Shown in pieces: positions 1-64,000 of a stretch of 64,000 nt of DNA (position 1 is its first letter; each line of letters begins with the position of its first letter). The notes below the pieces were generated by a model. The model searched no databases. It worked only from the letters and a program-made list of their open reading frames with translations, and was not told where the DNA came from. Origin of the DNA: Gammaproteobacteria bacterium (GTDB taxonomy: Bacteria > Pseudomonadota > Gammaproteobacteria > Pseudomonadales > Azotimanducaceae). The translations under genes and the position numbers were made by a program. The stretch lies in assembly GCA_026706385.1 (NCBI GenBank), contig JAPOYV010000047.1, positions 62,001 through 126,000 of the forward strand, in the 5' to 3' direction.

Positions 1-94
1 GCGGCCACCCGTCCTCTCCCCTCGTCGCCGAGACGCACCCCACGACGAGCGCCAAAGCCAGGAAACCGGGGGCGACCCGCCTAGACAGGATCAA
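1..94 (-). CDS. N-terminus of a putative lipoprotein, cut by the left edge
   Basis: A TTG codon at 92-94 opens a frame that runs off the left edge. It begins MILSRRVAPG, continues with a hydrophobic stretch and ends in the lipobox LVVGC about 20 residues in. This is the architecture of a signal-peptidase II substrate, so the product is probably anchored in the outer or inner membrane. A GGAG motif lies about 7 nt before the TTG. The start overlaps the end of the upstream dehydrogenase by 14 bp, which suggests translational coupling in one operon with the dehydrogenase and the amidohydrolase. Only about 31 codons are visible, so function is unknown. The non-ATG start and short length keep confidence moderate. 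Confidence 0.5.
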   Translation of the reverse strand, partial: MILSRRVAPGFLALALVVGCVSATRGEDGWP

Positions 95-1055
95 CGACCC
101 ACTCCGGCGGTTCCCCCCGCGCGATCCGTTCCGCGTTCTCCACGGCGTTTCGAGTCACGCTCACAGTCGACTCCACGGCGCGCGAGCCGAGGTGGGGCGT
201 CAGCACGACGTTGGGCATCGTCACGAGCGGGTTGTCCGCCGCGATCGGCTCGGTCTCCATGACATCGAGGCCCGCGGCGAAGATCTCGCCGGTCTGCAAC
301 GCGTGGATCAGCGCCGCTTCGTCAACCACCGGTCCTCGACAGGTGTTGATGAGCACGGCCGTGGGTTTCATCGCCCGGAACTCGGCCGTGGACACCATGG
401 CGCGCGTCGAAGCATCGAGCGGCACGTGCAGCGAGACGATGTCGGACGTGGTGAAGAGTTCGTCCCGCCCGATGCGCCGCGCGCCGGCTTGGCGCTCGTA
501 GTCGGCGTCGTAGGCGACGACATCGTGATAGACGATCTCGGCGCCCCAAGTCTGCAGACGGCGCGCGACACCGGAGCCGATGTTGCCGAGACCGACGATG
601 CCGATGCGCTTGTCGGTCAGTGTCTGGAAGTCCGTCAACGGGCCGGTGACATCACGCGACCAGCGCCCCGCTCGCACGCTCGCCGCCTGCCGGTCGAGCT
701 TGTGGTTGACCATGAGCAGAAGACCGATGGCGTGCTCCGCCACGCAGGCCGCGTTGCCGCCCCCGCAGTTGGCGACCTGGATGCCGAGGTTCAGGAGCCG
801 TGCCTTGTCGAGACCCTCGGTTCCGGCGCTGAACGTCTGCACCAGCTTGAGGCCTTCGATGCCGGCGGCGATGTCGTTGGTGGCTGGACGGTTCGGCGCG
901 ACGAGCACCTCGGCGCCCGCGCAGGCCGCGTGGATCTCCGCCAGGTCCGCGCGCGGATCGACCCGCTCGAAGACGACGTCGCGCGCCAACGCGTTCATCT
1001 CCTCGACGCGTGTCTGGGCCGCCTCCGGGAGAAGGACAACGGCCTTGGCTCGCAT
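81..1055 (-). CDS. D-2-hydroxyacid dehydrogenase (NAD-binding)
   Basis: This 324-residue protein belongs to the D-isomer-specific 2-hydroxyacid dehydrogenases, which reduce 2-oxoacids to D-2-hydroxyacids with NAD(P)H in the cytoplasm. The NAD-binding GLGNIG motif is at residues 155-160. The substrate arginine lies in NTCRGPVVDEAAL (R240), an acidic pair sits in METEP near 267-269, and the catalytic histidine is in LTPHLG (H288). The length is normal for the family. The open frame extends far upstream, but the ATG at 1055 lies 5 bp after the amidohydrolase stop and begins the family-like sequence, so it is taken as the start. The gene is second in an operon (amidohydrolase, this gene, lipoprotein). 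The substrate cannot be told from sequence. Confidence 0.92.
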   Translation of the reverse strand: MRAKAVVLLPEAAQTRVEEMNALARDVVFERVDPRADLAEIHAACAGAEVLVAPNRPATNDIAAGIEGLKLVQTFSAGTEGLDKARLLNLGIQVANCGGGNAACVAEHAIGLLLMVNHKLDRQAASVRAGRWSRDVTGPLTDFQTLTDKRIGIVGLGNIGSGVARRLQTWGAEIVYHDVVAYDADYERQAGARRIGRDELFTTSDIVSLHVPLDASTRAMVSTAEFRAMKPTAVLINTCRGPVVDEAALIHALQTGEIFAAGLDVMETEPIAADNPLVTMPNVVLTPHLGSRAVESTVSVTRNAVENAERIARGEPPEWVVDPV

Positions 1056-1060
1056 CGGCT

Positions 1061-2233
1061 CTAGCCCGCTGCCGCCTGCATTGCGCCGGGCAGATCCAGT
1101 CTGTAGATCCGCCGCACGTTGTCGCCGAGGACCTTCGCGCGCGCCGAGTCGGGGAGCCGGTCCGCGAAGGCTTTCAGGTCGTCGACCCAGGTATGCGGAT
1201 GATCGGGATGCGGGTAATCGGTCGCCCACATGAAGTTGTCGGCCCCGACGTGGTCGATGATGAACGGTGCCGCCGTCTCGTCCGGGTCGCCGGAGATGAA
1301 GCACTGGCGTTGGAAATATTCGGTTGCGGTCGCCCGTTTGCCGGCCAGGTTCATCGACCGCGTGAATGCGTCCAGCCGATCGAGCATGGCACCGATCCAG
1401 CCCGAACCGGACTCGAGGACGCCGACGCGCAAGTCGGGGAAACGGTCGAGCGTGCCGAGCGCAATGAACGAGATCAGCGCCTGCTGGACGATGGAGCGCA
1501 GCCAGATCATGCCGGCGAAGCCGCCACCCTCGGGTGGCCAGTCGAAGATACCGGCCGCAGGGCCGTGGGGATGGAACGTCGGATGGATGGCGATCGGCAC
1601 GTCGAGTTCGACGCACTTCTTGTAAAGCACGTCGTGGTCCGGATGGCCGTGGATCACCCTGTTGTGGTTGAACGGGTTGACCCAGCCACCCTTGCAGCCG
1701 TCGCGCACCGCGCGCTCGAGTTCAGCGGCCGAGCCCTCGGGGTCGAGAAGCGTCAGCATGGCGATGGGCACCAGGCGACCGCCACTGTCGCGGCAGAAGT
1801 CCGCGATCCAACGGTTGTAGGCCCGCGCGTAGGCGAGACTGATCTCCGGGTCGGTCTCCTCCACTTCCCACAAGAGGCCAATGGTCGGATAGAGCAGCGA
1901 GCAGACCAGGTTCTCCTGGTCCATGAGCTTGAGACGGTCCGCGGCATCGCATGCGCCGAGAGGCATGCTGTCGGCATAGCGGCGGTCCGGGCTCGGCTTC
2001 AAGTCCTCCGAGCCCATCGCGCCCATGATCCCCAGCGAACCTTTGCGAGTGCGCTCCGATGCCTTGCCATTGATCTCGAGGTACTCGAGGCCGTCGTCGT
2101 CAACGCGGATTCGAAGCGCGCGATCCCGATACTTCTCCTCGAGATAGTTCTCCCAAAGATCGGGCGGCTCCAAGACGTGCCCGTCCGCGTCGATCGTGCC
2201 GTCATAGGGGAACCGCTTGATTTCGTATGCCAT
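1061..2233 (-). CDS. Amidohydrolase-2 family metal-dependent hydrolase
   Basis: A 390-residue TIM-barrel hydrolase of the amidohydrolase_2 / ACMSD-like family, which hydrolyses or decarboxylates small carboxylated substrates using one divalent metal. The first strand carries the metal-binding DADGHVLEP motif near residue 15. A second histidine pair lies in HPTFHPHG, and the C-terminal catalytic aspartate is in WATDYPHPD. The start at 2233 is chosen over the ATG at 2266 because GGGAGGG lies about 8 nt upstream and the protein then begins just before the family domain. It is the first gene of an operon with the D-2-hydroxyacid dehydrogenase 5 bp downstream. Relatives are common in degraders of aromatic and polyketide-like compounds, but the actual substrate is unknown. 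Confidence 0.9.
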   Translation of the reverse strand: MAYEIKRFPYDGTIDADGHVLEPPDLWENYLEEKYRDRALRIRVDDDGLEYLEINGKASERTRKGSLGIMGAMGSEDLKPSPDRRYADSMPLGACDAADRLKLMDQENLVCSLLYPTIGLLWEVEETDPEISLAYARAYNRWIADFCRDSGGRLVPIAMLTLLDPEGSAAELERAVRDGCKGGWVNPFNHNRVIHGHPDHDVLYKKCVELDVPIAIHPTFHPHGPAAGIFDWPPEGGGFAGMIWLRSIVQQALISFIALGTLDRFPDLRVGVLESGSGWIGAMLDRLDAFTRSMNLAGKRATATEYFQRQCFISGDPDETAAPFIIDHVGADNFMWATDYPHPDHPHTWVDDLKAFADRLPDSARAKVLGDNVRRIYRLDLPGAMQAAAG

Positions 2234-2365
2234 TGCCAACCCTCCCAAGCTCCGGCCATCGATCATGCAACCGAAGCGGGTTCGTCACAAGCTCCGCAGA
2301 ATCCGTTGGGCGCGCAAGGACGAACTGCTCTAGAGTCCGTCCGTCCGCGTCCACCAAGTCTCATC

Positions 2366-3172
2366 ATGGAACTGATTCGGCAAGAGAGCAACGAATGGGT
2401 CTTCGATGATTCGACCGTCACCCATGCGGTCGACGAGGAGTTCGATGCCGCGCTCGAAGCCGCCGACCAAGGTGACCTCAGGGTCGCCGAGCGAATCGCC
2501 CGTCGTGTCCTCGGCAAGTGTCCAAACCACATCGACGCGTTGCACCACATGGCACTCTGGTTCGGGGAGCGTGGCGATACACTCAATGCGTATGTCCACT
2601 GTCAGGCGGCGGTGGCGATCGGCCTGCAGGCCATCCCGCCAGCTTTCAACTGGAAGCGCAGTCGACTCCGCTGGGGTTACCTCGGAAACCGCCCCTTCAT
2701 GCGCGCGTACCAGGCGCTGGCTCTACACCGGATGGACCAGCAAGCCTGGGACGACGCCATTCTGATCCTCGGTCGCCTCCTCGCGGTCAACCCGAACGAC
2801 AACCAAGGCGTGAGGTACGAGCTTCCGCAATGCTGGTTCGAAACCGGCGACGTCGACGCCGTCGTCGATCACTGTCGCGCCCACCGAACTGACAGCAGTC
2901 CGTTCATCCGCTATACGAACGCTCTCGCGCTAGCCATGGCAGACCGGAGCCCGGAAGCACGCGAGGCGCTAGAGAGTGCGATTCGCAGTTCTCCGCTGGT
3001 CGCCCGGGAACTGCTCGCCAAGAGGCATCCCGAGCCCGACGACGGCTTCCCCGGCAGTTACGTCGTCGGCGGCCCTTCGGAAGCCTGGGTGTATTGGGAC
3101 GCCTATGGAACGTTCTGGCGGCGGTCGAAGGACGCGATGAAGCTACTACGGGAGTTGGCGAGCGTCGCCTAG
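2366..3172 (+). CDS. TPR-repeat protein of unknown function
   Basis: A 268-residue soluble protein built from helical tetratricopeptide-like repeats. Repeats are recognisable around residues 28-60 (AERIARRVLGKCPNHIDAL) and 115-150 (WDDAILILGRLLAVNPNDN). The NPNDNQGVRY motif also occurs in many TPR proteins of the ST7 / SEC-C-associated type, where it forms one repeat turn. There is no signal peptide or membrane segment, so it is probably cytoplasmic and acts by protein contact. The ATG at 2366 precedes the first conserved residues. It is divergent from the amidohydrolase operon and converges on the broken dehydrogenase gene downstream. No partner can be inferred. Confidence 0.75.
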   Translation: MELIRQESNEWVFDDSTVTHAVDEEFDAALEAADQGDLRVAERIARRVLGKCPNHIDALHHMALWFGERGDTLNAYVHCQAAVAIGLQAIPPAFNWKRSRLRWGYLGNRPFMRAYQALALHRMDQQAWDDAILILGRLLAVNPNDNQGVRYELPQCWFETGDVDAVVDHCRAHRTDSSPFIRYTNALALAMADRSPEAREALESAIRSSPLVARELLAKRHPEPDDGFPGSYVVGGPSEAWVYWDAYGTFWRRSKDAMKLLRELASVA

Positions 3173-3194
3173 CAGGGCACCACCGCACTCGCCT

Positions 3195-4295
3195 TCACGG
3201 CAGCCGCGCCACGATTTCCGGCTCCGCCGGCTGCATATGCCACGGCGGCAGACCCTGCGCCATGGCTTCGAGGTCGTCCGCGACCATCCGCCCGATCAGG
3301 TTCGAGTCACCTTCGATGCTGCCGGCGCGATGGGCGGACAAGACCACGTTCGGCGCGCTGCGGATAGGGTGGTCGGCGGGCACCGGCTCCTCCGGGAAGA
3401 CGTCGATCGCGGCGCGGAAACGACCGGCGTGCAGCAGTTCCGTCAACGCCCCAAAGCCGGGTCCGGCACCTCGCTTGCGCTCGGCGCCGGCTCCGCCTCC
3501 GGCCCAAGGCCACGCCGACCCCGCATGAAACAAGCGCCGCCGCTCGCTGCGCTCGCTCTGGCATTTGTTTCATCCGAGGGGTCGAAGTCGACCACGTGAG
3601 CTCGGCTCATCAGCACGAACACCGCGTCGGGGCGGATCAGTTCCAGCATCGCGCGATCGATCTCGGCCTTGTTTTCGACGGAAGGGATCGCGAGGACGAA
3701 GATGACCCGGGCCTGGGACAGCAATTCGAAGAGCGGCATCGGCTCGACGCCCTGGTCTTTGAGGTACGCCTCCGTGCGCCAGGGGTCGTAGGCCACCAGG
3801 CGACAACCGAAAGGCTCGATGAGCGGCTTCAAGCACTGGGCGAGGCCGCCGAAGCCGATGAACCCCACCGTTTCGCCGTACAGCGTGAACGTCCCCACGT
3901 TGCCGGGCCACAGGTACTTCTCCCCGCCGGCGCGGAACGCCTCGTGCCCGGCGGTGATCTCCCGGGCCGCGTCGATGGCGAGGCCCAACGCCATCTCGGC
4001 GACCATGGGTCCGAAGGCTGGCGCGCAACTCAAGACCCGGATGCCCTTTGCGCGGCAAGCGTCGTAGTCGACGGCGGCCGGGCTCGGATGGCGGCCGCCG
4101 ACTTCCAAGATCGCGCGCAGCTTCGGACACTGGCTCACCTCGCCGTAGCGCCAACGCGTGGTGACCACCGCGAAGGCGTCGGCGCGGTGCTGCTCGAACA
4201 TCCCCTCCGGCATCAGTTCGTCCCGCGAGATCGTCGGGGTGGAATATCTCCGCCATGCGGCGGAAGTTCGGGTCGAGGATGACCTTTTTGGCCAT
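3195..4295 (-). pseudogene. Broken D-2-hydroxyacid dehydrogenase with a palindromic insertion
   Basis: Three reading frames together encode one D-2-hydroxyacid dehydrogenase. The N-terminus (MAKKVILDPNFRRMAEIFHP) starts at 4295. Near 4225-4240 the coding frame shifts, and the following sequence appears to lack some residues expected in the family, suggesting a small deletion. The middle carries the Rossmann motif GFIGFGGLAQ. After VVDFD at 3581-3583 the frame enters a 131-bp insertion (3450-3580) and then hits TGA. The true continuation, ALTELLHAGRFRAAIDVFPEEP, resumes in another frame at 3449 and runs to 3195. Since 131 is not a multiple of three, the insertion also shifts the frame. Two independent lesions make loss of function likely. 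Sequencing error could explain the first lesion but not the insertion. Confidence 0.85.
3450..3580 (-). repeat. Palindromic dispersed element, copy A (inside a gene)
   Basis: This 131-bp segment interrupts the dehydrogenase between VVDFD and ALTELL. It opens with a hairpin whose 9-bp perfect arms lie at 3525-3533 and 3565-3573 (ATGAAACAA and its complement) around a 31-nt loop. A GC-rich conserved core follows. On the minus strand the core beginning GCGGGGTCGGCGTGGC is identical over about 29 bp to copy B at 53101-53242, and similarity continues into the motif ccggac-cggct-tggg at the end. It encodes no protein of its own and resembles, in principle, the small palindromic elements that insert into coding genes in Rickettsia. 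Confidence 0.8.
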
Positions 4296-4390
4296 GGCGG
4301 TTCCGGCAGGAGGCTTCCCTGAGAGGCTATCAACCCACCCTCTGCGTTGCGATACTCGGTGGCAAACGAAACACCTTCTGGAGGAGTGGC

Positions 4391-4795
4391 ATGCTCGATT
4401 TCGGCGGACTCAACTGGTGGGCCATCATCGTGGCCACGGCCGCGGCCTTCGCGTTGGGCGCCCTGTGGTACGGCCCGATGTTCGGCAAGGCCTGGGTCGC
4501 GGCGCTCGGCAAGACGGAGGACGAGATCCAGCCGTCGCCGGAACCGTTCATCGTGAGCGCTGTCGCGGCGCTGGTCACCTGCGTCGTGGTGGCGGCCTTG
4601 ATGCACGGGCTGCAAATGACGGGGTTGATCACCGGCATCGTGTTCGGCTTGATCACCGGCGTCGGCTTCATCGCGACGTCGATGGCATCGGACAGCGCAT
4701 TTTGCGGCTGGGGCTGGAAGCTCTGGGGCATCCAAGCGGGTTACCGCGTCACGTATTCGGCGCTGATGGGCGGCGTAATCGGGATCTGGCCCTAG
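4391..4795 (+). CDS. DUF1761 family membrane protein
   Basis: A 134-residue protein with four hydrophobic segments (about residues 8-28, 50-70, 75-95 and 112-132), matching the size and pattern of the DUF1761 family of small inner-membrane proteins of unknown function. The N-terminal signature LNWWAIIVATAAAFALGALW, followed by a WYGPMFGKAW-like element, is typical of the family. A GAGGAG ribosome-binding site lies 4 nt before the ATG. It is divergent from the broken dehydrogenase. The stop lies only about 6 bp before the first hipBA operator, so transcription reading through this gene would enter the hip module. Confidence 0.85.
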   Translation: MLDFGGLNWWAIIVATAAAFALGALWYGPMFGKAWVAALGKTEDEIQPSPEPFIVSAVAALVTCVVVAALMHGLQMTGLITGIVFGLITGVGFIATSMASDSAFCGWGWKLWGIQAGYRVTYSALMGGVIGIWP

Positions 4796-4801
4796 CCCAG
4801 A

Positions 4802-4915
4802 TTCCCGTACGGGAATGCATCAGGCCCAGCCCTGCTTTGTGCAGACCGAAGTTCCCGTACAGGAACTCGACGCTTGCCTATCGTTGACCCGATCCATATT
4901 ATTCCCGTACAGGAA
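4802..4915 (+). promoter_or_regulatory. Three hipBA-type operators at 50-bp spacing
   Basis: Three near-identical 14-bp palindromes lie at 4802-4815 (TTCCCGTACGGGAA, perfect), 4852-4865 and 4902-4915 (both TTCCCGTACAGGAA). Their starts are exactly 50 bp apart. They sit directly upstream of a HipB-like repressor, and the last one overlaps the predicted -10 box and transcription start. Multiple operators bound by HipB dimers and HipA-HipB complexes are the known mode of autoregulation for hipBA. The equal spacing suggests cooperative binding or looping. Confidence 0.85.
4874..4902 (+). promoter_or_regulatory. Predicted hipBA promoter
   Basis: A sigma-70-like pair fits TTGCCT at 4874-4879 and TATTAT at 4897-4902, with a 17-bp spacer. 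The -35 box lies between operators 2 and 3, and the -10 box abuts operator 3, so a bound repressor would block polymerase. Predicted initiation near 4909 leaves a leader of roughly 27 nt before hipB. Confidence 0.6.
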
Positions 4916-4935
4916 CATCGGAGCGGAACCACCGA

Positions 4936-5154
4936 ATGGTCGCCTCGCCTCGCCAGATCGGCAGCACAGTCAAGGCCGCCCGCAACGCGTTGGGCGCAAC
5001 CCAGCGGCAATTGGCCCTCGCGGCCGGCACGGGGTTGCGCTTCGTCATCGATCTGGAGCGGGGCAAGGCCACCTGTGAAATCGGCAAGACGCTGGACGTT
5101 CTGAACGCACTTGGTGTCCGGGTGATCCTCGAGGCCCCTGTCGACGCGGCTTGA
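4936..5154 (+). CDS. hipB: HipB-like antitoxin, XRE-type DNA-binding repressor
   Basis: A 72-residue helix-turn-helix protein. The XRE fold is visible around IGSTVKAARNALGATQRQLA (residues 8-27), with the recognition helix in AAGTGLRFVIDLERGK (29-44), and the C-terminus ends with the short beta-strand LGVRVILEAP typical of HipB. Its role is to neutralise HipA and to repress the operon at the palindromes immediately upstream. The size is close to E. coli HipB (88 residues), shorter at the tail. The stop is 4 bp before hipA, the classic antitoxin-first order. The ATG at 4936 is preceded by a weak purine-rich site. Confidence 0.9.
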   Translation: MVASPRQIGSTVKAARNALGATQRQLALAAGTGLRFVIDLERGKATCEIGKTLDVLNALGVRVILEAPVDAA

Positions 5155-5158
5155 TCCA

Positions 5159-6394
5159 ATGCGGACGTTGGACGCCTACCTGCATGCCAACCTGGCTGGT
5201 CATCTGACCCTGCGTGGCAGCGGCCGGATGGTCTTCCAGTACGCTGAGTCGTGGCTGGACGACCCACAGGCGGTGGCACTCTCACACTCGCTGCCATTAC
5301 GCCGTGAACCGTTCCCGCAGCGCCTTTGCGCGCCCTTCTTCGGCGGTGTGCTGCCGGAAGGCAACAGCCGCGCGACTCTCGCCCGGCTGATCGGAATCAG
5401 CCTAGAGAACGACTTCGCCCTTCTCGAGGCGATCGGCGGCGAATGCGCGGGCGCGGTCTGCCTGCTTCCGTCCGGCCGCCACCCCGACGAGTTGGTGCAG
5501 GAGCTGCGCCCGTTGCGACCCGCGGAAATCGGGAACCTGCTGGCCGAGTTGCCGCGGCGACCGCTGCTGGCCGGCACGGACGGCTACCGCATGTCGCTTG
5601 CCGGAGCCCAGCACAAGATCGCCTTGGCGGTCGACGGCGACGACTACTTCCTGCCGTTAGGCGCTGCGCCGAGCACGCACATCCTTAAGCCCGCGATGCC
5701 GGAATACGAAGGCGTCGTCTTCAACGAGGCCTTTTGCCTCGACCTGGCGGGGGCATGCGGGCTGACCGTGCCGACATGCGCGGTCAAGGAAAGCTCCGGC
5801 GTCGACTACCTTCTCGTTGAGCGCTTCGACCGCGAGTCCGTAGACGGTGAAACTCGCCGAGTCCACCAGGAGGACTTCTGCCAGGCCTTGGGCGTTCGCT
5901 CCGAGGTCAAGTACCAAAGCGAGGGCGGGCCGGGACTCCCCCAATGCTTCACGCTCGTGCGCAGCGTATCCGCCGCACCGGTGATCGACATCGGGCGGCT
6001 TCTGGATGCCGTGCTGTTCAATACGGTGATCGGCAACCACGACGCTCACGCCAAGAACTTCGCATGGCTGCGCCACTGCAACGGGCGCGTTCGCATGGCC
6101 CCGCTCTACGACATCGTCTGCACGGTCGCCTATGCCGCGCTGACCTCGCGCATGGCGATGCGCATCGGGCGCGCTCGCGAGTCGGATCGCGTCGGGCAGC
6201 CAGACCTTCAACGGCTCGCCAAGGACTGCGGCCTGAACCCGTCTCTCGTCGTGCAACGCGCGAGGGAACTTACCGAGACAGTCATCCACGCCGTCGACCG
6301 GGTCGCGGCGCCCCACGCCGCATCAAGGCAAGCCGCCGCGGCCGTCAAGCGCCGCGGCGAGCAACTCGCCCGGCGGCTCCACCGCGCCGCGTGA
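5159..6394 (+). CDS. hipA: HipA-family serine/threonine kinase toxin
   Basis: A 411-residue HipA-like kinase. The N-terminal HipA_N/couple domain covers residues 1-110 and includes FFGGVLPEGNSR. A glycine/serine-rich loop in MSLAGAQHK (145-153) contains S146, aligned with the autophosphorylated loop serine of HipA. ATP-binding K177 lies in THILKPAMP. The catalytic loop IGNHDAHAKN (291-300) contains D295 and N300, and the metal-binding aspartate is D318 in LYDIV. All core kinase residues are present, so it is probably active. E. coli HipA phosphorylates glutamyl-tRNA synthetase and causes growth arrest; the target here is unknown. The stop overlaps the GTG start of the downstream acyltransferase, which is unusual for a toxin-antitoxin operon. 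Confidence 0.93.
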   Translation: MRTLDAYLHANLAGHLTLRGSGRMVFQYAESWLDDPQAVALSHSLPLRREPFPQRLCAPFFGGVLPEGNSRATLARLIGISLENDFALLEAIGGECAGAVCLLPSGRHPDELVQELRPLRPAEIGNLLAELPRRPLLAGTDGYRMSLAGAQHKIALAVDGDDYFLPLGAAPSTHILKPAMPEYEGVVFNEAFCLDLAGACGLTVPTCAVKESSGVDYLLVERFDRESVDGETRRVHQEDFCQALGVRSEVKYQSEGGPGLPQCFTLVRSVSAAPVIDIGRLLDAVLFNTVIGNHDAHAKNFAWLRHCNGRVRMAPLYDIVCTVAYAALTSRMAMRIGRARESDRVGQPDLQRLAKDCGLNPSLVVQRARELTETVIHAVDRVAAPHAASRQAAAAVKRRGEQLARRLHRAA

Positions 6395-7287
6395 GCAAGG
6401 CACAGCCATGGGCCGCCCACCTCGCGGTCGCCGTCTTTCGCGCCTTCTGCTGGCTCCTGTACCCCCTGTCGATCGGCGCGCTGCGACGGATCGGCAGCGT
6501 GGCCGGACGGATCACGTTCCTGCTCAACGGCCGCGCGGTCCGCACGACGCGCATCAACCTCGCCATCGCCTATCCGGATCAGTCCGATGCCTGGCGCGAG
6601 CGGCTCGCCCGGGACAGCATCCGCCACACCGCCATGATCGTCCTCGAGGCGGTCGCGATGTGGACCTGGCCGCTTGAGCGCCTCGCGGCCTTGATCAAGC
6701 ACGTCGAGGGCGAGCAGCTGCTGCGCGACCGTCCCTCTGACCGTGGCCTGATCGTGATGCCGCTGCACCTCGGCAACTGGGAATTCATCGGCTACTACCT
6801 GAACACCGTCGCGCCCTTGGCGCCGCTGTACGAAAAGCCGAAGTCCGCCATCGTCGACGCCGCGTTGCGCTCTGCGCGGGCCCGTCACGGGAACCGGTCG
6901 GCGCCAGATACGGTGAGCGGTCTCCGGCAGTTGCTGAAGGTGCTCCGCGACGGCGGCATGGTCGCGGTGTTGCCGGACCAGGTACCGATCGTCGGCAGTG
7001 GTGTGGCCGCATCGTTTTTCGGCCGCAAGGCGTTCACCATGACGCTCGTGGCCAAGCTGCTGCAGCGTGTTGATGCCGACATCGTCTTCGGCAACGCCAT
7101 TCGCGTCGAGGGCGGCTTCGCGATCCACATCGAGACCATGGACGATGCGATCCGCGACGGGGACGCGTCCGTCAGCGTCGCCGCGATGAACGCCGCCATC
7201 GAAGCCCTGGTAAGGCGCCAGCCCGAACAGTATCAGTGGGAGTACAAGCGCTTCCGGTTCCCCCGCCAGCCGAACATCTACCGCTGA
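6391..7287 (+). CDS. Lipid A biosynthesis-type lauroyl/myristoyl acyltransferase (LpxL/HtrB family)
   Basis: A 298-residue membrane-anchored acyltransferase. The N-terminus has a hydrophobic anchor (AAHLAVAVFRAFCWLLYPL), and the catalytic HX4E motif is HLGNWE at residues 126-131. LPDQVP and an Arg/Lys-rich C-terminus follow, as in LpxL/LpxM enzymes that add secondary acyl chains to lipid A on the inner leaflet of the inner membrane. The length of about 300 is normal. Translation probably begins at GTG 6391, whose TG is shared with the hipA stop TGA. No ATG occurs until well inside the domain, so coupling to hipA is the simplest reading. Related enzymes also acylate other lipids, so lipid A is the likely but unproved substrate. 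Confidence 0.88.
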   Translation: MSKAQPWAAHLAVAVFRAFCWLLYPLSIGALRRIGSVAGRITFLLNGRAVRTTRINLAIAYPDQSDAWRERLARDSIRHTAMIVLEAVAMWTWPLERLAALIKHVEGEQLLRDRPSDRGLIVMPLHLGNWEFIGYYLNTVAPLAPLYEKPKSAIVDAALRSARARHGNRSAPDTVSGLRQLLKVLRDGGMVAVLPDQVPIVGSGVAASFFGRKAFTMTLVAKLLQRVDADIVFGNAIRVEGGFAIHIETMDDAIRDGDASVSVAAMNAAIEALVRRQPEQYQWEYKRFRFPRQPNIYR

Positions 7288-7311
7288 GCAAGCTCAGCCG
7301 ACGAGCAACGC

Positions 7312-8157
7312 ATGTGGTTTACTTCCTCACGCATGACGCTCGACCAACGACAGATCAGCGCCGCCCGCGAGCAACTGCTTGAGGACGGCTACTGCGTCGT
7401 CGACGGCTTGCTCCCCGCAGGCGCGCTTGAGCGCCTGCGCCGCTGGTCCGACGACTGGATCGCTCGTACGGATCACCCACCCCAATGGAAGTACCAGGGC
7501 TCCGACATCAAGCTCAGCGGCATCCGCACCACGTCGCCTCCGTCTCTGAAGCAGCCGAGGGACGAGATGGTGGACTTCCTGATCGAGCACCCGGCCGGAA
7601 TCCTGCGCGCACTCAAGATCGACGACCACCGCTCCATCGGCACGTTCCAGATCATCTCGAAGCCGCCCTATGCGCCGGCGCTCTACTGGCACCAGGACTG
7701 GATGCGTTGGGACGACCCGATCAGCCTGTCGCCGTGGCCGCAGACGGTGTTCCTCAACTGGTACCTCACCGATACCAATGTGGCCAACGGCTGCCTGCGC
7801 GCGATTCCCGGTAGCCATCTCAGGCGTCTCGACCTGCACGAGAACCTCATCGCGCCCCACGAGGGCGGCGGCTACGAGGTCGAAGAAACCAACGAGTGGA
7901 TGTTCTACGACCACCCCGACGCGGTCGACGTCCCCGTCAAGGCCGGCCAACTGATGATCGGCGACGCGCGCCTGCTGCACGGCACGCACCCGAACACCAC
8001 CGCCGAACGGCGCACGGTGCTGCTCGGCTGGTACTACCGACGTGCGAACACGGTGCCCGAACACTGGGCTGGCAGAGTTCCGCCCGAGATCAAGAGCCGA
8101 GACCCCGACATGCCCTTGCGGCGCAACCGGGTGCCCGGGGGCTTTCTGCGCTCCTGA
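7312..8157 (+). CDS. Phytanoyl-CoA dioxygenase (PhyH) family Fe(II)/2-oxoglutarate oxygenase
   Basis: A 281-residue double-stranded beta-helix oxygenase. The facial triad is visible as HQD (H127, D129) and the distal H223 in LLHGTH, and R233/R234 in AERRTVLL can bind 2-oxoglutarate. Internal motifs such as GCLRAIPGSH are typical of PhyH proteins. The family hydroxylates (or, in some members, halogenates) small molecules in the cytoplasm. A metal-binding Asp is present, so hydroxylation is expected. The gene begins 24 bp after the acyltransferase and may be in the same transcript. The start could also be the internal ATG at 7333, which would match common family N-termini. The substrate is unknown. 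Confidence 0.9.
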   Translation: MWFTSSRMTLDQRQISAAREQLLEDGYCVVDGLLPAGALERLRRWSDDWIARTDHPPQWKYQGSDIKLSGIRTTSPPSLKQPRDEMVDFLIEHPAGILRALKIDDHRSIGTFQIISKPPYAPALYWHQDWMRWDDPISLSPWPQTVFLNWYLTDTNVANGCLRAIPGSHLRRLDLHENLIAPHEGGGYEVEETNEWMFYDHPDAVDVPVKAGQLMIGDARLLHGTHPNTTAERRTVLLGWYYRRANTVPEHWAGRVPPEIKSRDPDMPLRRNRVPGGFLRS

Positions 8158-8169
8158 AGTCACCGCACG

Positions 8170-8535
8170 CTAGTCTTCGTCCTTCCGCTTCCCCTGCCAT
8201 TCCTCCATACGCGCCATCACGGACTGCACAAGCTCCTCGTTCAGCCGTTTGAAGCGCTCGGTCGCTTCGTTCACTTTCGCCTTGCCTTCCTTGGCCACCT
8301 GCTCGGACTCCGCAACGGCGCGTTTGACTGCCAGAGCTTTGGGATGGTCCTCCGTTACCTCGTCCTCAGGTACCGCCATTAAGGCCTGCATGGCTTCGTC
8401 CAGGGCGCGCTGCGCTTCCTTCAACTCCCGAAGGACGGCTCTCGTCACGGCAGTGTGTTCGCCCTGCAGCCGCTCGACCTCGGCTTTCATCCGTTCAAGA
8501 TCCCGTTTCGGGTCGTAGGCTTCCGATTCGGTCAT
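8170..8535 (-). CDS. Small coiled-coil protein of unknown function
   Basis: A 121-residue, highly charged protein that is predicted almost entirely helical. Heptad-like patterns run through residues 8-55 (RDLERMKAEVERLQ) and 70-115 (AVAESEQVAKEG, ERFKRLNEELVQ), split by a proline/acid hinge at VPEDEVTEDHPK. There is no signal peptide or known domain. It converges on the PhyH gene and is divergent from the dehydrogenase downstream. Codon use and GC match its neighbours, which supports a real gene. I do not recognise a family. Confidence 0.7.
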   Translation of the reverse strand: MTESEAYDPKRDLERMKAEVERLQGEHTAVTRAVLRELKEAQRALDEAMQALMAVPEDEVTEDHPKALAVKRAVAESEQVAKEGKAKVNEATERFKRLNEELVQSVMARMEEWQGKRKDED

Positions 8536-8634
8536 GGTGCCTCCGTTGTCCGACTGCGCGCGCGGGCGCGCCTAGGTAGAACAATCACTCCCCGTCGCTT
8601 AGGCTCTGACCAACTTTGGTTCACGGGGTTCGAC

Positions 8635-9582
8635 ATGCAAGTCAAGAACGTGCGCTATACAGCCGGCGGCGGTGCCGAAATCGTCCACGTCGACGTCGAC
8701 GAGCCGGGGCCCGGCCAGGTGCAGGTCGAAGTCGCCGCCTGCGGCATCTGTTCCTGGGACCTGCAGACCTTCCGTGCCGGCGGCGACTCGGCCTATGCGG
8801 CCCCGCCGGGCCACGAGGGCGTCGGCTACATCGCCAAGCTCGGCGCCGGCGTGAGCGGTTGGGAAGTCGGCGACCGCGTCGCGGGCGGCGGCTTTGCCAG
8901 GCTTCGCAACATGCCCGCCAACCGCGTCTACCGCATCCCCGACTCGGACCTCGCCGACCACCACTGGATCGTCGAGCCGGTGTCGTGCGTTGTGACCGGC
9001 ATGGATCACTGCCAACTGAAGGCCGGCGAGCGACTGGCCATGGTCGGTTGCGGCTTCATGGGCCTGATGATGCTGCAGGGACTACGCGGCGTCGGCGCCG
9101 ACCAGCTAATCGCCCTCGATGTCGACTACAGGCGGCTTGACCTGGCACTCGAGGCAGGCGCCACCGAAGCGCACAACGTCACCGCCGCGGGTTTCGACGA
9201 CGTCAAGCGGGACCTCGCGGGACGCGGCATCGACACCGTGGTCGACACCAGCGGCGCCCAATCCGGCCTCGACCTCGCCACCGACATCGTGCGACGCGCC
9301 GGGCGGATCAACCTGTTCGGCTGGATCAAGGGCGACAAGGCGACGTTCAACCCGAGCACGTGGCACGGCAAGGCCATCAGCCTCGTCAACTCGTCGCCGG
9401 GCGCACAGATGCGCGACCCGTTCCCACCGGCGATCCGCCTCATCCACAAGGGTGTTATCGACCTCAAACCGCTGGTCACCCACGTGGTCGACATCGACGA
9501 CTACCCGACGTTCATGCAGGGCGTGACGTCCGGCGAGATCGGCGGCTACATCAAGGGCGTTGTGAGGCACGGCACAGCCTGA
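8635..9582 (+). CDS. Zinc-type alcohol dehydrogenase-like (MDR) oxidoreductase
   Basis: A 315-residue medium-chain dehydrogenase. The catalytic-zinc half is seen as CGICSWDLQ (C36, D42) and GHEGVG (H60, E61), with an acidic residue in VEPVSCV. The nucleotide-binding motif is VGCGFMG. The four-cysteine structural-zinc lobe found in classical alcohol dehydrogenases is absent, as in several sorbitol/threonine dehydrogenase-like members, and the protein is correspondingly short. It should oxidise an alcohol with NAD(P)+ in the cytoplasm. The ATG at 8635 is the first methionine next to the conserved N-terminus, with a GGGG element upstream. It appears monocistronic, and a GC hairpin lies just after its stop. 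Confidence 0.9.
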   Translation: MQVKNVRYTAGGGAEIVHVDVDEPGPGQVQVEVAACGICSWDLQTFRAGGDSAYAAPPGHEGVGYIAKLGAGVSGWEVGDRVAGGGFARLRNMPANRVYRIPDSDLADHHWIVEPVSCVVTGMDHCQLKAGERLAMVGCGFMGLMMLQGLRGVGADQLIALDVDYRRLDLALEAGATEAHNVTAAGFDDVKRDLAGRGIDTVVDTSGAQSGLDLATDIVRRAGRINLFGWIKGDKATFNPSTWHGKAISLVNSSPGAQMRDPFPPAIRLIHKGVIDLKPLVTHVVDIDDYPTFMQGVTSGEIGGYIKGVVRHGTA

Positions 9583-9595
9583 CAGCGGTTGTTAC

Positions 9596-9613
9596 GCGGA
9601 CGTCCCCGTCCGC
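9596..9613. terminator. Short GC hairpin after the dehydrogenase stop
   Basis: Arms GCGGACG (9596-9602) and CGTCCGC (9607-9613) close a 4-nt loop between two convergent genes. There is no clear T-tract, so it could be a weak bidirectional terminator or an mRNA-stabilising stem. The 13-mer TACGCGGACGTCC covering its left arm recurs at 43404-43416 after another stop codon. Confidence 0.4.
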
Positions 9614-9620
9614 ATTTGCT

Positions 9621-10376
9621 CTAGCGCTTGCGGAGCAGGGCTTCGAGTTCGGCGACCCGCCGTTCGGCGGCCTCCGCTCGCCGCTCGTAGGCCTCCGCCG
9701 CATCCGCGCGATCCGCGTGCTCGTCGAATTCGCGCAGGTCCTCGCCCGACGCCGGATCGAACCAGCGCAGCCAGCCCCCGTCGGCGACGTAGCCGACGAG
9801 CCCCACGACGTCGCTCCGCACCCCCGGGCGGCCGTCCGGCAGCGTGCCGGGCGCGATCTCCCGGTAGACGCCGTCGCGCAGCCGCAGCCCCGCGAGCGCC
9901 GCCGGACGCCTCGGACCCGGCGGGTCGTAGAGGAAGTACTCGCGCACGCCAAGAGACGCGTAGATGTCGCGCTTCGCCCCGTGGTCGTGGGCGCGCGTGC
10001 TCCTCGAGGCGATCTCCAGCACGAAACGGATGTCGGCCTCCGGCTCGTCCCACAGCACGTAGGACCGCCGGTTCAACCGGTACGGCGTGCCGTACACGAC
10101 GAACACGTCCGGCGCCACCGACCTCTTGACGGGCTCGCCCCGGTCGTCGCGGCCTATGTAATAGACGAACATGTCGCCGTAGACGGCGACCTGGTCGTCC
10201 AGGCGGCGCATGTGGCGGCGGATGGCGTAGCGCGAGTAGTTGAGGGGGCGTTCCTGCTCGTCGACGTCAGGCATCGGTTCGCGGTCCGTGGGCGGCAGGC
10301 TGTCCTCGTGGAGCGCGAGGATCGCGTCGAGCGCCGGACAGGGGCGCGGCGGGTAGGCGAGCGCGGGTTCGGCCAT
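9621..10376 (-). CDS. Uma2 family putative endonuclease
   Basis: A 251-residue protein of the Uma2 (DUF820) family, which has a PD-(D/E)XK nuclease fold. Expected elements appear in order: SVAPDVFVV, then FVLEIASRST (the E-x-A/x-S core), then KRDIYASLGVREYFLYDP. The C-terminus has a charged coiled-coil tail (ADAAEAYERRAEAAERR). The start at 10376 is preferred to the ATG at 10442 because GGAGAG lies 5 nt upstream. Uma2 genes are often stand-alone and multicopy, and their cellular role is unclear. No partner gene is adjacent. Confidence 0.85.
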   Translation of the reverse strand: MAEPALAYPPRPCPALDAILALHEDSLPPTDREPMPDVDEQERPLNYSRYAIRRHMRRLDDQVAVYGDMFVYYIGRDDRGEPVKRSVAPDVFVVYGTPYRLNRRSYVLWDEPEADIRFVLEIASRSTRAHDHGAKRDIYASLGVREYFLYDPPGPRRPAALAGLRLRDGVYREIAPGTLPDGRPGVRSDVVGLVGYVADGGWLRWFDPASGEDLREFDEHADRADAAEAYERRAEAAERRVAELEALLRKR

Positions 10377-10619
10377 CTGTCTCTCCAGTCGTGCGCGGTC
10401 GGGCCGTTCGGGAACGTACCACAGGGGCGACGGAGGGCCCAATCGCGGGTGGTGCGGCGGTCGTCGACGATGCGCGGTGCATGGGCGGCGTCTTGGCAGG
10501 GACGGCCGGCCATGCTGGACCGCGTCATGACTGCGCGAAACGGCGAATCTCTCGAATCGGTGTAGGACATTCGCCCGAGCAACCGTCGACCGACCTTCAA
10601 TCGGGCTCTCGTTGGCGAA
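10377..10619. other. Intergenic region without a recognised feature
   Basis: This 243-bp stretch separates two minus-strand genes. It has no convincing gene, hairpin with T-tract or strong promoter that I can support. It must contain at least part of the Uma2 promoter and the end of the metallophosphoesterase transcript. Confidence 0.4.
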
Positions 10620-11426
10620 TCAGGACGGTAATGCGTCCCCGTCGGGACGCGCTCTCATCATCTCCGACGCGACGTCGACACATAGCGCGGGGTCGTATCG
10701 CGGATTCTCGGACGCCGTGTAGCCGCCGGGATTGGCGACGACGCGAGTGCCGCCGACCTGCTCGTCAATACTGTCGTGCATGTGGCCGTGGATCCACAAC
10801 GGCGGCTCGTGCTTGGCGATCAGCGCATCGAGGCGCGAGGCGAAGGCCGGATTCAACGTGTTGCCTTCGTACCACGGCCGAATCGACCGCGGCGTCGGCG
10901 CATGGTGGGTGATGACCACGGCCGTCAGGTTGGAGTCCGCCGCCCCACGAAGCTCCTGTTCGATGAAATACCGGTCGGCATCGTGCCTCCGCACCGACTC
11001 TTCGGGAGAGAACGCCAAGCCGGCGCGACGGATCACCCGGAAGTCCGGCATCGCTTTTCGCGCCATCTGCTGGGCACCGACGACTGCCGCCCTGCCGTCG
11101 AGGGCGAAGTCTGTCCACAGGGTCGCACCGATGAAGCGCACGCCGTCAATCGTGAGCGCGCGACGGTCCAATAGTTCTATCCCGAGGGTCGCGCAATCAC
11201 CCGCCATCGCCCCGCGTACGGCGTCGATGTCGCCGCCGTAGAACTCGTGGTTGCCGGGTACGTAGAGAACCCGGCGACCGGAGTATGTCTCGCCGACCAT
11301 CTTGAGAACGTCGCGACGATAGGGTGCGATGTCACCGGCGAGCGCGATGACATCGGCCCCATGGGCTGGCGGCGGTAACCGGTTGCCGAACTCGACGTGG
11401 AGATCGGACAGGATCTGGACTTTCAC
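10620..11426 (-). CDS. Metallophosphoesterase
   Basis: A 268-residue calcineurin-like phosphoesterase with the complete two-metal motif set: SDLH (D8, H10), AGDI (D32), PGNHE (N59, H60), THHAP (H174, H175) and HGHMH (213-217). It is cytoplasmic, with no signal peptide. Such proteins hydrolyse phosphomono- or diesters of small molecules; sequence does not identify the substrate. Translation starts with GTG at 11426. The gene for a small exported protein lies 20 bp upstream on the same strand, so the two probably form an operon. Confidence 0.92.
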   Translation of the reverse strand: MKVQILSDLHVEFGNRLPPPAHGADVIALAGDIAPYRRDVLKMVGETYSGRRVLYVPGNHEFYGGDIDAVRGAMAGDCATLGIELLDRRALTIDGVRFIGATLWTDFALDGRAAVVGAQQMARKAMPDFRVIRRAGLAFSPEESVRRHDADRYFIEQELRGAADSNLTAVVITHHAPTPRSIRPWYEGNTLNPAFASRLDALIAKHEPPLWIHGHMHDSIDEQVGGTRVVANPGGYTASENPRYDPALCVDVASEMMRARPDGDALPS

Positions 11427-11446
11427 CGCCGCACGGGCCTGGCGTT

Positions 11447-11920
11447 TCAGCGAGCCGCGGTGAGCGGGAGGTCGATCGACGACCCGTCGGCGTTGGTGAT
11501 CGAGATCGTGAACGTGTCGCCGTCCCGCGTATAGCGCAGGGTCTCAAACATCCCCTCGCCCACCACTTCGAACGCCACGGTGTTGTCGCCCAACTCGGCG
11601 AGTTTCATCACCGTGGGGCCCTCGGTGCGCGGCTTCATCCCTGGATCCCATTGCTGGAGGCGCAAGACGAGGGTGTCGTCTTCCTCCTCGATCACGATGA
11701 GTTCGACCATGCTGGTCTTCCCGCCGCCGGTCATGCGCACCACGGACTGGATCGATCCGTCCCGCGGTACGGTCCAGTTCTCCTCCAGGACGCCGGGTCC
11801 AACCGAGCCCGAATACGTCCCCGTCATCCAGGCGAGGTTGGCAATAGACGCGGCGGACGCCATGGGGGCGAAAAGCAGGCCAAGCGACAAGGCAACGCAA
11901 GCGGGAATCCGTTTCTTCAT
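11447..11920 (-). CDS. Small exported protein, DUF6265-like
   Basis: A 157-residue protein with a clear Sec signal peptide (MKKRIPACVALSLGLLFAPMASA). The mature part begins SIANLAWMTGTYSG and continues EENWTVPRDGSIQ, resembling DUF6265 lipocalin-like proteins (LAWLxGxW followed by ExW). It is predicted to be a periplasmic beta-barrel that could bind a small ligand. The start at 11920 is chosen because GGAG lies 6 nt upstream and the signal peptide starts immediately. It is the upstream member of an operon with the metallophosphoesterase. Function is unknown. Confidence 0.82.
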   Translation of the reverse strand: MKKRIPACVALSLGLLFAPMASAASIANLAWMTGTYSGSVGPGVLEENWTVPRDGSIQSVVRMTGGGKTSMVELIVIEEEDDTLVLRLQQWDPGMKPRTEGPTVMKLAELGDNTVAFEVVGEGMFETLRYTRDGDTFTISITNADGSSIDLPLTAAR

Positions 11921-12055
11921 GGTCAGCTCCAATTCAAGGTTCGGCAAGGTTCGCGTATTCGAGGACACGGTGGCAAGGGCGGCGCGAACGCACCGGTTTG
12001 CTATGCTTCGCGCTCCGCCGCTTGATCCCCGCGTCGTTTCGCGTCCTGCCCGGAC

Positions 12056-13366
12056 GTGCCTCAACGGTTTGAGGCGGCGGCTACTGCGGGCGCGACGAGC
12101 CAGAACTTGAACTCGCCCATCTCCCGCATCGACCACGTCGTCCGCCCAAGCGGTCGTGTATTCCACGGCTGGTGGCTGGTCCTCGGTGCGGCTGGTATTC
12201 AACTGCTCTCGGGCGCGCTGATGATGCATTCGTTCGGCGCCTACACCGTGGCGTTACAGGCGCAGTTCGGCTGGAGCAAGACCGCGCTTTCCGGCGCATT
12301 CGCGTTGACCCGTGCCGAAAGCGGGTTGCTCGGTCCGCTGCAGGGCTGGCTCGTGGACCGTTTCGGGCCCCGGCCGGTACTCCGGTGGGGGTTGACCATC
12401 TTCGCTGTCGGCTTTGCGTTGTTCGCGCTGACCGACTCGCTGTTGGTGTTCTACATCGCGTGGGCACTGATCGCCCTTGGCTCGAGCCTAGGCGGTTTCG
12501 CAACGTTGACCGTCGCCATCGTCAACTGGTTCGACCAGCACCGCGCCAAGGCGGTGGCGGTCTCCCAGCTCGGCTTCTCGTTCGGTGGAATGGGTGTGAC
12601 CCTAGTGATCCTGTCCATTGAACTCGTCGGCTGGCGCTGGACGGCGGCAGGCTCCGCGATTGTCGTGCTGCTGGTCGGCCTCCCGCTCGTCAATCTGGTC
12701 CACCACAGACCCGAGAACGTCGGCGAGATTCCGGACGGCACGGACGAACCGCACCCCGTCGTCGCCCGGCGCCGACCGCGCGACCGCGATCTGACACCTA
12801 CCGAAGCCATGCGAACGCGGGCGTTCTGGTACATCTCAAGCGCCCATGCACTGGCGCTTCTGACCGTGTCCGCGGTCACCGCACACCTCATCCCCCACGT
12901 CACGGAGGGCTTGGGGTTCACTCCGATCCAGGCCGGCTTCGCCGTCATGTTGATGACGGCGACCCAGATCACCGGCCAACTCCTCGGCGGCTGGTTGGGC
13001 GACCACTTCGACAAGCGTCTGCTGTGCGTCGGCTGCATGCTCGGGCACGGGTCCGGCTTCGCGCTGCTGGCATTCGCCACCGACTGGGCGATGGTGATCG
13101 GCTTCGCCGTGCTCAACGGGCTGGCCTGGGGCGTCCGCGGCCCGCTCATGGTCGCCTTGCGGGCCGACTACTTCGGGGCCACGTCCTTCGGCACGATCAT
13201 GGGCTTCTCGTCGCTCATCGCCATGTTCGGGATGGCGTTCGGAGCCCTGTTCGCCGGCGCCATGGCGGACATCTTCGGCGACTACGTCCTTGGTTTCGCC
13301 GTCCTCGCCGCAGGCTCCGGCCTTGGCGCTATCCTGTTCGCCCTCTGCGAGCGCCCAACCCGGTAG
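12056..13366 (+). CDS. Major facilitator superfamily transporter
   Basis: A protein of about 436 residues with twelve predicted membrane segments, beginning with FHGWWLVLGAAGIQLL near residue 36. The loop 2-3 signature DRFGPRPVL and the central cytoplasmic loop (RRRPRDRDLTPTEA) fit the MFS fold, and the HGWWLVL start resembles the oxalate/formate and monocarboxylate-type subfamily. It probably moves a small organic acid across the inner membrane. The GTG at 12056 gives an unusually long hydrophilic N-terminus, so the real start may be later; no strong ribosome-binding site was seen. Only 4 bp separate it from exonuclease III. It is divergent from the DUF6265-like gene. Confidence 0.88.
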   Translation: MPQRFEAAATAGATSQNLNSPISRIDHVVRPSGRVFHGWWLVLGAAGIQLLSGALMMHSFGAYTVALQAQFGWSKTALSGAFALTRAESGLLGPLQGWLVDRFGPRPVLRWGLTIFAVGFALFALTDSLLVFYIAWALIALGSSLGGFATLTVAIVNWFDQHRAKAVAVSQLGFSFGGMGVTLVILSIELVGWRWTAAGSAIVVLLVGLPLVNLVHHRPENVGEIPDGTDEPHPVVARRRPRDRDLTPTEAMRTRAFWYISSAHALALLTVSAVTAHLIPHVTEGLGFTPIQAGFAVMLMTATQITGQLLGGWLGDHFDKRLLCVGCMLGHGSGFALLAFATDWAMVIGFAVLNGLAWGVRGPLMVALRADYFGATSFGTIMGFSSLIAMFGMAFGALFAGAMADIFGDYVLGFAVLAAGSGLGAILFALCERPTR

Positions 13367-13370
13367 AGCC

Positions 13371-14144
13371 ATGCGCATCGTGAGCTGGAACGTGAACGGC
13401 CTGCGGGCCTGTGTGAAGAAAGGCTTCATGCACTTCCTCGAGGCATCGGGCGCCGACGTGGTCGGGGTCCAGGAAGTCCGCGCGCTGCCGACCCAACTTC
13501 CCGCCGACGTCCGCTCGCCGCCGGGCTGGCACACCGTCTTTGCGCCCGCGCAACGGCTCGGCTACAGCGGCGTGGCCCTGTATTCGCGCGAACCCCCGAC
13601 TCGCGTCGAGACGAGCTTGGGCGTCGACGCGTACGACATCGAGGGCCGGCTGGCGATCGCGCATTTCGGCCGCCTGGCCATCGCCAGCGTCTACTTCCCG
13701 AAAGGCAGCGGGACAGACCGCGACAACAGCCGCGTGCCGTACAAGCTCGGCTTCTACCGGGCGGTGTTCGACCGGTTGCAGGTCGTCCGCCGCCGCGGTC
13801 CGGTCTACGTGATGGGGGACTACAACACCGCGCACACCGAACTCGACCTAGCACGTCCCAAGACCAATGCCAGGACAAGCGGCTTCCTACCTGAGGAGCG
13901 CGCGGAAATGCAGCGTTGGATCGACGCGGGCTGGAGCGACACCTTCCGCCGCCGACACCGCGGCGAAGCCGGGCACTATACGTGGTGGCGACAGTGGGGC
14001 AATGCCCGCGCGGACAACGTCGGCTGGCGGATCGACTACGTGCTGGCCTCCCCGTCCGGCCAGCGCCGCGTCCTGGACGCCTTCATCTGGCCCGACGTGA
14101 CGGGGTCGGACCACTGCCCCGTCGGCGTGGACATCGCCCGCTAG
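13371..14144 (+). CDS. xthA: Exodeoxyribonuclease III (AP endonuclease)
   Basis: A 257-residue EEP-fold nuclease with all catalytic residues of the ExoIII family: N7 in SWNVNGLRA, E35 in VQEVR, D150/N152 in GDYNTAH, D222 in RIDYVLAS and H248 in GSDHCP. It cleaves at abasic sites and removes blocked 3' ends in base-excision repair. The length is normal. It starts at ATG 13371, 4 bp after the MFS stop, so the two are likely co-transcribed. Its TAG stop overlaps the stop of the convergent hydrolase by 4 bp. Confidence 0.95.
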   Translation: MRIVSWNVNGLRACVKKGFMHFLEASGADVVGVQEVRALPTQLPADVRSPPGWHTVFAPAQRLGYSGVALYSREPPTRVETSLGVDAYDIEGRLAIAHFGRLAIASVYFPKGSGTDRDNSRVPYKLGFYRAVFDRLQVVRRRGPVYVMGDYNTAHTELDLARPKTNARTSGFLPEERAEMQRWIDAGWSDTFRRRHRGEAGHYTWWRQWGNARADNVGWRIDYVLASPSGQRRVLDAFIWPDVTGSDHCPVGVDIAR

Positions 14145-14929
14145 AGTCCGTCGAGGAAGTCGCGCAACACCGCGTTGAACGCGTCCGGCTTCTCGAAGTA
14201 GGTCGAGTGGCCTGCACCGTCGATGCGCTTGACCGGGGCGTCGATGTCGGCCGCCACCGACTCCAGAACCGCCGGCGGGAACAGCGGATCCAGGTCGCTC
14301 GACAAGACCAGGAACGGCAGCCCCGTCGCCTTGACCGCCTCCGGCGTGACGTAGACGGAGGCGTCGCGGATGTTCGGCCTCGCCTGCGTATTGAACGCCG
14401 AGATCTGGCGGTACAGCAGCGCACCGGCTGGGTTGCGCTCCGCGAATTCCGGACTGTATGCGCGGTTCACGAGCCCCCCGGCGGCCGCTAGGCGTTCCGC
14501 CATCTGGGCCATGTTGGCGATAGTGGTCTCGTTCTGGACGGCACCGGGCGTGTTGGCCAGCAGTACGGCGCGGACGCGGTCGGTGCGGTTGACCGCGGCC
14601 CGCACACCGGTCCAGCCGCCCATCGACTGACAGACGACCACGGCCTGATCCATCTCCGCCGCATCCATGACCGCCACCAGATCCGCCTCGAAGTGCGCCG
14701 CGCTCTGCTGCTCCGCCGGACAGATCGAGCGCGCGAACCCGCGGTGATCGAAGACGGCGATCCGGTGCGTATCCGCGAACGCTGGCACCTGCTGCCACCA
14801 GCTCGTGGCGTTGCCGCCGGCGCCGTGGGCGAAAACCAAGTTCTCGCCATCGGCGAGACCGTGGGTCTCGTAGTAGACATCGACGGCACCGCTTTCGGCG
14901 TAAGGCATCGTGAGCGCATTCCCGACCAA
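14141..14929 (-). CDS. Alpha/beta hydrolase
   Basis: A 262-residue alpha/beta hydrolase. The oxyanion HG motif is AHGAGG near residue 35, the nucleophile elbow is CQSMGG with S102, an acidic residue lies in SSDLDPLF, and the catalytic histidine is in GAGHSTYF near the C-terminus. The first glycine of the usual GxSxG elbow is replaced by cysteine (C100). There is no signal peptide, so it is probably a cytoplasmic esterase or lactonase. The TTG at 14929 has a GGGAG site 7 nt upstream and is used here; the ATG at 14908 is the alternative. Its end overlaps xthA tail to tail. Confidence 0.88.
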   Translation of the reverse strand: MVGNALTMPYAESGAVDVYYETHGLADGENLVFAHGAGGNATSWWQQVPAFADTHRIAVFDHRGFARSICPAEQQSAAHFEADLVAVMDAAEMDQAVVVCQSMGGWTGVRAAVNRTDRVRAVLLANTPGAVQNETTIANMAQMAERLAAAGGLVNRAYSPEFAERNPAGALLYRQISAFNTQARPNIRDASVYVTPEAVKATGLPFLVLSSDLDPLFPPAVLESVAADIDAPVKRIDGAGHSTYFEKPDAFNAVLRDFLDGL

Positions 14930-14932
14930 CGT

Positions 14933-14970
14933 AACGCTCCCATCATAAGCGTTGGACGCCGTTGGCGTCC
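14933..14970. promoter_or_regulatory. Inverted repeats between divergent genes
   Basis: Two palindromes lie side by side in the 143-bp gap between the hydrolase and the aldo/keto reductase: AACGCT (14933-14938) with AGCGTT (14948-14953), and GGACGCC (14954-14960) with GGCGTCC (14964-14970). Their position suggests operator sites for one or both genes. No regulator gene is adjacent, and promoter boxes are not clear. Confidence 0.35.
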
Positions 14971-15072
14971 TCGGGCGCCGCGACGGGTCCGTTGTAAACG
15001 AGGCGCATCCGTAGCAGTCTATGCGTTGCTCTACATGCTGCTTGCCAAGCGTTAAGCCAAGGGGGATCCACC

Positions 15073-16107
15073 GTGCCCAGTTCGCAACCGAAAACCGACC
15101 GCCGGTCGTTTCTGCAGTTCCTCACCATGCTCGGCGTGGGTGGCCAGGTGCTGCTCCAGACCCGTAACGTCAGTGCCGCGGAGACAGCGGCCAAGGAGTC
15201 CGTCGACAAGGCCGCGTGGCCGGGCATGACCTACAGGACGCTCGGACGCACCGGGTTCCGGGCCAGCCGACTCGTCTACGGCTGCGGCGCAGCGCTCTCC
15301 CGGCGGCCGAACGACCGTCTGCTCAACGTCGCCATGCAGGCCGGCGTGAACGTCTACGACGTGGGCTACAGCGACTACTACGGCGATGCCGAGAAGAACC
15401 TGGCGGAGTTCGCCAAGCGTCACCGCGACGAGATCTTCCTGATCTCCAAGGCCCCGGTGAACGTCGACGCGGACGAAGAAGTCACCACGGAGGTCGCCAA
15501 GCGCGCCGCCGCCACCTGGACGGCCTACATGGACGGCAGCCTGAAGGAACTCGACACCGACCACGTCGACGCCTACTACCAGATGGCGGCCAACAACCCA
15601 GGGATCGTCCGCGCGGAAGAGATGTATCGTGCCTTCGAGGATGCCAAGGCCGCCGGCAAGGTCACCTATCTCGGGCTGTCCACCCACGAAAACGCCCAGG
15701 GGTGTCTCGAGGCGGCGACGGAGACCGGCTGGTACGACTTGGCCATGATCGCGATCACGCCCGCCGGTTGGTACGACTGGAACAGCCGCAAGATCCTCAC
15801 CGGCACCGAGGACATGGTGCACCTGGCACCGGTTCTGAAACGCGCGCGCGATGCCGGGATTGCGCTGGTGGGTATGAAGGTCGGTCGTCTCCTGGCAGGT
15901 CGCCGCTGGGGTGGCGGTGCCGACGGCAAGATCTTCGACCGGTTCTACGACGATGCCTATCTCCAAGCAGACCTGTCGGACTTCCAGCGCAGCTACGCCT
16001 ACGTGTTGGCGCACGGCCTCGACGTCGTGAACGCCGATATCCAGGACTACACCGTGCTGAAGGAGAACTTCGTCGCCGCGGCGACCTCGGAGAAGCTTTT
16101 CGCTTAA
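15073..16107 (+). CDS. Tat-exported aldo/keto reductase-like protein
   Basis: A 344-residue aldo/keto reductase fold protein with a twin-arginine signal (TDRRSFLQF, R10-R11), followed by a short hydrophobic region and an alanine-rich cleavage zone near 34-40. The barrel carries YDVGYSDYYGDAEKNL (catalytic Asp and Tyr) and LISKAP (Lys). The usual catalytic histidine position reads AYYQMAAN, so His is missing. The GTG at 15073 has a strong AAGGGGG site upstream. It should fold with its cofactor in the cytoplasm and act in the periplasm. Catalysis may be altered. It converges on the beta-propeller gene. Confidence 0.88.
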   Translation: MPSSQPKTDRRSFLQFLTMLGVGGQVLLQTRNVSAAETAAKESVDKAAWPGMTYRTLGRTGFRASRLVYGCGAALSRRPNDRLLNVAMQAGVNVYDVGYSDYYGDAEKNLAEFAKRHRDEIFLISKAPVNVDADEEVTTEVAKRAAATWTAYMDGSLKELDTDHVDAYYQMAANNPGIVRAEEMYRAFEDAKAAGKVTYLGLSTHENAQGCLEAATETGWYDLAMIAITPAGWYDWNSRKILTGTEDMVHLAPVLKRARDAGIALVGMKVGRLLAGRRWGGGADGKIFDRFYDDAYLQADLSDFQRSYAYVLAHGLDVVNADIQDYTVLKENFVAAATSEKLFA

Positions 16108-16115
16108 AGCCGGCG

Positions 16116-17105
16116 TCAGAGCCAGACGCGGGCGATGGCGATGCCGCTTTCGCCCGCGACGGCGTACAACAGGTAGATGGCGTCGCCCTCGACGTAGATC
16201 GCCGGATCGCGCAACTGGTTCACCTCGCCGTAGGCGACGCTCCGATAGGACGGTTCGAGCGGCGCATCGGCACCTTCCCAAGGCCGTTCCGGGCGCAGCA
16301 CCTCGACAGGCTCGCTGGCCCGCCAGTTGATCCAGTCGCCTAGGAGGCTCACGGTTGAGACCAAGATGCGCTCCGGCGCGTGCCCGACCTGCGTCCAGAA
16401 CACGTACAAGGTGTCGCCGCGCACGAGGACGGCCGCGTGGCGCATGTCCGGGTTGAACAGGAGCGGGCCTTCCTCGAAACCGTGCAGCGGGTTCCGGGAC
16501 CGGTAGAACTGGCCCGGCATCGCGAGCGCGTAGGTGATGCGCCGGTAGTTGAAGACGCGCATGTAGGTCTGGCCGAGGATGTCCGTGTGGCTCTCGAAGT
16601 CGACGCCGTTGTGGGACACGGCGACCCGCGAGACCTGGCGACCCGCCGCCTCGAGCCCGTGGTAGTACATGACGATCTGGTGATCGCCATCGTGGATGTG
16701 GACGTCCGGGGAGGCGATGTGCGGCGTGCCCATCTCGTGCGCCACAGAGTGGGCGATGCGCACGCCGCGTTCCCGGTTGCGGGCTTCCGCCCGACGCACG
16801 GCTTCCGGCGAAACCGGCGGCGGCTCGTTGGGAAACGGCGTCTGCTCAAGGCGCAGACTGCCCGGGACATGGACGCGCCAAGGCCCCGTCAACGCATCCG
16901 CATAGGCCAGGCGGATGTACCGGCCCTTGTGGTCGGCGAAGTAGAGGTAGTAGCGCCCGAGCGGGTCGGCAAGCCAGTCCGGGACCCGGATCAGGGACGG
17001 ACCCTGAATGTTGGCGCCGATGCTCGGATGCGCGTCGGGCCCGACAATGGGCCGGTCCACCAGCCGTTGCACACGAATGGGCTGATGCTCCGTTGCGTCA
17101 ACCAT
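16116..17105 (-). CDS. Glycoside hydrolase-43-like five-bladed beta-propeller protein
   Basis: A 329-residue protein without signal peptide whose repeats match five-bladed beta-propellers of the GH43/GH130/arabinanase superfamily. Visible blade motifs include GPSLIRVPDW, YYLYFADHKG with IRLAYADALTGPW, SPDVHIHDGDHQIVMYYHG, GDTLYVFWTQVG and DPAIYVEGDAIYLLYAVAG. These D-P/Y-L-Y-Y patterns are typical, but I cannot assign the three catalytic acids. It may be a cytoplasmic glycosidase, phosphorylase or a non-enzymatic propeller. The start at 17105 is the first ATG next to the conserved sequence. It is divergent from the MmcQ-like gene. Confidence 0.75.
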   Translation of the reverse strand: MVDATEHQPIRVQRLVDRPIVGPDAHPSIGANIQGPSLIRVPDWLADPLGRYYLYFADHKGRYIRLAYADALTGPWRVHVPGSLRLEQTPFPNEPPPVSPEAVRRAEARNRERGVRIAHSVAHEMGTPHIASPDVHIHDGDHQIVMYYHGLEAAGRQVSRVAVSHNGVDFESHTDILGQTYMRVFNYRRITYALAMPGQFYRSRNPLHGFEEGPLLFNPDMRHAAVLVRGDTLYVFWTQVGHAPERILVSTVSLLGDWINWRASEPVEVLRPERPWEGADAPLEPSYRSVAYGEVNQLRDPAIYVEGDAIYLLYAVAGESGIAIARVWL

Positions 17106-17157
17106 TCGCCGATCATAGCGCGTGGTACATTGCGCTGCTGCCGGACAAGGGGACGCC

Positions 17158-17925
17158 ATGGGTAAGGACATCAAGGCCGCTGTGCAGGAGATCTGCGCTC
17201 TCCCCGAAGTGGACGTGCGCCCGGGCCACGGCATGCCGGATTTCAAGGTGCGCGGCAAGACCTTCGCCACGTTTGCGGTCAACCACCACGGCGACGGCCG
17301 CATTGCACTGTGGGTGCATGCGCCGCAGGGCGCCCAGCAGATGCACGTCAGCGGCGAACCCGAGCACTACTTCGTTCCCCAGTACGTCGGGCCCAAGGGT
17401 TGGCTCGGCGTGCACCTCGATCAGGGCAACGACTGGTACAACATCGCCATGCGCGTCCGCGAGGCCTACGTCAACGTCGCACCGCCCGAACTGGTCGAAG
17501 CGCTCGGCCCGCCGCTCGACATCGAGCCGCCAACGGAGACCATCGACCCGGAGGAGTTCGACCCGTTATCCGCGCCGCACGCCCGCGAGAAGCTCGAACG
17601 GTTGCGCGAGATGTGCGCCGAGCTGCCCGAGACCAGCGAAGGGCGGCAATTCGGCACACCGGCGTTCAAGGCCGGCAAGAAGACCTTCGTAACGGTGCAC
17701 CGCTATCGGCGGCGGATGACGATCGAGACCTGGGTCGGCGCGGCCCTGCAGGCCACGCTCACCGACGATCCGCGCTACACGATTCCGCGCTACATCGGCC
17801 ACCGCGGCTGGATCGACCTGGACGTGGAGGACCGGATCGACTGGGACGAGGTACGAGAGTTGATCCTGGGCAGCTATCGCCACTTCGCATTGAAGCGGAT
17901 GCAGAAGGCGCTGGGCGAGCTCTAG
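17158..17925 (+). CDS. Tandem MmcQ/YjbR-like protein
   Basis: A 255-residue protein made of two copies of the MmcQ/YjbR (DUF419) fold, a small domain with a double-wing DNA-binding-like topology. Copy 1 (about residues 3-118) has GHGMPDFKVRGKTFATFAV and YVGPKGWLGVHLD. Copy 2 (about 138-250) has RQFGTPAFKAGKKTFVTV and YIGHRGWIDLDVE. Most family members carry one copy, so this is an internal duplication or fusion. A linker rich in P/E joins them. It is cytoplasmic and its function is unknown. The ATG at 17158 follows a GGGGA-type site. It stands alone, 137 bp before the molybdenum hydroxylase operon. Confidence 0.85.
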   Translation: MGKDIKAAVQEICALPEVDVRPGHGMPDFKVRGKTFATFAVNHHGDGRIALWVHAPQGAQQMHVSGEPEHYFVPQYVGPKGWLGVHLDQGNDWYNIAMRVREAYVNVAPPELVEALGPPLDIEPPTETIDPEEFDPLSAPHAREKLERLREMCAELPETSEGRQFGTPAFKAGKKTFVTVHRYRRRMTIETWVGAALQATLTDDPRYTIPRYIGHRGWIDLDVEDRIDWDEVRELILGSYRHFALKRMQKALGEL

Positions 17926-18062
17926 AAGCGGGATTTCGCTCGGTGGGCACTTGAGCGTGCCCGCCGATCTCGGCGCAGCACGGTGATTGCCCGCGACCGT
18001 TGCCGTCGACCGTGCCGCCAAGTACCCTCGGAACTGTCCCCGCGACCTTAAAGGCCTTCTCC

Positions 18063-18533
18063 ATGGCACTGAAACTCAACGTCAACGGGCGCGACGTCGA
18101 AGCCGACGTGGCTCCCGACACGCCGCTGCTCTGGGTGCTGCGCGACCACTTGGGGCTGACCGGCACCAAGTTCGGTTGCGGCGGCGCCTACTGCGGCGCC
18201 TGCACGGTGCACGTCAACGGCAGCCCGGTGAGGTCTTGCCAACTGCCCGTGTCCGGCGCAACGGACGCGCCGATCACCACCATCGAAGCACTCGAAGCCG
18301 CGCACCCGGAACTACTCGATGTCTGGGTCAAGAACAACGTCGCTCAGTGCGGCTACTGCCAGTCGGGACAACTGATGTCCGCTGCGGCGCTGCTCGAGGG
18401 CAACGCATCGCCCACGGACGCCGACATCGACGCCGCCATGGCCGGCAACCTCTGCCGCTGCGGCACCTACGTCCGCATCCGGGCAGCGATCCATGAAGCG
18501 GCCGCGCAACGCACCGGGGGGAACGCATCATGA
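18063..18533 (+). CDS. Isoquinoline 1-oxidoreductase-type [2Fe-2S] subunit
   Basis: A 156-residue iron-sulfur subunit of a xanthine-dehydrogenase-family molybdenum hydroxylase. The plant-type cluster ligands are C39, C44, C47 and C59 ([12 protein letters not shown]), and the second cluster uses C96, C99, C131 and C133 (CGYCQSG and CRCG). It passes electrons from the molybdenum site in the partner subunit. The length is typical of IorA-like subunits. The ATG at 18063 begins the beta-grasp domain; an in-frame upstream ATG (18000) would add a non-homologous leader. It overlaps the large subunit by ATGA. Confidence 0.93.
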
Positions 18534-20743
18534 ACGCCATCACCAACCTGTCACCGGACCTGTCGCGACGCAACTTCCTCGGCGTATCGGGCGTCTTCGT
18601 GCTCGGCGCCTGCCTGCCGAGTTGCGCGAGGACACCAGCGCCACCGGTCGCCACCGAGCCGTTCGTACCCAACCTTTTCCTCGCGCTCGAGCCCGACGGC
18701 ACCGTTCACGTCACCGCGCACCGTTCTGAGATGGGCCAAGGCATCCGCACCGCACTCGCCCAAGTCGTCGCCGACGAGTTGGACGCCGATTGGTCGCGAG
18801 TGGTCGTGGACCAGGCGGACGGCGACGCCAAGTACGGCGACCAGAACACCGACGGGTCGCGCAGCATCCTCTTGAACTACGAGCGCCTGCGTACCGCTGG
18901 GGCCGCGGCACGGATGATGCTCCGCCAAGCGGCCGCGCAGCATTGGGGGGTGGGTGTCGACGAGGTCGAGGCCACGAACCACGAGGTGATTCACGCCGGC
19001 AGCGGTCAACGGCTCGGCTACGGCGACCTCGCCGGCATCGCAGCCACTTTGCCCGTGCCGGAGGATCCGCCGCGCAAGAGCGAGGCGGAGCACCGCTATA
19101 TCGGCAAGCACGCCGTGCACGTCGACGCTGCGGACATCGTCCGCGGCAAGGGCACGTACGGCGCGGACTTCCTGATGCCGAACATGGCGACCGCCGTCGT
19201 GGTCCGTTGCCCGTGGCTTGGCGGCGGCGTGAAGAACATCCTCAACAAGCCGAACACGGCACCGGGCTTACTCGCGATCGAGATCCTCGACCCGTCCGCA
19301 AGCGCGGGACCGGTGTTCAACCCCGTCGGAGGCGTCGCGGTGGTCGCGGACGACACCTACACGGCGATGCGCATCGCCCGCGACCTCGAGATCGAGTGGG
19401 CCGACAGCCCCAACCAGACGTTCTCCAGCGACGCCTTGCAGGAGGAGTTGCGCAAGGCGCTGACCCAGCCGGGCACGCCGGTCCCCAATGCCGAGAAGGG
19501 CGACGTCGATGCGGTCTTCGCGGAGGGCATGACGGAACTCTCCGCCACCTACGAGACACCGTTCCTGGCGCATGCGCCGATGGAACCGCCGGTGGCCATC
19601 GCCGACGTGTCCGGCGGCATGTGCGTGGTCCACGGACCGTTCCAAGATCCGCAGTCCGCCCGCGGCCTTGTCGCCGCCTGGCTCGGCTACGAACCCGAGA
19701 ACGTCACGGTCACACCGACGCTGCTCGGGGGTGCCTTCGGGCGCAAGTCGAAGCCGGACTTCGGGCTGGAGGCCGTGGAACTCTCGAAGCGCCTCGGCCG
19801 CCCGATCCGCGTCCAATGGTCGCGCGAGGACGACATCCGCCACGACTACTTCCATGCGTCCAGCGCCCAGTACCACCGCGCGGCGATCGACGAGCGCGGC
19901 CATCCCAAGGCCTGGCTGGAACGCACCGCGTTTCCCTCGATCACCACCGTATTCGACGGTGGCGCCACCATGCCGGCGGATTGGGAACTGGAGATGGGCT
20001 TCTCCAACCTGCCGTACACCGTCGAGAACCAGCGCATGGAGTTTGCAGGCCTCCGTCCCGGCGTTCGGATCGGATGGATGCGCTCGGTGTGCAACATCTT
20101 CCACGCATTCTCCGCCAACGTGTTCGCCGACGAGATGGCCGCTGCGGCAGGCCGCGACCCGATCGAGCACCGCCTGGAGATCCTGCCGGCAAGCGGCGTG
20201 CTCAAGGTTCCGGGCATGCAGCCCCCCGAGGGCCATGGCCAGGATGTCGGACGGCTGCGCCACGTCATTGAACGGGTGCGAGCGCTGTCGGAGTGGGATC
20301 GGCCGCGACCGGAAGGGACCGGGCTCGGGTTCGCCGTTCACCACAGCTTTCGTTCCTACGTGGCGGTAGTCCTGGAGGCGAGCGTGGCCAACGGGACGCC
20401 CACGGTCTCGAACGCCTACGTCGTGCTGGACTGCGGCACCTACGTCAACGCCGACACGTGCGTCGCGCAGATGGAAGGCGCGGTGGTGTTCGGGCTGTCC
20501 CTCGCCCTGCTCGGCAAGATCGACATGGCCGACGGTGTTGTGGCGCAAAGCAACTTCCACGACTACCCGCTTCTGCGCATATCGGAAGCACCGGCGACGT
20601 CGGTGGAACTGGTGCCTGCCCAGGGCCGGCTGCCCGCCGGGGTCGGCGAGCCCGGCGTCCCACCGGTAGCGCCAGCGCTCGTGAATGCGCTTTTCGCGGC
20701 GACTGGCACACGGCACCGCTCGCTGCCAATCAAGGTCGCGTAG
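18530..20743 (+). CDS. Isoquinoline 1-oxidoreductase-type molybdopterin subunit, Tat-exported
   Basis: A 737-residue large subunit of a molybdenum hydroxylase. It begins with a twin-arginine motif ([12 protein letters not shown]13-R14) and a hydrophobic stretch ending GACLPSC, so the complex is probably exported and may be lipid-attached. Expected motifs follow: [21 protein letters not shown], and the active-site glutamate in GVGEPG (E707). The family hydroxylates N-heterocycles, or oxidises aldehydes, using water and a molybdopterin cytosine dinucleotide cofactor. No cytochrome acceptor or maturation gene is next to it, so those are presumably elsewhere. It overlaps the [2Fe-2S] subunit by 4 bp, which ensures coupled translation. 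Confidence 0.93.
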
Positions 20744-20765
20744 ACCGCACGGGCCGCACAGGGAG

Positions 20766-21620
20766 GTGTCGAAGCCGGCGAACGCCGCGCGGTTGGCGAT
20801 CATTGCGATCGCTGCCGGCGGCGGTCTGGCCGGTTGTCAGGACGAGCCGGCACCACGGTTCGAGGCGCCGCTGGTCTCGGGCGTCGTCACCTTGCCGATG
20901 CCGAGCACGCAGCGTTTCGACACGCTGCTCTCCGACGCGGGTACGCTCGCCGCGCTCCGCGGCAGCGACCCGCGGCTCAATGTCGACATGGTCGACGACA
21001 CGGTGCTGATCGCCCACGTGTCGCGCGCCGACTACGAACCGAGCATCCTCGGCATGGGCGTCAGTGCGATGGAGGCGATCCTCGAGCACGGCAATCGGCT
21101 GGTCGTCGGCAGCGGATTCGTGTCCGTGTTCAACCCGGTCTCACCCCTGGGGCTCCTCCAACTCGGCGGCAAGATCGAAAGCGAACTGACGCCACACGGC
21201 TATACGCGGATTCTCGGTGTGCGCACCGCCGGTCTTGCCGTGGTCGGGCGCAGCGACTATCACCCCGGCATGTTCGAGGCGGCGGTCCAGGTGGGCCCGG
21301 GGATCATCCAGTCCGGCAAGCTCGACATCCTTCAACGCGAGCGCAACCTGCCGCCCTACGTCCGTGCCTTCGTCGCCACCTGCGAGGACCGTTGGCTGGC
21401 GGGCATCGCCCAGCATCCCACACACCTCTACGATCTCGGCGAGATGCTCCTCACGTATTTCGAAGCCGAAACGCTCACTTGCGACGAGGTCGTCAACCTG
21501 TCGGGGGACCGCGAGGCGCTCCTCGCGATCATGAGCGGCGACGATCGGAGCGTCGCCTACTTCGGCAACCCCACGCTGCCAAAGGCCTCGTTCATCGCGT
21601 TCGGCGAGCTCCCGGACTAA
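20766..21620 (+). CDS. Lipoprotein with a phosphodiester-glycosidase-like region
   Basis: A 284-residue protein with a lipoprotein signal: a hydrophobic helix (RLAIIAIAAGGG) followed by the lipobox LAGC with the cysteine near residue 23. The mature part resembles the NAGPA/phosphodiester glycosidase fold in its VVGSGFVSVFNP, SPLGLLQLGGK and AAVQVGPGIIQSGK elements, but similarity is modest. It would face the periplasm. GTG 20766 gives a normal signal peptide, although AGGGAG immediately before it is close; an in-frame ATG at 20685 inside the previous gene is possible. It lies 22 bp after the molybdenum hydroxylase and is probably in the same operon. Confidence 0.65.
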   Translation: MSKPANAARLAIIAIAAGGGLAGCQDEPAPRFEAPLVSGVVTLPMPSTQRFDTLLSDAGTLAALRGSDPRLNVDMVDDTVLIAHVSRADYEPSILGMGVSAMEAILEHGNRLVVGSGFVSVFNPVSPLGLLQLGGKIESELTPHGYTRILGVRTAGLAVVGRSDYHPGMFEAAVQVGPGIIQSGKLDILQRERNLPPYVRAFVATCEDRWLAGIAQHPTHLYDLGEMLLTYFEAETLTCDEVVNLSGDREALLAIMSGDDRSVAYFGNPTLPKASFIAFGELPD

Positions 21621-21683
21621 CGGCGTCGCGTCGGGCCTACGGCGCGCTTAGACTGTTCACTCCCGCCCGGACCAAGGACATCC

Positions 21684-22754
21684 ATGGACATCGGCATCTG
21701 CGTGGCCTCGCACGTCCACGACATCGACTACGTGGTGCGGGCCGAGGAACTCGGCTACTCGCACGCGTGGCTGGCCGACAGCCAAATGCTGTGGTCGGAT
21801 TGCTACGCCACGCTGGCGCTCGCAGCGACGCGGACGAGCACCATCCAGCTTGGCACCGGTGTCGCCGTCACGGGGACGCGGCCCGCACCGAACAACGCAT
21901 CCGGCATCGCGACCATCAATGCGCTGGCACCCGGGCGGACCTTCTTCGGCGTTGGTGCCGGCAACACCGCCATGCGCGTGATGGGGTTGCCGCCGCAGCG
22001 AATCGCTGAGTTCGACGAATACCTCGCGACCATCGGACCCCTGCTGCGCGGCGAAGAGGCCGTCTACCGCCACGGTCCGGGCGAACGTCCGATCCGGCAC
22101 ATCATGCCCGACAAGGGTTTCGTCGACTTCGACCACCCCATCCCCATGTACGTCTCCGGGTTCGGTCCGAAGTCGCTGGCCCTGGCGGGAAAGCACGGCG
22201 ACGGCGCCGTCCTCGCCATGCCGGCCAACCCCGCGGTCATGGCGCGCATCTGGAGCATGGTCGAGGCGGGCGCCCTTGATGCCGGCCGCCAGATCGACCG
22301 GGCGAGGTACTACACGACCGCGCTCACCACGATGGTCGTCCTGGACCCCGGCGAAGCCGTCGACTCGCCCCGCGTCAAGGCGGAATGCGGCGCCATGGCC
22401 ATGGCCGCTGTGCACTTCAGCTACGACCAGTTCCGCAACTTCGGCCGCCGACCGCCCGGCTTCATGGCCCCGATCTGGGACGACTAACGCGCACTCCTCG
22501 AGTCCTACCCCGCAGACCGTCGCCATCAACGGATCCACGGCGGCCACAACTGCTGGGTGCTCCCGGAGGAGGAGAAGTTCCTGACACCCGACATCCTCCA
22601 AGCGTCGGCGATGATCGGCACGCGCGACGACCTGATCGAGCGGCTGGCCGTGCTCGCCACCGCGGACCTCGACCAGGTGATGATCCTGCCCAACTTCGAC
22701 ACCCGCTTCGACGTGCTCGAACGGGTCGCCGCAGACATCATCCCGAACGTCTGA
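21684..22754 (+). pseudogene. LLM-family (luciferase-like) oxidoreductase with an in-frame TAA
   Basis: The frame encodes a luciferase-like monooxygenase-superfamily enzyme (LLM, F420- or FMN-dependent). It starts MDIGICVASHVHDIDYV and includes GVGAGNTAMRVMGLPPQRI and MYVSGFGPKSLALAGKHGDG. At 22485-22487 a TAA follows PIWDD. The same frame continues without another stop to 22754 with family-like C-terminal sequence (HGGHNCWVLPEEEKF, ASAMIGTRDDLIERL). The full frame is 357 codons, a normal length. A single TAC/TAT to TAA change explains it, so the gene is probably inactivated or makes a truncated 267-residue product. A base error or readthrough cannot be excluded from sequence alone. Confidence 0.82.
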
Positions 22755-22781
22755 ACAGCCGTCTGCTTCAAGGAGGACTCC

Positions 22782-23636
22782 ATGCTGACCGGAAGCTGCC
22801 TGTGTGGCGACATCGCCTTCGAGATCACCGGACCGGTCGAGCAGATCGGCCACTGCCACTGCTCCATGTGCCGCAAGTTCCACGGTGCCGCGTTCGCGAC
22901 CTTCGCCGTCGCGGCACCCGGGGATTTCCACTGGCGTCACGGGGAGGAGAAGGCTGCGCACTACCGTTCGTCATCCCACGGCTGGCGGAACTTCTGTCCG
23001 CGCTGCGGGTCTGGCGTTCCTGCCTGCCCGCCAGGCGGACCGTTCGCGCTGATCCCGCTCGGCAACGTCGCCGAAGACCCGGGCACACGGCCGACGATGC
23101 ACTTCTTCGTCGGCTCGATGGCGCCTTGGCATACGATCGCCGACGACCTCCCGCAGCACGACGAATATCCGCCGGAGTTCGGGCCTGACGCGAAGGCCGT
23201 CGAACAGCCGACGCGGACTGCGAAAACGGCCGGCGCGACGGGTGGCAGTTGCCTGTGCGGTGCCGTGGCGTTCGAGTACGACGGCGAACCGGTCGCCATG
23301 GTCAACTGCCACTGCTCGCGCTGTCGACGCGCCATGAGTGCGGCCCACGCCACCATGGTCATGGTCGGCCACGAGGCCTTCCGCTGGCTGTCGGGCGAGG
23401 ACAACGTCGTCAACTACAAGATGCCGGAGGCGAAGGTGAAGGGCACGGCGTTCTGCCGCACCTGCGGTTCCCAGGTGCCGCGTCGTCGCGACCCCGAGAA
23501 CATGCAGATCCCCGCGGGCTGCCTGGACGACGATCCGAAGGCGCGGGCCAGGGCCAACATCTTCACGGCCTCGAAGGCCGCGTGGTCCGTCGTCGATCCG
23601 AGCTTGCCGAGTTTCCCCGAAGCGCCCGGACCGTAA
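22782..23636 (+). CDS. Tandem GFA-domain zinc protein
   Basis: A 284-residue protein with two complete GFA (glutathione-dependent formaldehyde-activating-like, DUF636/CENP-V) domains. Domain 1 has GSCLCGDIAFE, CHCSMCRK and FCPRCGS. Domain 2 (from about residue 150) has GSCLCGAVAFE, CHCSRCRR and FCRTCGSQVP. Each domain can bind two zinc ions. Most GFA proteins have one domain and are annotated only by analogy with S-hydroxymethylglutathione synthase, so the catalytic role is uncertain. An AAGGAGG site lies ideally upstream of the ATG. It follows the interrupted LLM gene and precedes a phosphotransferase by 12 bp. Confidence 0.9.
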   Translation: MLTGSCLCGDIAFEITGPVEQIGHCHCSMCRKFHGAAFATFAVAAPGDFHWRHGEEKAAHYRSSSHGWRNFCPRCGSGVPACPPGGPFALIPLGNVAEDPGTRPTMHFFVGSMAPWHTIADDLPQHDEYPPEFGPDAKAVEQPTRTAKTAGATGGSCLCGAVAFEYDGEPVAMVNCHCSRCRRAMSAAHATMVMVGHEAFRWLSGEDNVVNYKMPEAKVKGTAFCRTCGSQVPRRRDPENMQIPAGCLDDDPKARARANIFTASKAAWSVVDPSLPSFPEAPGP

Positions 23637-23648
23637 GGGGACCTGGCA

Positions 23649-24479
23649 TTGGTCGCCACAAGCATGGACGCGGTCAGGATCGCCCAAGGCGCCCGTAGCG
23701 ACGCGCGGATCGAGACGATCGACGGCCAGCGCTGCGTGACCAAACGCTTCAACGACTACCGCGGTCCGCCCAACGTCAAGCTGGCCCGCGAACTCGCCTT
23801 TTACCGCGCCTACGCCAACGTGCCGATCATTCCCAAGCTGGTAGCTCACGGTGAGCCGGACACGATCACGGTGAGTCACGTGGACGGCGAGCGATTGATC
23901 GACGTGATCGAATCCGGCGCGGGCACCGATGTCATCCGCGCCGTGAGTGCGAACTACGGGGCCGTACTCGCGCAGTTCTTCGAGTCCCGCGGCTCACCGG
24001 ACGAGACTCAGGCGCGGTCGTACGTCGCCGAGACAGTGCACCGAATACAGGACGCCTGGGCGCGCCATCCACGTTGGCTCAAGCGTCCCGTTTGCTGCGC
24101 TCTCGACGGCCTCGCCGCTCTTGCCGACGCAACCCCGCCCATGATGTGCAAAACCGACTGGTCGGCAAGCAACATGCTGGTGCAGGGCGACGCGGTCACC
24201 TGCCTTTACGACTTCGACACCGCCTATCCCGGCAACCGACTGACGTTCCTCGGCGACATCCTGGGCAGCGCGTCCATCCGCCTCGACTGGCCGGCGGTTC
24301 GCGACGGGTTGACATCCGCGGGCGTCGCGATGCCGGCGCCCGAGCGCTTGGCGTCCGCCGCACATTTCAGTCGCTTTCAGGTCCAACTCGCCAGGGCATC
24401 GCATGAGGATTTGGGCTGGCCCGGCCCTGCACAGTTCGCCGCGCACCTCGAGGTACTCACGAGGCTCGCCGCGAACTGA
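23649..24479 (+). CDS. Aminoglycoside-phosphotransferase/kinase-like protein
   Basis: A 276-residue kinase-fold protein of the APH/choline-kinase superfamily. The Brenner-type catalytic segment reads CKTDWSASNMLV, where HxDxxxxN would be usual (His replaced by Lys, Asp and Asn kept). The metal-binding segment is LYDFDTAYPGN. The N-lobe contains RCVTKRFNDY with a candidate ATP-binding lysine. The small-molecule or protein substrate is unknown. TTG at 23649 is used because AAGGGGA lies 7 nt upstream; the ATG at 23664 is in frame but too far from that site. It is probably co-transcribed with the GFA gene. Confidence 0.78.
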   Translation: MVATSMDAVRIAQGARSDARIETIDGQRCVTKRFNDYRGPPNVKLARELAFYRAYANVPIIPKLVAHGEPDTITVSHVDGERLIDVIESGAGTDVIRAVSANYGAVLAQFFESRGSPDETQARSYVAETVHRIQDAWARHPRWLKRPVCCALDGLAALADATPPMMCKTDWSASNMLVQGDAVTCLYDFDTAYPGNRLTFLGDILGSASIRLDWPAVRDGLTSAGVAMPAPERLASAAHFSRFQVQLARASHEDLGWPGPAQFAAHLEVLTRLAAN

Positions 24480-24540
24480 CGCGATGTCGCGGCCGGGCGA
24501 CCGGCTACAATCGACCTCCTCGGAAAAGGGGAGCAAGCGC

Positions 24541-26184
24541 ATGCCGCATCAACTCGTGATCCGCGGGGGCCAAGTGGTCGACGGCCTGGGCGGGGAGCCC
24601 ACGCCCGCCGATGTCGCGGTCGACGACGGTACGATCACCGGCGTCGGCAAGGTGGACGCCAAGGGCCGGCGCGAAATCGCCGCCGAGGGGATGACCGTCA
24701 CACCCGGCTTCATCGATCTGCACACCCACCTCGATGCGCAGATCTGCTGGGATCCGCACGTCTCTCCGGTCTCCTGCCACGGTGTCACGACGGCCCTGAT
24801 CGGCAACTGCGGCGTCACCTTTGCGCCTTGCCGACCCGAGGATCGCGAACTGCTCGCCGGCATGATGGAGACCGTTGAGGACATCCCGCGCCAGTCGATC
24901 CTGACGGGCTTGCCTTGGGACTGGGTGGACTACGGCGGCTACCTGGACTCCGTCGAGCGGCTCCGGCCCGGCATCAACATCGCGGGCATGATCGGCCACG
25001 GCGCGCTGCGCTACTTCGTGATGGGCGAACGCGGCGTCGAAGAGGACGCGACGGACGACGAGAAGCGCGAGATGGCGCGTCTGGTGGGCGAGGCGATCGA
25101 CCGTGGCGCCGTCGGCTTCTCGTCCAATCGCTACGGCGGCCATCGCATCCCCGACGGCCGTGCCGTGCCGGGCACGCTCGCCGAACTCGATGAACTGGTG
25201 CTGATCGGCAACGAGATCGCGAGCCGCGACGCGCTCTACCAGCACGTCGGCATGCGCTTCGACCACGTCGACCACGTCGCCGGTGCCACAGGCGCACGCA
25301 TGCTCTTCAACTCCACGCTGCAGGGCTTCGACGACGACGCCGGGACCAAGCGCCTGAAGGCGATCCGCCAGATCGCGACCGGACGCGACATCTCCGGCGT
25401 GGCGCAGGTGCGTGGCAGCGGCGCGCTGATCGGCGTGCAGGCGCTGATCCCGGGGAGCAGCGAGGGATGGGCAAAGATCCGCGCCATGGACGTCGATGAG
25501 CGGCTTGCCGCGATCCGCGACCCGGGCCTGCGCGCAAAGCTCATCGAGGAAGCCCGGGGCTGGCAACAAGGCTGGATACGACCGAGCTGGATGTACTATC
25601 TCGGCGACGGCATCTCACCGGACCACACACTCGGCAGCTACAACAACCTCGCGTCCATGGCGGACGCTGCGGGCGAACACTGGTCGGAGACCTTCCTGCG
25701 GATCTCCGACGAGACCGGCGGCCGCGCGCTCTTCAACCACGTCGGCGAGAACCAGAACTTGGACGCGCTGCGCGACCTCTTCGCCGGCGGCGTGTTTTTC
25801 GGCGTCGGCGACGCGGGCGCGCACGTCGGCATGGTGATGGACGCCGGCTGGGCGACTTTCGTGCTGTCGCACTGGATCCGCGAGGACGGCCTGTTCACGA
25901 TGGGCGAAGGGATCCGCCGGCTCACGAGCGGCGCGGCCCGCATCCTCGGCTTGCAGGATCGTGGCGCGCTGACGCCAGGCATGCGCGCCGATATCAACGT
26001 CTTCGATGCCGACACCGTCGCGGAGACGCACGCCTACCGCGTCACGGATTTCCCCGCAGGCGCATCGCGCCTCACGCAGGGCAGCATCGGCTACAAGGCG
26101 ACCGTGGTAAACGGCGAAATCCACGTGATCGACGGCGAGTTGACGGACGCTAGGGCGGGGGAAGTGCTGCGGCACGGCCATTAG
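24541..26184 (+). CDS. N-acyl-D-amino-acid deacylase family amidohydrolase
   Basis: A 547-residue amidohydrolase_3 / D-aminoacylase family protein. The N-terminal small beta domain starts LVIRGGQVVDGLG, followed by the metal motif DLHTHLDAQ near residue 60 and the family signature TTALIGNCGVTFAPC. A further conserved block is VGDAGAHVGMVMDAG, and the C-terminal beta domain includes LTPGMRADINVFD. Family enzymes hydrolyse N-acyl-D-amino acids or related cyclic amides using zinc, in the cytoplasm. A strong AAAAGGGGAG site precedes the ATG at 24541. The length is normal for the long subfamily. The true substrate is not deducible. Confidence 0.9.
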   Translation: MPHQLVIRGGQVVDGLGGEPTPADVAVDDGTITGVGKVDAKGRREIAAEGMTVTPGFIDLHTHLDAQICWDPHVSPVSCHGVTTALIGNCGVTFAPCRPEDRELLAGMMETVEDIPRQSILTGLPWDWVDYGGYLDSVERLRPGINIAGMIGHGALRYFVMGERGVEEDATDDEKREMARLVGEAIDRGAVGFSSNRYGGHRIPDGRAVPGTLAELDELVLIGNEIASRDALYQHVGMRFDHVDHVAGATGARMLFNSTLQGFDDDAGTKRLKAIRQIATGRDISGVAQVRGSGALIGVQALIPGSSEGWAKIRAMDVDERLAAIRDPGLRAKLIEEARGWQQGWIRPSWMYYLGDGISPDHTLGSYNNLASMADAAGEHWSETFLRISDETGGRALFNHVGENQNLDALRDLFAGGVFFGVGDAGAHVGMVMDAGWATFVLSHWIREDGLFTMGEGIRRLTSGAARILGLQDRGALTPGMRADINVFDADTVAETHAYRVTDFPAGASRLTQGSIGYKATVVNGEIHVIDGELTDARAGEVLRHGH

Positions 26185-26218
26185 TTCGGGCCGCGGCGCG
26201 AACCAACGACAATGTGGG

Positions 26219-26254
26219 CGCGACGTTTCGGCGTCGCGATGCATCTCTTTTTTT
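26219..26254 (+). terminator. Possible intrinsic terminator after the deacylase
   Basis: Arms CGCGACG (26219-26225) and CGTCGCG (26232-26238) close a TTTCGG loop. A run of seven T lies at 26248-26254. The 9-nt gap between stem and T-run is longer than usual, so termination may be weak. Confidence 0.45.
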
Positions 26255-26282
26255 AGTGTTAAGGGCAGGGAGAGAGCAAGCC

Positions 26283-27374
26283 ATGCTGAGAATCGGTGGG
26301 GTCTCAAGGGCCACATGCGCGCTCGGTCTTTTGCTTTCCACGATGCCGGCTTGGGCCGAGGTCTACCGTTTCGGCGCCCAGGACGTCGTTGCCATCCTGC
26401 AAGCCAGCGTTCGGTCCTCGCATCCCAACGGCGCCGCAAAGCCGGATACCAAGCCGGGTACGGATGTCGCGCCGACCGATGCGGGCGGACCGTCCGTGCA
26501 AATCATCGCCACTCGCCTTGATCGCGCGGCACAGTTGCGCCCGGGGGCACCCGGCGTTGTGCAACTGGCGCCCGACGACATCCTGCGACAGCTACCCGCC
26601 GTGCTGGGCATCGTCCCGGACATGGGCGACGCGGGCGGCACCGCGGTGGACCCGGTCGCCGTTTTCGGCGTGAGTCCTGCGAGCGGCGACGGTTCGGACA
26701 CCCTATCGGTCACGCTGGCGCCGACTGCCGACGAGGCGTTCCGTATCACGACGACCGACCACCACCGCTTGGCGGAGTGGCTCCGCGCCCGAAGTGCGGA
26801 CTTCCTCGCTGGGAACATCGTGCTCGAACGGGTGGACGGTTTCGACGCACCGGTGCAGATCTTGTTCGGGACCAAGCCCGCGGTCGCCGACAAGCCGCCA
26901 CTTGGGGCGGATTTCAATGAGGGTCTTCGCGACTTGGTCGGCCGGTCCCTGGCGGAGGTATCGTTCACCAGGCTCGATGGCGAAACACGGCGTCTCGCGG
27001 ATGTGCCGGCCTCCGTGCTGCTGGTTCACGTCTGGGCGACCTGGTGCGCCCCATGCATCGCGGACATGCCCATTCTCGAGGCCTTGGAGAGCGCCCACGC
27101 GGGTTTGCGGGTCGTCAACTTGTCCGACGAACCCGCTGCCGTGATCAATGAATGGCTGGCCGAGAATCCGACCGGAATGCTGCACGGTCGTCGGGACGAT
27201 TTCGCATTTCTTGCCGGCGACGGCACGGCATCACCCGATGGGTCGGTCGTGGCCGTACGTCCCGTCCATCTCGTCCTGGACCGAGAAGCGGTCGTGCTCG
27301 AGGTCGGCACCCGCGGCGCCACAGGATCGAGTGCGCCAAACCATCTCGCAGAATTGGTCGAGCCTTACCTGTAA
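26283..27374 (+). CDS. Exported protein with a C-terminal TlpA-like thioredoxin domain
   Basis: A 363-residue protein with a Sec signal peptide (cleavage near MPAWAEVYRF, about residue 25). Residues 26-210 are a low-similarity region with no known domain. The C-terminal third is a thioredoxin fold of the TlpA/ResA type, with WATWCAPC (C255 and C258) and the following LEALESAHAGLRVVNLSDE. It probably reduces disulfides in the periplasm, for instance during cytochrome or cofactor maturation. An AGGGAGAG site supports the ATG at 26283. It converges on the AAA ATPase gene. The long N-terminal extension is the unusual part. Confidence 0.82.
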   Translation: MLRIGGVSRATCALGLLLSTMPAWAEVYRFGAQDVVAILQASVRSSHPNGAAKPDTKPGTDVAPTDAGGPSVQIIATRLDRAAQLRPGAPGVVQLAPDDILRQLPAVLGIVPDMGDAGGTAVDPVAVFGVSPASGDGSDTLSVTLAPTADEAFRITTTDHHRLAEWLRARSADFLAGNIVLERVDGFDAPVQILFGTKPAVADKPPLGADFNEGLRDLVGRSLAEVSFTRLDGETRRLADVPASVLLVHVWATWCAPCIADMPILEALESAHAGLRVVNLSDEPAAVINEWLAENPTGMLHGRRDDFAFLAGDGTASPDGSVVAVRPVHLVLDREAVVLEVGTRGATGSSAPNHLAELVEPYL

Positions 27375-27435
27375 TCATCGGCGAGTTCTCCTCGAACAGG
27401 ACGTGAGCGGCACTTCGGCCCACTCCCACCAGTCC

Positions 27436-28602
27436 TCACCGCGTAGGCCAGCGCCACGGTGGCACGTCCAGCGGATCAAGGTGCTGGACGAAGGTCTCCC
27501 CGAAGTCCTTGTCGAGTTCCAGGTGATTGCACGAGCCGTCCGCAGTCAGCGCCTCGATCAGGCTCGGCGCGTGGGTCGTCACCCACAGTTGGGTGTCTTC
27601 CGCGCACCGCTTCATCAGCCGCCCCAACGGGGGCAGCAGGTCCGGGTGCAGGCTGGTCTCGGGCTCGTTGAGCACCATCAGGCTCGGTGGCCGCGGCGTG
27701 AGTAACGCGGCGATCCAGAGCAGGTAGCGCAGCGTCCCATCGGACAATTCCGCCTGCGACAGCGGACGCAGCAAGCCATGCTGTGAAAAACGCAGGGCGA
27801 ATCGGCCACCCGCGTTCTCAACATCCACCTCCGCCCCGGGGAACGCGTCGGCGATGGCCGCGTCCAAGGCTTCCCGGTCGCCGATCTCCATGATGGTGCG
27901 CCAGGCGGCGGCCAAGTCGTGGCCATCGTTGCTGAGCACCGGCGTGCGCGCACCGATTTGCGGGAGGCGCGCCGGCGAGGCGACGTCCGTGCGGAAGTGG
28001 TCGTAGAAGCGCCATGAACGGATCTGCTCGCGGAGCATCAGCACTTCGGGCGCGCGGACCGGGTCGGCAACGCTCGACAGCATGCTGTCGAAGGTCGGCA
28101 GGTGCTGGGCGACGACCTGCCAGGCGCCGCTGTCGTCGCGGCTGCGCACCACCCCGGCGCGCCGGTCGGCCACGGCGCGCCGATCGTGCCACATCTCGCC
28201 ATGCCAGATGGCTTCCCGCTTGATCTCGGGATCCTTCCCGAACATGGTCTGCGGCACCGGCGTCGGCAGGCCGAAGTCGATGGCATAGCCGAAGTCGTCG
28301 CCGACGAAGCCGAAGCGGAGGTTGACGCGGTCCTTGCGCGGCCCGCCTTGCACCGGGTAGTGGCCCTTCTTGACGAGCCGCGAGAACTGCTCCGGCCCTG
28401 CCCAAAGCACGGATTCGACACCGCCTTCCGCGGCGATCGATTCCACCGCCGTCCCGAAGGCGGTCTCCGAGAGCAGTCTCAAGCCCCGGTAGAGGTTCGA
28501 CTTGCCGCTGCCGTTGGCGCCCGTGACGACGTTCAACGACTTGAGCGGCAGGACGAGATCCCGGAGCGAACGATAATTCGCCACCGCGAGCGTGTGTAGC
28601 AC
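27436..28602 (-). CDS. AAA ATPase (RecF/ABC-like, AAA_21 type)
   Basis: A 388-residue SMC/RecF-like ATPase. It begins VANYRSLRDLVLPLKSLNVV and has Walker A GANGSGKS at residues 28-35. The signature-like region is LRPLSQAELSDGTLRYL, and Walker B is LMVLNEPETSLHPDL, where the Asp is replaced by Asn, as is frequent in this subfamily. WVTTHAPSLIEAL contains the switch histidine. Relatives act alone or with nucleases as repair or defence proteins, but no TOPRIM or nuclease gene is adjacent. GTG 28602 opens the conserved N-terminus. It lies 23 bp downstream of the carboxylesterase and may share its transcript. Confidence 0.85.
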   Translation of the reverse strand: MLHTLAVANYRSLRDLVLPLKSLNVVTGANGSGKSNLYRGLRLLSETAFGTAVESIAAEGGVESVLWAGPEQFSRLVKKGHYPVQGGPRKDRVNLRFGFVGDDFGYAIDFGLPTPVPQTMFGKDPEIKREAIWHGEMWHDRRAVADRRAGVVRSRDDSGAWQVVAQHLPTFDSMLSSVADPVRAPEVLMLREQIRSWRFYDHFRTDVASPARLPQIGARTPVLSNDGHDLAAAWRTIMEIGDREALDAAIADAFPGAEVDVENAGGRFALRFSQHGLLRPLSQAELSDGTLRYLLWIAALLTPRPPSLMVLNEPETSLHPDLLPPLGRLMKRCAEDTQLWVTTHAPSLIEALTADGSCNHLELDKDFGETFVQHLDPLDVPPWRWPTR

Positions 28603-28625
28603 GGCGCTGCCCAGCCCGGACGGTC

Positions 28626-30572
28626 CTAGAACGCCAACGCCGCCTCGTGCGCGTCGAGCTTGGCGTCGCGGAACCCCGTAAGCGGCTGCGGGTCGGAATC
28701 CAGTTCGAACGTGAGATCGTCGTCCCCGTAGACTGGCCACGTCGGGAGTCCGTCGCCGTTGGGGTCCGAGCTGCGCGCGAAGTTCACCCAGTAGGCCTGC
28801 ATCGTCGCCGAGAGTTCCCGGTCCGCCTCGCCCCAAAGATCGCTGCCGTTGCCGAAGATGTAGGCGATCTCGGATCCGTGGAAAGCGCCGAGCGACCGAC
28901 CGTACTCCTCGACCTCCGGCGCGTGGTTGAACACGTACAGCCAGGCGCTGCTACCCGCAGCAGTCGCCAAGCGCGCCCAGGTGCGCATCTCCCACGTGAA
29001 CAGCGCGTCGCCCATCATGTTCTGCGTGGCCCTTACGGGCGAGTCGGCCGCGTCGTCCGCATAGGCCGCGAGGAACAACTCCGCGTGTTCGCCTTGGGCT
29101 TCGCGAATGCCCGCCTGCCAGTCTTCGAGCGACGACTCAGGCAGCCCCATGAACAACGCCGTGCCCTCGTCGGCGGTCGATCCGAGGATGTAGGCAACGC
29201 CCTTCTTGCCTTCCATGAGACGCCGCATCTGGTCAGGGAACATATGACCGTCGACGAAAATCGAGCGCCAAGGCGCCACGACCTCGGCTTCCTGCAGCGT
29301 GCCGATCATCTTCGCGGCGTCTTGCTCCCGCAACGCGGCGATGGCCTCGGCCCCCTCACCTTGCGCCCCGAGTGCCTCGGCGAGTTTGAGCCCGATCTCG
29401 TGGCCGGACCCCGTGAGCTGATTCGCTATCGCGGCGTCCACCACGACACCTTCCGTGCTGGTTAGCGAAGCATGTCTTGCGAAACAGCCGCCCGATTGCC
29501 CGATCGCCTTTTGGAACAGGCCGTCGGCGAGCGGCGTGGCGGCCAGGTAGCAGACGCTGATCGACCCGGCGGACTCGCCGAAGATGGTCACGTTAGAGGG
29601 ATCACCGCCGAACGCGGCGATGTTGTCGCGCACCCATTGGAGCGCGGCCACCTGGTCGTACAGGCCCTGGTTGCCGGATGCGCCGTTCGGGGACTCGGCA
29701 CTCAGCGCGGGATGGGCGAAGAAGCCGAGCAGCCCGAGACGGTAGTTGACGGTCACGACGACGACGCCCGCCCGTGCAAGCGCCTCGCCGTCGTAGCTGG
29801 GCAGGCTCCCGGCCCCGAAAATGAAACCGCCGCCGTGGATCCAGACCATCACCGGGTACCCCGCATCGACGTGGCCGGCCGGTGCCCAGATGTTCAGGAA
29901 GAGGCAGTCCTCGCTCTCGGTGAGCTCGGGCTGGCCGTAGAAACCCTCTTCCGCGGCTGGCGCCTGGTGGCATACGGCGCCGAACTCGGTGGCATCGCGC
30001 TCCCCTTCCCATGACGCCGGCGCCGCTGGCGGTTTCCAGCGCAAGTCGCCGACCGGCGGTGCCGCGAACGGGATTCCCTTGTACGCCAGCATGGCGCCGT
30101 CGTCCGTACCATCCGTAAACGCCCCACGGACCTTGCCGTAGGCGGTCTCGACGACCTCGCCGAGCGGCGGCGCGAGCGGGTCGAGGCGCACGAAGTACCG
30201 CGGCGGGAACCCGGTGAGGATGCGAAACACGATGCCCGTGGGGTTGTCTCGAGCGACCTGGTCGTGCTCATCACCATCGACGACCACCGCCGTGTATTCC
30301 CCGGTCTCGCCTTCACGCGTAACGCGCACCATCTGAAAGGTGCGCAGGCGACGGTACCAAGCGCGCGGCCAATGGTTCACCGCGACGTACATGCTGCCGC
30401 CGCTTTCGAGTTCCGAGACGACGCGATCATGCGCCGCGCCGTCGGCGTCGAACGTGGTGATGACCACCGTCCCCGGTGCCTGCGGCTGAAAGTAGCCGAG
30501 CAACGACTCGAAGAGCGCGACGATCACGACGTACGCCAGCAGCAGGATGACCAGGACCTTCAACGCTTTCAT
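28626..30572 (-). CDS. Type-B carboxylesterase with an unusual N-terminal membrane/split-barrel-like extension
   Basis: A 648-residue protein. Residues 1-30 form a membrane anchor (LVILLLAYVVIVALFESLLG). Residues 35-130 form an extra domain with YVAVNHWPRAWYRRL and EYTAVVVDGDEHDQV, resembling the F420/nitroreductase-type split beta-barrel (weak similarity). From about 140 onward it is a classical carboxylesterase B: VGDLRWKPP, EDCLFLNIWAP, the nucleophile elbow FGESAGS and the catalytic His region FHGSEIAYIF. It should be anchored in the inner membrane facing the periplasm and hydrolyse esters. A second carboxylesterase lies at 34109-35731. The domain fusion is rare to my knowledge. Confidence 0.85.
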   Translation of the reverse strand: MKALKVLVILLLAYVVIVALFESLLGYFQPQAPGTVVITTFDADGAAHDRVVSELESGGSMYVAVNHWPRAWYRRLRTFQMVRVTREGETGEYTAVVVDGDEHDQVARDNPTGIVFRILTGFPPRYFVRLDPLAPPLGEVVETAYGKVRGAFTDGTDDGAMLAYKGIPFAAPPVGDLRWKPPAAPASWEGERDATEFGAVCHQAPAAEEGFYGQPELTESEDCLFLNIWAPAGHVDAGYPVMVWIHGGGFIFGAGSLPSYDGEALARAGVVVVTVNYRLGLLGFFAHPALSAESPNGASGNQGLYDQVAALQWVRDNIAAFGGDPSNVTIFGESAGSISVCYLAATPLADGLFQKAIGQSGGCFARHASLTSTEGVVVDAAIANQLTGSGHEIGLKLAEALGAQGEGAEAIAALREQDAAKMIGTLQEAEVVAPWRSIFVDGHMFPDQMRRLMEGKKGVAYILGSTADEGTALFMGLPESSLEDWQAGIREAQGEHAELFLAAYADDAADSPVRATQNMMGDALFTWEMRTWARLATAAGSSAWLYVFNHAPEVEEYGRSLGAFHGSEIAYIFGNGSDLWGEADRELSATMQAYWVNFARSSDPNGDGLPTWPVYGDDDLTFELDSDPQPLTGFRDAKLDAHEAALAF

Positions 30573-30687
30573 CCGAGAACCCTCAAAGGACGAACCACGG
30601 CCGCAAGACTATCGCACTTGGCAAGCGCGACCACCGCGTTGCGCTAAACTCGCGCGCTCAACCAATCTCAATCCACCGGAGGCCGCA

Positions 30688-31206
30688 ATGGCATTCTCTC
30701 TCTACGACGCAACCGTCGGCACCTACCAACAGATCCTCCCTGCTGTCGAAGGCGTACTCGACAAGGGCCGCGCGCACTGCGAGGCCAACGGAATCGACCT
30801 CGACGACGTGGTCGAGATGCGCCTCATCGACGACATGCTGCCATTCCGGTTCCAGGTGATTTCCGTCGCACACCACTCGCTCGGCGCGCTCAAGGGCGTC
30901 GAGGCTGGCGTATTCGGACCGCCGACCATGAACGACTTCGACTATGCGGGCCTGCGCGGCATGGTGACCGAGGCGCGCGAGGGGCTCGCGGCCTACGATG
31001 CGGACACCGTCAACGGCTATGCGGGCAAGGCCATGGAGTTCCGCATGGGACAGATGGTGATGCCGTTCAACGCCGAGGACTTCCTGCTGACCTTCTCGCT
31101 GCCGAACTTCTATTTCCATGCCACCACGACCTACGACATGCTGCGCATGAAAGGCACGCAGATCGGCAAGGGCGACTTCCTGGGCCGGCCTCGAATGAGG
31201 CGGTGA
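30688..31206 (+). CDS. DUF1993 family protein
   Basis: A 172-residue protein matching the DUF1993 family, a DinB/YfiT-like four-helix bundle of unknown function. Recognisable features are the start MAFSLYDATVGTYQQIL, the helix DMLPFRFQV, and LPNFYFHATTTYDMLR near the C-terminus, which contains the conserved H-x-x-T-x-Y-D/x-L-R pattern. It is cytoplasmic. A CCGGAGG site precedes the ATG at 30688. It is divergent from the carboxylesterase and followed 55 bp later by msrA on the same strand. Confidence 0.88.
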   Translation: MAFSLYDATVGTYQQILPAVEGVLDKGRAHCEANGIDLDDVVEMRLIDDMLPFRFQVISVAHHSLGALKGVEAGVFGPPTMNDFDYAGLRGMVTEAREGLAAYDADTVNGYAGKAMEFRMGQMVMPFNAEDFLLTFSLPNFYFHATTTYDMLRMKGTQIGKGDFLGRPRMRR

Positions 31207-31261
31207 ATTTGCGGCGGCTGAGGGCGGTCGAACCGGGCACAGTCTTGAAGCGGTTCCGAAG

Positions 31262-31858
31262 ATGATGCCTATCCGAGTCGCCGTCTCGACGATGCTGGCC
31301 GTGCTCACCGCCACGATCCCCGCGTCTGCTCAGGAGCTCAAAACAGCCGTCTTCGCCGGCGGCTGTTTCTGGTGCATGGAGCCGCCGTTCGACGAGCTTG
31401 ACGGCGTCGTCGCCACCACGTCCGGCTACACCGGTGGCCACGCGGAGAACCCCACCTACAAGCAGGTCACCTACGGCGACACGGGGCACCTCGAAGCGGT
31501 CGAGGTCACCTACGACGCCGAGAGGATCGACTACGCCACCTTGCTCGACGTGTACTGGCGAAACATCGACCCGTTCGACAATTTGGGCCAGTTCTGCGAC
31601 AAGGGCTCGAGCTACCGGGCGGCGATCTTTGTCGGCGACGACGAAGAGATGGCACTAGCCGAACGGACCAAGCGCAAACTCGAAGAGAAGCTCGGCGCCC
31701 GTTTCGTGACCCGCATCCTGCCTCGGTCCGAGTTCTACGACGCCGAGGACTACCACCAGGACTACTACCTGGAGAATCCCATCCGGTACAACTACTACCG
31801 GTTCCGGTGCCGCCGGGACGCCCGGCTCGACGAGGTGTGGGGCACAGGTACCGAGTAG
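31262..31858 (+). CDS. msrA: Peptide methionine sulfoxide reductase A, exported
   Basis: A 198-residue MsrA with a Sec signal peptide (VAVSTMLAVLTATIPASAQE). The catalytic motif GCFWC is at residues 34-38 (C35 nucleophile). GYTGG, GDTGHLEAVEV and YHQDYYLENP follow in normal order. It reduces S-methionine sulfoxide in periplasmic proteins. Its electron donor is not encoded next to it; the thioredoxin-fold protein at 26283-27374 is a possible but unproved partner. Two adjacent ATG codons at 31262 and 31265 are possible starts. Confidence 0.95.
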   Translation: MMPIRVAVSTMLAVLTATIPASAQELKTAVFAGGCFWCMEPPFDELDGVVATTSGYTGGHAENPTYKQVTYGDTGHLEAVEVTYDAERIDYATLLDVYWRNIDPFDNLGQFCDKGSSYRAAIFVGDDEEMALAERTKRKLEEKLGARFVTRILPRSEFYDAEDYHQDYYLENPIRYNYYRFRCRRDARLDEVWGTGTE

Positions 31859-31862
31859 CACC

Positions 31863-32534
31863 CTAGGGGATCAGGACGCCGTAGTCGCCGTCGACGATCA
31901 GCCGGATCGACACGTAGACCCCGAGCATCGACGCCAGGACCCACGGCGCGGTGGGCAGCCAGACGTAGGCGAACACCTCGCTGCGGCTGATCGACCTGTG
32001 GCCCCCGGAGCCGAAGAAGTTCAGCCAGTACACCGACCCCGAGTAAAGCCAGTGCCAGAACAGCATCGCGCCGAGGATTCCGGTGACCATGGCGGGCAGC
32101 CAGTGAATGGTCAGCGCGACATAAAGGAATAGGGAAGGCAGCGGCAGCAGAAGGCCGTTTGCGAAGTCGGCATTGAACCCGTACGAGCGTCGATCCAGGT
32201 ACGACCCGTCGTAACTCGCATACGCTGCCCAGATATCGGCCCAACAGTCGAGCGACAGCATCTCCCGCCACGAGACTGTTGCCGTCAGGAACGCGAACGC
32301 CGGGGAGTGTCCGGTCTCGGCGCCGCGGCCGCGCCAATAGGCCGCCCGCCGGGCGATGAGATCCTGGCGCAACCCGAGGCTCAGTTCCCAATAGGAGACC
32401 AGCAGGTTTAGCGACAGGAACAGGCCAAGGGCGCCATACGCTACGCTGACGTCGCCACGCAGCCCGTAGCTCATGCCGATGCCCGCTCCCGTCAACACGG
32501 AGACGAACAACGCGGCAAACAACCAGACCGGCAT
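31863..32534 (-). CDS. Polytopic membrane protein of unknown function
   Basis: A 223-residue protein with about five or six hydrophobic segments (near residues 3-20, 30-48, 130-145, 148-172 and 195-215) and a hydrophilic loop between 55 and 125 that is rich in aromatic residues (YWRGRGAE, WADIWAAYASYDGSY). I do not recognise a family. It lies 23 bp downstream of a crotonase gene on the same strand and converges with msrA with only 4 bp between stops. It is an inner-membrane protein by inference. Confidence 0.78.
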   Translation of the reverse strand: MPVWLFAALFVSVLTGAGIGMSYGLRGDVSVAYGALGLFLSLNLLVSYWELSLGLRQDLIARRAAYWRGRGAETGHSPAFAFLTATVSWREMLSLDCWADIWAAYASYDGSYLDRRSYGFNADFANGLLLPLPSLFLYVALTIHWLPAMVTGILGAMLFWHWLYSGSVYWLNFFGSGGHRSISRSEVFAYVWLPTAPWVLASMLGVYVSIRLIVDGDYGVLIP

Positions 32535-32557
32535 TGGTCCGCCTCGACGCTAAGGAC

Positions 32558-33379
32558 CTACCGGCCCGTGAAGTTCGGCTTCCTGCGCTCGAGGAACGCG
32601 CTGACGCCCTCGCGGAAGTCGTCGCTCTGGAACATGCCGTTCAAGTGCACCATCAAGTGGTCGACCGCGGTGTCGTAGGACTCCTCCAGGCCCATGCGCA
32701 TCATGCGCTTGGTGGTCTGCACGGCCATCGGGGCATTGTCTGCGATCTCTTCCGCCCACTGCATGGCGGTCGGCATCAGTTCGTCGTTCGGCACAACGGT
32801 GTTGACGATGCCGATCTCAAGACACTCCTTGGCATCGATCGTGCGCGCCCGGTAGTAGAGTTCCGCCGCCTTGGCCCAGCCGATCAGCCTCGGCAACAGC
32901 CAGGTCCCGCCGCTTTCCGGAACGACATTGCGCTTGGCGGTCACCGCCGCCATCTTGGCCGACTCGCTGGCGATGCGGATGTCCGCGAGTAGCGTCAGGT
33001 CCATGCCGTACCCGGCCGCAGCACCGTTGACGGCGCAGATCACCGGCGTGTCGATGTTCCACATGACGTTGATCGGCGCATCGCGCAGATCGAAGAGCGC
33101 ACGCGGACGGTTGTCGCCCTCGCGCTGTGCCCGGCTGCCGATGCCGCCCTCGTTGACGGCGACAAGGTCGAGGCCTGCGCAGAAGCCGCGGCCCGCGCCG
33201 GTGAGGACGATGCAACGGGTGTCGGGATCCCTGTTGGCCTCGACCAGCTTCGCGGACAACTCGCCAAGCATCGCGCCGCTGATCGCGTTCAGCCGCTCCG
33301 GGCGATTGAGGGTCAGGACGACGATGCGGTCTCGCTGTTCGACCAGCAGTTCTTCGGTACTCGATGGGCTGACGGCCAC
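32558..33379 (-). CDS. Enoyl-CoA hydratase/isomerase (crotonase) family protein
   Basis: A 273-residue crotonase. The oxyanion hole is formed by FCAGLDL and NGAAAGYGMD. A catalytic glutamate is available in NVVPESGGTWLLPRLIG. The fold and length fit enoyl-CoA hydratases that add water to 2-enoyl-CoA in fatty or aromatic acid breakdown, but the superfamily is functionally broad. GTG 33379 is supported by an AGGGAGA site. It is upstream of the membrane protein gene and divergent from the histidine phosphatase. Confidence 0.92.
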   Translation of the reverse strand: MAVSPSSTEELLVEQRDRIVVLTLNRPERLNAISGAMLGELSAKLVEANRDPDTRCIVLTGAGRGFCAGLDLVAVNEGGIGSRAQREGDNRPRALFDLRDAPINVMWNIDTPVICAVNGAAAGYGMDLTLLADIRIASESAKMAAVTAKRNVVPESGGTWLLPRLIGWAKAAELYYRARTIDAKECLEIGIVNTVVPNDELMPTAMQWAEEIADNAPMAVQTTKRMMRMGLEESYDTAVDHLMVHLNGMFQSDDFREGVSAFLERRKPNFTGR

Positions 33380-33484
33380 GGGGTCTCCCTTGACGATGCA
33401 AAGGCGCGGAGTATCCCGTTAGTTGACGGCCCCGGGCAAGGCGTACACGCTGTGCGGTTTTGGTTGCGTTGCTTGGGATGACCT

Positions 33485-34087
33485 GTGGAACTGATACTCG
33501 TTCGCCACGGCCTGCCGCTGCGGGTCGAACAGGAACAAGGCCGCGCCGATCCCGCTCTTTCCGAGTCGGGACACGGCCAGGCCAGACAGGTCGGCGACTG
33601 GCTGGCCGGCGAACCGATCGACGCGATCTACACGAGCCCCTTGCGTCGTGCCGTCGAGACGGCCGCGCCGCTGGCGCAGCGGCGAACGATGAAACCGATC
33701 ATCCGCGACGACCTGGCCGAATACGACCGGGCGGCGTCGCACTACATCCCCATGGAGCAGCTCAAGGCCGAGGACTACCCCGCCTGGAAGGCCTTCGTCG
33801 ACGGCGGCTACGGCGACGACTTCGACATCGAGGCGTTTCGCCGCCGGGTGGCCGCGGGCATGGAAGCGATCATTGATGCCCATCGGGGCGAACGCGTGGC
33901 GGTGTTCTGCCACGGCGGCGTGGTGAACGTCTGGGCATCGACCGTTCTCGGCATGCCGCCACGCCTCTTCATCGACGTGCGCTACGCCAGCATCAGCCGC
34001 TTCCTGTGCGCCTCCACGGGAGAACGCAACCTCAAGAGCTTGAACGAGACGCAGCACCTGACCGAAACCCGCGCCGGCGGAACATGA
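33485..34087 (+). CDS. Histidine phosphatase family protein
   Basis: A 200-residue phosphoglycerate-mutase-like phosphatase. The phosphohistidine motif is LVRHGLPL (H8), YTSPLRRAVETA supplies the second Arg, and VFCHGGVVN supplies the distal His. It is cytoplasmic. Such proteins dephosphorylate sugar phosphates, nucleotides or cofactor precursors; nothing here identifies the substrate. Translation starts with GTG 33485, as the motif leaves no room for a later start. It converges with the second carboxylesterase. Confidence 0.9.
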   Translation: MELILVRHGLPLRVEQEQGRADPALSESGHGQARQVGDWLAGEPIDAIYTSPLRRAVETAAPLAQRRTMKPIIRDDLAEYDRAASHYIPMEQLKAEDYPAWKAFVDGGYGDDFDIEAFRRRVAAGMEAIIDAHRGERVAVFCHGGVVNVWASTVLGMPPRLFIDVRYASISRFLCASTGERNLKSLNETQHLTETRAGGT

Positions 34088-34108
34088 CGGTGCACGGACA
34101 TCCACGTC

Positions 34109-35731
34109 TCAATGAGGATCCGTGCGAGCGCCATCCTCAACGGCGTAGCAGCGATCCATGACGTCCAGCTTGGCCTTGCGCAGGCCCGCGACCTCGCCCG
34201 GGGTCGCCGAGATCTCCAGCGCGAGGTCCGTGTCCGTCGCGTACTGCGGCCACGGCGGCAGGCCCTCGCCGTTGGGATCGCCCGTTTTCGCGAAGTTGGT
34301 CCAGTAGCCGGTCATCAGGCGGGTCACCTCGAGATCGCTGGCGCGGGTCGACAACTCGTCCCCGCCGTCGCCGAAGCCCAGCGTCGGATTGCCGAATGCG
34401 TAGGGGATCTCGGCCGCGTGGAACGCGCCCATCGACGTTCCGTATTCGCCGCCGAGATCCGGCACGTGCGAGAAGTAGTACAGCCACGCCGGGTCGCCCT
34501 GCGCCGTCTGGGCACGCGCCCAGGTCCGCATCTGCCAGGCGAAGTACTGGTCGGACAGGATCCGCCGTTGCGCGGTGTCGGGGCTGACCGCCGCGTCTTC
34601 GGCGTAGGCGTCGAGAATCTCGCCGGCGAGATCGCCCCAGGCCTGCTCTACGCCGGCCCGATACGTCGCTTCGTCGACCTCGGCGATGCCGGCGAACAGC
34701 GTCGTCCCCTCGTGGGCGTTGGAGCCGACCATCACCGGGATCCGATTGTGCCGTCCGGCCTCGACCAAGGCCCGGGGCGCCGATGGCAACAGGTGACCGT
34801 CCACGAAAACCAGCCCGCTGGCGGCCCACTCGGCCTCGGCGATCCGGTCGTACAGCGCCGCCGCCTCGATGGCCCGCAGCCCCGCCAGATCCTCGACGGA
34901 CAGAGCTTCGGCAAGCGATGCGCCAACCGCATGGCCGGACGGTCCGGCTGGCGTGTCGGCGGCAAGTTCAGGATACGGCGCGAAGCAGCCTCCGGATTGA
35001 CCGATGGCACGATGGACGAGGCCGCCCGCGAGCGGCGACGCGTACAGCAAGCAGACGCTCCAGGAGCCCGCCGACTCGCCGAACACGGTGACGTTGCTGG
35101 GATCCCCGCCGAACGCCGCGATGTTGTCGCGGACCCAGGCGAGGGCCGCGATCTGATCGAGGATGCCGTAGTTCCCGGACACGCCTTCAGGGGATTCGGC
35201 GGACAGCTCCTCGTGGGCGAGGAAACCCATCACGCCGAGGCGGTAGTTGATGCTGACCAGCACGACGCCCTTTTCGGTGAGCGCCCCGCCGTCGTACATC
35301 GGCAGGTGACCGTGGCCGATCTGCAGGGCGCCGCCGTGAATCCACACCATCACCGGCAGCGCGTCGCCCGCAGCGGCCCGCGTCCAGACATTGAGGTATA
35401 GGCAATCCTCGGATCGGTCGATTGGGCCGCGGCTGTAGAAGCCCTCGACCGGCGGCTGCCAGCACGGCGTCCCGAAGTCGAGCGCGTCGCGCGGTTCCGT
35501 CCAGACCGACGGCACCGTCGGCGGCTTCCAGCGCAAGTCCCCGACCGGCGGCGACGCATAGGGGACGCCGCGGAAGACCCGTACCCCGTCGACGGTTTCA
35601 CCGCGCACCGGACCGGACGTCGTAGCCACGACATTCGGATCCGTCGCCCCGGGCTGCACCTCGGGCTGGGCCTCCTCCGCCCGGCACGCGACCAGCAGCA
35701 CAAGAAGCATCACAGGCACGACACGTCCCAT
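34109..35731 (-). CDS. Type-B carboxylesterase, lipoprotein
   Basis: A 540-residue carboxylesterase B family enzyme with a lipoprotein signal (MGRVVPVMLLVLLVAC, cysteine at 16). The mature enzyme shows FRGVPYASPPVGDLRWKPP, SEDCLYLNVWTR, HGGALQIGHG (oxyanion hole), the nucleophile elbow FGESAGS and the His region FHAAEIPYAF. It should hydrolyse esters in the periplasm or at the cell surface. The start at 35731 has AAGGGGAG at good spacing, better than the ATG at 35761. It is a paralogue of the enzyme at 28626-30572 but lacks its N-terminal domain. It is divergent from the CaiB gene. Confidence 0.92.
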   Translation of the reverse strand: MGRVVPVMLLVLLVACRAEEAQPEVQPGATDPNVVATTSGPVRGETVDGVRVFRGVPYASPPVGDLRWKPPTVPSVWTEPRDALDFGTPCWQPPVEGFYSRGPIDRSEDCLYLNVWTRAAAGDALPVMVWIHGGALQIGHGHLPMYDGGALTEKGVVLVSINYRLGVMGFLAHEELSAESPEGVSGNYGILDQIAALAWVRDNIAAFGGDPSNVTVFGESAGSWSVCLLYASPLAGGLVHRAIGQSGGCFAPYPELAADTPAGPSGHAVGASLAEALSVEDLAGLRAIEAAALYDRIAEAEWAASGLVFVDGHLLPSAPRALVEAGRHNRIPVMVGSNAHEGTTLFAGIAEVDEATYRAGVEQAWGDLAGEILDAYAEDAAVSPDTAQRRILSDQYFAWQMRTWARAQTAQGDPAWLYYFSHVPDLGGEYGTSMGAFHAAEIPYAFGNPTLGFGDGGDELSTRASDLEVTRLMTGYWTNFAKTGDPNGEGLPPWPQYATDTDLALEISATPGEVAGLRKAKLDVMDRCYAVEDGARTDPH

Positions 35732-35792
35732 CGGCTCGACTCCCCTTGGGTTCGCGACCATCATACACACCGTACTTTTCACGGACGGGCGG

Positions 35793-36995
35793 ATGAACAC
35801 ACTGTTCGAAGGACTCAAAGTGGTCGACGCAGGAACCTGGATCGCCGGACCCGTGTCGTCCACGATCCTCGCCGACTACGGGGCCGACGTGACGAAAATC
35901 GAAATGCCCGGCGACGGCGACGCCTACCGGCGCCTCGCCCACGGCCCCGGGACGCCGAATGCGGACATCAACTATGCCTGGGCGCAGGACGCCCGCAACA
36001 AGCGCTCAATCACCATCAACCTCAAGACCGACGCGGGCAAAGCGATCCTGAAGAAGCTCGTCGCGCGGTGCGACGTCTACGTCACCAACTACCCTCTCCA
36101 CATGCGCCGGCGGCTCGGTCTCACGTACGAAGACTTGAAGCCCCTCAATCCGCGCATGGTCTACGCGTGGCTGACGGCCTATGGCGAATACGGGCCGGAG
36201 AAGGACCGGGAAGGCTTCGACCTGGTCGCGTACTGGTCCCGCTCGGGCTTGATGGACGTGGTGCGCGCGCCGGGTGCGAAGCCGGCGCACTCCCTGCCCG
36301 GGATGGGCGACCATCCCACGGCGATCTCGATGTATGCGTCCATCGTCACCGCGCTGTTGCATCGGGAACGCACCGGGGAAGGCAGCATGGTTCACACGTC
36401 GCTGATCGCCAACGGTGTTTGGGCCGCGTCGTGCATCGCCGCCGCCAAGTTCGCGCACGGCAGCGACTTCTCCAACTATCCGAACCGCGCGCCGCGCTAC
36501 TTTACGCGGGAGATGTACGAGACCGCGGACGGGCGATGGCTGCAGTTCACGTTCGTGCGGAGCGAGTCGGAAATACGTCACTTCTTCGAAATCCTGGGCG
36601 TCGCCGAACTGCTCGACGACCCGGCGTTCTCGACCCGCGAGGCGCGTATCCAGTCGGGTACAGCCCTTGCCGACCGCCTTCGCCCGGTGCTGGCGAGCAG
36701 AACAACCGCGGATTGGCTGGCCACCTTCGAGGCCGAGGGCGTCCCGGTGTCGCTGGTCGGGAGCGTCCACGACCTACCCGGGGATCACCAACTCAAGGCC
36801 AACGGCATCATCACCAAACCCGTGGATGACATCGGCGCCGACTACGTCATCAACCACCCGGTCAACGTCGACGCCATCCACCGCGTCGGCGTCAAGAAGG
36901 CGCCCGAAATCGGCGAGCACACCGACGCGGTGCTCGAGGAACTCGGCTACGACACGGCAGCGATCAACGCCCTTAGGGACAGCGGCGTCGTCTAA
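35793..36995 (+). CDS. Family III CoA transferase (CaiB/BaiF type)
   Basis: A 400-residue class III acyl-CoA transferase. The N-terminus has LKVVDAGTWIAGPVSSTILADYGADVTKIE, and the nucleophile Asp is expected in REGFDLVAYWSRSGLM. GMGDHPTAISMYASIVTALL and the C-terminal region GVPVSLVGS fit the family. It exchanges CoA between an acyl-CoA and a free carboxylic acid, commonly to activate catabolic substrates; the acid is unknown. Crotonase genes in the window could act downstream, but they are not in the same operon. The first ATG is used. Confidence 0.92.
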   Translation: MNTLFEGLKVVDAGTWIAGPVSSTILADYGADVTKIEMPGDGDAYRRLAHGPGTPNADINYAWAQDARNKRSITINLKTDAGKAILKKLVARCDVYVTNYPLHMRRRLGLTYEDLKPLNPRMVYAWLTAYGEYGPEKDREGFDLVAYWSRSGLMDVVRAPGAKPAHSLPGMGDHPTAISMYASIVTALLHRERTGEGSMVHTSLIANGVWAASCIAAAKFAHGSDFSNYPNRAPRYFTREMYETADGRWLQFTFVRSESEIRHFFEILGVAELLDDPAFSTREARIQSGTALADRLRPVLASRTTADWLATFEAEGVPVSLVGSVHDLPGDHQLKANGIITKPVDDIGADYVINHPVNVDAIHRVGVKKAPEIGEHTDAVLEELGYDTAAINALRDSGVV

Positions 36996-37025
36996 GGTGA
37001 GCGGCGAACGCAACCGAGAACGCGT

Positions 37026-38168
37026 TCACCGGTCCGCGAGGATCCGGCTCAGGGTCGGGGCGAAACGCTCTCCCATGCGCTCGTAGCCGGCCGGATTCGG
37101 GTGCAGGTCGTCCGGCAAGTCGTCGGCGTCGGCCTCGCCGAAGAGATCCAGCCCATCGACGTAGTGGAGGTTGGCATCGCCCGCGGCGCGCCGTGCGTCC
37201 ACGGCGCCCTTAAGGATCTCGCGGATCCGTGCCAACGACAGGCAACCGACCCGGTAAGGTTCGAACCCGTCGATGGTGACGAACTTGCCGACCTCGTTGG
37301 GCACCGTCGGCCCCGGACGGGTCTCCGCACTGGGGCAGTAGATGGGCGAGATGGCGACGATGGGCACGTCGGGCCTAGCCTCGCGGATCGTGTCCAGGAA
37401 GCCGTGGAATGCAGGGCCGAATACGCGCTCGCGCATCGAGTCCATGTTCACCACGTTGATGCCCGTCTTGATGCTGACGATGTCGGCTGTGGCGTCGCGG
37501 ATCGTTCGCGCCACGAACTGGTCCAGGTGGCATTGGCCGCCGAAGCCTAAGTTCTGCAGCGCCATGCCGGCGCGCCGGGCGGCGACCGCGGGCCAGGTCT
37601 TGGCGGGCTCAAGAGCCTCCATGCAGTGACTGATGGAGCTGCCGTAGTGGATCCACCGGGGCCGCGCCTCGGCGGGTGGCGCCGAGACCGTGGAACCGTC
37701 GTCGATCTCCAGGGCGCGCAGCTCGACGAAAGCGTTGTGCGGCAGCCAGATCTCGCAGACAGACGCCCCCGCGGGGACATCGAACACGACGGTGTCGGCT
37801 TCGCCCCGGACGAGTTCGAATCCGCCAGGGGCTTCGGGCTTGAAGACAATCGCATTGCCTTGGGTCGACGCGGCATCCTGCAGTCGGCCGGCCGCTTCGC
37901 AGTTGAAAACGACGGGACGCCGCGGTCGCGGCGGGTTGACCATGTTGGTCGCCAGGAAGTGCACGCCGACGCGGCGCGAATCCGTCGCGAAGCGCAAGCG
38001 CACGCCGGACGGCATCCGCACCATGGCATCCATCACCGCCGGCAACTGCAGACGCGTCCATGACGGTAGCCGCCGCGGCGCCAAACCGGATTCGCGATCA
38101 TCGAAGTCCAGCGCGCCGCAGACGTCGATGATGTCCGGAACCAGATCTCCGATGGCGATGGTCTCCAT
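37026..38168 (-). CDS. SGNH/GDSL-family hydrolase with N-terminal beta domain
   Basis: A 380-residue protein in two parts. Residues 1-165 form a beta-rich domain like those in SGNH carbohydrate esterases (RLRFATDSRRVGVHF, FELVRGEADTVVFDV). Residues 168-380 form the SGNH catalytic domain, with block I IHYGSSISH (nucleophile Ser), block II GFGGQCHLD, block III KTGINVVN, and block V DDLHPNPAGY (Asp-His). No signal peptide is seen, so it is probably cytoplasmic. It is an esterase or deacetylase on an unknown, perhaps sugar, substrate. It is the last gene before a 347-bp gap on its upstream side. Confidence 0.9.
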   Translation of the reverse strand: METIAIGDLVPDIIDVCGALDFDDRESGLAPRRLPSWTRLQLPAVMDAMVRMPSGVRLRFATDSRRVGVHFLATNMVNPPRPRRPVVFNCEAAGRLQDAASTQGNAIVFKPEAPGGFELVRGEADTVVFDVPAGASVCEIWLPHNAFVELRALEIDDGSTVSAPPAEARPRWIHYGSSISHCMEALEPAKTWPAVAARRAGMALQNLGFGGQCHLDQFVARTIRDATADIVSIKTGINVVNMDSMRERVFGPAFHGFLDTIREARPDVPIVAISPIYCPSAETRPGPTVPNEVGKFVTIDGFEPYRVGCLSLARIREILKGAVDARRAAGDANLHYVDGLDLFGEADADDLPDDLHPNPAGYERMGERFAPTLSRILADR

Positions 38169-38515
38169 GCTCTCTCCGCGCCCGTATGTTCAGAGCCTGC
38201 GCCATCTTAGCGCGCCGCCAGCATGGTCGTTCGGCCCTTGCCTCGGATGCCGCAAACAGCTTGTCCACCGAAACTCCACTATTCCTTGCACAGCTATTCA
38301 CAATCCCGCCGTAAAGTACTGCCTTGCGACGAGTTCTCCATTGCTCTCCCCTTGAACCAGAGGGACGCGTCGCCCCCCTGGAATGCCCCGGCTTCGGCCG
38401 GGGCATCTTTTTGCCGGTTGCTGGCACGAACGCGTTGGACGTTGCGGGCAGACCTTCGCGCTCGTGGTTTCGGATCGGCTATTCTTGTCGGCCACATCCG
38501 CCTGATCGAATCGCC
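38169..38515. other. 347-bp gap with two hairpins; candidate small RNA
   Basis: No protein gene is supported here. On the plus strand two hairpins occur in series: CCAG-AGGG pairing with CCCC-CTGG across 38358-38382, and a 10-bp GC-rich stem with TTCG loop and T-run at 38383-38412. This pattern is typical of the 3' end of a small RNA or of an unannotated transcript. The upstream part is less GC-rich than the genes and could hold promoters for the SGNH hydrolase (minus) and an RNA (plus), but no consensus pair with standard spacing was found. Confidence 0.45.
38383..38412 (+). terminator. Strong intrinsic terminator
   Basis: ATGCCCCGGC (38383-38392) pairs perfectly with GCCGGGGCAT (38397-38406) around a TTCG tetraloop, followed by CTTTTT. 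It terminates plus-strand transcription about 100 bp before the glyoxalase gene, yet no plus-strand gene ends nearby. Confidence 0.8.
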
Positions 38516-38935
38516 ATGAAATACCTCCACACCATGGTTCGCGTCGCCGACCTCGACGCGTCTCTCGACTTCTACTGCAACAAGCTCGGCCTCGAGGAAC
38601 TGCGACGCATCGACAACGAAGGCGGCCGGTTCTCGCTCGTCTTTCTTGCCGCACCAGGCGACAGCGAGGCGCAGGTCGAGTTGACCTACAACTGGGATCC
38701 GGAAACGCTCGGCGGCGGCCGCAATTTCGGACACCTGGCGTACCGCGTGGACGACATCTACGGGCTCTGCGAGCGCCTGATGGCAGGCGGCGTGACCATC
38801 AACCGACCGCCCCGCGACGGCTACATGGCGTTCGTCCGGTCGCCCGACAACATCTCGGTCGAGTTGCTGCAGGACGGCGCACCACTGCCGCAGAAGGAGC
38901 CTTGGGCCTCCATGCCCAACACCGGCGAGTGGTAG
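38516..38935 (+). CDS. Lactoylglutathione lyase (glyoxalase I)-like protein
   Basis: A 139-residue vicinal-oxygen-chelate protein. It begins MKYLHTMVRVADLDASLDFYC with a metal-binding His near residue 5. LVFLAAPGDSEAQVELTYNW supplies a Glu, NFGHLAYRVDDI a second His, and NISVELLQDG a second Glu. This is the H-E-H-E set of glyoxalase I, and the Y-N-W segment is typical of GloA. It would convert the methylglyoxal-glutathione hemithioacetal to lactoylglutathione in the cytoplasm. The ATG at 38516 is the only reasonable start. It precedes the RND operon by 85 bp. Confidence 0.92.
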   Translation: MKYLHTMVRVADLDASLDFYCNKLGLEELRRIDNEGGRFSLVFLAAPGDSEAQVELTYNWDPETLGGGRNFGHLAYRVDDIYGLCERLMAGGVTINRPPRDGYMAFVRSPDNISVELLQDGAPLPQKEPWASMPNTGEW

Positions 38936-39020
38936 CGCATCGGTGACGCGGGCTGGCCGCTCTCGCGTGCGGCAGGCCTAATGTGTTACTTTCGGTAGCA
39001 TTCCACTCCGCTGGACTTCC

Positions 39021-40181
39021 ATGCGCGGCACTTACATTACCGCCCTCGTCATCACTGTTGCGGTCGCAATCTGGCTGCTGTCGGGTTTCCTGACCGCCGA
39101 AGAAGGTGTCTCGGAACACCCGTCACTGGCCGAAGCCAATACGCTGCTCGCCGGGAGCGCCGACGACAAGGCGCCGACGGCCGTGCGGGCAAGAGTCATT
39201 CACGCCCGCACGCTTCCTGAGCAGATCTCCGTGCGCGGTCGCACCGAGAACAAGCGCACGGTTGCCGTGCAGGCGGAAACGCGGGGCCGGGTGGTCGCCC
39301 GCCCGGTCGAGCGCGGCGACCGGGTTGAGGCAGGCGATCTCTTGTGCCAGATCGCCGTGGAAGACCGCCAGGCCCGTATTACCCAAGGCAAGGAGGGCGT
39401 CAACCAAGCGCGACTCGAGTACCTCGGCAGCCTGAAGCTCAAGGACCGGGGCTTTCAGTCGGCGACCGCAATCGCCCAGGCACGTGCACGGCTCGCCACC
39501 GCCCAGGCGCAGCTTGAAGCGGCGGCTCTCGACCTCGAGCGGACCTTCATCCGCGCACCCTTCGACGGCATCGTCGAGGACGTGGAGCTTGAAGTCGGCG
39601 ACTATGCGCAATCCGGCACGGCCTGCGCGCGCATCGTCGATCTCGACCCGATGCTGCTGGTCGGCCAGATCGCCGAGCGGGACGTCTACCGGGTGTCGGT
39701 CGGATCACCCACCTCGGGGAGGCTCGCGACCGGCGCAGAAGTGACGGGGCCGATCTCCTTCGTCGGCCAACAGGCCGAGCCCGAGACACGGACGTACCGA
39801 ATCGAGGTCACCGTACCCAACCCCGACTACACGTTGCGCAGTGGCGTCACGACGGAAATCGACATCCGCGTGGGCGAGTTGCTCGCGCACAAGATCACGC
39901 CGGCGCTGTTCGCCCTCGACGACGAGGGACGCCTGGGTGTGCGAACCGTTGACGCCGACCAACGCGTCCGCTTCCAGCATGTCGACGTGGTGGCCGACGA
40001 CCACGACGGCGCCTGGGTCACCGGGCTGCCGTGGGAGACCACCCTGATCACCGTCGGCCAAGAGTACGTCGTTGCGGGGCAACGGGTCGCTGTGGAGATG
40101 CAGGCACCGGGCGCCGAAGGCAGTCCCGACGAGCTCCCCATACTCGCGCACGGAGAAGGCGCAGCCGCCGGTCCTTCATGA
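39021..40181 (+). CDS. RND efflux periplasmic adaptor (HlyD/MFP family)
   Basis: A 386-residue membrane fusion protein. Residues 5-26 form an N-terminal anchor. The lipoyl halves are RGRVVARPVERGDRVEAGDLL and APFDGIVEDVELEVGDYAQSG, separated by a coiled coil (residues 118-175, RLATAQAQLEAAALDLE). A beta-barrel and membrane-proximal domain follow. It links the RND pump in the inner membrane to an outer-membrane channel. It overlaps the pump gene by ATGA (40178-40181), so the two are made together. No TolC-like gene is in the window. Confidence 0.93.
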   Translation: MRGTYITALVITVAVAIWLLSGFLTAEEGVSEHPSLAEANTLLAGSADDKAPTAVRARVIHARTLPEQISVRGRTENKRTVAVQAETRGRVVARPVERGDRVEAGDLLCQIAVEDRQARITQGKEGVNQARLEYLGSLKLKDRGFQSATAIAQARARLATAQAQLEAAALDLERTFIRAPFDGIVEDVELEVGDYAQSGTACARIVDLDPMLLVGQIAERDVYRVSVGSPTSGRLATGAEVTGPISFVGQQAEPETRTYRIEVTVPNPDYTLRSGVTTEIDIRVGELLAHKITPALFALDDEGRLGVRTVDADQRVRFQHVDVVADDHDGAWVTGLPWETTLITVGQEYVVAGQRVAVEMQAPGAEGSPDELPILAHGEGAAAGPS

Positions 40182-43100
40182 CCAATCCCCTCATCGACGC
40201 CGCGGTTCAGCGCTCGCGGACCACCTTGCTGCTGATGATGATGGTGGTCTTCGCCGGGGTCGCCGCGCGGATCGCAATCCCCATCGAGTCGTCGCCGAAC
40301 ATCGAGGTGCCGGTGTTCATGGTCTCGGTGCCGCACGAAGGCATCTCGCCGGAGGATGCCGAACGCCTCCTCGTCAAACCCCTGGAAGTGGAGATGCGCA
40401 CGGTCGAAGGCGTCGAGGAAGTGCGTGCCTACGCCTACCAGGGTATGGCGCGGATGTCGGTGGAGTTCGACGCCGACTACGACCTGGACGAAGCCCTGAA
40501 CGACGTGCGCGCCGCCGTGGACCGCGCCAAGCCGTGGTTCCCGGCCAGCGCCGAAGAGCCCTTCATCCTCGAGATGAGCGCCTCCGGCTTCGCCATCATC
40601 CAAGTCAACCTCGTCGGCGACGGCGTCCGCGAACGCGTGATCTACAACCTGGCGCAAGAGCTCCGCGACGACATCAAGGCGCTACCCGACGTCTTGGAGG
40701 TCCAACTGCAGGGCGAGCGCGAGGAACTTCTCGAAGTGGTCATCGACCCCGCCGCGATGGAAACGTACGAGGTCGGCAGCGAGCAGCTCTTCAACACCGT
40801 GGTCCGCAACAACCGGTTGATCGCCGCCGGTTCGCTCGACACGGGCGCGGGCCGCATGGCTGTCAAGGTGCCGAGCGTCATCGAGGATGCGGCCGACATC
40901 GTCGACCTGCCGGTGAAGGCGAACGGCGACTCCGTGGTGACCTTGAGCGACATCGCCGATATCCGCCGGACATTCAAGGACCGCAACCGTTTCGCGCGGG
41001 TGAACGGCAAGGACACGATCTCCCTCGACGTCGCCAAGCGCGCGAACGCGAACCTCGTCGACACGGTTGCCCAGGTGCGCGCCGTCGTCGAGAGCTACCG
41101 CGACCGACTGCCGAGCCGCGTCGAGTTGTTCTACACCCAGGACCAGGCGCCCTTCGCACGCGACCAAGTGAACGAACTGCAGGGCAACATCGTCACCGCG
41201 CTCGCCATGGTGATGGTGCTGGTGGTGGCGGCGCTCGGCCTGCGCAGCGGCCTGATCGTGGGCGCGGCGATCCCCGTATCGTTCCTTTTCGCGCTGGTCT
41301 TCGTGTGGCTCCTCGGCTACACGTTCAACTTCATGGTCATGTTCGGCATGCTGCTCGGCCTCGGCATGCTCATCGACGGCGCGATCGTGATCACCGAGTA
41401 TGCCGACCGCAAGATGGCCGAGGGCATGTCGCCGCGCGAGGCCTACGCCAACTCGGCCACAAGGATGTTCTGGCCGGTTGCGGCGTCGGTGGCGACCACG
41501 CTGGCGGCGTTCCTGCCACTGATGTTCTGGCCCGGCGTGTCCGGGAAGTTCATGCGCTACCTGCCCGTCACCGTGTTCTTCGTGTTGACAGGGTCGCTGC
41601 TCTACGCGTTGGTCTTCGGCCCGACCGTCGGCGCCACCTTCGGCAAACCAACCCCGCACAACGAACGCTCCCGACGCACGCTGCGGTTGCTCGAGGACGG
41701 CGACCCAACCGAGCTCCAGGGATTCACCGGGATCTACGCACGCGTGCTCAGAACGACTTGCCGGCACGCCGGGTTCACCGTGCTGGCCACGGTCGCCATC
41801 CTGGCCGTTTCCTTCGTTGCCTACGGCGAGTACGGGCGCGGCATGACCTTCTTCTCCGACACGGACCCGTCTTACGCCCGGGTGTCTGTTCGCGCCCGCG
41901 GCAACCTAGCGGCGATCGAGACATTTGCACTCGTCCGGGAGGTCGAGCAACGCATCCTCGAGATCCCCGGCATCAAGAGCGTCAACACGTGGGTGCAAGC
42001 CGGTGGCGGCTCCGGCGGCACCGGGATCGGTGGTTCCAGCGACGCCTCAGATACGGTGGGCACGATGTTCATCGAGCTGCACGAGCAGTTCGAGCGCGAG
42101 TTGACCGGCCGCGAGATCCTCGAGGAGGTGCGCGTGCGGACGGCGAGCCTCGTCGGCATTGGCGTCGACGTTCAGAAGCAGGAGGACGGGCCGCCCGTCG
42201 GCAAGCCGGTCCAGATCCAGTTCACGGCGGACGACAAGACCCTGATCGGCCCCGTGGTGAAACGCGTGCGCGACTACATGGACAGCGCGGTCGAGGGGTT
42301 GCGCGACATCGAGGATACGCGGTCGCTGCCGGGCGTCGAGTGGCAGATCAGCGTCGACCGGGCGCAAGCGGCCCTCTACAACGCCGACGTCTCCCTCGTG
42401 GGTCGCGCTGTCGAACTCGTGACCAATGGCGTCCTCGTCGGCCAGTACCGGCCGGACACGGCCGACGACGCCGTGGACATCCGCGTACGTTACCCGGCCA
42501 GTGCGCGGGGCTTGAGCGCCTTGGACGACTTGCGGATCACGACATCCAAGGGACTGGTGCCAATCTCCAACTTCGTTCGCCGCGAAGCGGTTCCCAACCT
42601 CGACAGCATCGAGCGCATCGACGGTCGCGTCGTCATGTTCGTTCGCGCCAACGTCGCCCCGGGTGTGCTCGCCGATGACAAGGTGAAGGAAATCCAGGCC
42701 TGGCTCGACGGGACGGACCTAGACTCGCGCGTCGATGTCGCGTTCCGGGGCGCCAACGAGGAGCAGGCCGAGTCCATCGCCTTCATCGTGGTCGCCATGA
42801 CCATGTCCCTGCTGCTGATGTTCGTGCTGCTGGTGACCCAGTTCAACAGCCTCTACCAGAGCCTGTTGATCCTCATCGCGGTCGTCATGTCGACGGCCGG
42901 TGTGCTGATCGGCCTCCTGGTCACCCAGATGCCGTTCAGCGCGATCCTGACCGGTGTCGGCGTGGTCGCGTTGGCGGGCATCGTGGTGAACAACAACATC
43001 GTTCTGATCGACACCTACAACCACATCCGCAAACGCCACCCGGAGCTGGATCAGATCTCGCTCATCGTGCGCACCGGTGCCCAACGCTTCCGCCCCGTGC

Positions 43101-43396
43101 TGCTCACCACGGTGACCACCGTGTTCGGCCTGCTGCCGCTCGCCAGCCACCTGTCGATCGACTTCATAAACCGCACGATCATCTACGGTGGTCAGCTCTC
43201 CGGCTTCTGGGTACCGCTGGCCCAGGCCATCGTCTCCGGGCTGACCTTCGCGACACTCCTGACCCTGGTGGCGACGCCAGCCATGCTGGCACTGCCGCAC
43301 CAGCCCTACATGCGCGCCCTCGCCCATGCACCTGCGACGGTGCGGGACGGCGTCAAGCGACTGCTCTCCAAACCCCGCCAACCCCTACCGCAATAG
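40178..43396 (+). CDS. RND family efflux transporter permease
   Basis: A 1072-residue RND transporter with two six-helix bundles separated by large periplasmic loops. TM1 is RTTLLLMMMVVFAGVAA and is followed by the IPIESSPNIEVP motif. TM4 reads MLIDGAIVITEY with D400 at the position of AcrB D407 and G401 at that of D408. TM10 reads GIVVNNNIVLID with N938 at the position of AcrB K940. The length is normal for AcrB-like pumps. The protein exports an unknown compound driven by proton (or other cation) flow. The altered relay residues make coupling different from AcrB. It is translationally coupled to its adaptor. Confidence 0.93.
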   Translation: MTNPLIDAAVQRSRTTLLLMMMVVFAGVAARIAIPIESSPNIEVPVFMVSVPHEGISPEDAERLLVKPLEVEMRTVEGVEEVRAYAYQGMARMSVEFDADYDLDEALNDVRAAVDRAKPWFPASAEEPFILEMSASGFAIIQVNLVGDGVRERVIYNLAQELRDDIKALPDVLEVQLQGEREELLEVVIDPAAMETYEVGSEQLFNTVVRNNRLIAAGSLDTGAGRMAVKVPSVIEDAADIVDLPVKANGDSVVTLSDIADIRRTFKDRNRFARVNGKDTISLDVAKRANANLVDTVAQVRAVVESYRDRLPSRVELFYTQDQAPFARDQVNELQGNIVTALAMVMVLVVAALGLRSGLIVGAAIPVSFLFALVFVWLLGYTFNFMVMFGMLLGLGMLIDGAIVITEYADRKMAEGMSPREAYANSATRMFWPVAASVATTLAAFLPLMFWPGVSGKFMRYLPVTVFFVLTGSLLYALVFGPTVGATFGKPTPHNERSRRTLRLLEDGDPTELQGFTGIYARVLRTTCRHAGFTVLATVAILAVSFVAYGEYGRGMTFFSDTDPSYARVSVRARGNLAAIETFALVREVEQRILEIPGIKSVNTWVQAGGGSGGTGIGGSSDASDTVGTMFIELHEQFERELTGREILEEVRVRTASLVGIGVDVQKQEDGPPVGKPVQIQFTADDKTLIGPVVKRVRDYMDSAVEGLRDIEDTRSLPGVEWQISVDRAQAALYNADVSLVGRAVELVTNGVLVGQYRPDTADDAVDIRVRYPASARGLSALDDLRITTSKGLVPISNFVRREAVPNLDSIERIDGRVVMFVRANVAPGVLADDKVKEIQAWLDGTDLDSRVDVAFRGANEEQAESIAFIVVAMTMSLLLMFVLLVTQFNSLYQSLLILIAVVMSTAGVLIGLLVTQMPFSAILTGVGVVALAGIVVNNNIVLIDTYNHIRKRHPELDQISLIVRTGAQRFRPVLLTTVTTVFGLLPLASHLSIDFINRTIIYGGQLSGFWVPLAQAIVSGLTFATLLTLVATPAMLALPHQPYMRALAHAPATVRDGVKRLLSKPRQPLPQ

Positions 43397-43406
43397 GATG
43401 CGGTAC

Positions 43407-43442
43407 GCGGACGTCCTCGAACGGCTTGCTGTTCGCGTCCGC
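43407..43442. terminator. Stem-loop after the RND gene
   Basis: GCGGACG (43407-43413) pairs with CGTCCGC (43436-43442), and inside it CGAAC (43418-43422) pairs with GTTCG (43431-43435). The loop has 8 nt and one side carries a 4-nt bulge. It starts 10 bp after the stop and has no T-tract. It may stabilise or end the RND mRNA. Confidence 0.5.
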
Positions 43443-43479
43443 CATCCCTTCTATCCGCTCGGCAAAGGCCGAAAAGAGA

Positions 43480-43527
43480 GCCCCGGCGATAGGCATTGGG
43501 GAGGGAGGGGAGCGTTATCGCCGGGGC
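43480..43527. terminator. 12-bp inverted repeat between convergent genes
   Basis: GCCCCGGCGATA (43480-43491) and TATCGCCGGGGC (43516-43527) are perfect complements around a 24-nt, G-rich loop. A smaller palindrome, CAATTGG/CCAATTG, lies at 43541-43547 and 43559-43565. Both sit between the stops of the RND pump and the large ABC/M1 fusion and could act as bidirectional terminators. Together with the stem at 43407 they account for the 249-bp gap. Confidence 0.5.
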
Positions 43528-43645
43528 GGGATCGGTCTGTCAATTGGTTTGCTGCTCTCCAATTGTCCGCATCCTGCCCCATAGGACTACCCTGCCCGGA
43601 CTAAGTTCAACCTGCGGTCTGCCACGCTTGGCGGCCTCCCGCAGT

Positions 43646-46600
43646 CTACGGGACCTTGGTCCAGCGAACGGCGTCGGCGATCACCATCTCTCCCGACGTT
43701 TGCGTCGTCACCTCCAACCGGGCGGCACGGTGCGGGCCGACCTCGAACTGGCCGAGCTTGTTCCAGCCTGGCTCCGCCGCGTCGGCGTCGAAGTCCACGC
43801 GGGTTTCGGTGTCACCGAGCACGAGGCGCATCGCCATCGGCCCGAGCGCGCCGAACACGCGCCAGGATCGGGCCGGGGCGCTTCCGAACGACATCGGAAC
43901 TTCGGCCTCCGGTACGTGGAAGTCGAGGCGCCAGCGGCCGGCCTCGGGCAACTCGGCCTCGAAGACCGCGACGGCACCCTGGTCACCCGGCAGCGCACCG
44001 GCGGTCGTACGCCGGTACTTTCCCCAAGCGCCGGGTATGGCGGCGCGAATCCACGTTCCTGGGCGCACGGAATACGGTGGCAAGTCCTGATCAGACGTCC
44101 CCGGTCGCGCCCGTGACCTCTGTCCGCCGAGCCGCGGGACGTCGCCGAGTACGACCGAGAAGCCAGGATCGAGGTCGTCAACGACGATCCCATCGGGAAC
44201 CGGCGGCACCCAGTCGCTCGGTCGCGCGCCGACCAAGGGGGCGACGTCGCGAGCGCTCTCGGCGTCGTCGTCCTGGCGTGCCACGGGGATGGGGAACCCG
44301 TTCAGCGACAGGTACGGCATCAGCCAGAAGTGCTCCGGCGCTTGGGCGACCACCAAGCCAAGCTCGGCGCTGGACCGCCCCGGGATGGGAACCGGATCCC
44401 CACGACCGCCGCTTGCACCCGAAAAGTGCGGCGCGAGCGCCACGAGGCCTGGATGCGGCTCGTCGTTGCGAACGTGAAGGCGAATCTGGTAGCGCGGCTG
44501 ACCGTCGGCGTCATCTCTCAGGCGATAGACCGCCGCTGGTGAAACGAGGAAACCCGGCAGGCCGGCTTGGTTGAGCCAGTCTCCGAGCAGTGCGTCGAGA
44601 TCGGCATCGGCGTCCTGGGCGGCTGCGGCGAAATCGGCCGCATCGTAACCGTCGCCATGCCGTTGTCGCAGGATGGACAACAACGCGCCTGTCCGTTCCC
44701 GGCCGATTCCGTCCCTGATCATCCTCGCCACCGCGTCGCCTTTCACGCCCAAAGCCCGCAGGGCCTGCAACGGGCTATCCGAATCGGCGAGGTTGGAGAG
44801 GGACTCGGTCCGCACAACTTGCCAAAACGGATCCGGATACCACAGCGACTGGAACGCGCTCCGCGGCGGCCCGGAGGGCGTGAGTCCGCGGATCATGCCG
44901 GACACCGTCGCGCCGAAGCCGGCGTCCAAGTCGTTGGTGTGCGCGGTCGCGATCGCGCCCTCTGTGTCGCCAAGTAGCTTCAGCGCAAGCGTCTCGACGA
45001 CGAAGTCCAGCGCCGTGGCGCCCGGCCCACGGGCCGAGGCTTGAAACACCGACATGTTCCTCGCGATGCCGCGGACCACATTGTCCTCCCGGATCGACAC
45101 GGAGAGCATCGCGATCAGATACATGGCCGCCCTCTGTTCCGCCCCATCCGCCGACAACGGCCGGTAATACACCGGCAGTCGGGCTTGGGGGATGCCGTGC
45201 TCCCTGACCAGTACCATGCCCGGCAGACCCATCACCGTATCGAGTGCCCAGCCGCCGCCGTATCCGCGCAGGTGACCCGGTACTTCGACGGCCGCCAACG
45301 TCCGGTACGGGTACGGCACGCCGAGATCCGCCGCCTGCGTCAAGGCCTCGGCGAGATGGTCCTTGAGAGCGCCCGCAACCGGCGCCAAGTCATCGATGTT
45401 GTCTGTGTGGCCAGGGTGCAGCAGCAGTTCCACCTCGACACCGGCGACGGTCGCCGCGCGGCGGACGAACGGAGCGGCGACCACCGCGACCTGCGCGACC
45501 GGTGCCACTGGCTGGAACCGGAACGTACCCGGGCTCAGTGTCTCGCGACGTCCCGGCACCGCGACCAGCCACGACGCCGGCGCGTGCACTTCGAGGTCCA
45601 GCATGAACGGATCCCGGCCCGCGTTGCCCTCGAGATTGGCGCCGGGCGCGGGAAGCCAGTGCTGGCCCGGCATGAGCGCCACATAGCGACGTTCGAAGAT
45701 GCCCGCCTGCGTCCCCAACCACAGGATGCCGTTGCGGCTGGACCGGCGGCGCCAGTCGACGGCGCTGTCCAGGTAGGCGAAATCGGCGTCGGGCATTCCG
45801 ACGGCGCGAATAGTCAGCACGCGCGCATCGCGTCGGGGAGGCGAATGCGGCATGGCAACGGTCAAAAGGCCATGCTCGAACGCGTAGGTCGCGGCAGCGC
45901 CGTCCACGGTTAGTTGCTCGATCGTGAAACCAGGATTCAGGCTGAACGTCATGTCCGCCGAACCTGCGTCAGCCCGGATATGCAGCGTTGCATCGAGTTG
46001 CAGGGACTCTCCCGGATCCAGCCGCAGCACCGCCCGCACGCGCTCCAAGTCGGACTCGCTGGTCCCGGCGGCGGCCTCGTGGGTCCGCAACCACTCCTCC
46101 CGCTCGGTCAGATTCGCGTGCGCGCGGTGGGCGATCATCGCGATTCCGGCGGCACCCAGGGCAACGGCGACGACACCCACACCCACCTGTCGGCCGCGCG
46201 GCGCACCGTCCTTGCGGCGCGACAAGCTAGCCGCGAAAAGCACAAAGCCGACAGCCACGAGCAATTCCGAGACGCGCTGCGCGTAGCCCTCGGCGGTCGG
46301 GAACCGCGGCGCCAAGTCGGAGGCCCAGATATCGTGAACGGTCATCGGCGACAGGGCCGGGAGCAGGTAGCTCGGGACGAGCGCAAACGCCCACATGTGC
46401 GCGCCCAAGAGCCCCAAGGCAAGCCCGGATACCGCAAGGCGGTTGCGGAGACCAGCGGCAAGGAACAGCACGAAGGCCGACCAGAGGATCAGCGCTGGCA
46501 GCGCGTCGACCACGACGAACGTGACCAGGGAGACGCCCTGGACGGGACCGAGCATGTCGAAGCCGGTCGCCTGGGCGACGGTGCCGACAGCCTGGATCAG

Positions 46601-47005
46601 GATCTGGCCCAGCAACAGCGGGACGACGGCGACCAACACGACCGCGCCGAGCCGTCCGGTCAGCAAGGACAGGTTGGAAACCGGCCGCGAATCGACAACC
46701 TCCGCAATGCCCTGCCGTTCGTCGCGGCCACGCCCGTCGAACGCCAAGAAGACCACCGCGGCCATGAAGAGCCAGAGCAGGTAGATCGTGAAATAGGCGG
46801 ACGTATAGCGCGGGGACATGAAGCCTGCGTTCGGGTTGAACGCAACGGCGTCGCGCAGGTAGCTGTAGTAGCCGTAAGCCGTGAACGCGACGCCCATCCC
46901 AATGCCCAGGAAAACCCAGGTCCGGACGGCGCGCCGCAGCGACCGCAGTTCCGCCAGCGCCGCGGCGGCTAGCGGGGAGTACGGGAGCATCATCAACCGA
47001 CCCAT
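43646..47005 (-). CDS. ABC-2-type permease fused to degenerate M1-peptidase-like and golvesin-like domains
   Basis: A 1119-residue protein. Residues 20-290 hold six or seven membrane helices of an ABC-2-type permease (VFLGIGMGVAFTAYGYYSYL, AVVLVAVVPLLLGQIL). Residues 310-830 resemble an M1 aminopeptidase (EVPGHLRGYGG near the usual GAMEN/GxMEN region), but no HExxH zinc motif is present, so peptidase activity is probably lost. The last 160 residues, from YSVRPGTWIRA to MVIADAVRWTKV, look like a golvesin/Xly carbohydrate-binding domain. Permease-M1 fusions are known in other bacteria, but this C-terminal addition is notable. The gene faces a YtrA-like regulator and ABC ATPase across an 85-bp-plus promoter region and probably belongs to the same export system. 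The start could also be 46993 or 46990. Confidence 0.82.
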   Translation of the reverse strand: MGRLMMLPYSPLAAAALAELRSLRRAVRTWVFLGIGMGVAFTAYGYYSYLRDAVAFNPNAGFMSPRYTSAYFTIYLLWLFMAAVVFLAFDGRGRDERQGIAEVVDSRPVSNLSLLTGRLGAVVLVAVVPLLLGQILIQAVGTVAQATGFDMLGPVQGVSLVTFVVVDALPALILWSAFVLFLAAGLRNRLAVSGLALGLLGAHMWAFALVPSYLLPALSPMTVHDIWASDLAPRFPTAEGYAQRVSELLVAVGFVLFAASLSRRKDGAPRGRQVGVGVVAVALGAAGIAMIAHRAHANLTEREEWLRTHEAAAGTSESDLERVRAVLRLDPGESLQLDATLHIRADAGSADMTFSLNPGFTIEQLTVDGAAATYAFEHGLLTVAMPHSPPRRDARVLTIRAVGMPDADFAYLDSAVDWRRRSSRNGILWLGTQAGIFERRYVALMPGQHWLPAPGANLEGNAGRDPFMLDLEVHAPASWLVAVPGRRETLSPGTFRFQPVAPVAQVAVVAAPFVRRAATVAGVEVELLLHPGHTDNIDDLAPVAGALKDHLAEALTQAADLGVPYPYRTLAAVEVPGHLRGYGGGWALDTVMGLPGMVLVREHGIPQARLPVYYRPLSADGAEQRAAMYLIAMLSVSIREDNVVRGIARNMSVFQASARGPGATALDFVVETLALKLLGDTEGAIATAHTNDLDAGFGATVSGMIRGLTPSGPPRSAFQSLWYPDPFWQVVRTESLSNLADSDSPLQALRALGVKGDAVARMIRDGIGRERTGALLSILRQRHGDGYDAADFAAAAQDADADLDALLGDWLNQAGLPGFLVSPAAVYRLRDDADGQPRYQIRLHVRNDEPHPGLVALAPHFSGASGGRGDPVPIPGRSSAELGLVVAQAPEHFWLMPYLSLNGFPIPVARQDDDAESARDVAPLVGARPSDWVPPVPDGIVVDDLDPGFSVVLGDVPRLGGQRSRARPGTSDQDLPPYSVRPGTWIRAAIPGAWGKYRRTTAGALPGDQGAVAVFEAELPEAGRWRLDFHVPEAEVPMSFGSAPARSWRVFGALGPMAMRLVLGDTETRVDFDADAAEPGWNKLGQFEVGPHRAARLEVTTQTSGEMVIADAVRWTKVP

Positions 47006-47071
47006 CCAGCGTCAACGGCAACTCTAAAACCTGCCGCGTCGGGACAGCAACCGGACCCTCTCAGAAGTGGT

Positions 47072-47099
47072 TTGACAACTGCGTATTCATGTGTATTAT
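47072..47099 (+). promoter_or_regulatory. Strong promoter of the ytrA-like operon
   Basis: TTGACA (47072-47077, perfect -35) and TATTAT (47094-47099, near-consensus -10) are 16 bp apart. Initiation is expected near 47106, only about 9 nt before ATG 47115 or 24 nt before GTG 47130. The -10 box is inside the left arm of the adjacent operator. Confidence 0.8.
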
Positions 47100-47114
47100 T
47101 TCATCATAATACAC
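47091..47114. promoter_or_regulatory. YtrA-type operator palindrome
   Basis: GTGTATTAT (47091-47099) and ATAATACAC (47106-47114) form a perfect 9-6-9 inverted repeat that covers the -10 box and the start site. Its AT-rich sequence stands out in the GC-rich window. GntR/YtrA-family regulators bind such sites in front of their own operons, so autorepression is the likely logic. The divergent fusion gene could be controlled too. Confidence 0.85.
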
Positions 47115-47129
47115 ATGCAAGGACAGCGC

Positions 47130-47486
47130 GTGCTTGTACTCAACCCATCCTCGGGCGTGCCCATCTACCGGCAGATCGTGGATAAGACCAGGCGGCTGGT
47201 CGCCACGGGGGAGCTTGCCCCGGGCGACAAGCTGCCGTCCGTCCGCGCCATCGCGACGGAACTTGGCATCAACCCGATGACGGTCTCCAAGGCGTATTCC
47301 ATGCTCGATCAAGCCGGCATCGTCGTGCGCCGAGCGGGGATCGGCATGGTCGTCGCCAAGGCCGGTGCGGACCGCGCCCTGGCGATGGAACCCGAAACGC
47401 GTGCGCTCGTCGCCAACGCCAAGCAACTCGGCGTATCACGCGCCGACCTGATCGCACAAATCGACAGAATCTGGGAGGAAACATGA
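47130..47486 (+). CDS. GntR family regulator, YtrA subfamily
   Basis: A 118-residue winged-helix regulator with a short C-terminal helix pair, the YtrA architecture. It begins LVLNPSSGVPIYRQIVDK, and the helix-turn-helix is DKLPSVRAIATELGINPMTV. The tail after residue 80 (ETRALVANAKQLGVSRADL) is the short YtrA dimerisation helix with no large ligand domain. GTG 47130 is preferred because AAGGA lies 6 nt upstream and the protein then starts like typical YtrA members; ATG 47115 or GTG 47091 would extend it, the latter into the operator. It overlaps the ATPase gene by ATGA. It probably represses this export cassette. Confidence 0.92.
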   Translation: MLVLNPSSGVPIYRQIVDKTRRLVATGELAPGDKLPSVRAIATELGINPMTVSKAYSMLDQAGIVVRRAGIGMVVAKAGADRALAMEPETRALVANAKQLGVSRADLIAQIDRIWEET

Positions 47487-48316
47487 CCGCATCGCCCCTC
47501 AACTTGAGCGGCATACACCTGAAGTACGGCCGGGACACCGTCCTCGACGGCGTCGACCTCGGTCTCGAACCGGGGACCGTCACCGGTCTCCTCGGCCGTA
47601 ACGGCAGCGGCAAGACGACACTCATGCGGGTCGCGATCGGGCTGATGCAGGCCGACGAGGGCACCGCGGAGGTGTTCGGCGTACCGTCGTGCGACTCGCC
47701 GGCCGGCATCCGCAAACGCATCGGTTACGTGCCGCAGCAATTCGGCAGCTTTGGCTGGATGAGCGTCCGCGGCTGCATCGACTTCGTGGCCGGTCACTAC
47801 AAGGACACCTGGGACGGCGAACTGGTGTCCCACTTGCGCCGCGAGTGGCGGCTCAAGGACCGTAGGATCGCAACGCTCTCGCCCGGCGACCAGCAGAAGG
47901 TCGCGATCCTCCTCGCCATCGGCCACCGACCCGACCTGCTTGTTCTCGACGAACCCATGGCGAGCCTTGACCCGGCGGCACGCCGCGATTTCTTGAGGAC
48001 GCTGATGGAGGTGAACGTCGACCAAGGGCAGACGATCCTGCTCTCGAGCCACATCACCAGCGACATCGAGCGTGTCTGCTCCCACATCGCGATCCTGCAC
48101 GGCGGCCGTACCCTCTGCCACGCCGGCCTGGACGAGATCAAGGAGCGGGTCCGAGCGGTGTCGGTGCCGGCCCCGCCCTACCCACCCGCGAGACAGGTCA
48201 TCGGCAAGCGCGGGGACTGCTTCTGGCTATGGGACCCCGAAACATGCGGGCTTGGGCCGACCAGTCGGGTTGACGACACGACCCTGGAGGATCTGTTCGT
48301 CGGGGTGACGTCATGA
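47483..48316 (+). CDS. ABC transporter ATP-binding protein
   Basis: A 277-residue ABC ATPase. Walker A GRNGSGKT is at residues 38-45, the Q-loop is in YVPQQFG, the signature is LSPGDQQK, Walker B is LLVLDEPMASLD, and the switch histidine is in LLSSHITS. The C-terminal 60 residues form the extra domain typical of ATPases that pair with ABC-2-type permeases. It overlaps both neighbours by 4 bp (ATGA). It likely powers the downstream permease and perhaps the divergent fusion permease. Confidence 0.95.
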   Translation: MTASPLNLSGIHLKYGRDTVLDGVDLGLEPGTVTGLLGRNGSGKTTLMRVAIGLMQADEGTAEVFGVPSCDSPAGIRKRIGYVPQQFGSFGWMSVRGCIDFVAGHYKDTWDGELVSHLRREWRLKDRRIATLSPGDQQKVAILLAIGHRPDLLVLDEPMASLDPAARRDFLRTLMEVNVDQGQTILLSSHITSDIERVCSHIAILHGGRTLCHAGLDEIKERVRAVSVPAPPYPPARQVIGKRGDCFWLWDPETCGLGPTSRVDDTTLEDLFVGVTS

Positions 48317-49575
48317 TCGCGCCGCCGATATCCGTCCTGTTCCCGAGCCTACGCTTCTTGGGCATCTGGCTCGTGTCCGCCATCCTGCTCATCATCGTGC
48401 TCTTGCCCACGCCGTCCGGCTTCCCCGCCACCAACGGTGGCATCCTCTGCACGACGGCGGCGTCCGCCATCTGGGCCACCGATTGTCTGCGTCGTGTGCG
48501 CCAATGGGACGCCAGCACGCTGGTCCCCGGTTACGCAACGACGATTTGGGCGGTCGCAATTGGCATCGTCTGGTGCGCAACCGCCCTGGCGACCACGATC
48601 TCCAGCATGGCGGGCAATACGAACCCGGCGTTCGGGGTTGCGACGCTAGCCGGGACCGTTCTTGTCGTCTCCCTGACCTTCTTGCGCAAGGCGCGCGCTT
48701 GGCAGTTCGGTATCAACAGTGTGCCAATCCTCGCCCTCGCCGCGCTCATTGCCGACCACCGTCTTGTGATCCCGTGGGAACCTATGGCCATGCCCGCCTC
48801 GCAGGCGGCTGCATTGGTCCTGGCGATCCTAGCCGCCGCCGTGCTGAGAAGGCGCCTCGGCAGACCGACCCGACCGGAGACCGACCGTGCCTTGCCGTGG
48901 CGCTACTTCCACCCGCACGTGGCCGGGCCGAAGGTTCTGCTGGGCCTGGGGCAGCCGCCCATGCGGATCGTAGAGGTGGTCATGCTCGCGATCACCGTGA
49001 GCATAGCCATCCAGGCCTACAGACCTTTCGACTACCCAACCGGGCTCGGCGTGCCGGTCGTGGGCTTGATTTTATTCCTCGCTTCGCTGACGCCGCTCAT
49101 GCTCCTCAAGGTCGCCTCAGCCTGGTTGCCCACCGCGTGGCAACTGGGCGTCGGGGATTCGAGACGGCATCTCGGCCGGTCTTTCGCATCCCGCGTCGTG
49201 GCCATGACATTGGCAGCGTTCGGACTGGCGACTGTCATCGTTGTCATCCAGGCCTTGCTCGGGGGCCAGATCCCTTCCCGTCCCGGGCTGGAGGACCAGT
49301 TCGATGAGGCCCTGCTGCTCTGCGCCATGTGCCTGGTCGTGTTTATCGTGGCCTGCGGCGCCCGCCCGACCCGAACCGCGAAGCAGCCATCGCAGTTCGG
49401 GTCGCTGGGACTTGCCTGTGCGGCATTCCTATTCGTCTCATTCAGCGCGCCATCGTTCGGCCCCGTGGGACGAATGGTCCTCCTGTCTGTCGTGGCTGCC
49501 AGTGCCGTGCTGGCTGTTTACGCCGGCGGTCGCTTGGTCGCCCGTTTCGACTTCCTACCGACGAACGAAGAGTGA
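48313..49575 (+). CDS. ABC-type permease-like polytopic membrane protein
   Basis: A 420-residue protein with about ten to twelve hydrophobic segments, beginning FLGIWLVSAILLIIVLL near residue 15 and ending VVAASAVLAVYAGGRL. No other domain is visible. By position, third in the regulator-ATPase-permease operon with an ATGA overlap, it is the membrane partner of the ATPase. Sequence similarity to named permeases is too low for me to assign a substrate. It converges with the deiodinase-like gene 11 bp later. Confidence 0.82.
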   Translation: MIAPPISVLFPSLRFLGIWLVSAILLIIVLLPTPSGFPATNGGILCTTAASAIWATDCLRRVRQWDASTLVPGYATTIWAVAIGIVWCATALATTISSMAGNTNPAFGVATLAGTVLVVSLTFLRKARAWQFGINSVPILALAALIADHRLVIPWEPMAMPASQAAALVLAILAAAVLRRRLGRPTRPETDRALPWRYFHPHVAGPKVLLGLGQPPMRIVEVVMLAITVSIAIQAYRPFDYPTGLGVPVVGLILFLASLTPLMLLKVASAWLPTAWQLGVGDSRRHLGRSFASRVVAMTLAAFGLATVIVVIQALLGGQIPSRPGLEDQFDEALLLCAMCLVVFIVACGARPTRTAKQPSQFGSLGLACAAFLFVSFSAPSFGPVGRMVLLSVVAASAVLAVYAGGRLVARFDFLPTNEE

Positions 49576-49585
49576 CACTGCGCGG

Positions 49586-50281
49586 TCATTCGAAGGTCGC
49601 GAGCTGGTCGAGCGTATAGCGTTTCAGGTCAGGCACCTGCGCGTCCGATGCAGGAAAACCGGCAACGACAAGAACATACGCGCGTTCGTCGCGTCCTCGC
49701 CCGAGGAGGTCGTTCAGGAACCCCATCGGGCTCGGCGTATGGGTCAACGTCGCCAACCCCGCGTTGTGCAACGCGGCGATGAGGAGTCCCGTGGCCATGC
49801 CCACCGACTCCGCGGTGTAGTAGTTCTTGAGGCGCTTCGCCGGTTCGCCCGCTGCTCCCGCGACGAAGGTGAACCGACGCAGAAAAACCGCGATCAGCAC
49901 CGGCGCGGTGGTGAGGAACGGCTTGTCAGGATCCGTGCCGAGCGGTTCCAAGGCTTCCAGCCACTCCTTGGATGCCCGCTTGCCGTAGAAGGCGCGCTCC
50001 TCCTTCTCGGCCGCCGCGCGGATCGCGGCCTTTTTCGCCGGGTCGGCAACGACCACGAAGTGCCAGGGTTGCCGATGCGCGCCACTCGGGGCGCTGCCGG
50101 CGGTCAGCAAGGCGTTCTCGATCACGCCGTCCGGAACGGGCCGGTCGCTGAAGTCGCGCACGGTTCGCCGGCGGCGCATGAGGGCGTAGAACTCGGTCGC
50201 CCGGGTCGTCATCTCGTCCGGCGGCCGCTCGACGTAGTCAAGCGGCACGAATCGGTGGTTGATCTCGTCGCTCATTGTCAT
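49586..50281 (-). CDS. Iodotyrosine-deiodinase-like nitroreductase flavoprotein
   Basis: A 231-residue FMN protein of the nitroreductase superfamily. FMN-binding elements are [13 protein letters not shown] and [13 protein letters not shown]. Several details match iodotyrosine deiodinase (IYD) rather than a generic nitroreductase: SGAHxxPWxFVVV, the C-terminal [10 protein letters not shown], and the lid residues E95, Y99 and K120. In human IYD the substrate-zwitterion residues are E157, Y161 and K182, and the spacings (4 and 21) are identical here. IYD homologues reductively remove halogens from halotyrosines. The role here may be halotyrosine or halophenol use. It is monocistronic, between an ABC operon and an LLM gene. 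Confidence 0.88.
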
Positions 50282-50357
50282 GGGTTGCCACGCCTTTCTT
50301 ACTTTCTCGACGTTCGGCTAAGGTTAGCGCCTGTAGGGTTTCAAGGATTCGCACCCA

Positions 50358-51344
50358 ATGACCGTTTCCCTAGGTGTTCACGTCGGCCAGCAGAACCTGC
50401 CCATGACCGAACTGCGCGGCCTGTGGCGCCGGCTGGACTCCGCGGGCGTCGACTGGATCTCCGTTTGGGACCACTTCTACGAGGCGCCTTTCCAGGGCGG
50501 CACGCAGCCCCACTACGAGGCGTTGGCCACGCTCGGCGCGCTGGCCGCGGACACGGAGCGCGCGCGCATCGGCTGCCTGGTGTTCTACGTCGGCTATCGC
50601 AATCCCGCCTTGCTCGCCAAGGCCGCGAGCACCTTGGACCACCTTTCCGGTGGGCGCTTCGAACTCGGCCTCGGTGCCGGCTGGCACGTGTGGGAGGCCT
50701 CGGCCTACGGCTACGCGTTCCCGGACATCGGCACCCGACTCGATATGCTCGACGAGGCCACGGAGATCATCCAGAGCCTGCTCAGCCAAGAGCGAACCAC
50801 CTATTCAGGCCGCCACTTCCAGGTCGACGACGCGTCATGCTTTCCGAAACCCGTGCAGGAACGCCTTCCCCTTTGGATCGGCGGCCGTGGCGAGAGGCGC
50901 ACGCTCGAGATCGTCGCCCGACGCGCCGATGGCTGGAACGCCGCCTACACGAGTGCCGTCGAGTTCGGTCGGCTGAACAGCGTTCTCGACCACTGGTGCG
51001 AGGTCGACGACCGCGACCCGGCGACCATCCGCCGGGGCGCTAATGTCGCGTTCCATCTGTGCCTCGATCCGGCCGGCGTCGAGCGGGAGCGCGCGAAGAT
51101 CGCGGCCGATTGGGGGTCGCAGGCCGACCGGATCGCCGAAGGCTCGCTCCTGTGCACCCCCGCGGACGCGACCGAGCACATCATGGCCTACGTGGACAAC
51201 GGTGCGGACGCGGTCAACGTCGCCTTGCGTGCGCCCTGGGACGCCGAGGCGCTGGATGCCTACCTCGACGACGTCATGCCGGCCGTACGGGCAGCAGCAG
51301 GCACGGTAGAGAATCGGCCGGGCGTTGGGCGGGAAGCGGATTAG
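50358..51344 (+). CDS. LLM-family (luciferase-like) flavin/F420 oxidoreductase
   Basis: A 328-residue TIM-barrel enzyme. Family markers are WISVWDHFYEAPFQGG at the substrate loop, LDHLSGGRFELGLGAGWHVWEASAYG, YSGRHFQVDDASCFPKPVQ, and LPLWIGGRGERRTLEIVARRADGWN. The cofactor could be F420 or FMN. It likely oxidises a small organic substrate in the cytoplasm. The ATG at 50358 begins the conserved strand. Its stop overlaps that of the small membrane protein by 4 bp. Two other LLM genes are in the window, one of them broken. Confidence 0.92.
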   Translation: MTVSLGVHVGQQNLPMTELRGLWRRLDSAGVDWISVWDHFYEAPFQGGTQPHYEALATLGALAADTERARIGCLVFYVGYRNPALLAKAASTLDHLSGGRFELGLGAGWHVWEASAYGYAFPDIGTRLDMLDEATEIIQSLLSQERTTYSGRHFQVDDASCFPKPVQERLPLWIGGRGERRTLEIVARRADGWNAAYTSAVEFGRLNSVLDHWCEVDDRDPATIRRGANVAFHLCLDPAGVERERAKIAADWGSQADRIAEGSLLCTPADATEHIMAYVDNGADAVNVALRAPWDAEALDAYLDDVMPAVRAAAGTVENRPGVGREAD

Positions 51345-51766
51345 GAAGCGGAGCTAGGGGGTTCGGAGGCTCGCAGGGCGTTCAGGAAGGGTTTGCGGTC
51401 TTCGAATTGGCGTCGACCGCGTTCGCATTCGGCGCTGGCCTTCATCCGACAACTGTACTCCGAGAGGACCGGGATCATCGCAAAGCCCGCGACTAGGAGT
51501 GTCAGCGCGGGAATCGCCTCGCCAGTGGCGAACCAGCCGGGTTCGAGGTCCCCGGCGAGGATGAAGAACTGGCCGAAGTACCAATACAGGGTCAAGGCCG
51601 TGCCGATGGCTAGCACCCGTACCATCCAGACACCGAGCCAGTGTTTGAACGCGATCGCTGCGAGCACGGCGCCGATCACGTACATCAACGCTTGAGCCGG
51701 CGCGTCCAGAGAGGCCGCGGCAAAAACAAGCAGCGCCCCCGCGATGACCGCGTTCACGTATTGCAT
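51341..51766 (-). CDS. Small membrane protein of unknown function
   Basis: A 141-residue protein with four hydrophobic stretches (VNAVIAGALLVFAAASL, ALMYVIGAVLAAIAF, VRVLAIGTALTLYWYFGQF, IPALTLLVAGFAMIPVL) and a charged cytoplasmic tail. It resembles the short transmembrane-220-like proteins in general shape, but I cannot assign a family. ATG 51766 is used because GGAGGGG lies upstream; ATG 51826 would add 20 non-hydrophobic residues. Its end overlaps the LLM gene. Confidence 0.72.
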   Translation of the reverse strand: MQYVNAVIAGALLVFAAASLDAPAQALMYVIGAVLAAIAFKHWLGVWMVRVLAIGTALTLYWYFGQFFILAGDLEPGWFATGEAIPALTLLVAGFAMIPVLSEYSCRMKASAECERGRRQFEDRKPFLNALRASEPPSSAS

Positions 51767-51954
51767 AGTCCGCCCGGCCCCTCCGATTGCCGTCGCTAAC
51801 CTTGCATGCGACCGATACTCCGCCATCCGGAAACGTTAATCAACACCTTTTTGGGGAGAAACAGCCCAGAATCACCCAAAACTGTTACGTGAGGTGACGT
51901 CGCACCCAGGAGACTCACCCGTCCCCAACAGACCCGATTCGCCCAAACGCCCGG

Positions 51955-53058
51955 TCAGTCTTCTGACTCCGTCTCGTCCAACGAAGTCGCGGGCAGTCTG
52001 GCGTAGGCGCGCGCCAGTTCCGGGTCCTTCACCGCCTGCGCCCGCAGCGCTGCCCACACCTGCGCATGCACCGTCGGGCCGCGCGGCCCGAGCATGTAGG
52101 TCGACCACTCCTCGGGCGCAGGTTCGCCGGCCACCGCGCGGCGAGCCACCTCGGCCAGCAAGTCCTGCTCGGCCTCGGTCAATGGCGGCGCCACCGGGTC
52201 ACTGCGACCGCCGGCAAGTGCCGTGGCGATGAACGCCATCATCTCGGCGAAGCGCGGCCGCATGGACGCCCCGATGTGGTCCGCCCAGCGCACGAGGTGG
52301 TACTCGTGACGGACGTCGTGGTCCCACAGGACCCGGTGCACGAACTCCGTTCCGTCGTGCAGGTTGAGATAGTCCTCGTCCCCGACCTCGAGATATATGG
52401 CAAGGCCGCTGGCGCGAATCGCAGCGGCATTGTCATGCGCCAGCCGCGCCGGGTTGTCCGCAACGCTCAAGGACGGTGCGGGTCCGCGTGTCCACGTGTT
52501 GCGCTTATGGTTGGGCAGGCTGGTCAGCGTCGGCTCGACCGACGGCTCCATGGCGCCAACCGCGACGAACCGGTCGGGCGATCGGAACGCGCTTTTCAGT
52601 GCACCGTAGCCGCCCATGGAGATTCCGGCCACGGCCACTCCTTGCCGATCCGTCCGCGTCCCGTAGCGCTCGGCCATGGCACGCGGCAATTCGTCGGCGA
52701 TGAATTCCTCCCAGGCGCCCAGGAACCCGCTGAACGCTGTTGTCGAGAACGATGCAAAGACCATAGGCGGGATCACGCCATGCTCGATCAACTCGTCCAG
52801 CCACGGGCGGTATTGAGGAAGCTGTTCGCGGTTCCCGCCGCCGCCGTGCAGCCAAATCACCAGGGGCGGCGCTACGCCACTCGTGCGGTCGTATCCCGGG
52901 GGCAGCAATGCCGACGTTGGAACGTCGCTGCCCACTGCGGTTGAAGGCACGTCGAACCGCGCCACCGTGTAACCCCCTGTCGCCTCCGACCCACCATCCT
53001 CGGCGGCCCAGACCACCAACCCGAATAGCAGCGCCGTGGTCAAGCCAAGCGAACGCAT
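51955..53058 (-). CDS. Exported esterase of the D / putative-esterase (Fes-like) family
   Basis: A 367-residue alpha/beta hydrolase with a signal peptide (SLGLTTALLFGLVVWAAED). The oxyanion motif is WLHGGGGNREQ, the nucleophile elbow is GISMGGYG, LEVGDEDYLNL carries a possible acid, and RWADHIGASM carries the catalytic His. It is related to esterase D and acetylxylan-type esterases and is probably periplasmic. The last 90 residues are helical and unique. Start 53058 has GAGGAGG at ideal distance, so upstream methionines (53079, 53193) are rejected. Its 5' flank contains palindromic element copy B. Confidence 0.88.
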   Translation of the reverse strand: MRSLGLTTALLFGLVVWAAEDGGSEATGGYTVARFDVPSTAVGSDVPTSALLPPGYDRTSGVAPPLVIWLHGGGGNREQLPQYRPWLDELIEHGVIPPMVFASFSTTAFSGFLGAWEEFIADELPRAMAERYGTRTDRQGVAVAGISMGGYGALKSAFRSPDRFVAVGAMEPSVEPTLTSLPNHKRNTWTRGPAPSLSVADNPARLAHDNAAAIRASGLAIYLEVGDEDYLNLHDGTEFVHRVLWDHDVRHEYHLVRWADHIGASMRPRFAEMMAFIATALAGGRSDPVAPPLTEAEQDLLAEVARRAVAGEPAPEEWSTYMLGPRGPTVHAQVWAALRAQAVKDPELARAYARLPATSLDETESED

Positions 53059-53100
53059 ACCCCCCTCCTCTGTGTTCATGTCACCCTCGCCTTCGCCCCG

Positions 53101-53242
53101 CATGGAACAGGCGCCAGAGGGAGCGTACGCGACCGGCGGCGTTTGCTCCATGCGGGGTCGGCGTGGCCTTGGGCCGGAGTCGGCGCGCCGCAAGCGGCGC
53201 GCCGGTGCCGAGCGCGCGCGAGGTACCGGACACGGCTATGGG
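53101..53242 (+). repeat. Palindromic dispersed element, copy B (intergenic)
   Basis: This copy lies between the divergent esterase and crotonase genes. It starts with a hairpin whose arms are at 53101-53109 and 53144-53152 (CATGGAACA with TGCTCCATG), and continues with the conserved core GCGGGGTCGGCGTGGC at 53152 onward. It differs from copy A by a 16-20 bp extra palindrome (GGCGCGCCGCAAGCGGCGCG-type) near 53182. Stem changes are partly compensatory: GG/CC here against AA/TT in copy A. It occupies most of the 258-bp gap and lies 75 bp before the crotonase start. Confidence 0.78.
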
Positions 53243-53316
53243 CGCTCGATGCCTTCCGCGACGACAAGCAAACACCGCTACCATACGCGCAAACTTGGAG
53301 CCTCGCGGAGTCACTG

Positions 53317-54087
53317 GTGCCCATCGAAACCGAGAAGCACGGCGATCTGCTCGTCATCACCATCAACCGCCCCGAAGTCCGCAACGCGATCGACTTCGAG
53401 ACCGCGAACGCGCTCAAGGACGCGTTCCAGTCCTTCGACTCGGACAGGCAGCGCCTCGCGTGCGTGCTGACCGGTGCCGACGGCAACTTCTGTGCCGGCG
53501 CCGATCTCAAGGCCGTCGCGGCAGGTCGCGGAAACCGGGTCACCTTGGACGGCGACGGTCCCCTGGGGCCGACGCGGATGACGCTGTCCAAACCCGTGGT
53601 CGCCGCCGTCGAGGGCTACGCGGTGGCCGGTGGCCTCGAACTCGCCCTGTGGTGCGACCTACGGGTCGCGGCCCGCTCAGCGGTGTTCGGGGTCTACTGT
53701 AGGCGCTGGGGCGTACCCCTCGTCGATGGTGGCACCATCCGCCTGCCGCGCCTGATAGGCCAAAGCCACGCCATGGACATGATCCTGACCGGCCGCGGCG
53801 TGGCGGGAGACGAGGCCTTGAGCATGGGGCTCGCCAACCGCCTGGTCGACGACGGCGAGGCGCTGCACGGCGCAGTCGCCCTCGCCGAGTCTTTGACCAA
53901 GTTCCCGCAACGGTGCCTCAAAAGCGACCGCCGATCCGTGATCATGCAGTGGGGCAAGCCGCTCCACGAAGCGATGCAGCAGGAGACCATGCTCGGCCGC
54001 GAGGTCATCAAGTCCGGCGAGACCGTGCACGGCGCCACACGGTTCAACGAGGGCGCAGGCCGGCACGGCGACTTCTCGAACATCTAA
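53317..54087 (+). CDS. Enoyl-CoA hydratase/isomerase (crotonase) family protein
   Basis: A 256-residue crotonase. Oxyanion-hole segments are FCAGADLKAV and EGYAVAGGLEL. The usual catalytic Glu position reads GVPLVDGGTIRLPRLIG, with Asp in place of Glu, as in a known crotonase subgroup. GTG 53317 follows GGAG and begins PIETEKHGDLLVITINRPE; the frame continues upstream through element copy B, but that part has no family similarity. It lies 22 bp before an LLM gene and probably forms an operon with it. Confidence 0.9.
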   Translation: MPIETEKHGDLLVITINRPEVRNAIDFETANALKDAFQSFDSDRQRLACVLTGADGNFCAGADLKAVAAGRGNRVTLDGDGPLGPTRMTLSKPVVAAVEGYAVAGGLELALWCDLRVAARSAVFGVYCRRWGVPLVDGGTIRLPRLIGQSHAMDMILTGRGVAGDEALSMGLANRLVDDGEALHGAVALAESLTKFPQRCLKSDRRSVIMQWGKPLHEAMQQETMLGREVIKSGETVHGATRFNEGAGRHGDFSNI

Positions 54088-54109
54088 CGCAACCCGAAGG
54101 AGAACCCCT

Positions 54110-54976
54110 ATGGCATTCCGCGGCTTAGAAAACGCCAAGTTCGGCGTGCACATGTTCCCGACCGACTACTCCATCGGCCCCGTCGAAGTCGCAAAGGCGG
54201 CCGAAGAGCGCGGCTTCGACAGCCTGTTCTTCCCCGAACACACCCACATCCCGGCCAGCCGCGCGACGCCATTCCCCGGCGGCGGCGACCTGCCCAGGGA
54301 CTATTGGCATGCGCACGATCCGTTCGTCGCCCTCGCCGCCGCGGCGGCGGTGACCGAGCGGCTGCTGCTCGGCACCGGAATCTGCCTCGTGATCGAGCGC
54401 GATCCGATCACGCTGGCCAAGGAGATCGCGTCCCTCGACACTATCTCGAACGGTCGCACGATCATCGGCATCGGCGCGGGATGGAACCGCGAAGAGATGG
54501 AGAACCACGGCGCAAACTACACGCATCGCTGGGCCATCACGCGCGAAAAGATCCTCGCCATGCGCGAGATCTGGAACAACGAAGCGGCCGAATTCCATGG
54601 GCAATGGGTGGACTTCGACCCCATCTGGTCCTATCCGAAACCCGTGCAGGCCGGTGGCCCGCCGATCTGGATCGGCGCGAACTCGCCCTGGGTATTCGAC
54701 CGCATCGCGGAATACGCCGACGGCTGGCTGCCAATCGGCGGCTTGGGCTCGGGGAACATGGCGCGGTTGAAGGCCGCTCTCGACGCCAAGGGACGCAAGG
54801 TGGAGGACCTCGATCTCGCCCTGTTCGGCGCGCCACCGGATGCCGCGCAGGTGCGTGGCCGCATCGGCCAGGGTTTCGACCATGTGACGTTCGGCTTGCC
54901 CGCCCGCACGGCCGACGAGGTACTACCGGCCCTTGACCGCTACGCTGCGGTTGTCGCCGAGGTGAAAGCGGGATGA
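54110..54976 (+). CDS. LLM-family F420-dependent-type oxidoreductase
   Basis: A 288-residue luciferase-like TIM-barrel enzyme. Its markers are GVHMFPTDYSIGPVEVAKAAEERGFDS split over residues 12-36, SLFFPEHTHIP, LGTGICLVIERDP, GIGAGWNREEMENHG and PIWIGANSPWVFDRIAEYADGW. This pattern matches the mycobacterial-type F420-dependent LLM clade. It starts after an AAGGAG site. With the upstream crotonase it suggests a small CoA-ester or terpenoid degradation unit. The cofactor is inferred, not proven. Confidence 0.92.
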   Translation: MAFRGLENAKFGVHMFPTDYSIGPVEVAKAAEERGFDSLFFPEHTHIPASRATPFPGGGDLPRDYWHAHDPFVALAAAAAVTERLLLGTGICLVIERDPITLAKEIASLDTISNGRTIIGIGAGWNREEMENHGANYTHRWAITREKILAMREIWNNEAAEFHGQWVDFDPIWSYPKPVQAGGPPIWIGANSPWVFDRIAEYADGWLPIGGLGSGNMARLKAALDAKGRKVEDLDLALFGAPPDAAQVRGRIGQGFDHVTFGLPARTADEVLPALDRYAAVVAEVKAG

Positions 54977-54989
54977 TGCGGATCGGCTA

Positions 54990-56192
54990 TCAGCCGAGGC
55001 GCGCATCATAGCCGGCTGCGTGCAATGAACTGAGCACCTCGTCGACCTGCTCTTCGCCGCGCATCTGCAGCACCAACTCGACCAAGGTGGTGCGCACGGT
55101 GGACACCCCGAAGGCGCGCTGGTGCACGATGTCAACGATGTTGCTGTCCCCCTCGCTCAAGATCCGCGTGATGCCCGCCAGGGAGCCGGGCAGATCCGGC
55201 ACCTCCACCGCCATGCGCACGAGGCGCCGCGTGCGCACTAGGCCCCGCTGGAGGACGGACGAGAGGATCATCATGTCGATGTTGCCGCCGGTCAGGACGA
55301 GCGCCGTCTTGCCCCGGGCCAGCGACGGATCCGCGCGCACGGCGGCAAGGCCCGCCGCCCCCGCGCCTTCGGTCACGGTCTTCTCTATCTCGAGGAGCGT
55401 GAACACGGCGTCTTCGATGGCCTCGTCGGACACGGTCACAAGACGATCAACCACCTCGTGGATGATCGGCATGGTGATCCGCCCCGGGTTCTCCACGGCA
55501 ATCCCCTCGGCCACGGTCCCCGGCCGCGCGGGTTCCGGCTCGGTGTCGTTGAACAGCGCCGCCGCGGCGCCAAAACGGTCCGCTTGGACCCCCACCACGG
55601 TGAGCGACGGGCGCAGCGCCTTTGCGGCAAGGGCCGTACCGGCGATCAGCCCGCCGCCGCCGACCGGAATGACGAGCGTGTCGAGATCCGGAGCCTGTTC
55701 CAACATCTCCAGTCCCAGCGTCCCCTGCCCGGCGATTACCGCCTCGTCGTCGAAGGGATGGATCAGCACGAGGTCGCGGTCGGCGGCCAGGCGCTGCGTG
55801 AACTCGAAGGTCTCCGCCAATCCATTGCCGTGCAACAACACGTCCGCCTCGAAGACGCGCGTCTGCCTGACCTTGGCATTCGGCGTTGAGCGTGGCATCA
55901 CGATGGTGACCGGCACGCCGAGCCGACGACCGTGATACGCCAAGGCCTGCGCGTGGTTGCCGGCCGACATGGCGACGACGCCGCGTTCGCGCGCGACATC
56001 CGGCAGCAGCAACAGCCGGTTCAGCGCACCGCGTTCCTTGAACGACGCTGTGAACTGCTGGTTCTCGAACTTGAGGTGGATGTCCGCTCCAAGCTGTGCC
56101 GAGAGCGTCTCGGACTTGGCGAGCGGCGTGCGCAACACGGCAGCACCGAGCCGTTCCCGGGCCGCGCGGATGTCGTCGAGCGTCACGGTCAT
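54990..56192 (-). CDS. ilvA: Threonine ammonia-lyase with C-terminal ACT domain
   Basis: A 400-residue PLP enzyme that deaminates threonine (and serine) to 2-oxobutyrate. The PLP lysine K52 is in ASFKERGALN, the phosphate-binding loop is VGGGGLIAG, and MSAGNHAQ is the substrate loop. Residues 325-400 form an ACT-like regulatory domain (VPDLPGSLAGITRILSE). This is the shorter form with one ACT domain. ATG 56192 has GGAG 5 nt upstream and is preferred to GTG 56198. It converges with the LLM gene and is divergent from the flavodoxin. Confidence 0.93.
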   Translation of the reverse strand: MTVTLDDIRAARERLGAAVLRTPLAKSETLSAQLGADIHLKFENQQFTASFKERGALNRLLLLPDVARERGVVAMSAGNHAQALAYHGRRLGVPVTIVMPRSTPNAKVRQTRVFEADVLLHGNGLAETFEFTQRLAADRDLVLIHPFDDEAVIAGQGTLGLEMLEQAPDLDTLVIPVGGGGLIAGTALAAKALRPSLTVVGVQADRFGAAAALFNDTEPEPARPGTVAEGIAVENPGRITMPIIHEVVDRLVTVSDEAIEDAVFTLLEIEKTVTEGAGAAGLAAVRADPSLARGKTALVLTGGNIDMMILSSVLQRGLVRTRRLVRMAVEVPDLPGSLAGITRILSEGDSNIVDIVHQRAFGVSTVRTTLVELVLQMRGEEQVDEVLSSLHAAGYDARLG

Positions 56193-56263
56193 GTCCACTC
56201 CAGTGACGCCATACTAGCGTCCCAACATGCGATGTCGGAAGCCGCCCACGAGGGCGCGTGACC

Positions 56264-56734
56264 ATGGCCGCAGCCAAGCACCTCCTCATCGTCTACCACA
56301 CCCAAACGGGCCACACGCGGGCGCTGGCCGAAGCGGCCTGCGAGGGCGCGACCGACGATTTGATCGACGGCGTCGAGACCCGCCTTGTCATGGCCAAGAA
56401 GGCCGGCGCAGACGACCTCCTCTGGGCGAACGGCCTGCTGCTCGGCACGCCGGAGAACTTCGGCTACATGTCCGGCGGGATGAAGGACTTCCTCGACCGC
56501 ACGTTCTACGCCGTCGAAGGCAAGATCCAGCCCCTGCCCTACGCGATCTTCATCAGTGCCGGAAACGACGGCCGCGGCGCATTGCGAGCCATCCGCCGCA
56601 TCGCCGGCGGCTACCCGTTCCAGGAAGTCCAGGAACCAATCATCGCCCGCGGCGAAGTGAGTGACACGCACCTCGAAGCCTGCCGCGAACTCGGCATGAC
56701 CCTGGCCGCCGGCCTCGAAACGGGCATCTACTGA
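56264..56734 (+). CDS. Flavodoxin / NAD(P)H-dependent FMN reductase-like protein
   Basis: A 156-residue flavodoxin fold protein. The FMN phosphate loop is VYHTQTGHTRALAEA near residue 10, and the second loop is GTPENFGYMSGGMKDFLDR near 62-80, typical of the WrbA-like/flavodoxin_2 group. It likely carries electrons or reduces quinone-like compounds in the cytoplasm. ATG 56264 has GAGGG 9 nt upstream; GTG 56258 is the alternative. It converges with the STAS gene, with 7 bp between stops. Confidence 0.87.
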   Translation: MAAAKHLLIVYHTQTGHTRALAEAACEGATDDLIDGVETRLVMAKKAGADDLLWANGLLLGTPENFGYMSGGMKDFLDRTFYAVEGKIQPLPYAIFISAGNDGRGALRAIRRIAGGYPFQEVQEPIIARGEVSDTHLEACRELGMTLAAGLETGIY

Positions 56735-56741
56735 GAAACGA

Positions 56742-57098
56742 CTACGCCGTCCCTTCCTCCGAGCCCAACGCGGCGAGCGCGGACTCGCGGTTGTCGTGGA
56801 CGTTGAGGACGTCCGCGAACCCGGTGCCCTTGAGGAGACCGTGGATGTGTTCGGATGGCGAACAGACCGCGAATCCGCCCGACCGCCGCGTCAACGCCCG
56901 TGACGCCATGAGCATCACCCGCAAACCGCCGCTGCTGAGGTAGGTGACGTCGGCAATGTCCAAGATCAGCCCGCGGATTTCCGCCACGTTGAGAAACGGG
57001 CGTAACCGCGCCTCGAACTCGGCCGCGACCGTGAAGTCGATTCGTCCCGAAACAGCCACCACGACCACGCCGTTCTCCAGCGTGACGTCCGTTTCCAT
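56742..57098 (-). CDS. STAS-domain anti-anti-sigma-like protein
   Basis: A 118-residue single STAS domain protein. It begins METDVTLENGVVVVAVSGRID, and the phosphorylatable site is DVTYLSSGGLRVM with S55/S56. Members act as antagonists of anti-sigma kinases or as modules in stress signalling. No kinase or phosphatase partner is next to it. ATG 57098 is chosen because GGGAGAAG lies 4 nt upstream; longer starts add unrelated sequence. A terminator-like hairpin lies 118-144 bp upstream on its own strand, raising the possibility of attenuation. Confidence 0.88.
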   Translation of the reverse strand: METDVTLENGVVVVAVSGRIDFTVAAEFEARLRPFLNVAEIRGLILDIADVTYLSSGGLRVMLMASRALTRRSGGFAVCSPSEHIHGLLKGTGFADVLNVHDNRESALAALGSEEGTA

Positions 57099-57215
57099 CA
57101 CTTCTCCCAGTCCGAGTCGCGGCGAGATGGTCACGACCGCGACAACGGCCAGCGTGGCTCGGCGGGCAAAGTTGGCTTGCCAGCCAAGCAACATACACCC
57201 GCAAGAGTATCGCCG

Positions 57216-57242
57216 AAAAATGCCCGTTTGTTCTAAACGGGC
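57216..57242 (-). terminator. Minus-strand intrinsic terminator or attenuator
   Basis: Read on the minus strand, GCCCGTTT (57235-57242) and AAACGGGC (57222-57229) form a perfect 8-bp stem with a 5-nt loop, directly followed by ATTTTT (57216-57221). It lies upstream of the STAS gene on the same strand, with no minus-strand gene ending before it. Confidence 0.7.
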
Positions 57243-57330
57243 GCGTTCTTATAGCGATTGGTTCCTTCGCAAGCATAGGGTGGCGGCGTTAGGTTCGCCT
57301 TAACCAAGCCACCAGTCGAGGAGCCAACCC

Positions 57331-58161
57331 ATGAGTGCATTCGAGCGCGTCGTGGTCGGTCTGGACATGCATCAAGGTGCCGCCAACGCCGTCCTGGCAA
57401 GGGCCTGCGAACTCGCGGATCCGACACACATCGAGGCGGTGCATGCGTGCAGCGTTTTCCACCACGAGCACCACGACTACACCCTCGGCACGTTCGAGAC
57501 GACGGAGGCCCTCGATGCCGCGGTGCGCCGCCAGGCCGACGAGTACCTGGAGAGCATGTGCAAGCCACGCGGGATCACCAAGTGCCGAGTCCTGGACGGG
57601 CGGGCAGCGGGTGCCCTGCATGACTACGCCCGCCAAAACGCGGATCTCGTCGTCGTCGGCAGCCATGGCCACCACGGTGCACGGGCGCTGTTCGCATCGA
57701 CTTCCAATGCCATGATCCACGGCACGCCATGCGACGTGCTCGCCGTGCACATCGAGGATGAGGAATCCGACCTGCCACCGGCCTACGGCAAGGTCCTCGC
57801 CGCCGTCGATCTGAGCGACGAGTCCTTCCAGGTCATGGAAGAGGCCAATCGCGTTGCGCTCCACTGCGGTGCCGACCTCGCGGTCTGCAACGTCAGCCAC
57901 AGTTCGTACGACCCGCTCCTGAACGAAGCGGCCGAACGGCTCGGCCGGCTGGCCGACAACTTTGGCATCGCCGAGGACGACGTCTTTGAACTCGCCGGTC
58001 ACATCGGGCCGCGTGTGCACGATCTCGCCCGCGACATAGGCGCCGACCTGATCGTCGTCGGCACCCACGGCAAGCACGGTCTGCAGTTGCTCACCGGGTC
58101 GACGGCGAACGCGGTGCTCCACGGCTCGCTGTGCGACGTTCTGGCCGCCCGGGTCCATTGA
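57331..58161 (+). CDS. Tandem universal stress protein (UspA)
   Basis: A 276-residue protein with two Usp domains. Domain 1 starts FERVVVGLDMHQGAAN and ends with the nucleotide motif VVGSHGHHGARALFASTSNAMI. Domain 2 starts KVLAAVDLSDESFQ and ends VVGTHGKHGLQLLTGSTANAVL. Each has the G-x2-G-x9-G-S/T pattern of ATP-binding Usp proteins. It is cytoplasmic and probably aids survival under stress. A small gene starts immediately at 58162, so they are likely co-translated. It is divergent from STAS, with a 232-bp gap containing the terminator hairpin. Confidence 0.92.
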   Translation: MSAFERVVVGLDMHQGAANAVLARACELADPTHIEAVHACSVFHHEHHDYTLGTFETTEALDAAVRRQADEYLESMCKPRGITKCRVLDGRAAGALHDYARQNADLVVVGSHGHHGARALFASTSNAMIHGTPCDVLAVHIEDEESDLPPAYGKVLAAVDLSDESFQVMEEANRVALHCGADLAVCNVSHSSYDPLLNEAAERLGRLADNFGIAEDDVFELAGHIGPRVHDLARDIGADLIVVGTHGKHGLQLLTGSTANAVLHGSLCDVLAARVH

Positions 58162-58956
58162 ATGCGCCTTCCAGCCGCGGCGGGCCTCGCGATGGCCCTT
58201 GCCGCGGCGACGAGCGCCTCGACCGCCGTGGTCTCGGACCCGGGCCAGACAATCCGTTTCGAGCGCCACTGCGCTGCCGAAGAGGCGTACCGGGTGCAGG
58301 CCTACGGACGATTCACGACGCGTGACGACGAGGCCGAGGTGCTCGGCTTGGTGATGGCCGGCCATGCCGGGGTTCCGGTCGAAAACCCGGTGATCGCCGT
58401 CGCCCTGCAGGCCATGCGCCTGCGCAACCTCCCGGATTGGGCGGGCGACCCGTTCAGCCTCGCACTGGCCGTGGCCGACGGCTCGCGGTCGGCGACGAGC
58501 GAAGCTGCGACCGGTTATCTCGCCAGCACGCCCGGCAACCCGCCCGGGCCGCACACATTCCGGGTCGACGAGAGCGGCGCTTACGACTGGCTGACCTTCG
58601 TGGAGCCCGGCGAGCCGCGACCCGACGCCGATGGGAAGCTCTACCGCATCCCACCCGACCTGGCCGTGTCGCACACGCACTTTCCGGACGCCGATTGGGG
58701 GACGGCGTTCAAGTTAACGGTCCTCGTACGCAACCACCGCAGCGGCGCGCAGTTCGCGCTGCGCGGGCCGATGGCCCTCGTGCCCGCAACGATCATGGAC
58801 AGCGCCGCGCCGAAACCGCGCCGGCTTGGCCTCGTCCAGACCTTGAACCCCTTCCAGGAAGGCGGCCTCTTCCAGTCCGTCCGCAGGGCCGCGAAGTACC
58901 GCAACTGCATCGACGAACGACGCGCGGCGAAGCGCGCCTTCGTCGCCTCGTCGTAA
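58162..58956 (+). CDS. Exported protein of unknown function
   Basis: A 264-residue protein with a plausible signal peptide (LPAAAGLAMALAAATSASTA). The rest is mixed alpha/beta with no family I recognise. Notable segments are GHAGVPVENPVIAVALQAMRLR and a basic C-terminal 60 residues (RRAAKYRNCIDERRAAKR). The start codon directly follows the Usp stop with no gap, implying translational coupling. It converges on the ABC permease gene. The C-terminal basic region could contact membrane lipids or nucleic acid, but that is speculation. Confidence 0.72.
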   Translation: MRLPAAAGLAMALAAATSASTAVVSDPGQTIRFERHCAAEEAYRVQAYGRFTTRDDEAEVLGLVMAGHAGVPVENPVIAVALQAMRLRNLPDWAGDPFSLALAVADGSRSATSEAATGYLASTPGNPPGPHTFRVDESGAYDWLTFVEPGEPRPDADGKLYRIPPDLAVSHTHFPDADWGTAFKLTVLVRNHRSGAQFALRGPMALVPATIMDSAAPKPRRLGLVQTLNPFQEGGLFQSVRRAAKYRNCIDERRAAKRAFVASS

Positions 58957-58965
58957 CGGTTTCTT

Positions 58966-60129
58966 CTACTCCCCGCGCAGCGCCACCGTGATCGGCAACC
59001 GCGCTGCCCGGATCGCCGGGAAAAGCCCGCCGACAGCACCGAGCACCACCGCCCAGGTCACCCCGTCCCGGATCAGCTCCGGCGTGACGGCGAAGTCGAA
59101 TGCCACTTGCGAGAACGAGACGTTGTTCAGCGTCGAGGCCGTGAAGCCGTCGAAGACCAGGTAAGCCACCCCCGCGCCAAGCGCGCCGCCGAGCAGCGCG
59201 AGCGCTAGCGATTCGATCATCACGGAGATCACCACCGGCAGTCCTCCGAAGCCCAATGCGCGCAGCGTGGCAATCTCCACCGTGCGGGTGACCACGGCGG
59301 AGTACATGGTGTTGAGCGCCGCGAACACCGCCCCGATGGCCATGATGGTCGCCACCGCGGAGCCGAACGTCTCGATGGTGCTGGTGAGATCCGCTGACTG
59401 GGAGGCGAAGAACGCCTCCTCGGACTGCACCGTAAGGTCCAGGCGCGGGTCATCCTCCACCTGCTGCGCCAACTCCGGGATGCGCGCCGGGGAGTCCACG
59501 CGCAGACGCATGGAGCTGATAGCGCCTTCAGCCCGGAAGGATGATTGCGCGAAGATCAGGTCCATCCACAGTTCGGACTCGTACGCGGAACCGCCTGCCT
59601 CGAAGATGCCCACGACCGTCAGCTCGCTCTGGCGCAGGCGCACCGTGTTGCCTACGTCGATGCCGGCGAACTCGGTGTGCGCGCTGCGCCCGGCGATCAA
59701 CTCGGCCTTGCCCGGTTCGAAGTTGCGGCCCTCCACGATCTCCACTTCGTCGCGCAAGTCGAAGGCGGCCTGTGCGACCCCGCGCAGGATCAGGTTGGCG
59801 TCGCTGCCCGTCGCACGCTTGGGCACGTCCGCCACGACGTAGAGTTCGGGGCTTGCGAGCACTACGCCTTCCATGCTGGCGATCACCCCCCGCTCCTCGA
59901 CCGACACGCCGCTCGACAGTTCGCTGGTGGAGCCGCCGCGCAGCACCAGGGCGCGGTCCGGTTCGCCACCACGTTCAAGCGTGCTCTTGAAGCCTGCGGC
60001 CATCGCGAGGATGGCGATCAGCACGCCCACCACGCCACCGATCCCCACCACGATCACCGACGAACTGCCGATCCGGGACGGCAGGTTGCGCAGATTCATC
60101 AAGGCGATTTCGAGTATCTGTCCAAACAC
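58966..60129 (-). CDS. ABC transporter permease (MacB/FtsX family), second permease
   Basis: A 387-residue FtsX/MacB permease: TM1 near 20-45 (VIVVGIGGVVGVLIAILAMAAG), a periplasmic MacB_PCD-type domain at 50-260, and three C-terminal helices ending GAVGGLFPAIRAARLPITVALR, the classical end of this family. GTG 60129 has GGAG upstream. It is the last gene of the adaptor-ATPase-permease-permease operon, 3 bp after the previous one. It acts with the other permease as a heterodimer or as an alternative subunit. Confidence 0.93.
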   Translation of the reverse strand: MFGQILEIALMNLRNLPSRIGSSSVIVVGIGGVVGVLIAILAMAAGFKSTLERGGEPDRALVLRGGSTSELSSGVSVEERGVIASMEGVVLASPELYVVADVPKRATGSDANLILRGVAQAAFDLRDEVEIVEGRNFEPGKAELIAGRSAHTEFAGIDVGNTVRLRQSELTVVGIFEAGGSAYESELWMDLIFAQSSFRAEGAISSMRLRVDSPARIPELAQQVEDDPRLDLTVQSEEAFFASQSADLTSTIETFGSAVATIMAIGAVFAALNTMYSAVVTRTVEIATLRALGFGGLPVVISVMIESLALALLGGALGAGVAYLVFDGFTASTLNNVSFSQVAFDFAVTPELIRDGVTWAVVLGAVGGLFPAIRAARLPITVALRGE

Positions 60130-60132
60130 AGG

Positions 60133-61296
60133 TCAACTCCTCCGCAGAGCATCGGCGATCGAGAGCCGATTCGCCGACCAGGCCGGGCTCGTACCGACGG
60201 CGACGCCAAGCAGCACCGCGAGGCCGGCGGCGATAGCCGGGACTTCCCAGCGGATGATGAAGAGGCCCAGGCCAGTGCTTGCCATGGCCTGGTTGATCCC
60301 AGGCGCGGCCAGCACGGCGAGAGCGATCCCGAGAAACCCGCCGAGCGCGCACAACAGCACGGATTCGCCCAAGACGATCATGGCCACCTTCAGGTTGGAG
60401 AACCCGACCGTCTTCAACACGGCGAGTTCCGGGATGCGCTCGCGCAACGCCTGGCTCATCGTATTGGCGGTCAGCAGCAGGATGGTGAAGAACACCGCCG
60501 AGAGGATGCCGGTGGTGATGAGGCCGATGTCGCCGATCTGCGCCGCGAATTGGCGTCCGAATTCGTCCTCGGTGGCGGATTTGACGGGGTTGAGCGAGTT
60601 CTCGAACAGCGTATCGATGGTGCTCGATATTTCCGGCGCGCGCTCCGGGTCGCCGATGCGCACCGTCCACCAGCCGACCGAGCCTTGGCCGAACTGGCGG
60701 GCCTCGTCGAAGAAGTCGTAGTGGAAGAGGAAAACCGGTGGCGGGCCGCCCTCGGCCTCCGTCGTATAGGAGCCCACCAGATCGAACTCCCACAGCCGGC
60801 TGCCGTCGCTCATGGGATAGATGTCGGCCTCGATGGGAATCTTGTCGCCGACCTGCCAGCCGTATTGCTCGAGCATGCCGGCGGGCGCCACCGCGCCGGT
60901 GCGCGTATTGGCGAAAGCGTTGAGCTGGTCCGGATCGATGATGTACTCGGGGAACATCTCGAAGTAGCCGAGGGGTTCGACCGGGTACTTGGGAAAGAAA
61001 TTGCGCGGATCCTGGTAGTTGCCCCCGAACCACGTCATGTGCGTGATGGCCTCGACGCCATCTACGGCCAGAATCTCTGCCCGCTGGCTGATGGGCAGGC
61101 TTTCGATGATGGAGTACTTCGCCGTCACGACCAGGCGGTCCGCGCCGCCCGTGTCGCCGATGCCCTGTTCGAACCACACGGCCACGGTGCGGAGCACCGT
61201 GAACAGCAGGAACGCGACGAGTAGAGAGAATACCGTCAGGTAGGTGCGAATCTTGCGGCGCTGCAGATTCGCCCAGATCAAACCGATTGCGCTCAT
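60133..61296 (-). CDS. ABC transporter permease (MacB/FtsX family), first permease
   Basis: A 387-residue permease with TM1 at about 15-38 ([18 protein letters not shown]), a periplasmic domain, and three C-terminal helices ([59 protein letters not shown]). It is homologous in architecture to the downstream permease but diverged in its periplasmic part, which suggests a heterodimer. ATG 61296 overlaps the ATPase stop by ATGA. It probably exports a lipid, peptide or drug from the periplasmic side. Confidence 0.93.
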
Positions 61297-61976
61297 GCCG
61301 CCACCTCCGTCACCAGTTGGCCCTTGTCCAGATGCAGCGTGCGGCGGGCGTGGTCGGCCGCCTTGGGGTCGTGCGTGACCATGATGATGGTCTTGCCGTG
61401 GTCGCGGTTCAGGATGCCCAGCAGGTCGAGAATCTCCTCGGCGGTCTCGCGGTCGAGGTCGCCGGTGGGCTCGTCGCACACGAGGATCGGCGGGTCCGCC
61501 ACGATCGCACGGGCAATGGCAACCCGCTGTTGCTGTCCGCCGGAGAGTTCGCCGGGCTTGTGCTTTGCCCGGTCGGAAAGGCCCACGATCTCCAACGCTG
61601 TGTCCGCGTTCCGCCGCCGCTGCTTACCCGAAAGCTTGGTGAGAAGAAGCGGCAATTCCACGTTGCGGCGCGCATTCAATACCGGCAGCAGGTTGTAGAA
61701 CTGGAAAACGAAGCCGATCGTCGACGAACGCCAACGCGCGAGGTCGCGGCCGCTCATCCGGTTGAGGTTCGCCTCCGCCACGGTGACGTCGCCTTGGCTT
61801 GCGCTGTCGATGCCGCCCACGATGTTGAGCAGCGTCGTCTTGCCGCTCCCGGACGGACCCATCAGGGCAAGAAAATCGCCCTCGTCGATCGCAAGGTCGA
61901 TGCCGAGCAGGACTTCCACCCGCTCGCGCCCCTTGGTGAAGCTCTTGTGCACGTCCTTCAGGTCAACGATTGCCAT
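61293..61976 (-). CDS. ABC transporter ATP-binding protein (LolD/MacB type)
   Basis: A 227-residue ATPase of the LolD/MacB class. Walker A is [12 protein letters not shown] near residue 40, the Q-loop is in [10 protein letters not shown], the signature is [14 protein letters not shown], Walker B is [12 protein letters not shown] and the H-loop is MVTHDP. The length is exact for the class. It lies 19 bp after the adaptor gene and overlaps permease 1. Confidence 0.96.
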
Positions 61977-61995
61977 GCGGCTGTCCCTTCTTCGT

Positions 61996-63249
61996 TCAGT
62001 TGATCAGGTTGATTTCGGCGCCGTCGCTCAGCGCGGGCTCCGCCGCCGCGGCAACGATTCGCTCGCCGTTCGAGAGTCCCTGGGTCACCTGGATGCGCGA
62101 ACCCTCGCTGCGTCCCACGGTAACGTCCCGCCTTGCTACGACGGCCCGGCCGTCCCCGGAGTCGCTGACCACCCAAACGTAGCGGCTTCCTTCGGCGCTT
62201 GCCACGGCGGTTCTCGGGACCAGTATCGTCGCCATAGGCGCTTCCGCCGACGGCTCGCCCTCTTCCAGGAAGGCGACCCGGACGCCCATGTCCGGCAGGA
62301 TTCGCGGATCGCGGTCGCGAAAGGCGATGCGCACCCGGACGGTCGCCTTGTTGCGGTCCGCCGCGGGGATCGTCGCGATCACCGCGGCGGCAATCGGGAA
62401 GTCGGGGTAGGCGTTCAACGTCACGGTCACCGGCTGGTCGGGATAGACGCGGTTGATGTACGCCTCGTTGACGTCGACTTCGACCTCCAGGGAGTCCATG
62501 TCCACGATCGTGCAGATGCCCGTGCGCGTAAACCCGCCGCCCGCGGAGATCGGCGAGATCATCTCGCCCGGTTGCGCCGCCTTGGCGATCACGACGCCGC
62601 CGAACGGCGCGCGGATGCGCATGTCGTCGACTTCGCGGCGCTGCACGGCCAATGACCGCCCGGCCACCTCGATGTCCCGCTCGGTACGCTTCAGCCGCGC
62701 CTGCAGACCTTGCAGCACCAGCCGGGCGCGGTCCAAGTCGGCCTGGCTCGCCAGGTCCCGTTCGGCGAGATCCTTGGTCCGGGAGTAATCGAGAGCGGCT
62801 TGGCGGATGTCCACGCGGATCTCGTCGACGAATGCGCGTGCGGACGCCAACTGCGACTCGGAGAGCGCAAGACGCGCTTCGGGGATGCTCGCATCCAGCA
62901 CGGCGAGAAGCTGGCCCTCCTCGACGGTCATGCCTTCTTCGATCAGCACTTCCATCACCTTGCCGGTGGTCTTCGCGCTCACCGTGGCCTGGCGGCGTGC
63001 CACCACGTAGCCCGTTGCATCCAAAACGCTTCCGCCCGGCGTCGCCGCCGACGATGTCCGCACCAGCACCGTGCGCACTTCGGCCGCCGCCGCATCCGTG
63101 CCGGCGAGGTACGGCCTGCCGAAAGCCCAGCCGACGAAGGCAATGCCGCCGACCACGGCGATAGCAACCAGCCATTTCAAGGGCTTGCGGCCGCCGGACG
63201 CATCGTCGCGGTCGATTTTCAGTTCGTTGAGGAGTGCCTTCTTGTCCAT
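61996..63249 (-). CDS. Periplasmic adaptor (MFP/HlyD family) of the MacB-like exporter
   Basis: A 417-residue adaptor with a signal-anchor (KWLVAIAVVGGIAFVGWAFG) after a cytoplasmic N-terminus. The lipoyl domain is split as TGKVMEVLIEEGMTVEEGQLLA and APFGGVVIAKAAQPGEMISP, with a coiled coil between (SQLASARAFVDEIRVDI). A beta-barrel and a membrane-proximal domain complete it. It is the first gene of the exporter operon and couples the ABC pair to an outer-membrane channel encoded elsewhere. ATG 63249 is used; GTG 63252 is adjacent. Confidence 0.93.
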   Translation of the reverse strand: MDKKALLNELKIDRDDASGGRKPLKWLVAIAVVGGIAFVGWAFGRPYLAGTDAAAAEVRTVLVRTSSAATPGGSVLDATGYVVARRQATVSAKTTGKVMEVLIEEGMTVEEGQLLAVLDASIPEARLALSESQLASARAFVDEIRVDIRQAALDYSRTKDLAERDLASQADLDRARLVLQGLQARLKRTERDIEVAGRSLAVQRREVDDMRIRAPFGGVVIAKAAQPGEMISPISAGGGFTRTGICTIVDMDSLEVEVDVNEAYINRVYPDQPVTVTLNAYPDFPIAAAVIATIPAADRNKATVRVRIAFRDRDPRILPDMGVRVAFLEEGEPSAEAPMATILVPRTAVASAEGSRYVWVVSDSGDGRAVVARRDVTVGRSEGSRIQVTQGLSNGERIVAAAAEPALSDGAEINLIN

Positions 63250-63353
63250 CACCTAATCGTCGGACTGACTGCGGCGCACAATCCATGACCACCATCATGC
63301 CCATGGGCCGGTGCGCTGGTACCGGCAACCGTCACCGGTTGCCGTGACAGTTG

Positions 63354-64000
63354 TCAACCCGCCATGCTGTAACCCGGGTCCGCAAGCGCATTGAAGCCGG
63401 CGAGGATGCAAGCGCCGCCCTCGTGAGCCAGGATCTCCGCTTTGAGCACGTCGTGCTGGCGTTCGGCGGCGAGCCGCGGCTGCTTGACGGTGGCCCATTC
63501 CACGAGGCCCTTCCAGAACCGATCGATGATCTCGGCACCGGAAACGGTGCCACCATCGACGCACTTCAACGTCAACGAGCGCAGTTCGCCCAAGTAGAGG
63601 CGCAGCGACTCGACGTGGATCCGTTCGTCGGTACGGATGCGTTCGACGATCTCGGCCGCTTCGAGGGCCTCACTGGCCCGGTCCGCGAACAGCCCCGGCG
63701 TGCGGAACGTCTGCTGCGAGGTCGCGAAGCCGATCTCGGCGCGGAATTCGATCAGCAGCAGGTTCATCAGGAAGCGCAGCGACATCTCGTAGGGCACCTC
63801 GAGCTCGGGCATGTAGCGCTCCTCGCCTTCCGGGCGGGCGATCCCGCCGGGCGGTTCGAGGTCCGGGTGCGCATCTGGTCCAAACGCGAGATCGCGGGCC
63901 ACGAACCACATGACGTCGTGTCCACCGATGCCTTTGTCCGGTTCACCGCCCTCGTCGATCCCGTGAGCCTTAAGGAGCCCTTTCTTGAGATGCCCGAGGG
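63354..64000 (-). CDS. Partial gene at the right edge, possibly ferritin-like
   Basis: The frame is open from the right edge to a stop at 63354. It covers at least 215 codons, so the ATG at 63911 is internal. The visible part has HDVMWFVARDLAFGPDAHP, VPYEMSLRFLMNLLLIEF, and RTDERIHVESLRLYLGEL. Long helices with E-R-I-H and E-x-R-L-Y-L patterns suggest a ferritin-like helical bundle, but the metal ligands cannot be assigned with certainty. It lies upstream of the exporter operon on the same strand with about 105 bp between. No known family name can be given. Confidence 0.7.
   Translation of the reverse strand, partial: LGHLKKGLLKAHGIDEGGEPDKGIGGHDVMWFVARDLAFGPDAHPDLEPPGGIARPEGEERYMPELEVPYEMSLRFLMNLLLIEFRAEIGFATSQQTFRTPGLFADRASEALEAAEIVERIRTDERIHVESLRLYLGELRSLTLKCVDGGTVSGAEIIDRFWKGLVEWATVKQPRLAAERQHDVLKAEILAHEGGACILAGFNALADPGYSMAG

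Follow-up and report, generated by a model that had tools for sequence, protein, structure and literature searches.

A dispersed mobile palindromic family with a mostly one-sided target motif interrupts a dehydrogenase gene in a gammaproteobacterial genome

What is the sequence that splits a D-2-hydroxyacid dehydrogenase gene on the minus strand (positions 3195-4295) of the window, by which we mean the entire 64,000-nucleotide stretch of DNA analysed here? The encoded protein can be read as far as the residues HVVDFD, where it breaks off, and it resumes at ALTELL in another frame (Table 1). Both pieces hit a single Pfam domain, the NAD-binding PF02826, which they cover at positions 1-133 and 136-178 of its 178-position profile. 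Pairwise alignment with the ortholog in the nearest genome (L031 in G007, 91% protein identity) reveals a single clean insertion of 131 bp at the site of the break. The protein is uninterrupted across this site, and free of the segment, in all 31 dehydrogenase loci compared with the window; five genus loci had entered this set twice under two names, leaving 26 distinct loci, and the remote L062 (25% identity) was omitted. The sequence-only reading, which took the gene to be split by foreign DNA, is thus borne out, and none of the homologs carries the segment as ordinary coding sequence. Near the 5' end of the gene (4240-4295, minus strand) a further 35 bp, overlooked by the sequence-only reading, are missing relative to L031, with a change of frame, so that the gene is either doubly damaged or mis-assembled there.

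Table 1. Features of the interrupted dehydrogenase gene and of the two element copies in the window
Feature	Position	Strand	Basis or remark
Net insertion, absent from the empty ortholog L031	3450..3580 (131 bp)	-	Pairwise alignment
Element copy 1, canonical orientation, CT + YSCATG... to ...GGGGCG	3447..3578 (132 bp)	-	Covariance-model match 3445-3578 takes in the right-hand dinucleotide
Hairpin 1, long imperfect palindrome	3519..3579	-	Inverted repeat; covariation
Hairpin 2, inner stem-loop	3463..3490	-	Consensus outer helix extends to the GGGGCG right end
Right-junction dinucleotide, TT in the window copy	3445..3446	-	Most copies and the empty G007 site have CT
Dehydrogenase 5' part, 35 bp short near the start	3581..4295	-	Domain match and alignment to L031
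Dehydrogenase 3' part, ALTELL... to stop	3195..3449	-	Domain match and homolog comparison
Element copy 2, apparently between divergent genes	53097..53246	+	Extra palindromic module inside hairpin 2

The same sequence family recurs about 50 kb away in the window, as had been noticed from the letters alone, and searches of the whole genome recover further copies far above chance: at least 18 element matches in a DNA search (40 of 82 candidates scored), and with a covariance model at least 22 at E <= 3.3e-6 and at least 43 at E <= 1 (150 of 7409 candidates scored). The second copy in the window is flanked by genes that by eye look hydrolase-like and enoyl-CoA-hydratase-like, and the extra module in its hairpin 2 is a GGCGCGCCGCAAGCGGCGCG palindrome, with similar modules present in L158, L307, L316 and L319. 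A DNA search across 58 genomes finds matches in 14, own genome included, with no more than 14 to 18 matches listed per genome. When the covariance model was applied to 16 further genomes (15 of the genus and G021), 13 were positive and G012, G013 and G015 gave no match. In a screen of 200 genomes of the family, with 16 candidates scored per genome and stricter filters, 20 are positive, comprising 13 of the 16 from the element's own genus and seven from one other genus; at the level of genera this amounts to two of the 37 sampled. MAG records labelled Gammaproteobacteria or Pseudomonadales, which match the genus loci, bear the isolate codes COS, IRC and RHO, which we take to denote marine sponges. 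Seven identical copies occupy seven different sites in G011, pointing to recent spread, and head-to-tail tandem arrays also occur, for example three copies in L140. Four copy-carrying loci have no match in Rfam release 15 up to an E-value of 1, and a literature search on titles and abstract openings found no description naming the family. Plasmids and phages, queried with one copy, gave no match; the 15-mer right end is present in at least 80 loci of viral contigs, and none of those listed carries the element at E <= 0.001. The suggestion that this organism harbours its own, possibly undescribed, palindromic family therefore holds up: it is a dispersed mobile palindromic family, present in this genus and one sister genus.

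In its canonical orientation, which corresponds to the window minus strand, the element is laid out as CT-YSCATG..AACAAACGCC, hairpin 1, GGTCGGCGTGGC(CT)TGGGCCGGAGGCG, hairpin 2 and CGGCTATGGGGCG. It usually measures 126-132 bp, with 108-111 bp in some divergent copies and a range of 108-153 bp for full-length copies, and its subfamilies differ through paired 1- and 2-base indels. There are two hairpins, with palindromes near both ends and strong covariation: across 102 matches from 100 loci (95 distinct rows), stem positions pair in 95.6% of cells, 21 of 34 pairs are changed on both sides, and none of 500 shuffles reaches the pairing or covariation values, in an alignment that had been fitted to the structure, which favours the pairing values. 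No terminal inverted repeats are seen, the ends CTYSCATG and GGGGCG being unrelated. The two hairpins with unrelated ends led us to reject a simple palindrome or a MITE with terminal inverted repeats, and the unrelated ends together with the lack of target duplication exclude a classical MITE of a DDE transposon. The stems, read on the window minus strand, hold 102 G-U pairs against 45 A-C mismatches, which points modestly to the canonical strand as the one that folds. The window copy itself folds better than its shuffles on the minus strand (z -2.6) and hardly so on the plus strand (z -0.6).

Occupied and empty sites could be usefully compared in 16 cases: 14 from 31 orthologous pairs (L159 being included after closer inspection), L137/L172 and the window. 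The other 17 pairs comprise shared insertions (L158, L190), truncated copies (L183/L343, L317/L328), a chance right-end match (L318) and 12 that are too diverged, deleted or approximate, among which L142 and L185 are approximate but consistent. All 16 comparisons reveal precise insertion. The sequence-only reading had looked to such alignments for a target duplication, and none is found beyond a shared dinucleotide. This dinucleotide is CT in ten of the 16 empty sites, so that for a two-base core six targets are not CT (L146, L156, L188, L186, L182, L150). Of these six sites, five have CT at the left junction; at the right junction three match the ortholog and three have one base in common with it. 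Where the ortholog has CT, nine of the ten sites have CT at the left junction and six at the right. Over all copies, CT stands at both junctions in 78 of 111. From the counts at the six and the ten sites, the left CT appears to move along with the element, with the right dinucleotide belonging to the target. This rule is not proved, given L146 with CC at both junctions, L182 with CT at both against CA in the ortholog, and the four changed right junctions.

The flanks of 112 copies with distinct upstream sequences fall into two types, namely type B, with the right flank ACGG at no more than one mismatch (35 copies), and type A, the remaining 77, of which a filter against tandem copies removed nine to leave 68 sites. 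The right flank of type A is conserved over about five bases, with C or T at +1 in 53 sites, C at +3 in 43, A at +4 in 35 and T at +5 in 28, and the left flank is flat except for a C at -1 in 60. The target motif is thus mostly one-sided, with the right side retained and the C at -1 (60 of 68) as a residue of two-sidedness. Most targets are either CT-YNCA, which resembles the left end of the element itself, or the CTAC (GTAG) at the foot of a REP palindrome; in L191/L349 the REP CGGGACGCCACAAGGGCGTCCCCTACGGG is intact in the empty genome. Since the right flank of a type A site resembles the left end of the element, a copy end that lies next to another copy is itself a target, which would explain the head-to-tail arrays. 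Under a strict hairpin test, which demands complementarity at 8 or more of 9 positions just upstream, 12 of 33 type B sites pass, as against none of 75 type A sites and 0.6% of 540 random positions. The idea that a hairpin immediately precedes each insertion was accordingly rejected, the signal being significant at REP-type sites only. Another repeated hairpin, with a CCGCGAAGCGG core, precedes six copies by eye (L139, L143, L145, L175, L179, L183), and the removal of duplicate upstream flanks dropped some copies that follow this hairpin. Targeting of start codons was likewise considered and set aside: 31 of 108 sites have ATG, GTG or TTG in the target register, and the frame behind is not clearly longer than the two alternative frames (medians 167, 138 and 157 nt). 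Two loci, L250 (G004) and L251 (G010), contain RAYT genes surrounded by GTAG-type REPs, and the element inserts into REPs of this form. Exact matches to ACAAG-N5-CCCCTACGG number three in the RAYT locus L250, with one more at the place of the L251 gene (L289).

Of 122 copies, 83 carry a net insertion whose length is divisible by three (76 when the 114 distinct sequences are counted), the modes being 126, 129 and 132; this excess may partly reflect common descent. Such lengths are also found in 11 of another 13 copies, taken from the sister genus and from divergent members of the genus, 108 and 111 being among them. Open frames are found in 70% of cases against 54% in shuffles of the first 60 distinct sequences; kinship of the copies weakens both the length and the open-frame statistics. 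A non-exhaustive search recovered four copies that lie in-frame inside genes. L186 is inserted in a PPDK_N protein outside the domain, and the empty ortholog shows an open frame of 2760 nt in the conserved phase. L141 lies in a proline-rich protein read in the same frame in the empty ortholog L338. In L162 (an MFS_2 protein) and L173 (an ABC_tran protein) the domain is matched in two stretches, the in-frame call resting on the occupied locus. Across 19 occupied/empty pairs, the codon phase is changed in seven, the same in five (the window, L186, L141, L151, L154) and ambiguous in seven. Some copies fall into genes, and variants with multiple-of-three lengths may for this reason be better tolerated and retained. 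One could tentatively go further and envisage a selfish family selected to be translatable, in which insertion at CTYNCA or a REP foot, lengths kept to multiples of three by compensating indels, and open frames would yield a protein segment of about 43 residues, though we consider this doubtful. The earlier comparison with the gene-inserting palindromes of Rickettsia and Wolbachia is in part sustained: some copies lie in protein genes, and the parallel with Rickettsia is closer than first supposed, with lengths clustering at multiples of three and four copies in-frame. It fails for the window copy, which is out of frame in the dehydrogenase, and for the 35 of 112 copies with a REP-type right flank.

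With regard to the means of movement, the mostly one-sided target, the lack of duplication, the subterminal hairpins and the REP targeting point to HUH-type single-strand transfer, while the CT core at REPs means that IS110 stays a contender. We propose that this is a non-autonomous element moved in trans, most likely, at about even odds (roughly 0.5), by an HUH (Y1) transposase of the IS200/IS605 or TnpA-REP kind. As no autonomous partner was found among the IS110 and Y1 loci compared and the copy-rich genomes are drafts, the enzyme class is taken from the insertion rule alone. A Y1 single-strand transposase would recognise the hairpins of the element and, on the window plus strand, cut after an ATGNRAG or GTAG motif, which would remain 5' of the element. 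It would meet a like motif, CATGSRAG, at the element's 3' end, and the end of one copy could then serve as the target for the next. Such a cut-after-motif model would account for the lack of duplication, the mostly one-sided motif, the REP targeting and the head-to-tail arrays. A six-sequence profile (E <= 1e-5) detects Y1 genes in 14 of 17 genomes, several of them weakly, and RAYT genes with target-type REPs are present in the genus; G011, the site of the recent burst, gives no Y1 match with the same profile and threshold. In a comparison of ends, 16 Y1 loci (14 distinct) from draft genomes share just short matches with the element, so that none of the Y1 genes compared could be put forward as its partner by shared ends. 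Draft genomes often lose multi-copy transposons. A multi-copy Y1-type transposase gene (TTFEFRP...DDHAHFLVEADD) was observed in G000, G003, G007, G008 and G010 (L255, L266, L268, L270, L271, L277-L281, L290), several times at contig ends. According to the excerpted account, TnpA-REP cuts between C and T near REPs (PMC8266576). Against the Y1 reading, the G-U excess hints at folding of the minus strand, whereas the model needs the plus strand, and the junction rule is not clean, the right junction differing at four and the left at one of the ten sites with CT in the ortholog.

The main rival is IS110-type recombination, under which a mini IS110/IS1111 element would be moved by a DEDD recombinase acting in trans with a bridge RNA, the circle junction GGGGCG-CT-YSCATGG recombining into a target CT core. 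This would agree with the predominance of CT at both junctions, with insertion at the CT of the REP CTAC foot and with the strongly covarying structure, and a mismatched core could give mixed junction dinucleotides. IS110 elements are described, in the part of the source available, as using REPs as insertion sites, centred on a short core, and some of their off-target insertions as resembling the donor (PMC11208160); donor-like insertions of this sort would fit the type A sites with their resemblance to the element's left end. IS110 genes (PF01548) occur in eight of 16 genus genomes, and the presence of one each in G000, G002, G007 and G010 is in favour of this rival; however, such matches are most numerous in G015 (19) and G013 (11), both of which are without the element, and G003, G004, G006, G008 and G011, with 16 to 67 element matches, have no IS110 at E <= 1e-5. 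In addition, type A sites have no left-target motif beyond one C, the left motif at REP sites is indistinguishable from the REP, and 30 IS110 loci of draft genomes show just short weak matches to the element (best E 7.7e-4), so that none of the IS110 genes compared could be put forward as its partner by shared ends. We regard this explanation as rather unlikely. Another site-specific recombinase (for example of the tyrosine type) acting on the CTYNCA identity, or an IS91-like rolling-circle enzyme, appears similarly unlikely. The resemblance of the target to the element's left terminus and the conservation of the right flank speak for it, and rolling-circle HUH elements show one-sided targets, which counts for the IS91-like version, but REP targeting would be left unexplained.

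Retroposition of a structured RNA, with 5'-truncated copies, draws on the partial copies of the element. The right-end pattern GGCTNTGGGGCGCT has 32 matches in G011 against none for the reversed pattern, and several of the 20 loci retrieved for right ends lying beyond the full-length copies already listed have the 3' part only. When checked, however, the truncated copies L183/L343 and L317/L328 look like later deletions, flanking DNA also being lost relative to the orthologs, and L318 is a chance match to the right end; L319 and L322 were not alignable with their orthologs. With full-length copies having precise left ends and no Rfam match, we find retroposition very improbable, and its derivation from right-end-only copies was rejected on the truncated copies checked. 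Several partial copies in the G011 and G007 loci L303-L322 keep just the right part. Of the 22 matches from one search, 12 were used; the other ten, short matches to a single stretch of the query, were dropped. The orphan right end L086 (G000) was considered as part of a longer element and discarded, the listed ORFs containing by eye no transposase-like frame. An immobile conserved structured sequence or an assembly artefact has nothing more than the draft state of most assemblies in its favour; it is refuted by the empty orthologous sites, and the seven identical copies at unrelated sites and the uninterrupted homologs also stand against it, leaving it with next to no probability.

Comparison of the element with described systems brings out several partial likenesses. 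PATEs of Haloquadratum are likewise too short for a transposase and, in the excerpted description, have near-terminal palindromes, no terminal inverted repeats and no target duplication (PMC3119063). Their palindromes are similar to ones found in IS605-type transposons of the same organisms, whereas no such partner was found here among the loci compared, and hairpin 1 abuts the end of our element, unlike the near-terminal palindromes of PATEs. SMR-A of the same organism, at about 110 bp, also inserts without target duplication into palindromes of other elements, with its mobilisation unexplained in the portion of that source at hand, as here; SMRs have prominent terminal inverted repeats, which the element lacks (PMC3119063). 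Rickettsia palindromic elements, as far as extracts of their descriptions go, are about 150 bp long, lie in some cases in-frame inside genes and have open frames, as here (PMC10969869, PMC3733652); by description rather than by comparison of sequences, the element is set apart from them by its two hairpins, its defined target motif and its REP targeting. GTAG REPs and TnpA-REP share with it the hairpins and a CT at the cleavage or insertion point, according to the passages seen (PMC8266576, PMC3733652). REPs are described there as 20-40 bp long with a GTAG tag, whereas the element is longer (108-153 bp), has two hairpins, is without the tag and inserts into REPs, so that an identity as a GTAG REP is excluded by length, hairpin number and insertion into REPs. 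IS621 and other REP-targeting IS110-type elements are reported, in similarly partial accounts, to insert at a CT core in REPs, as the element does (PMC11208160, PMC1525189), but our element has no recombinase of its own and no left-target motif at non-REP sites. On the whole its behaviour comes closest to that of the Haloquadratum PATEs and SMRs and, where it lies in genes, to that of the Rickettsia palindromic elements, with membership in none of these established.

In our view the element belongs to an already known kind, the small non-autonomous palindromic element, and what is unusual here is its target rule and its frame-compatible lengths. If the reading of selection for translatability were true, the family would be a counterpart of the Rickettsia palindromic elements outside the Rickettsiales, one whose insertion rule is defined and whose mobility has not been described. 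The mobiliser and the insertion rule of small palindromic repeats are often obscure; the empty sites, target rule, recent identical copies and in-frame copies of this family make the movement of such repeats and their possible incorporation into proteins directly testable.
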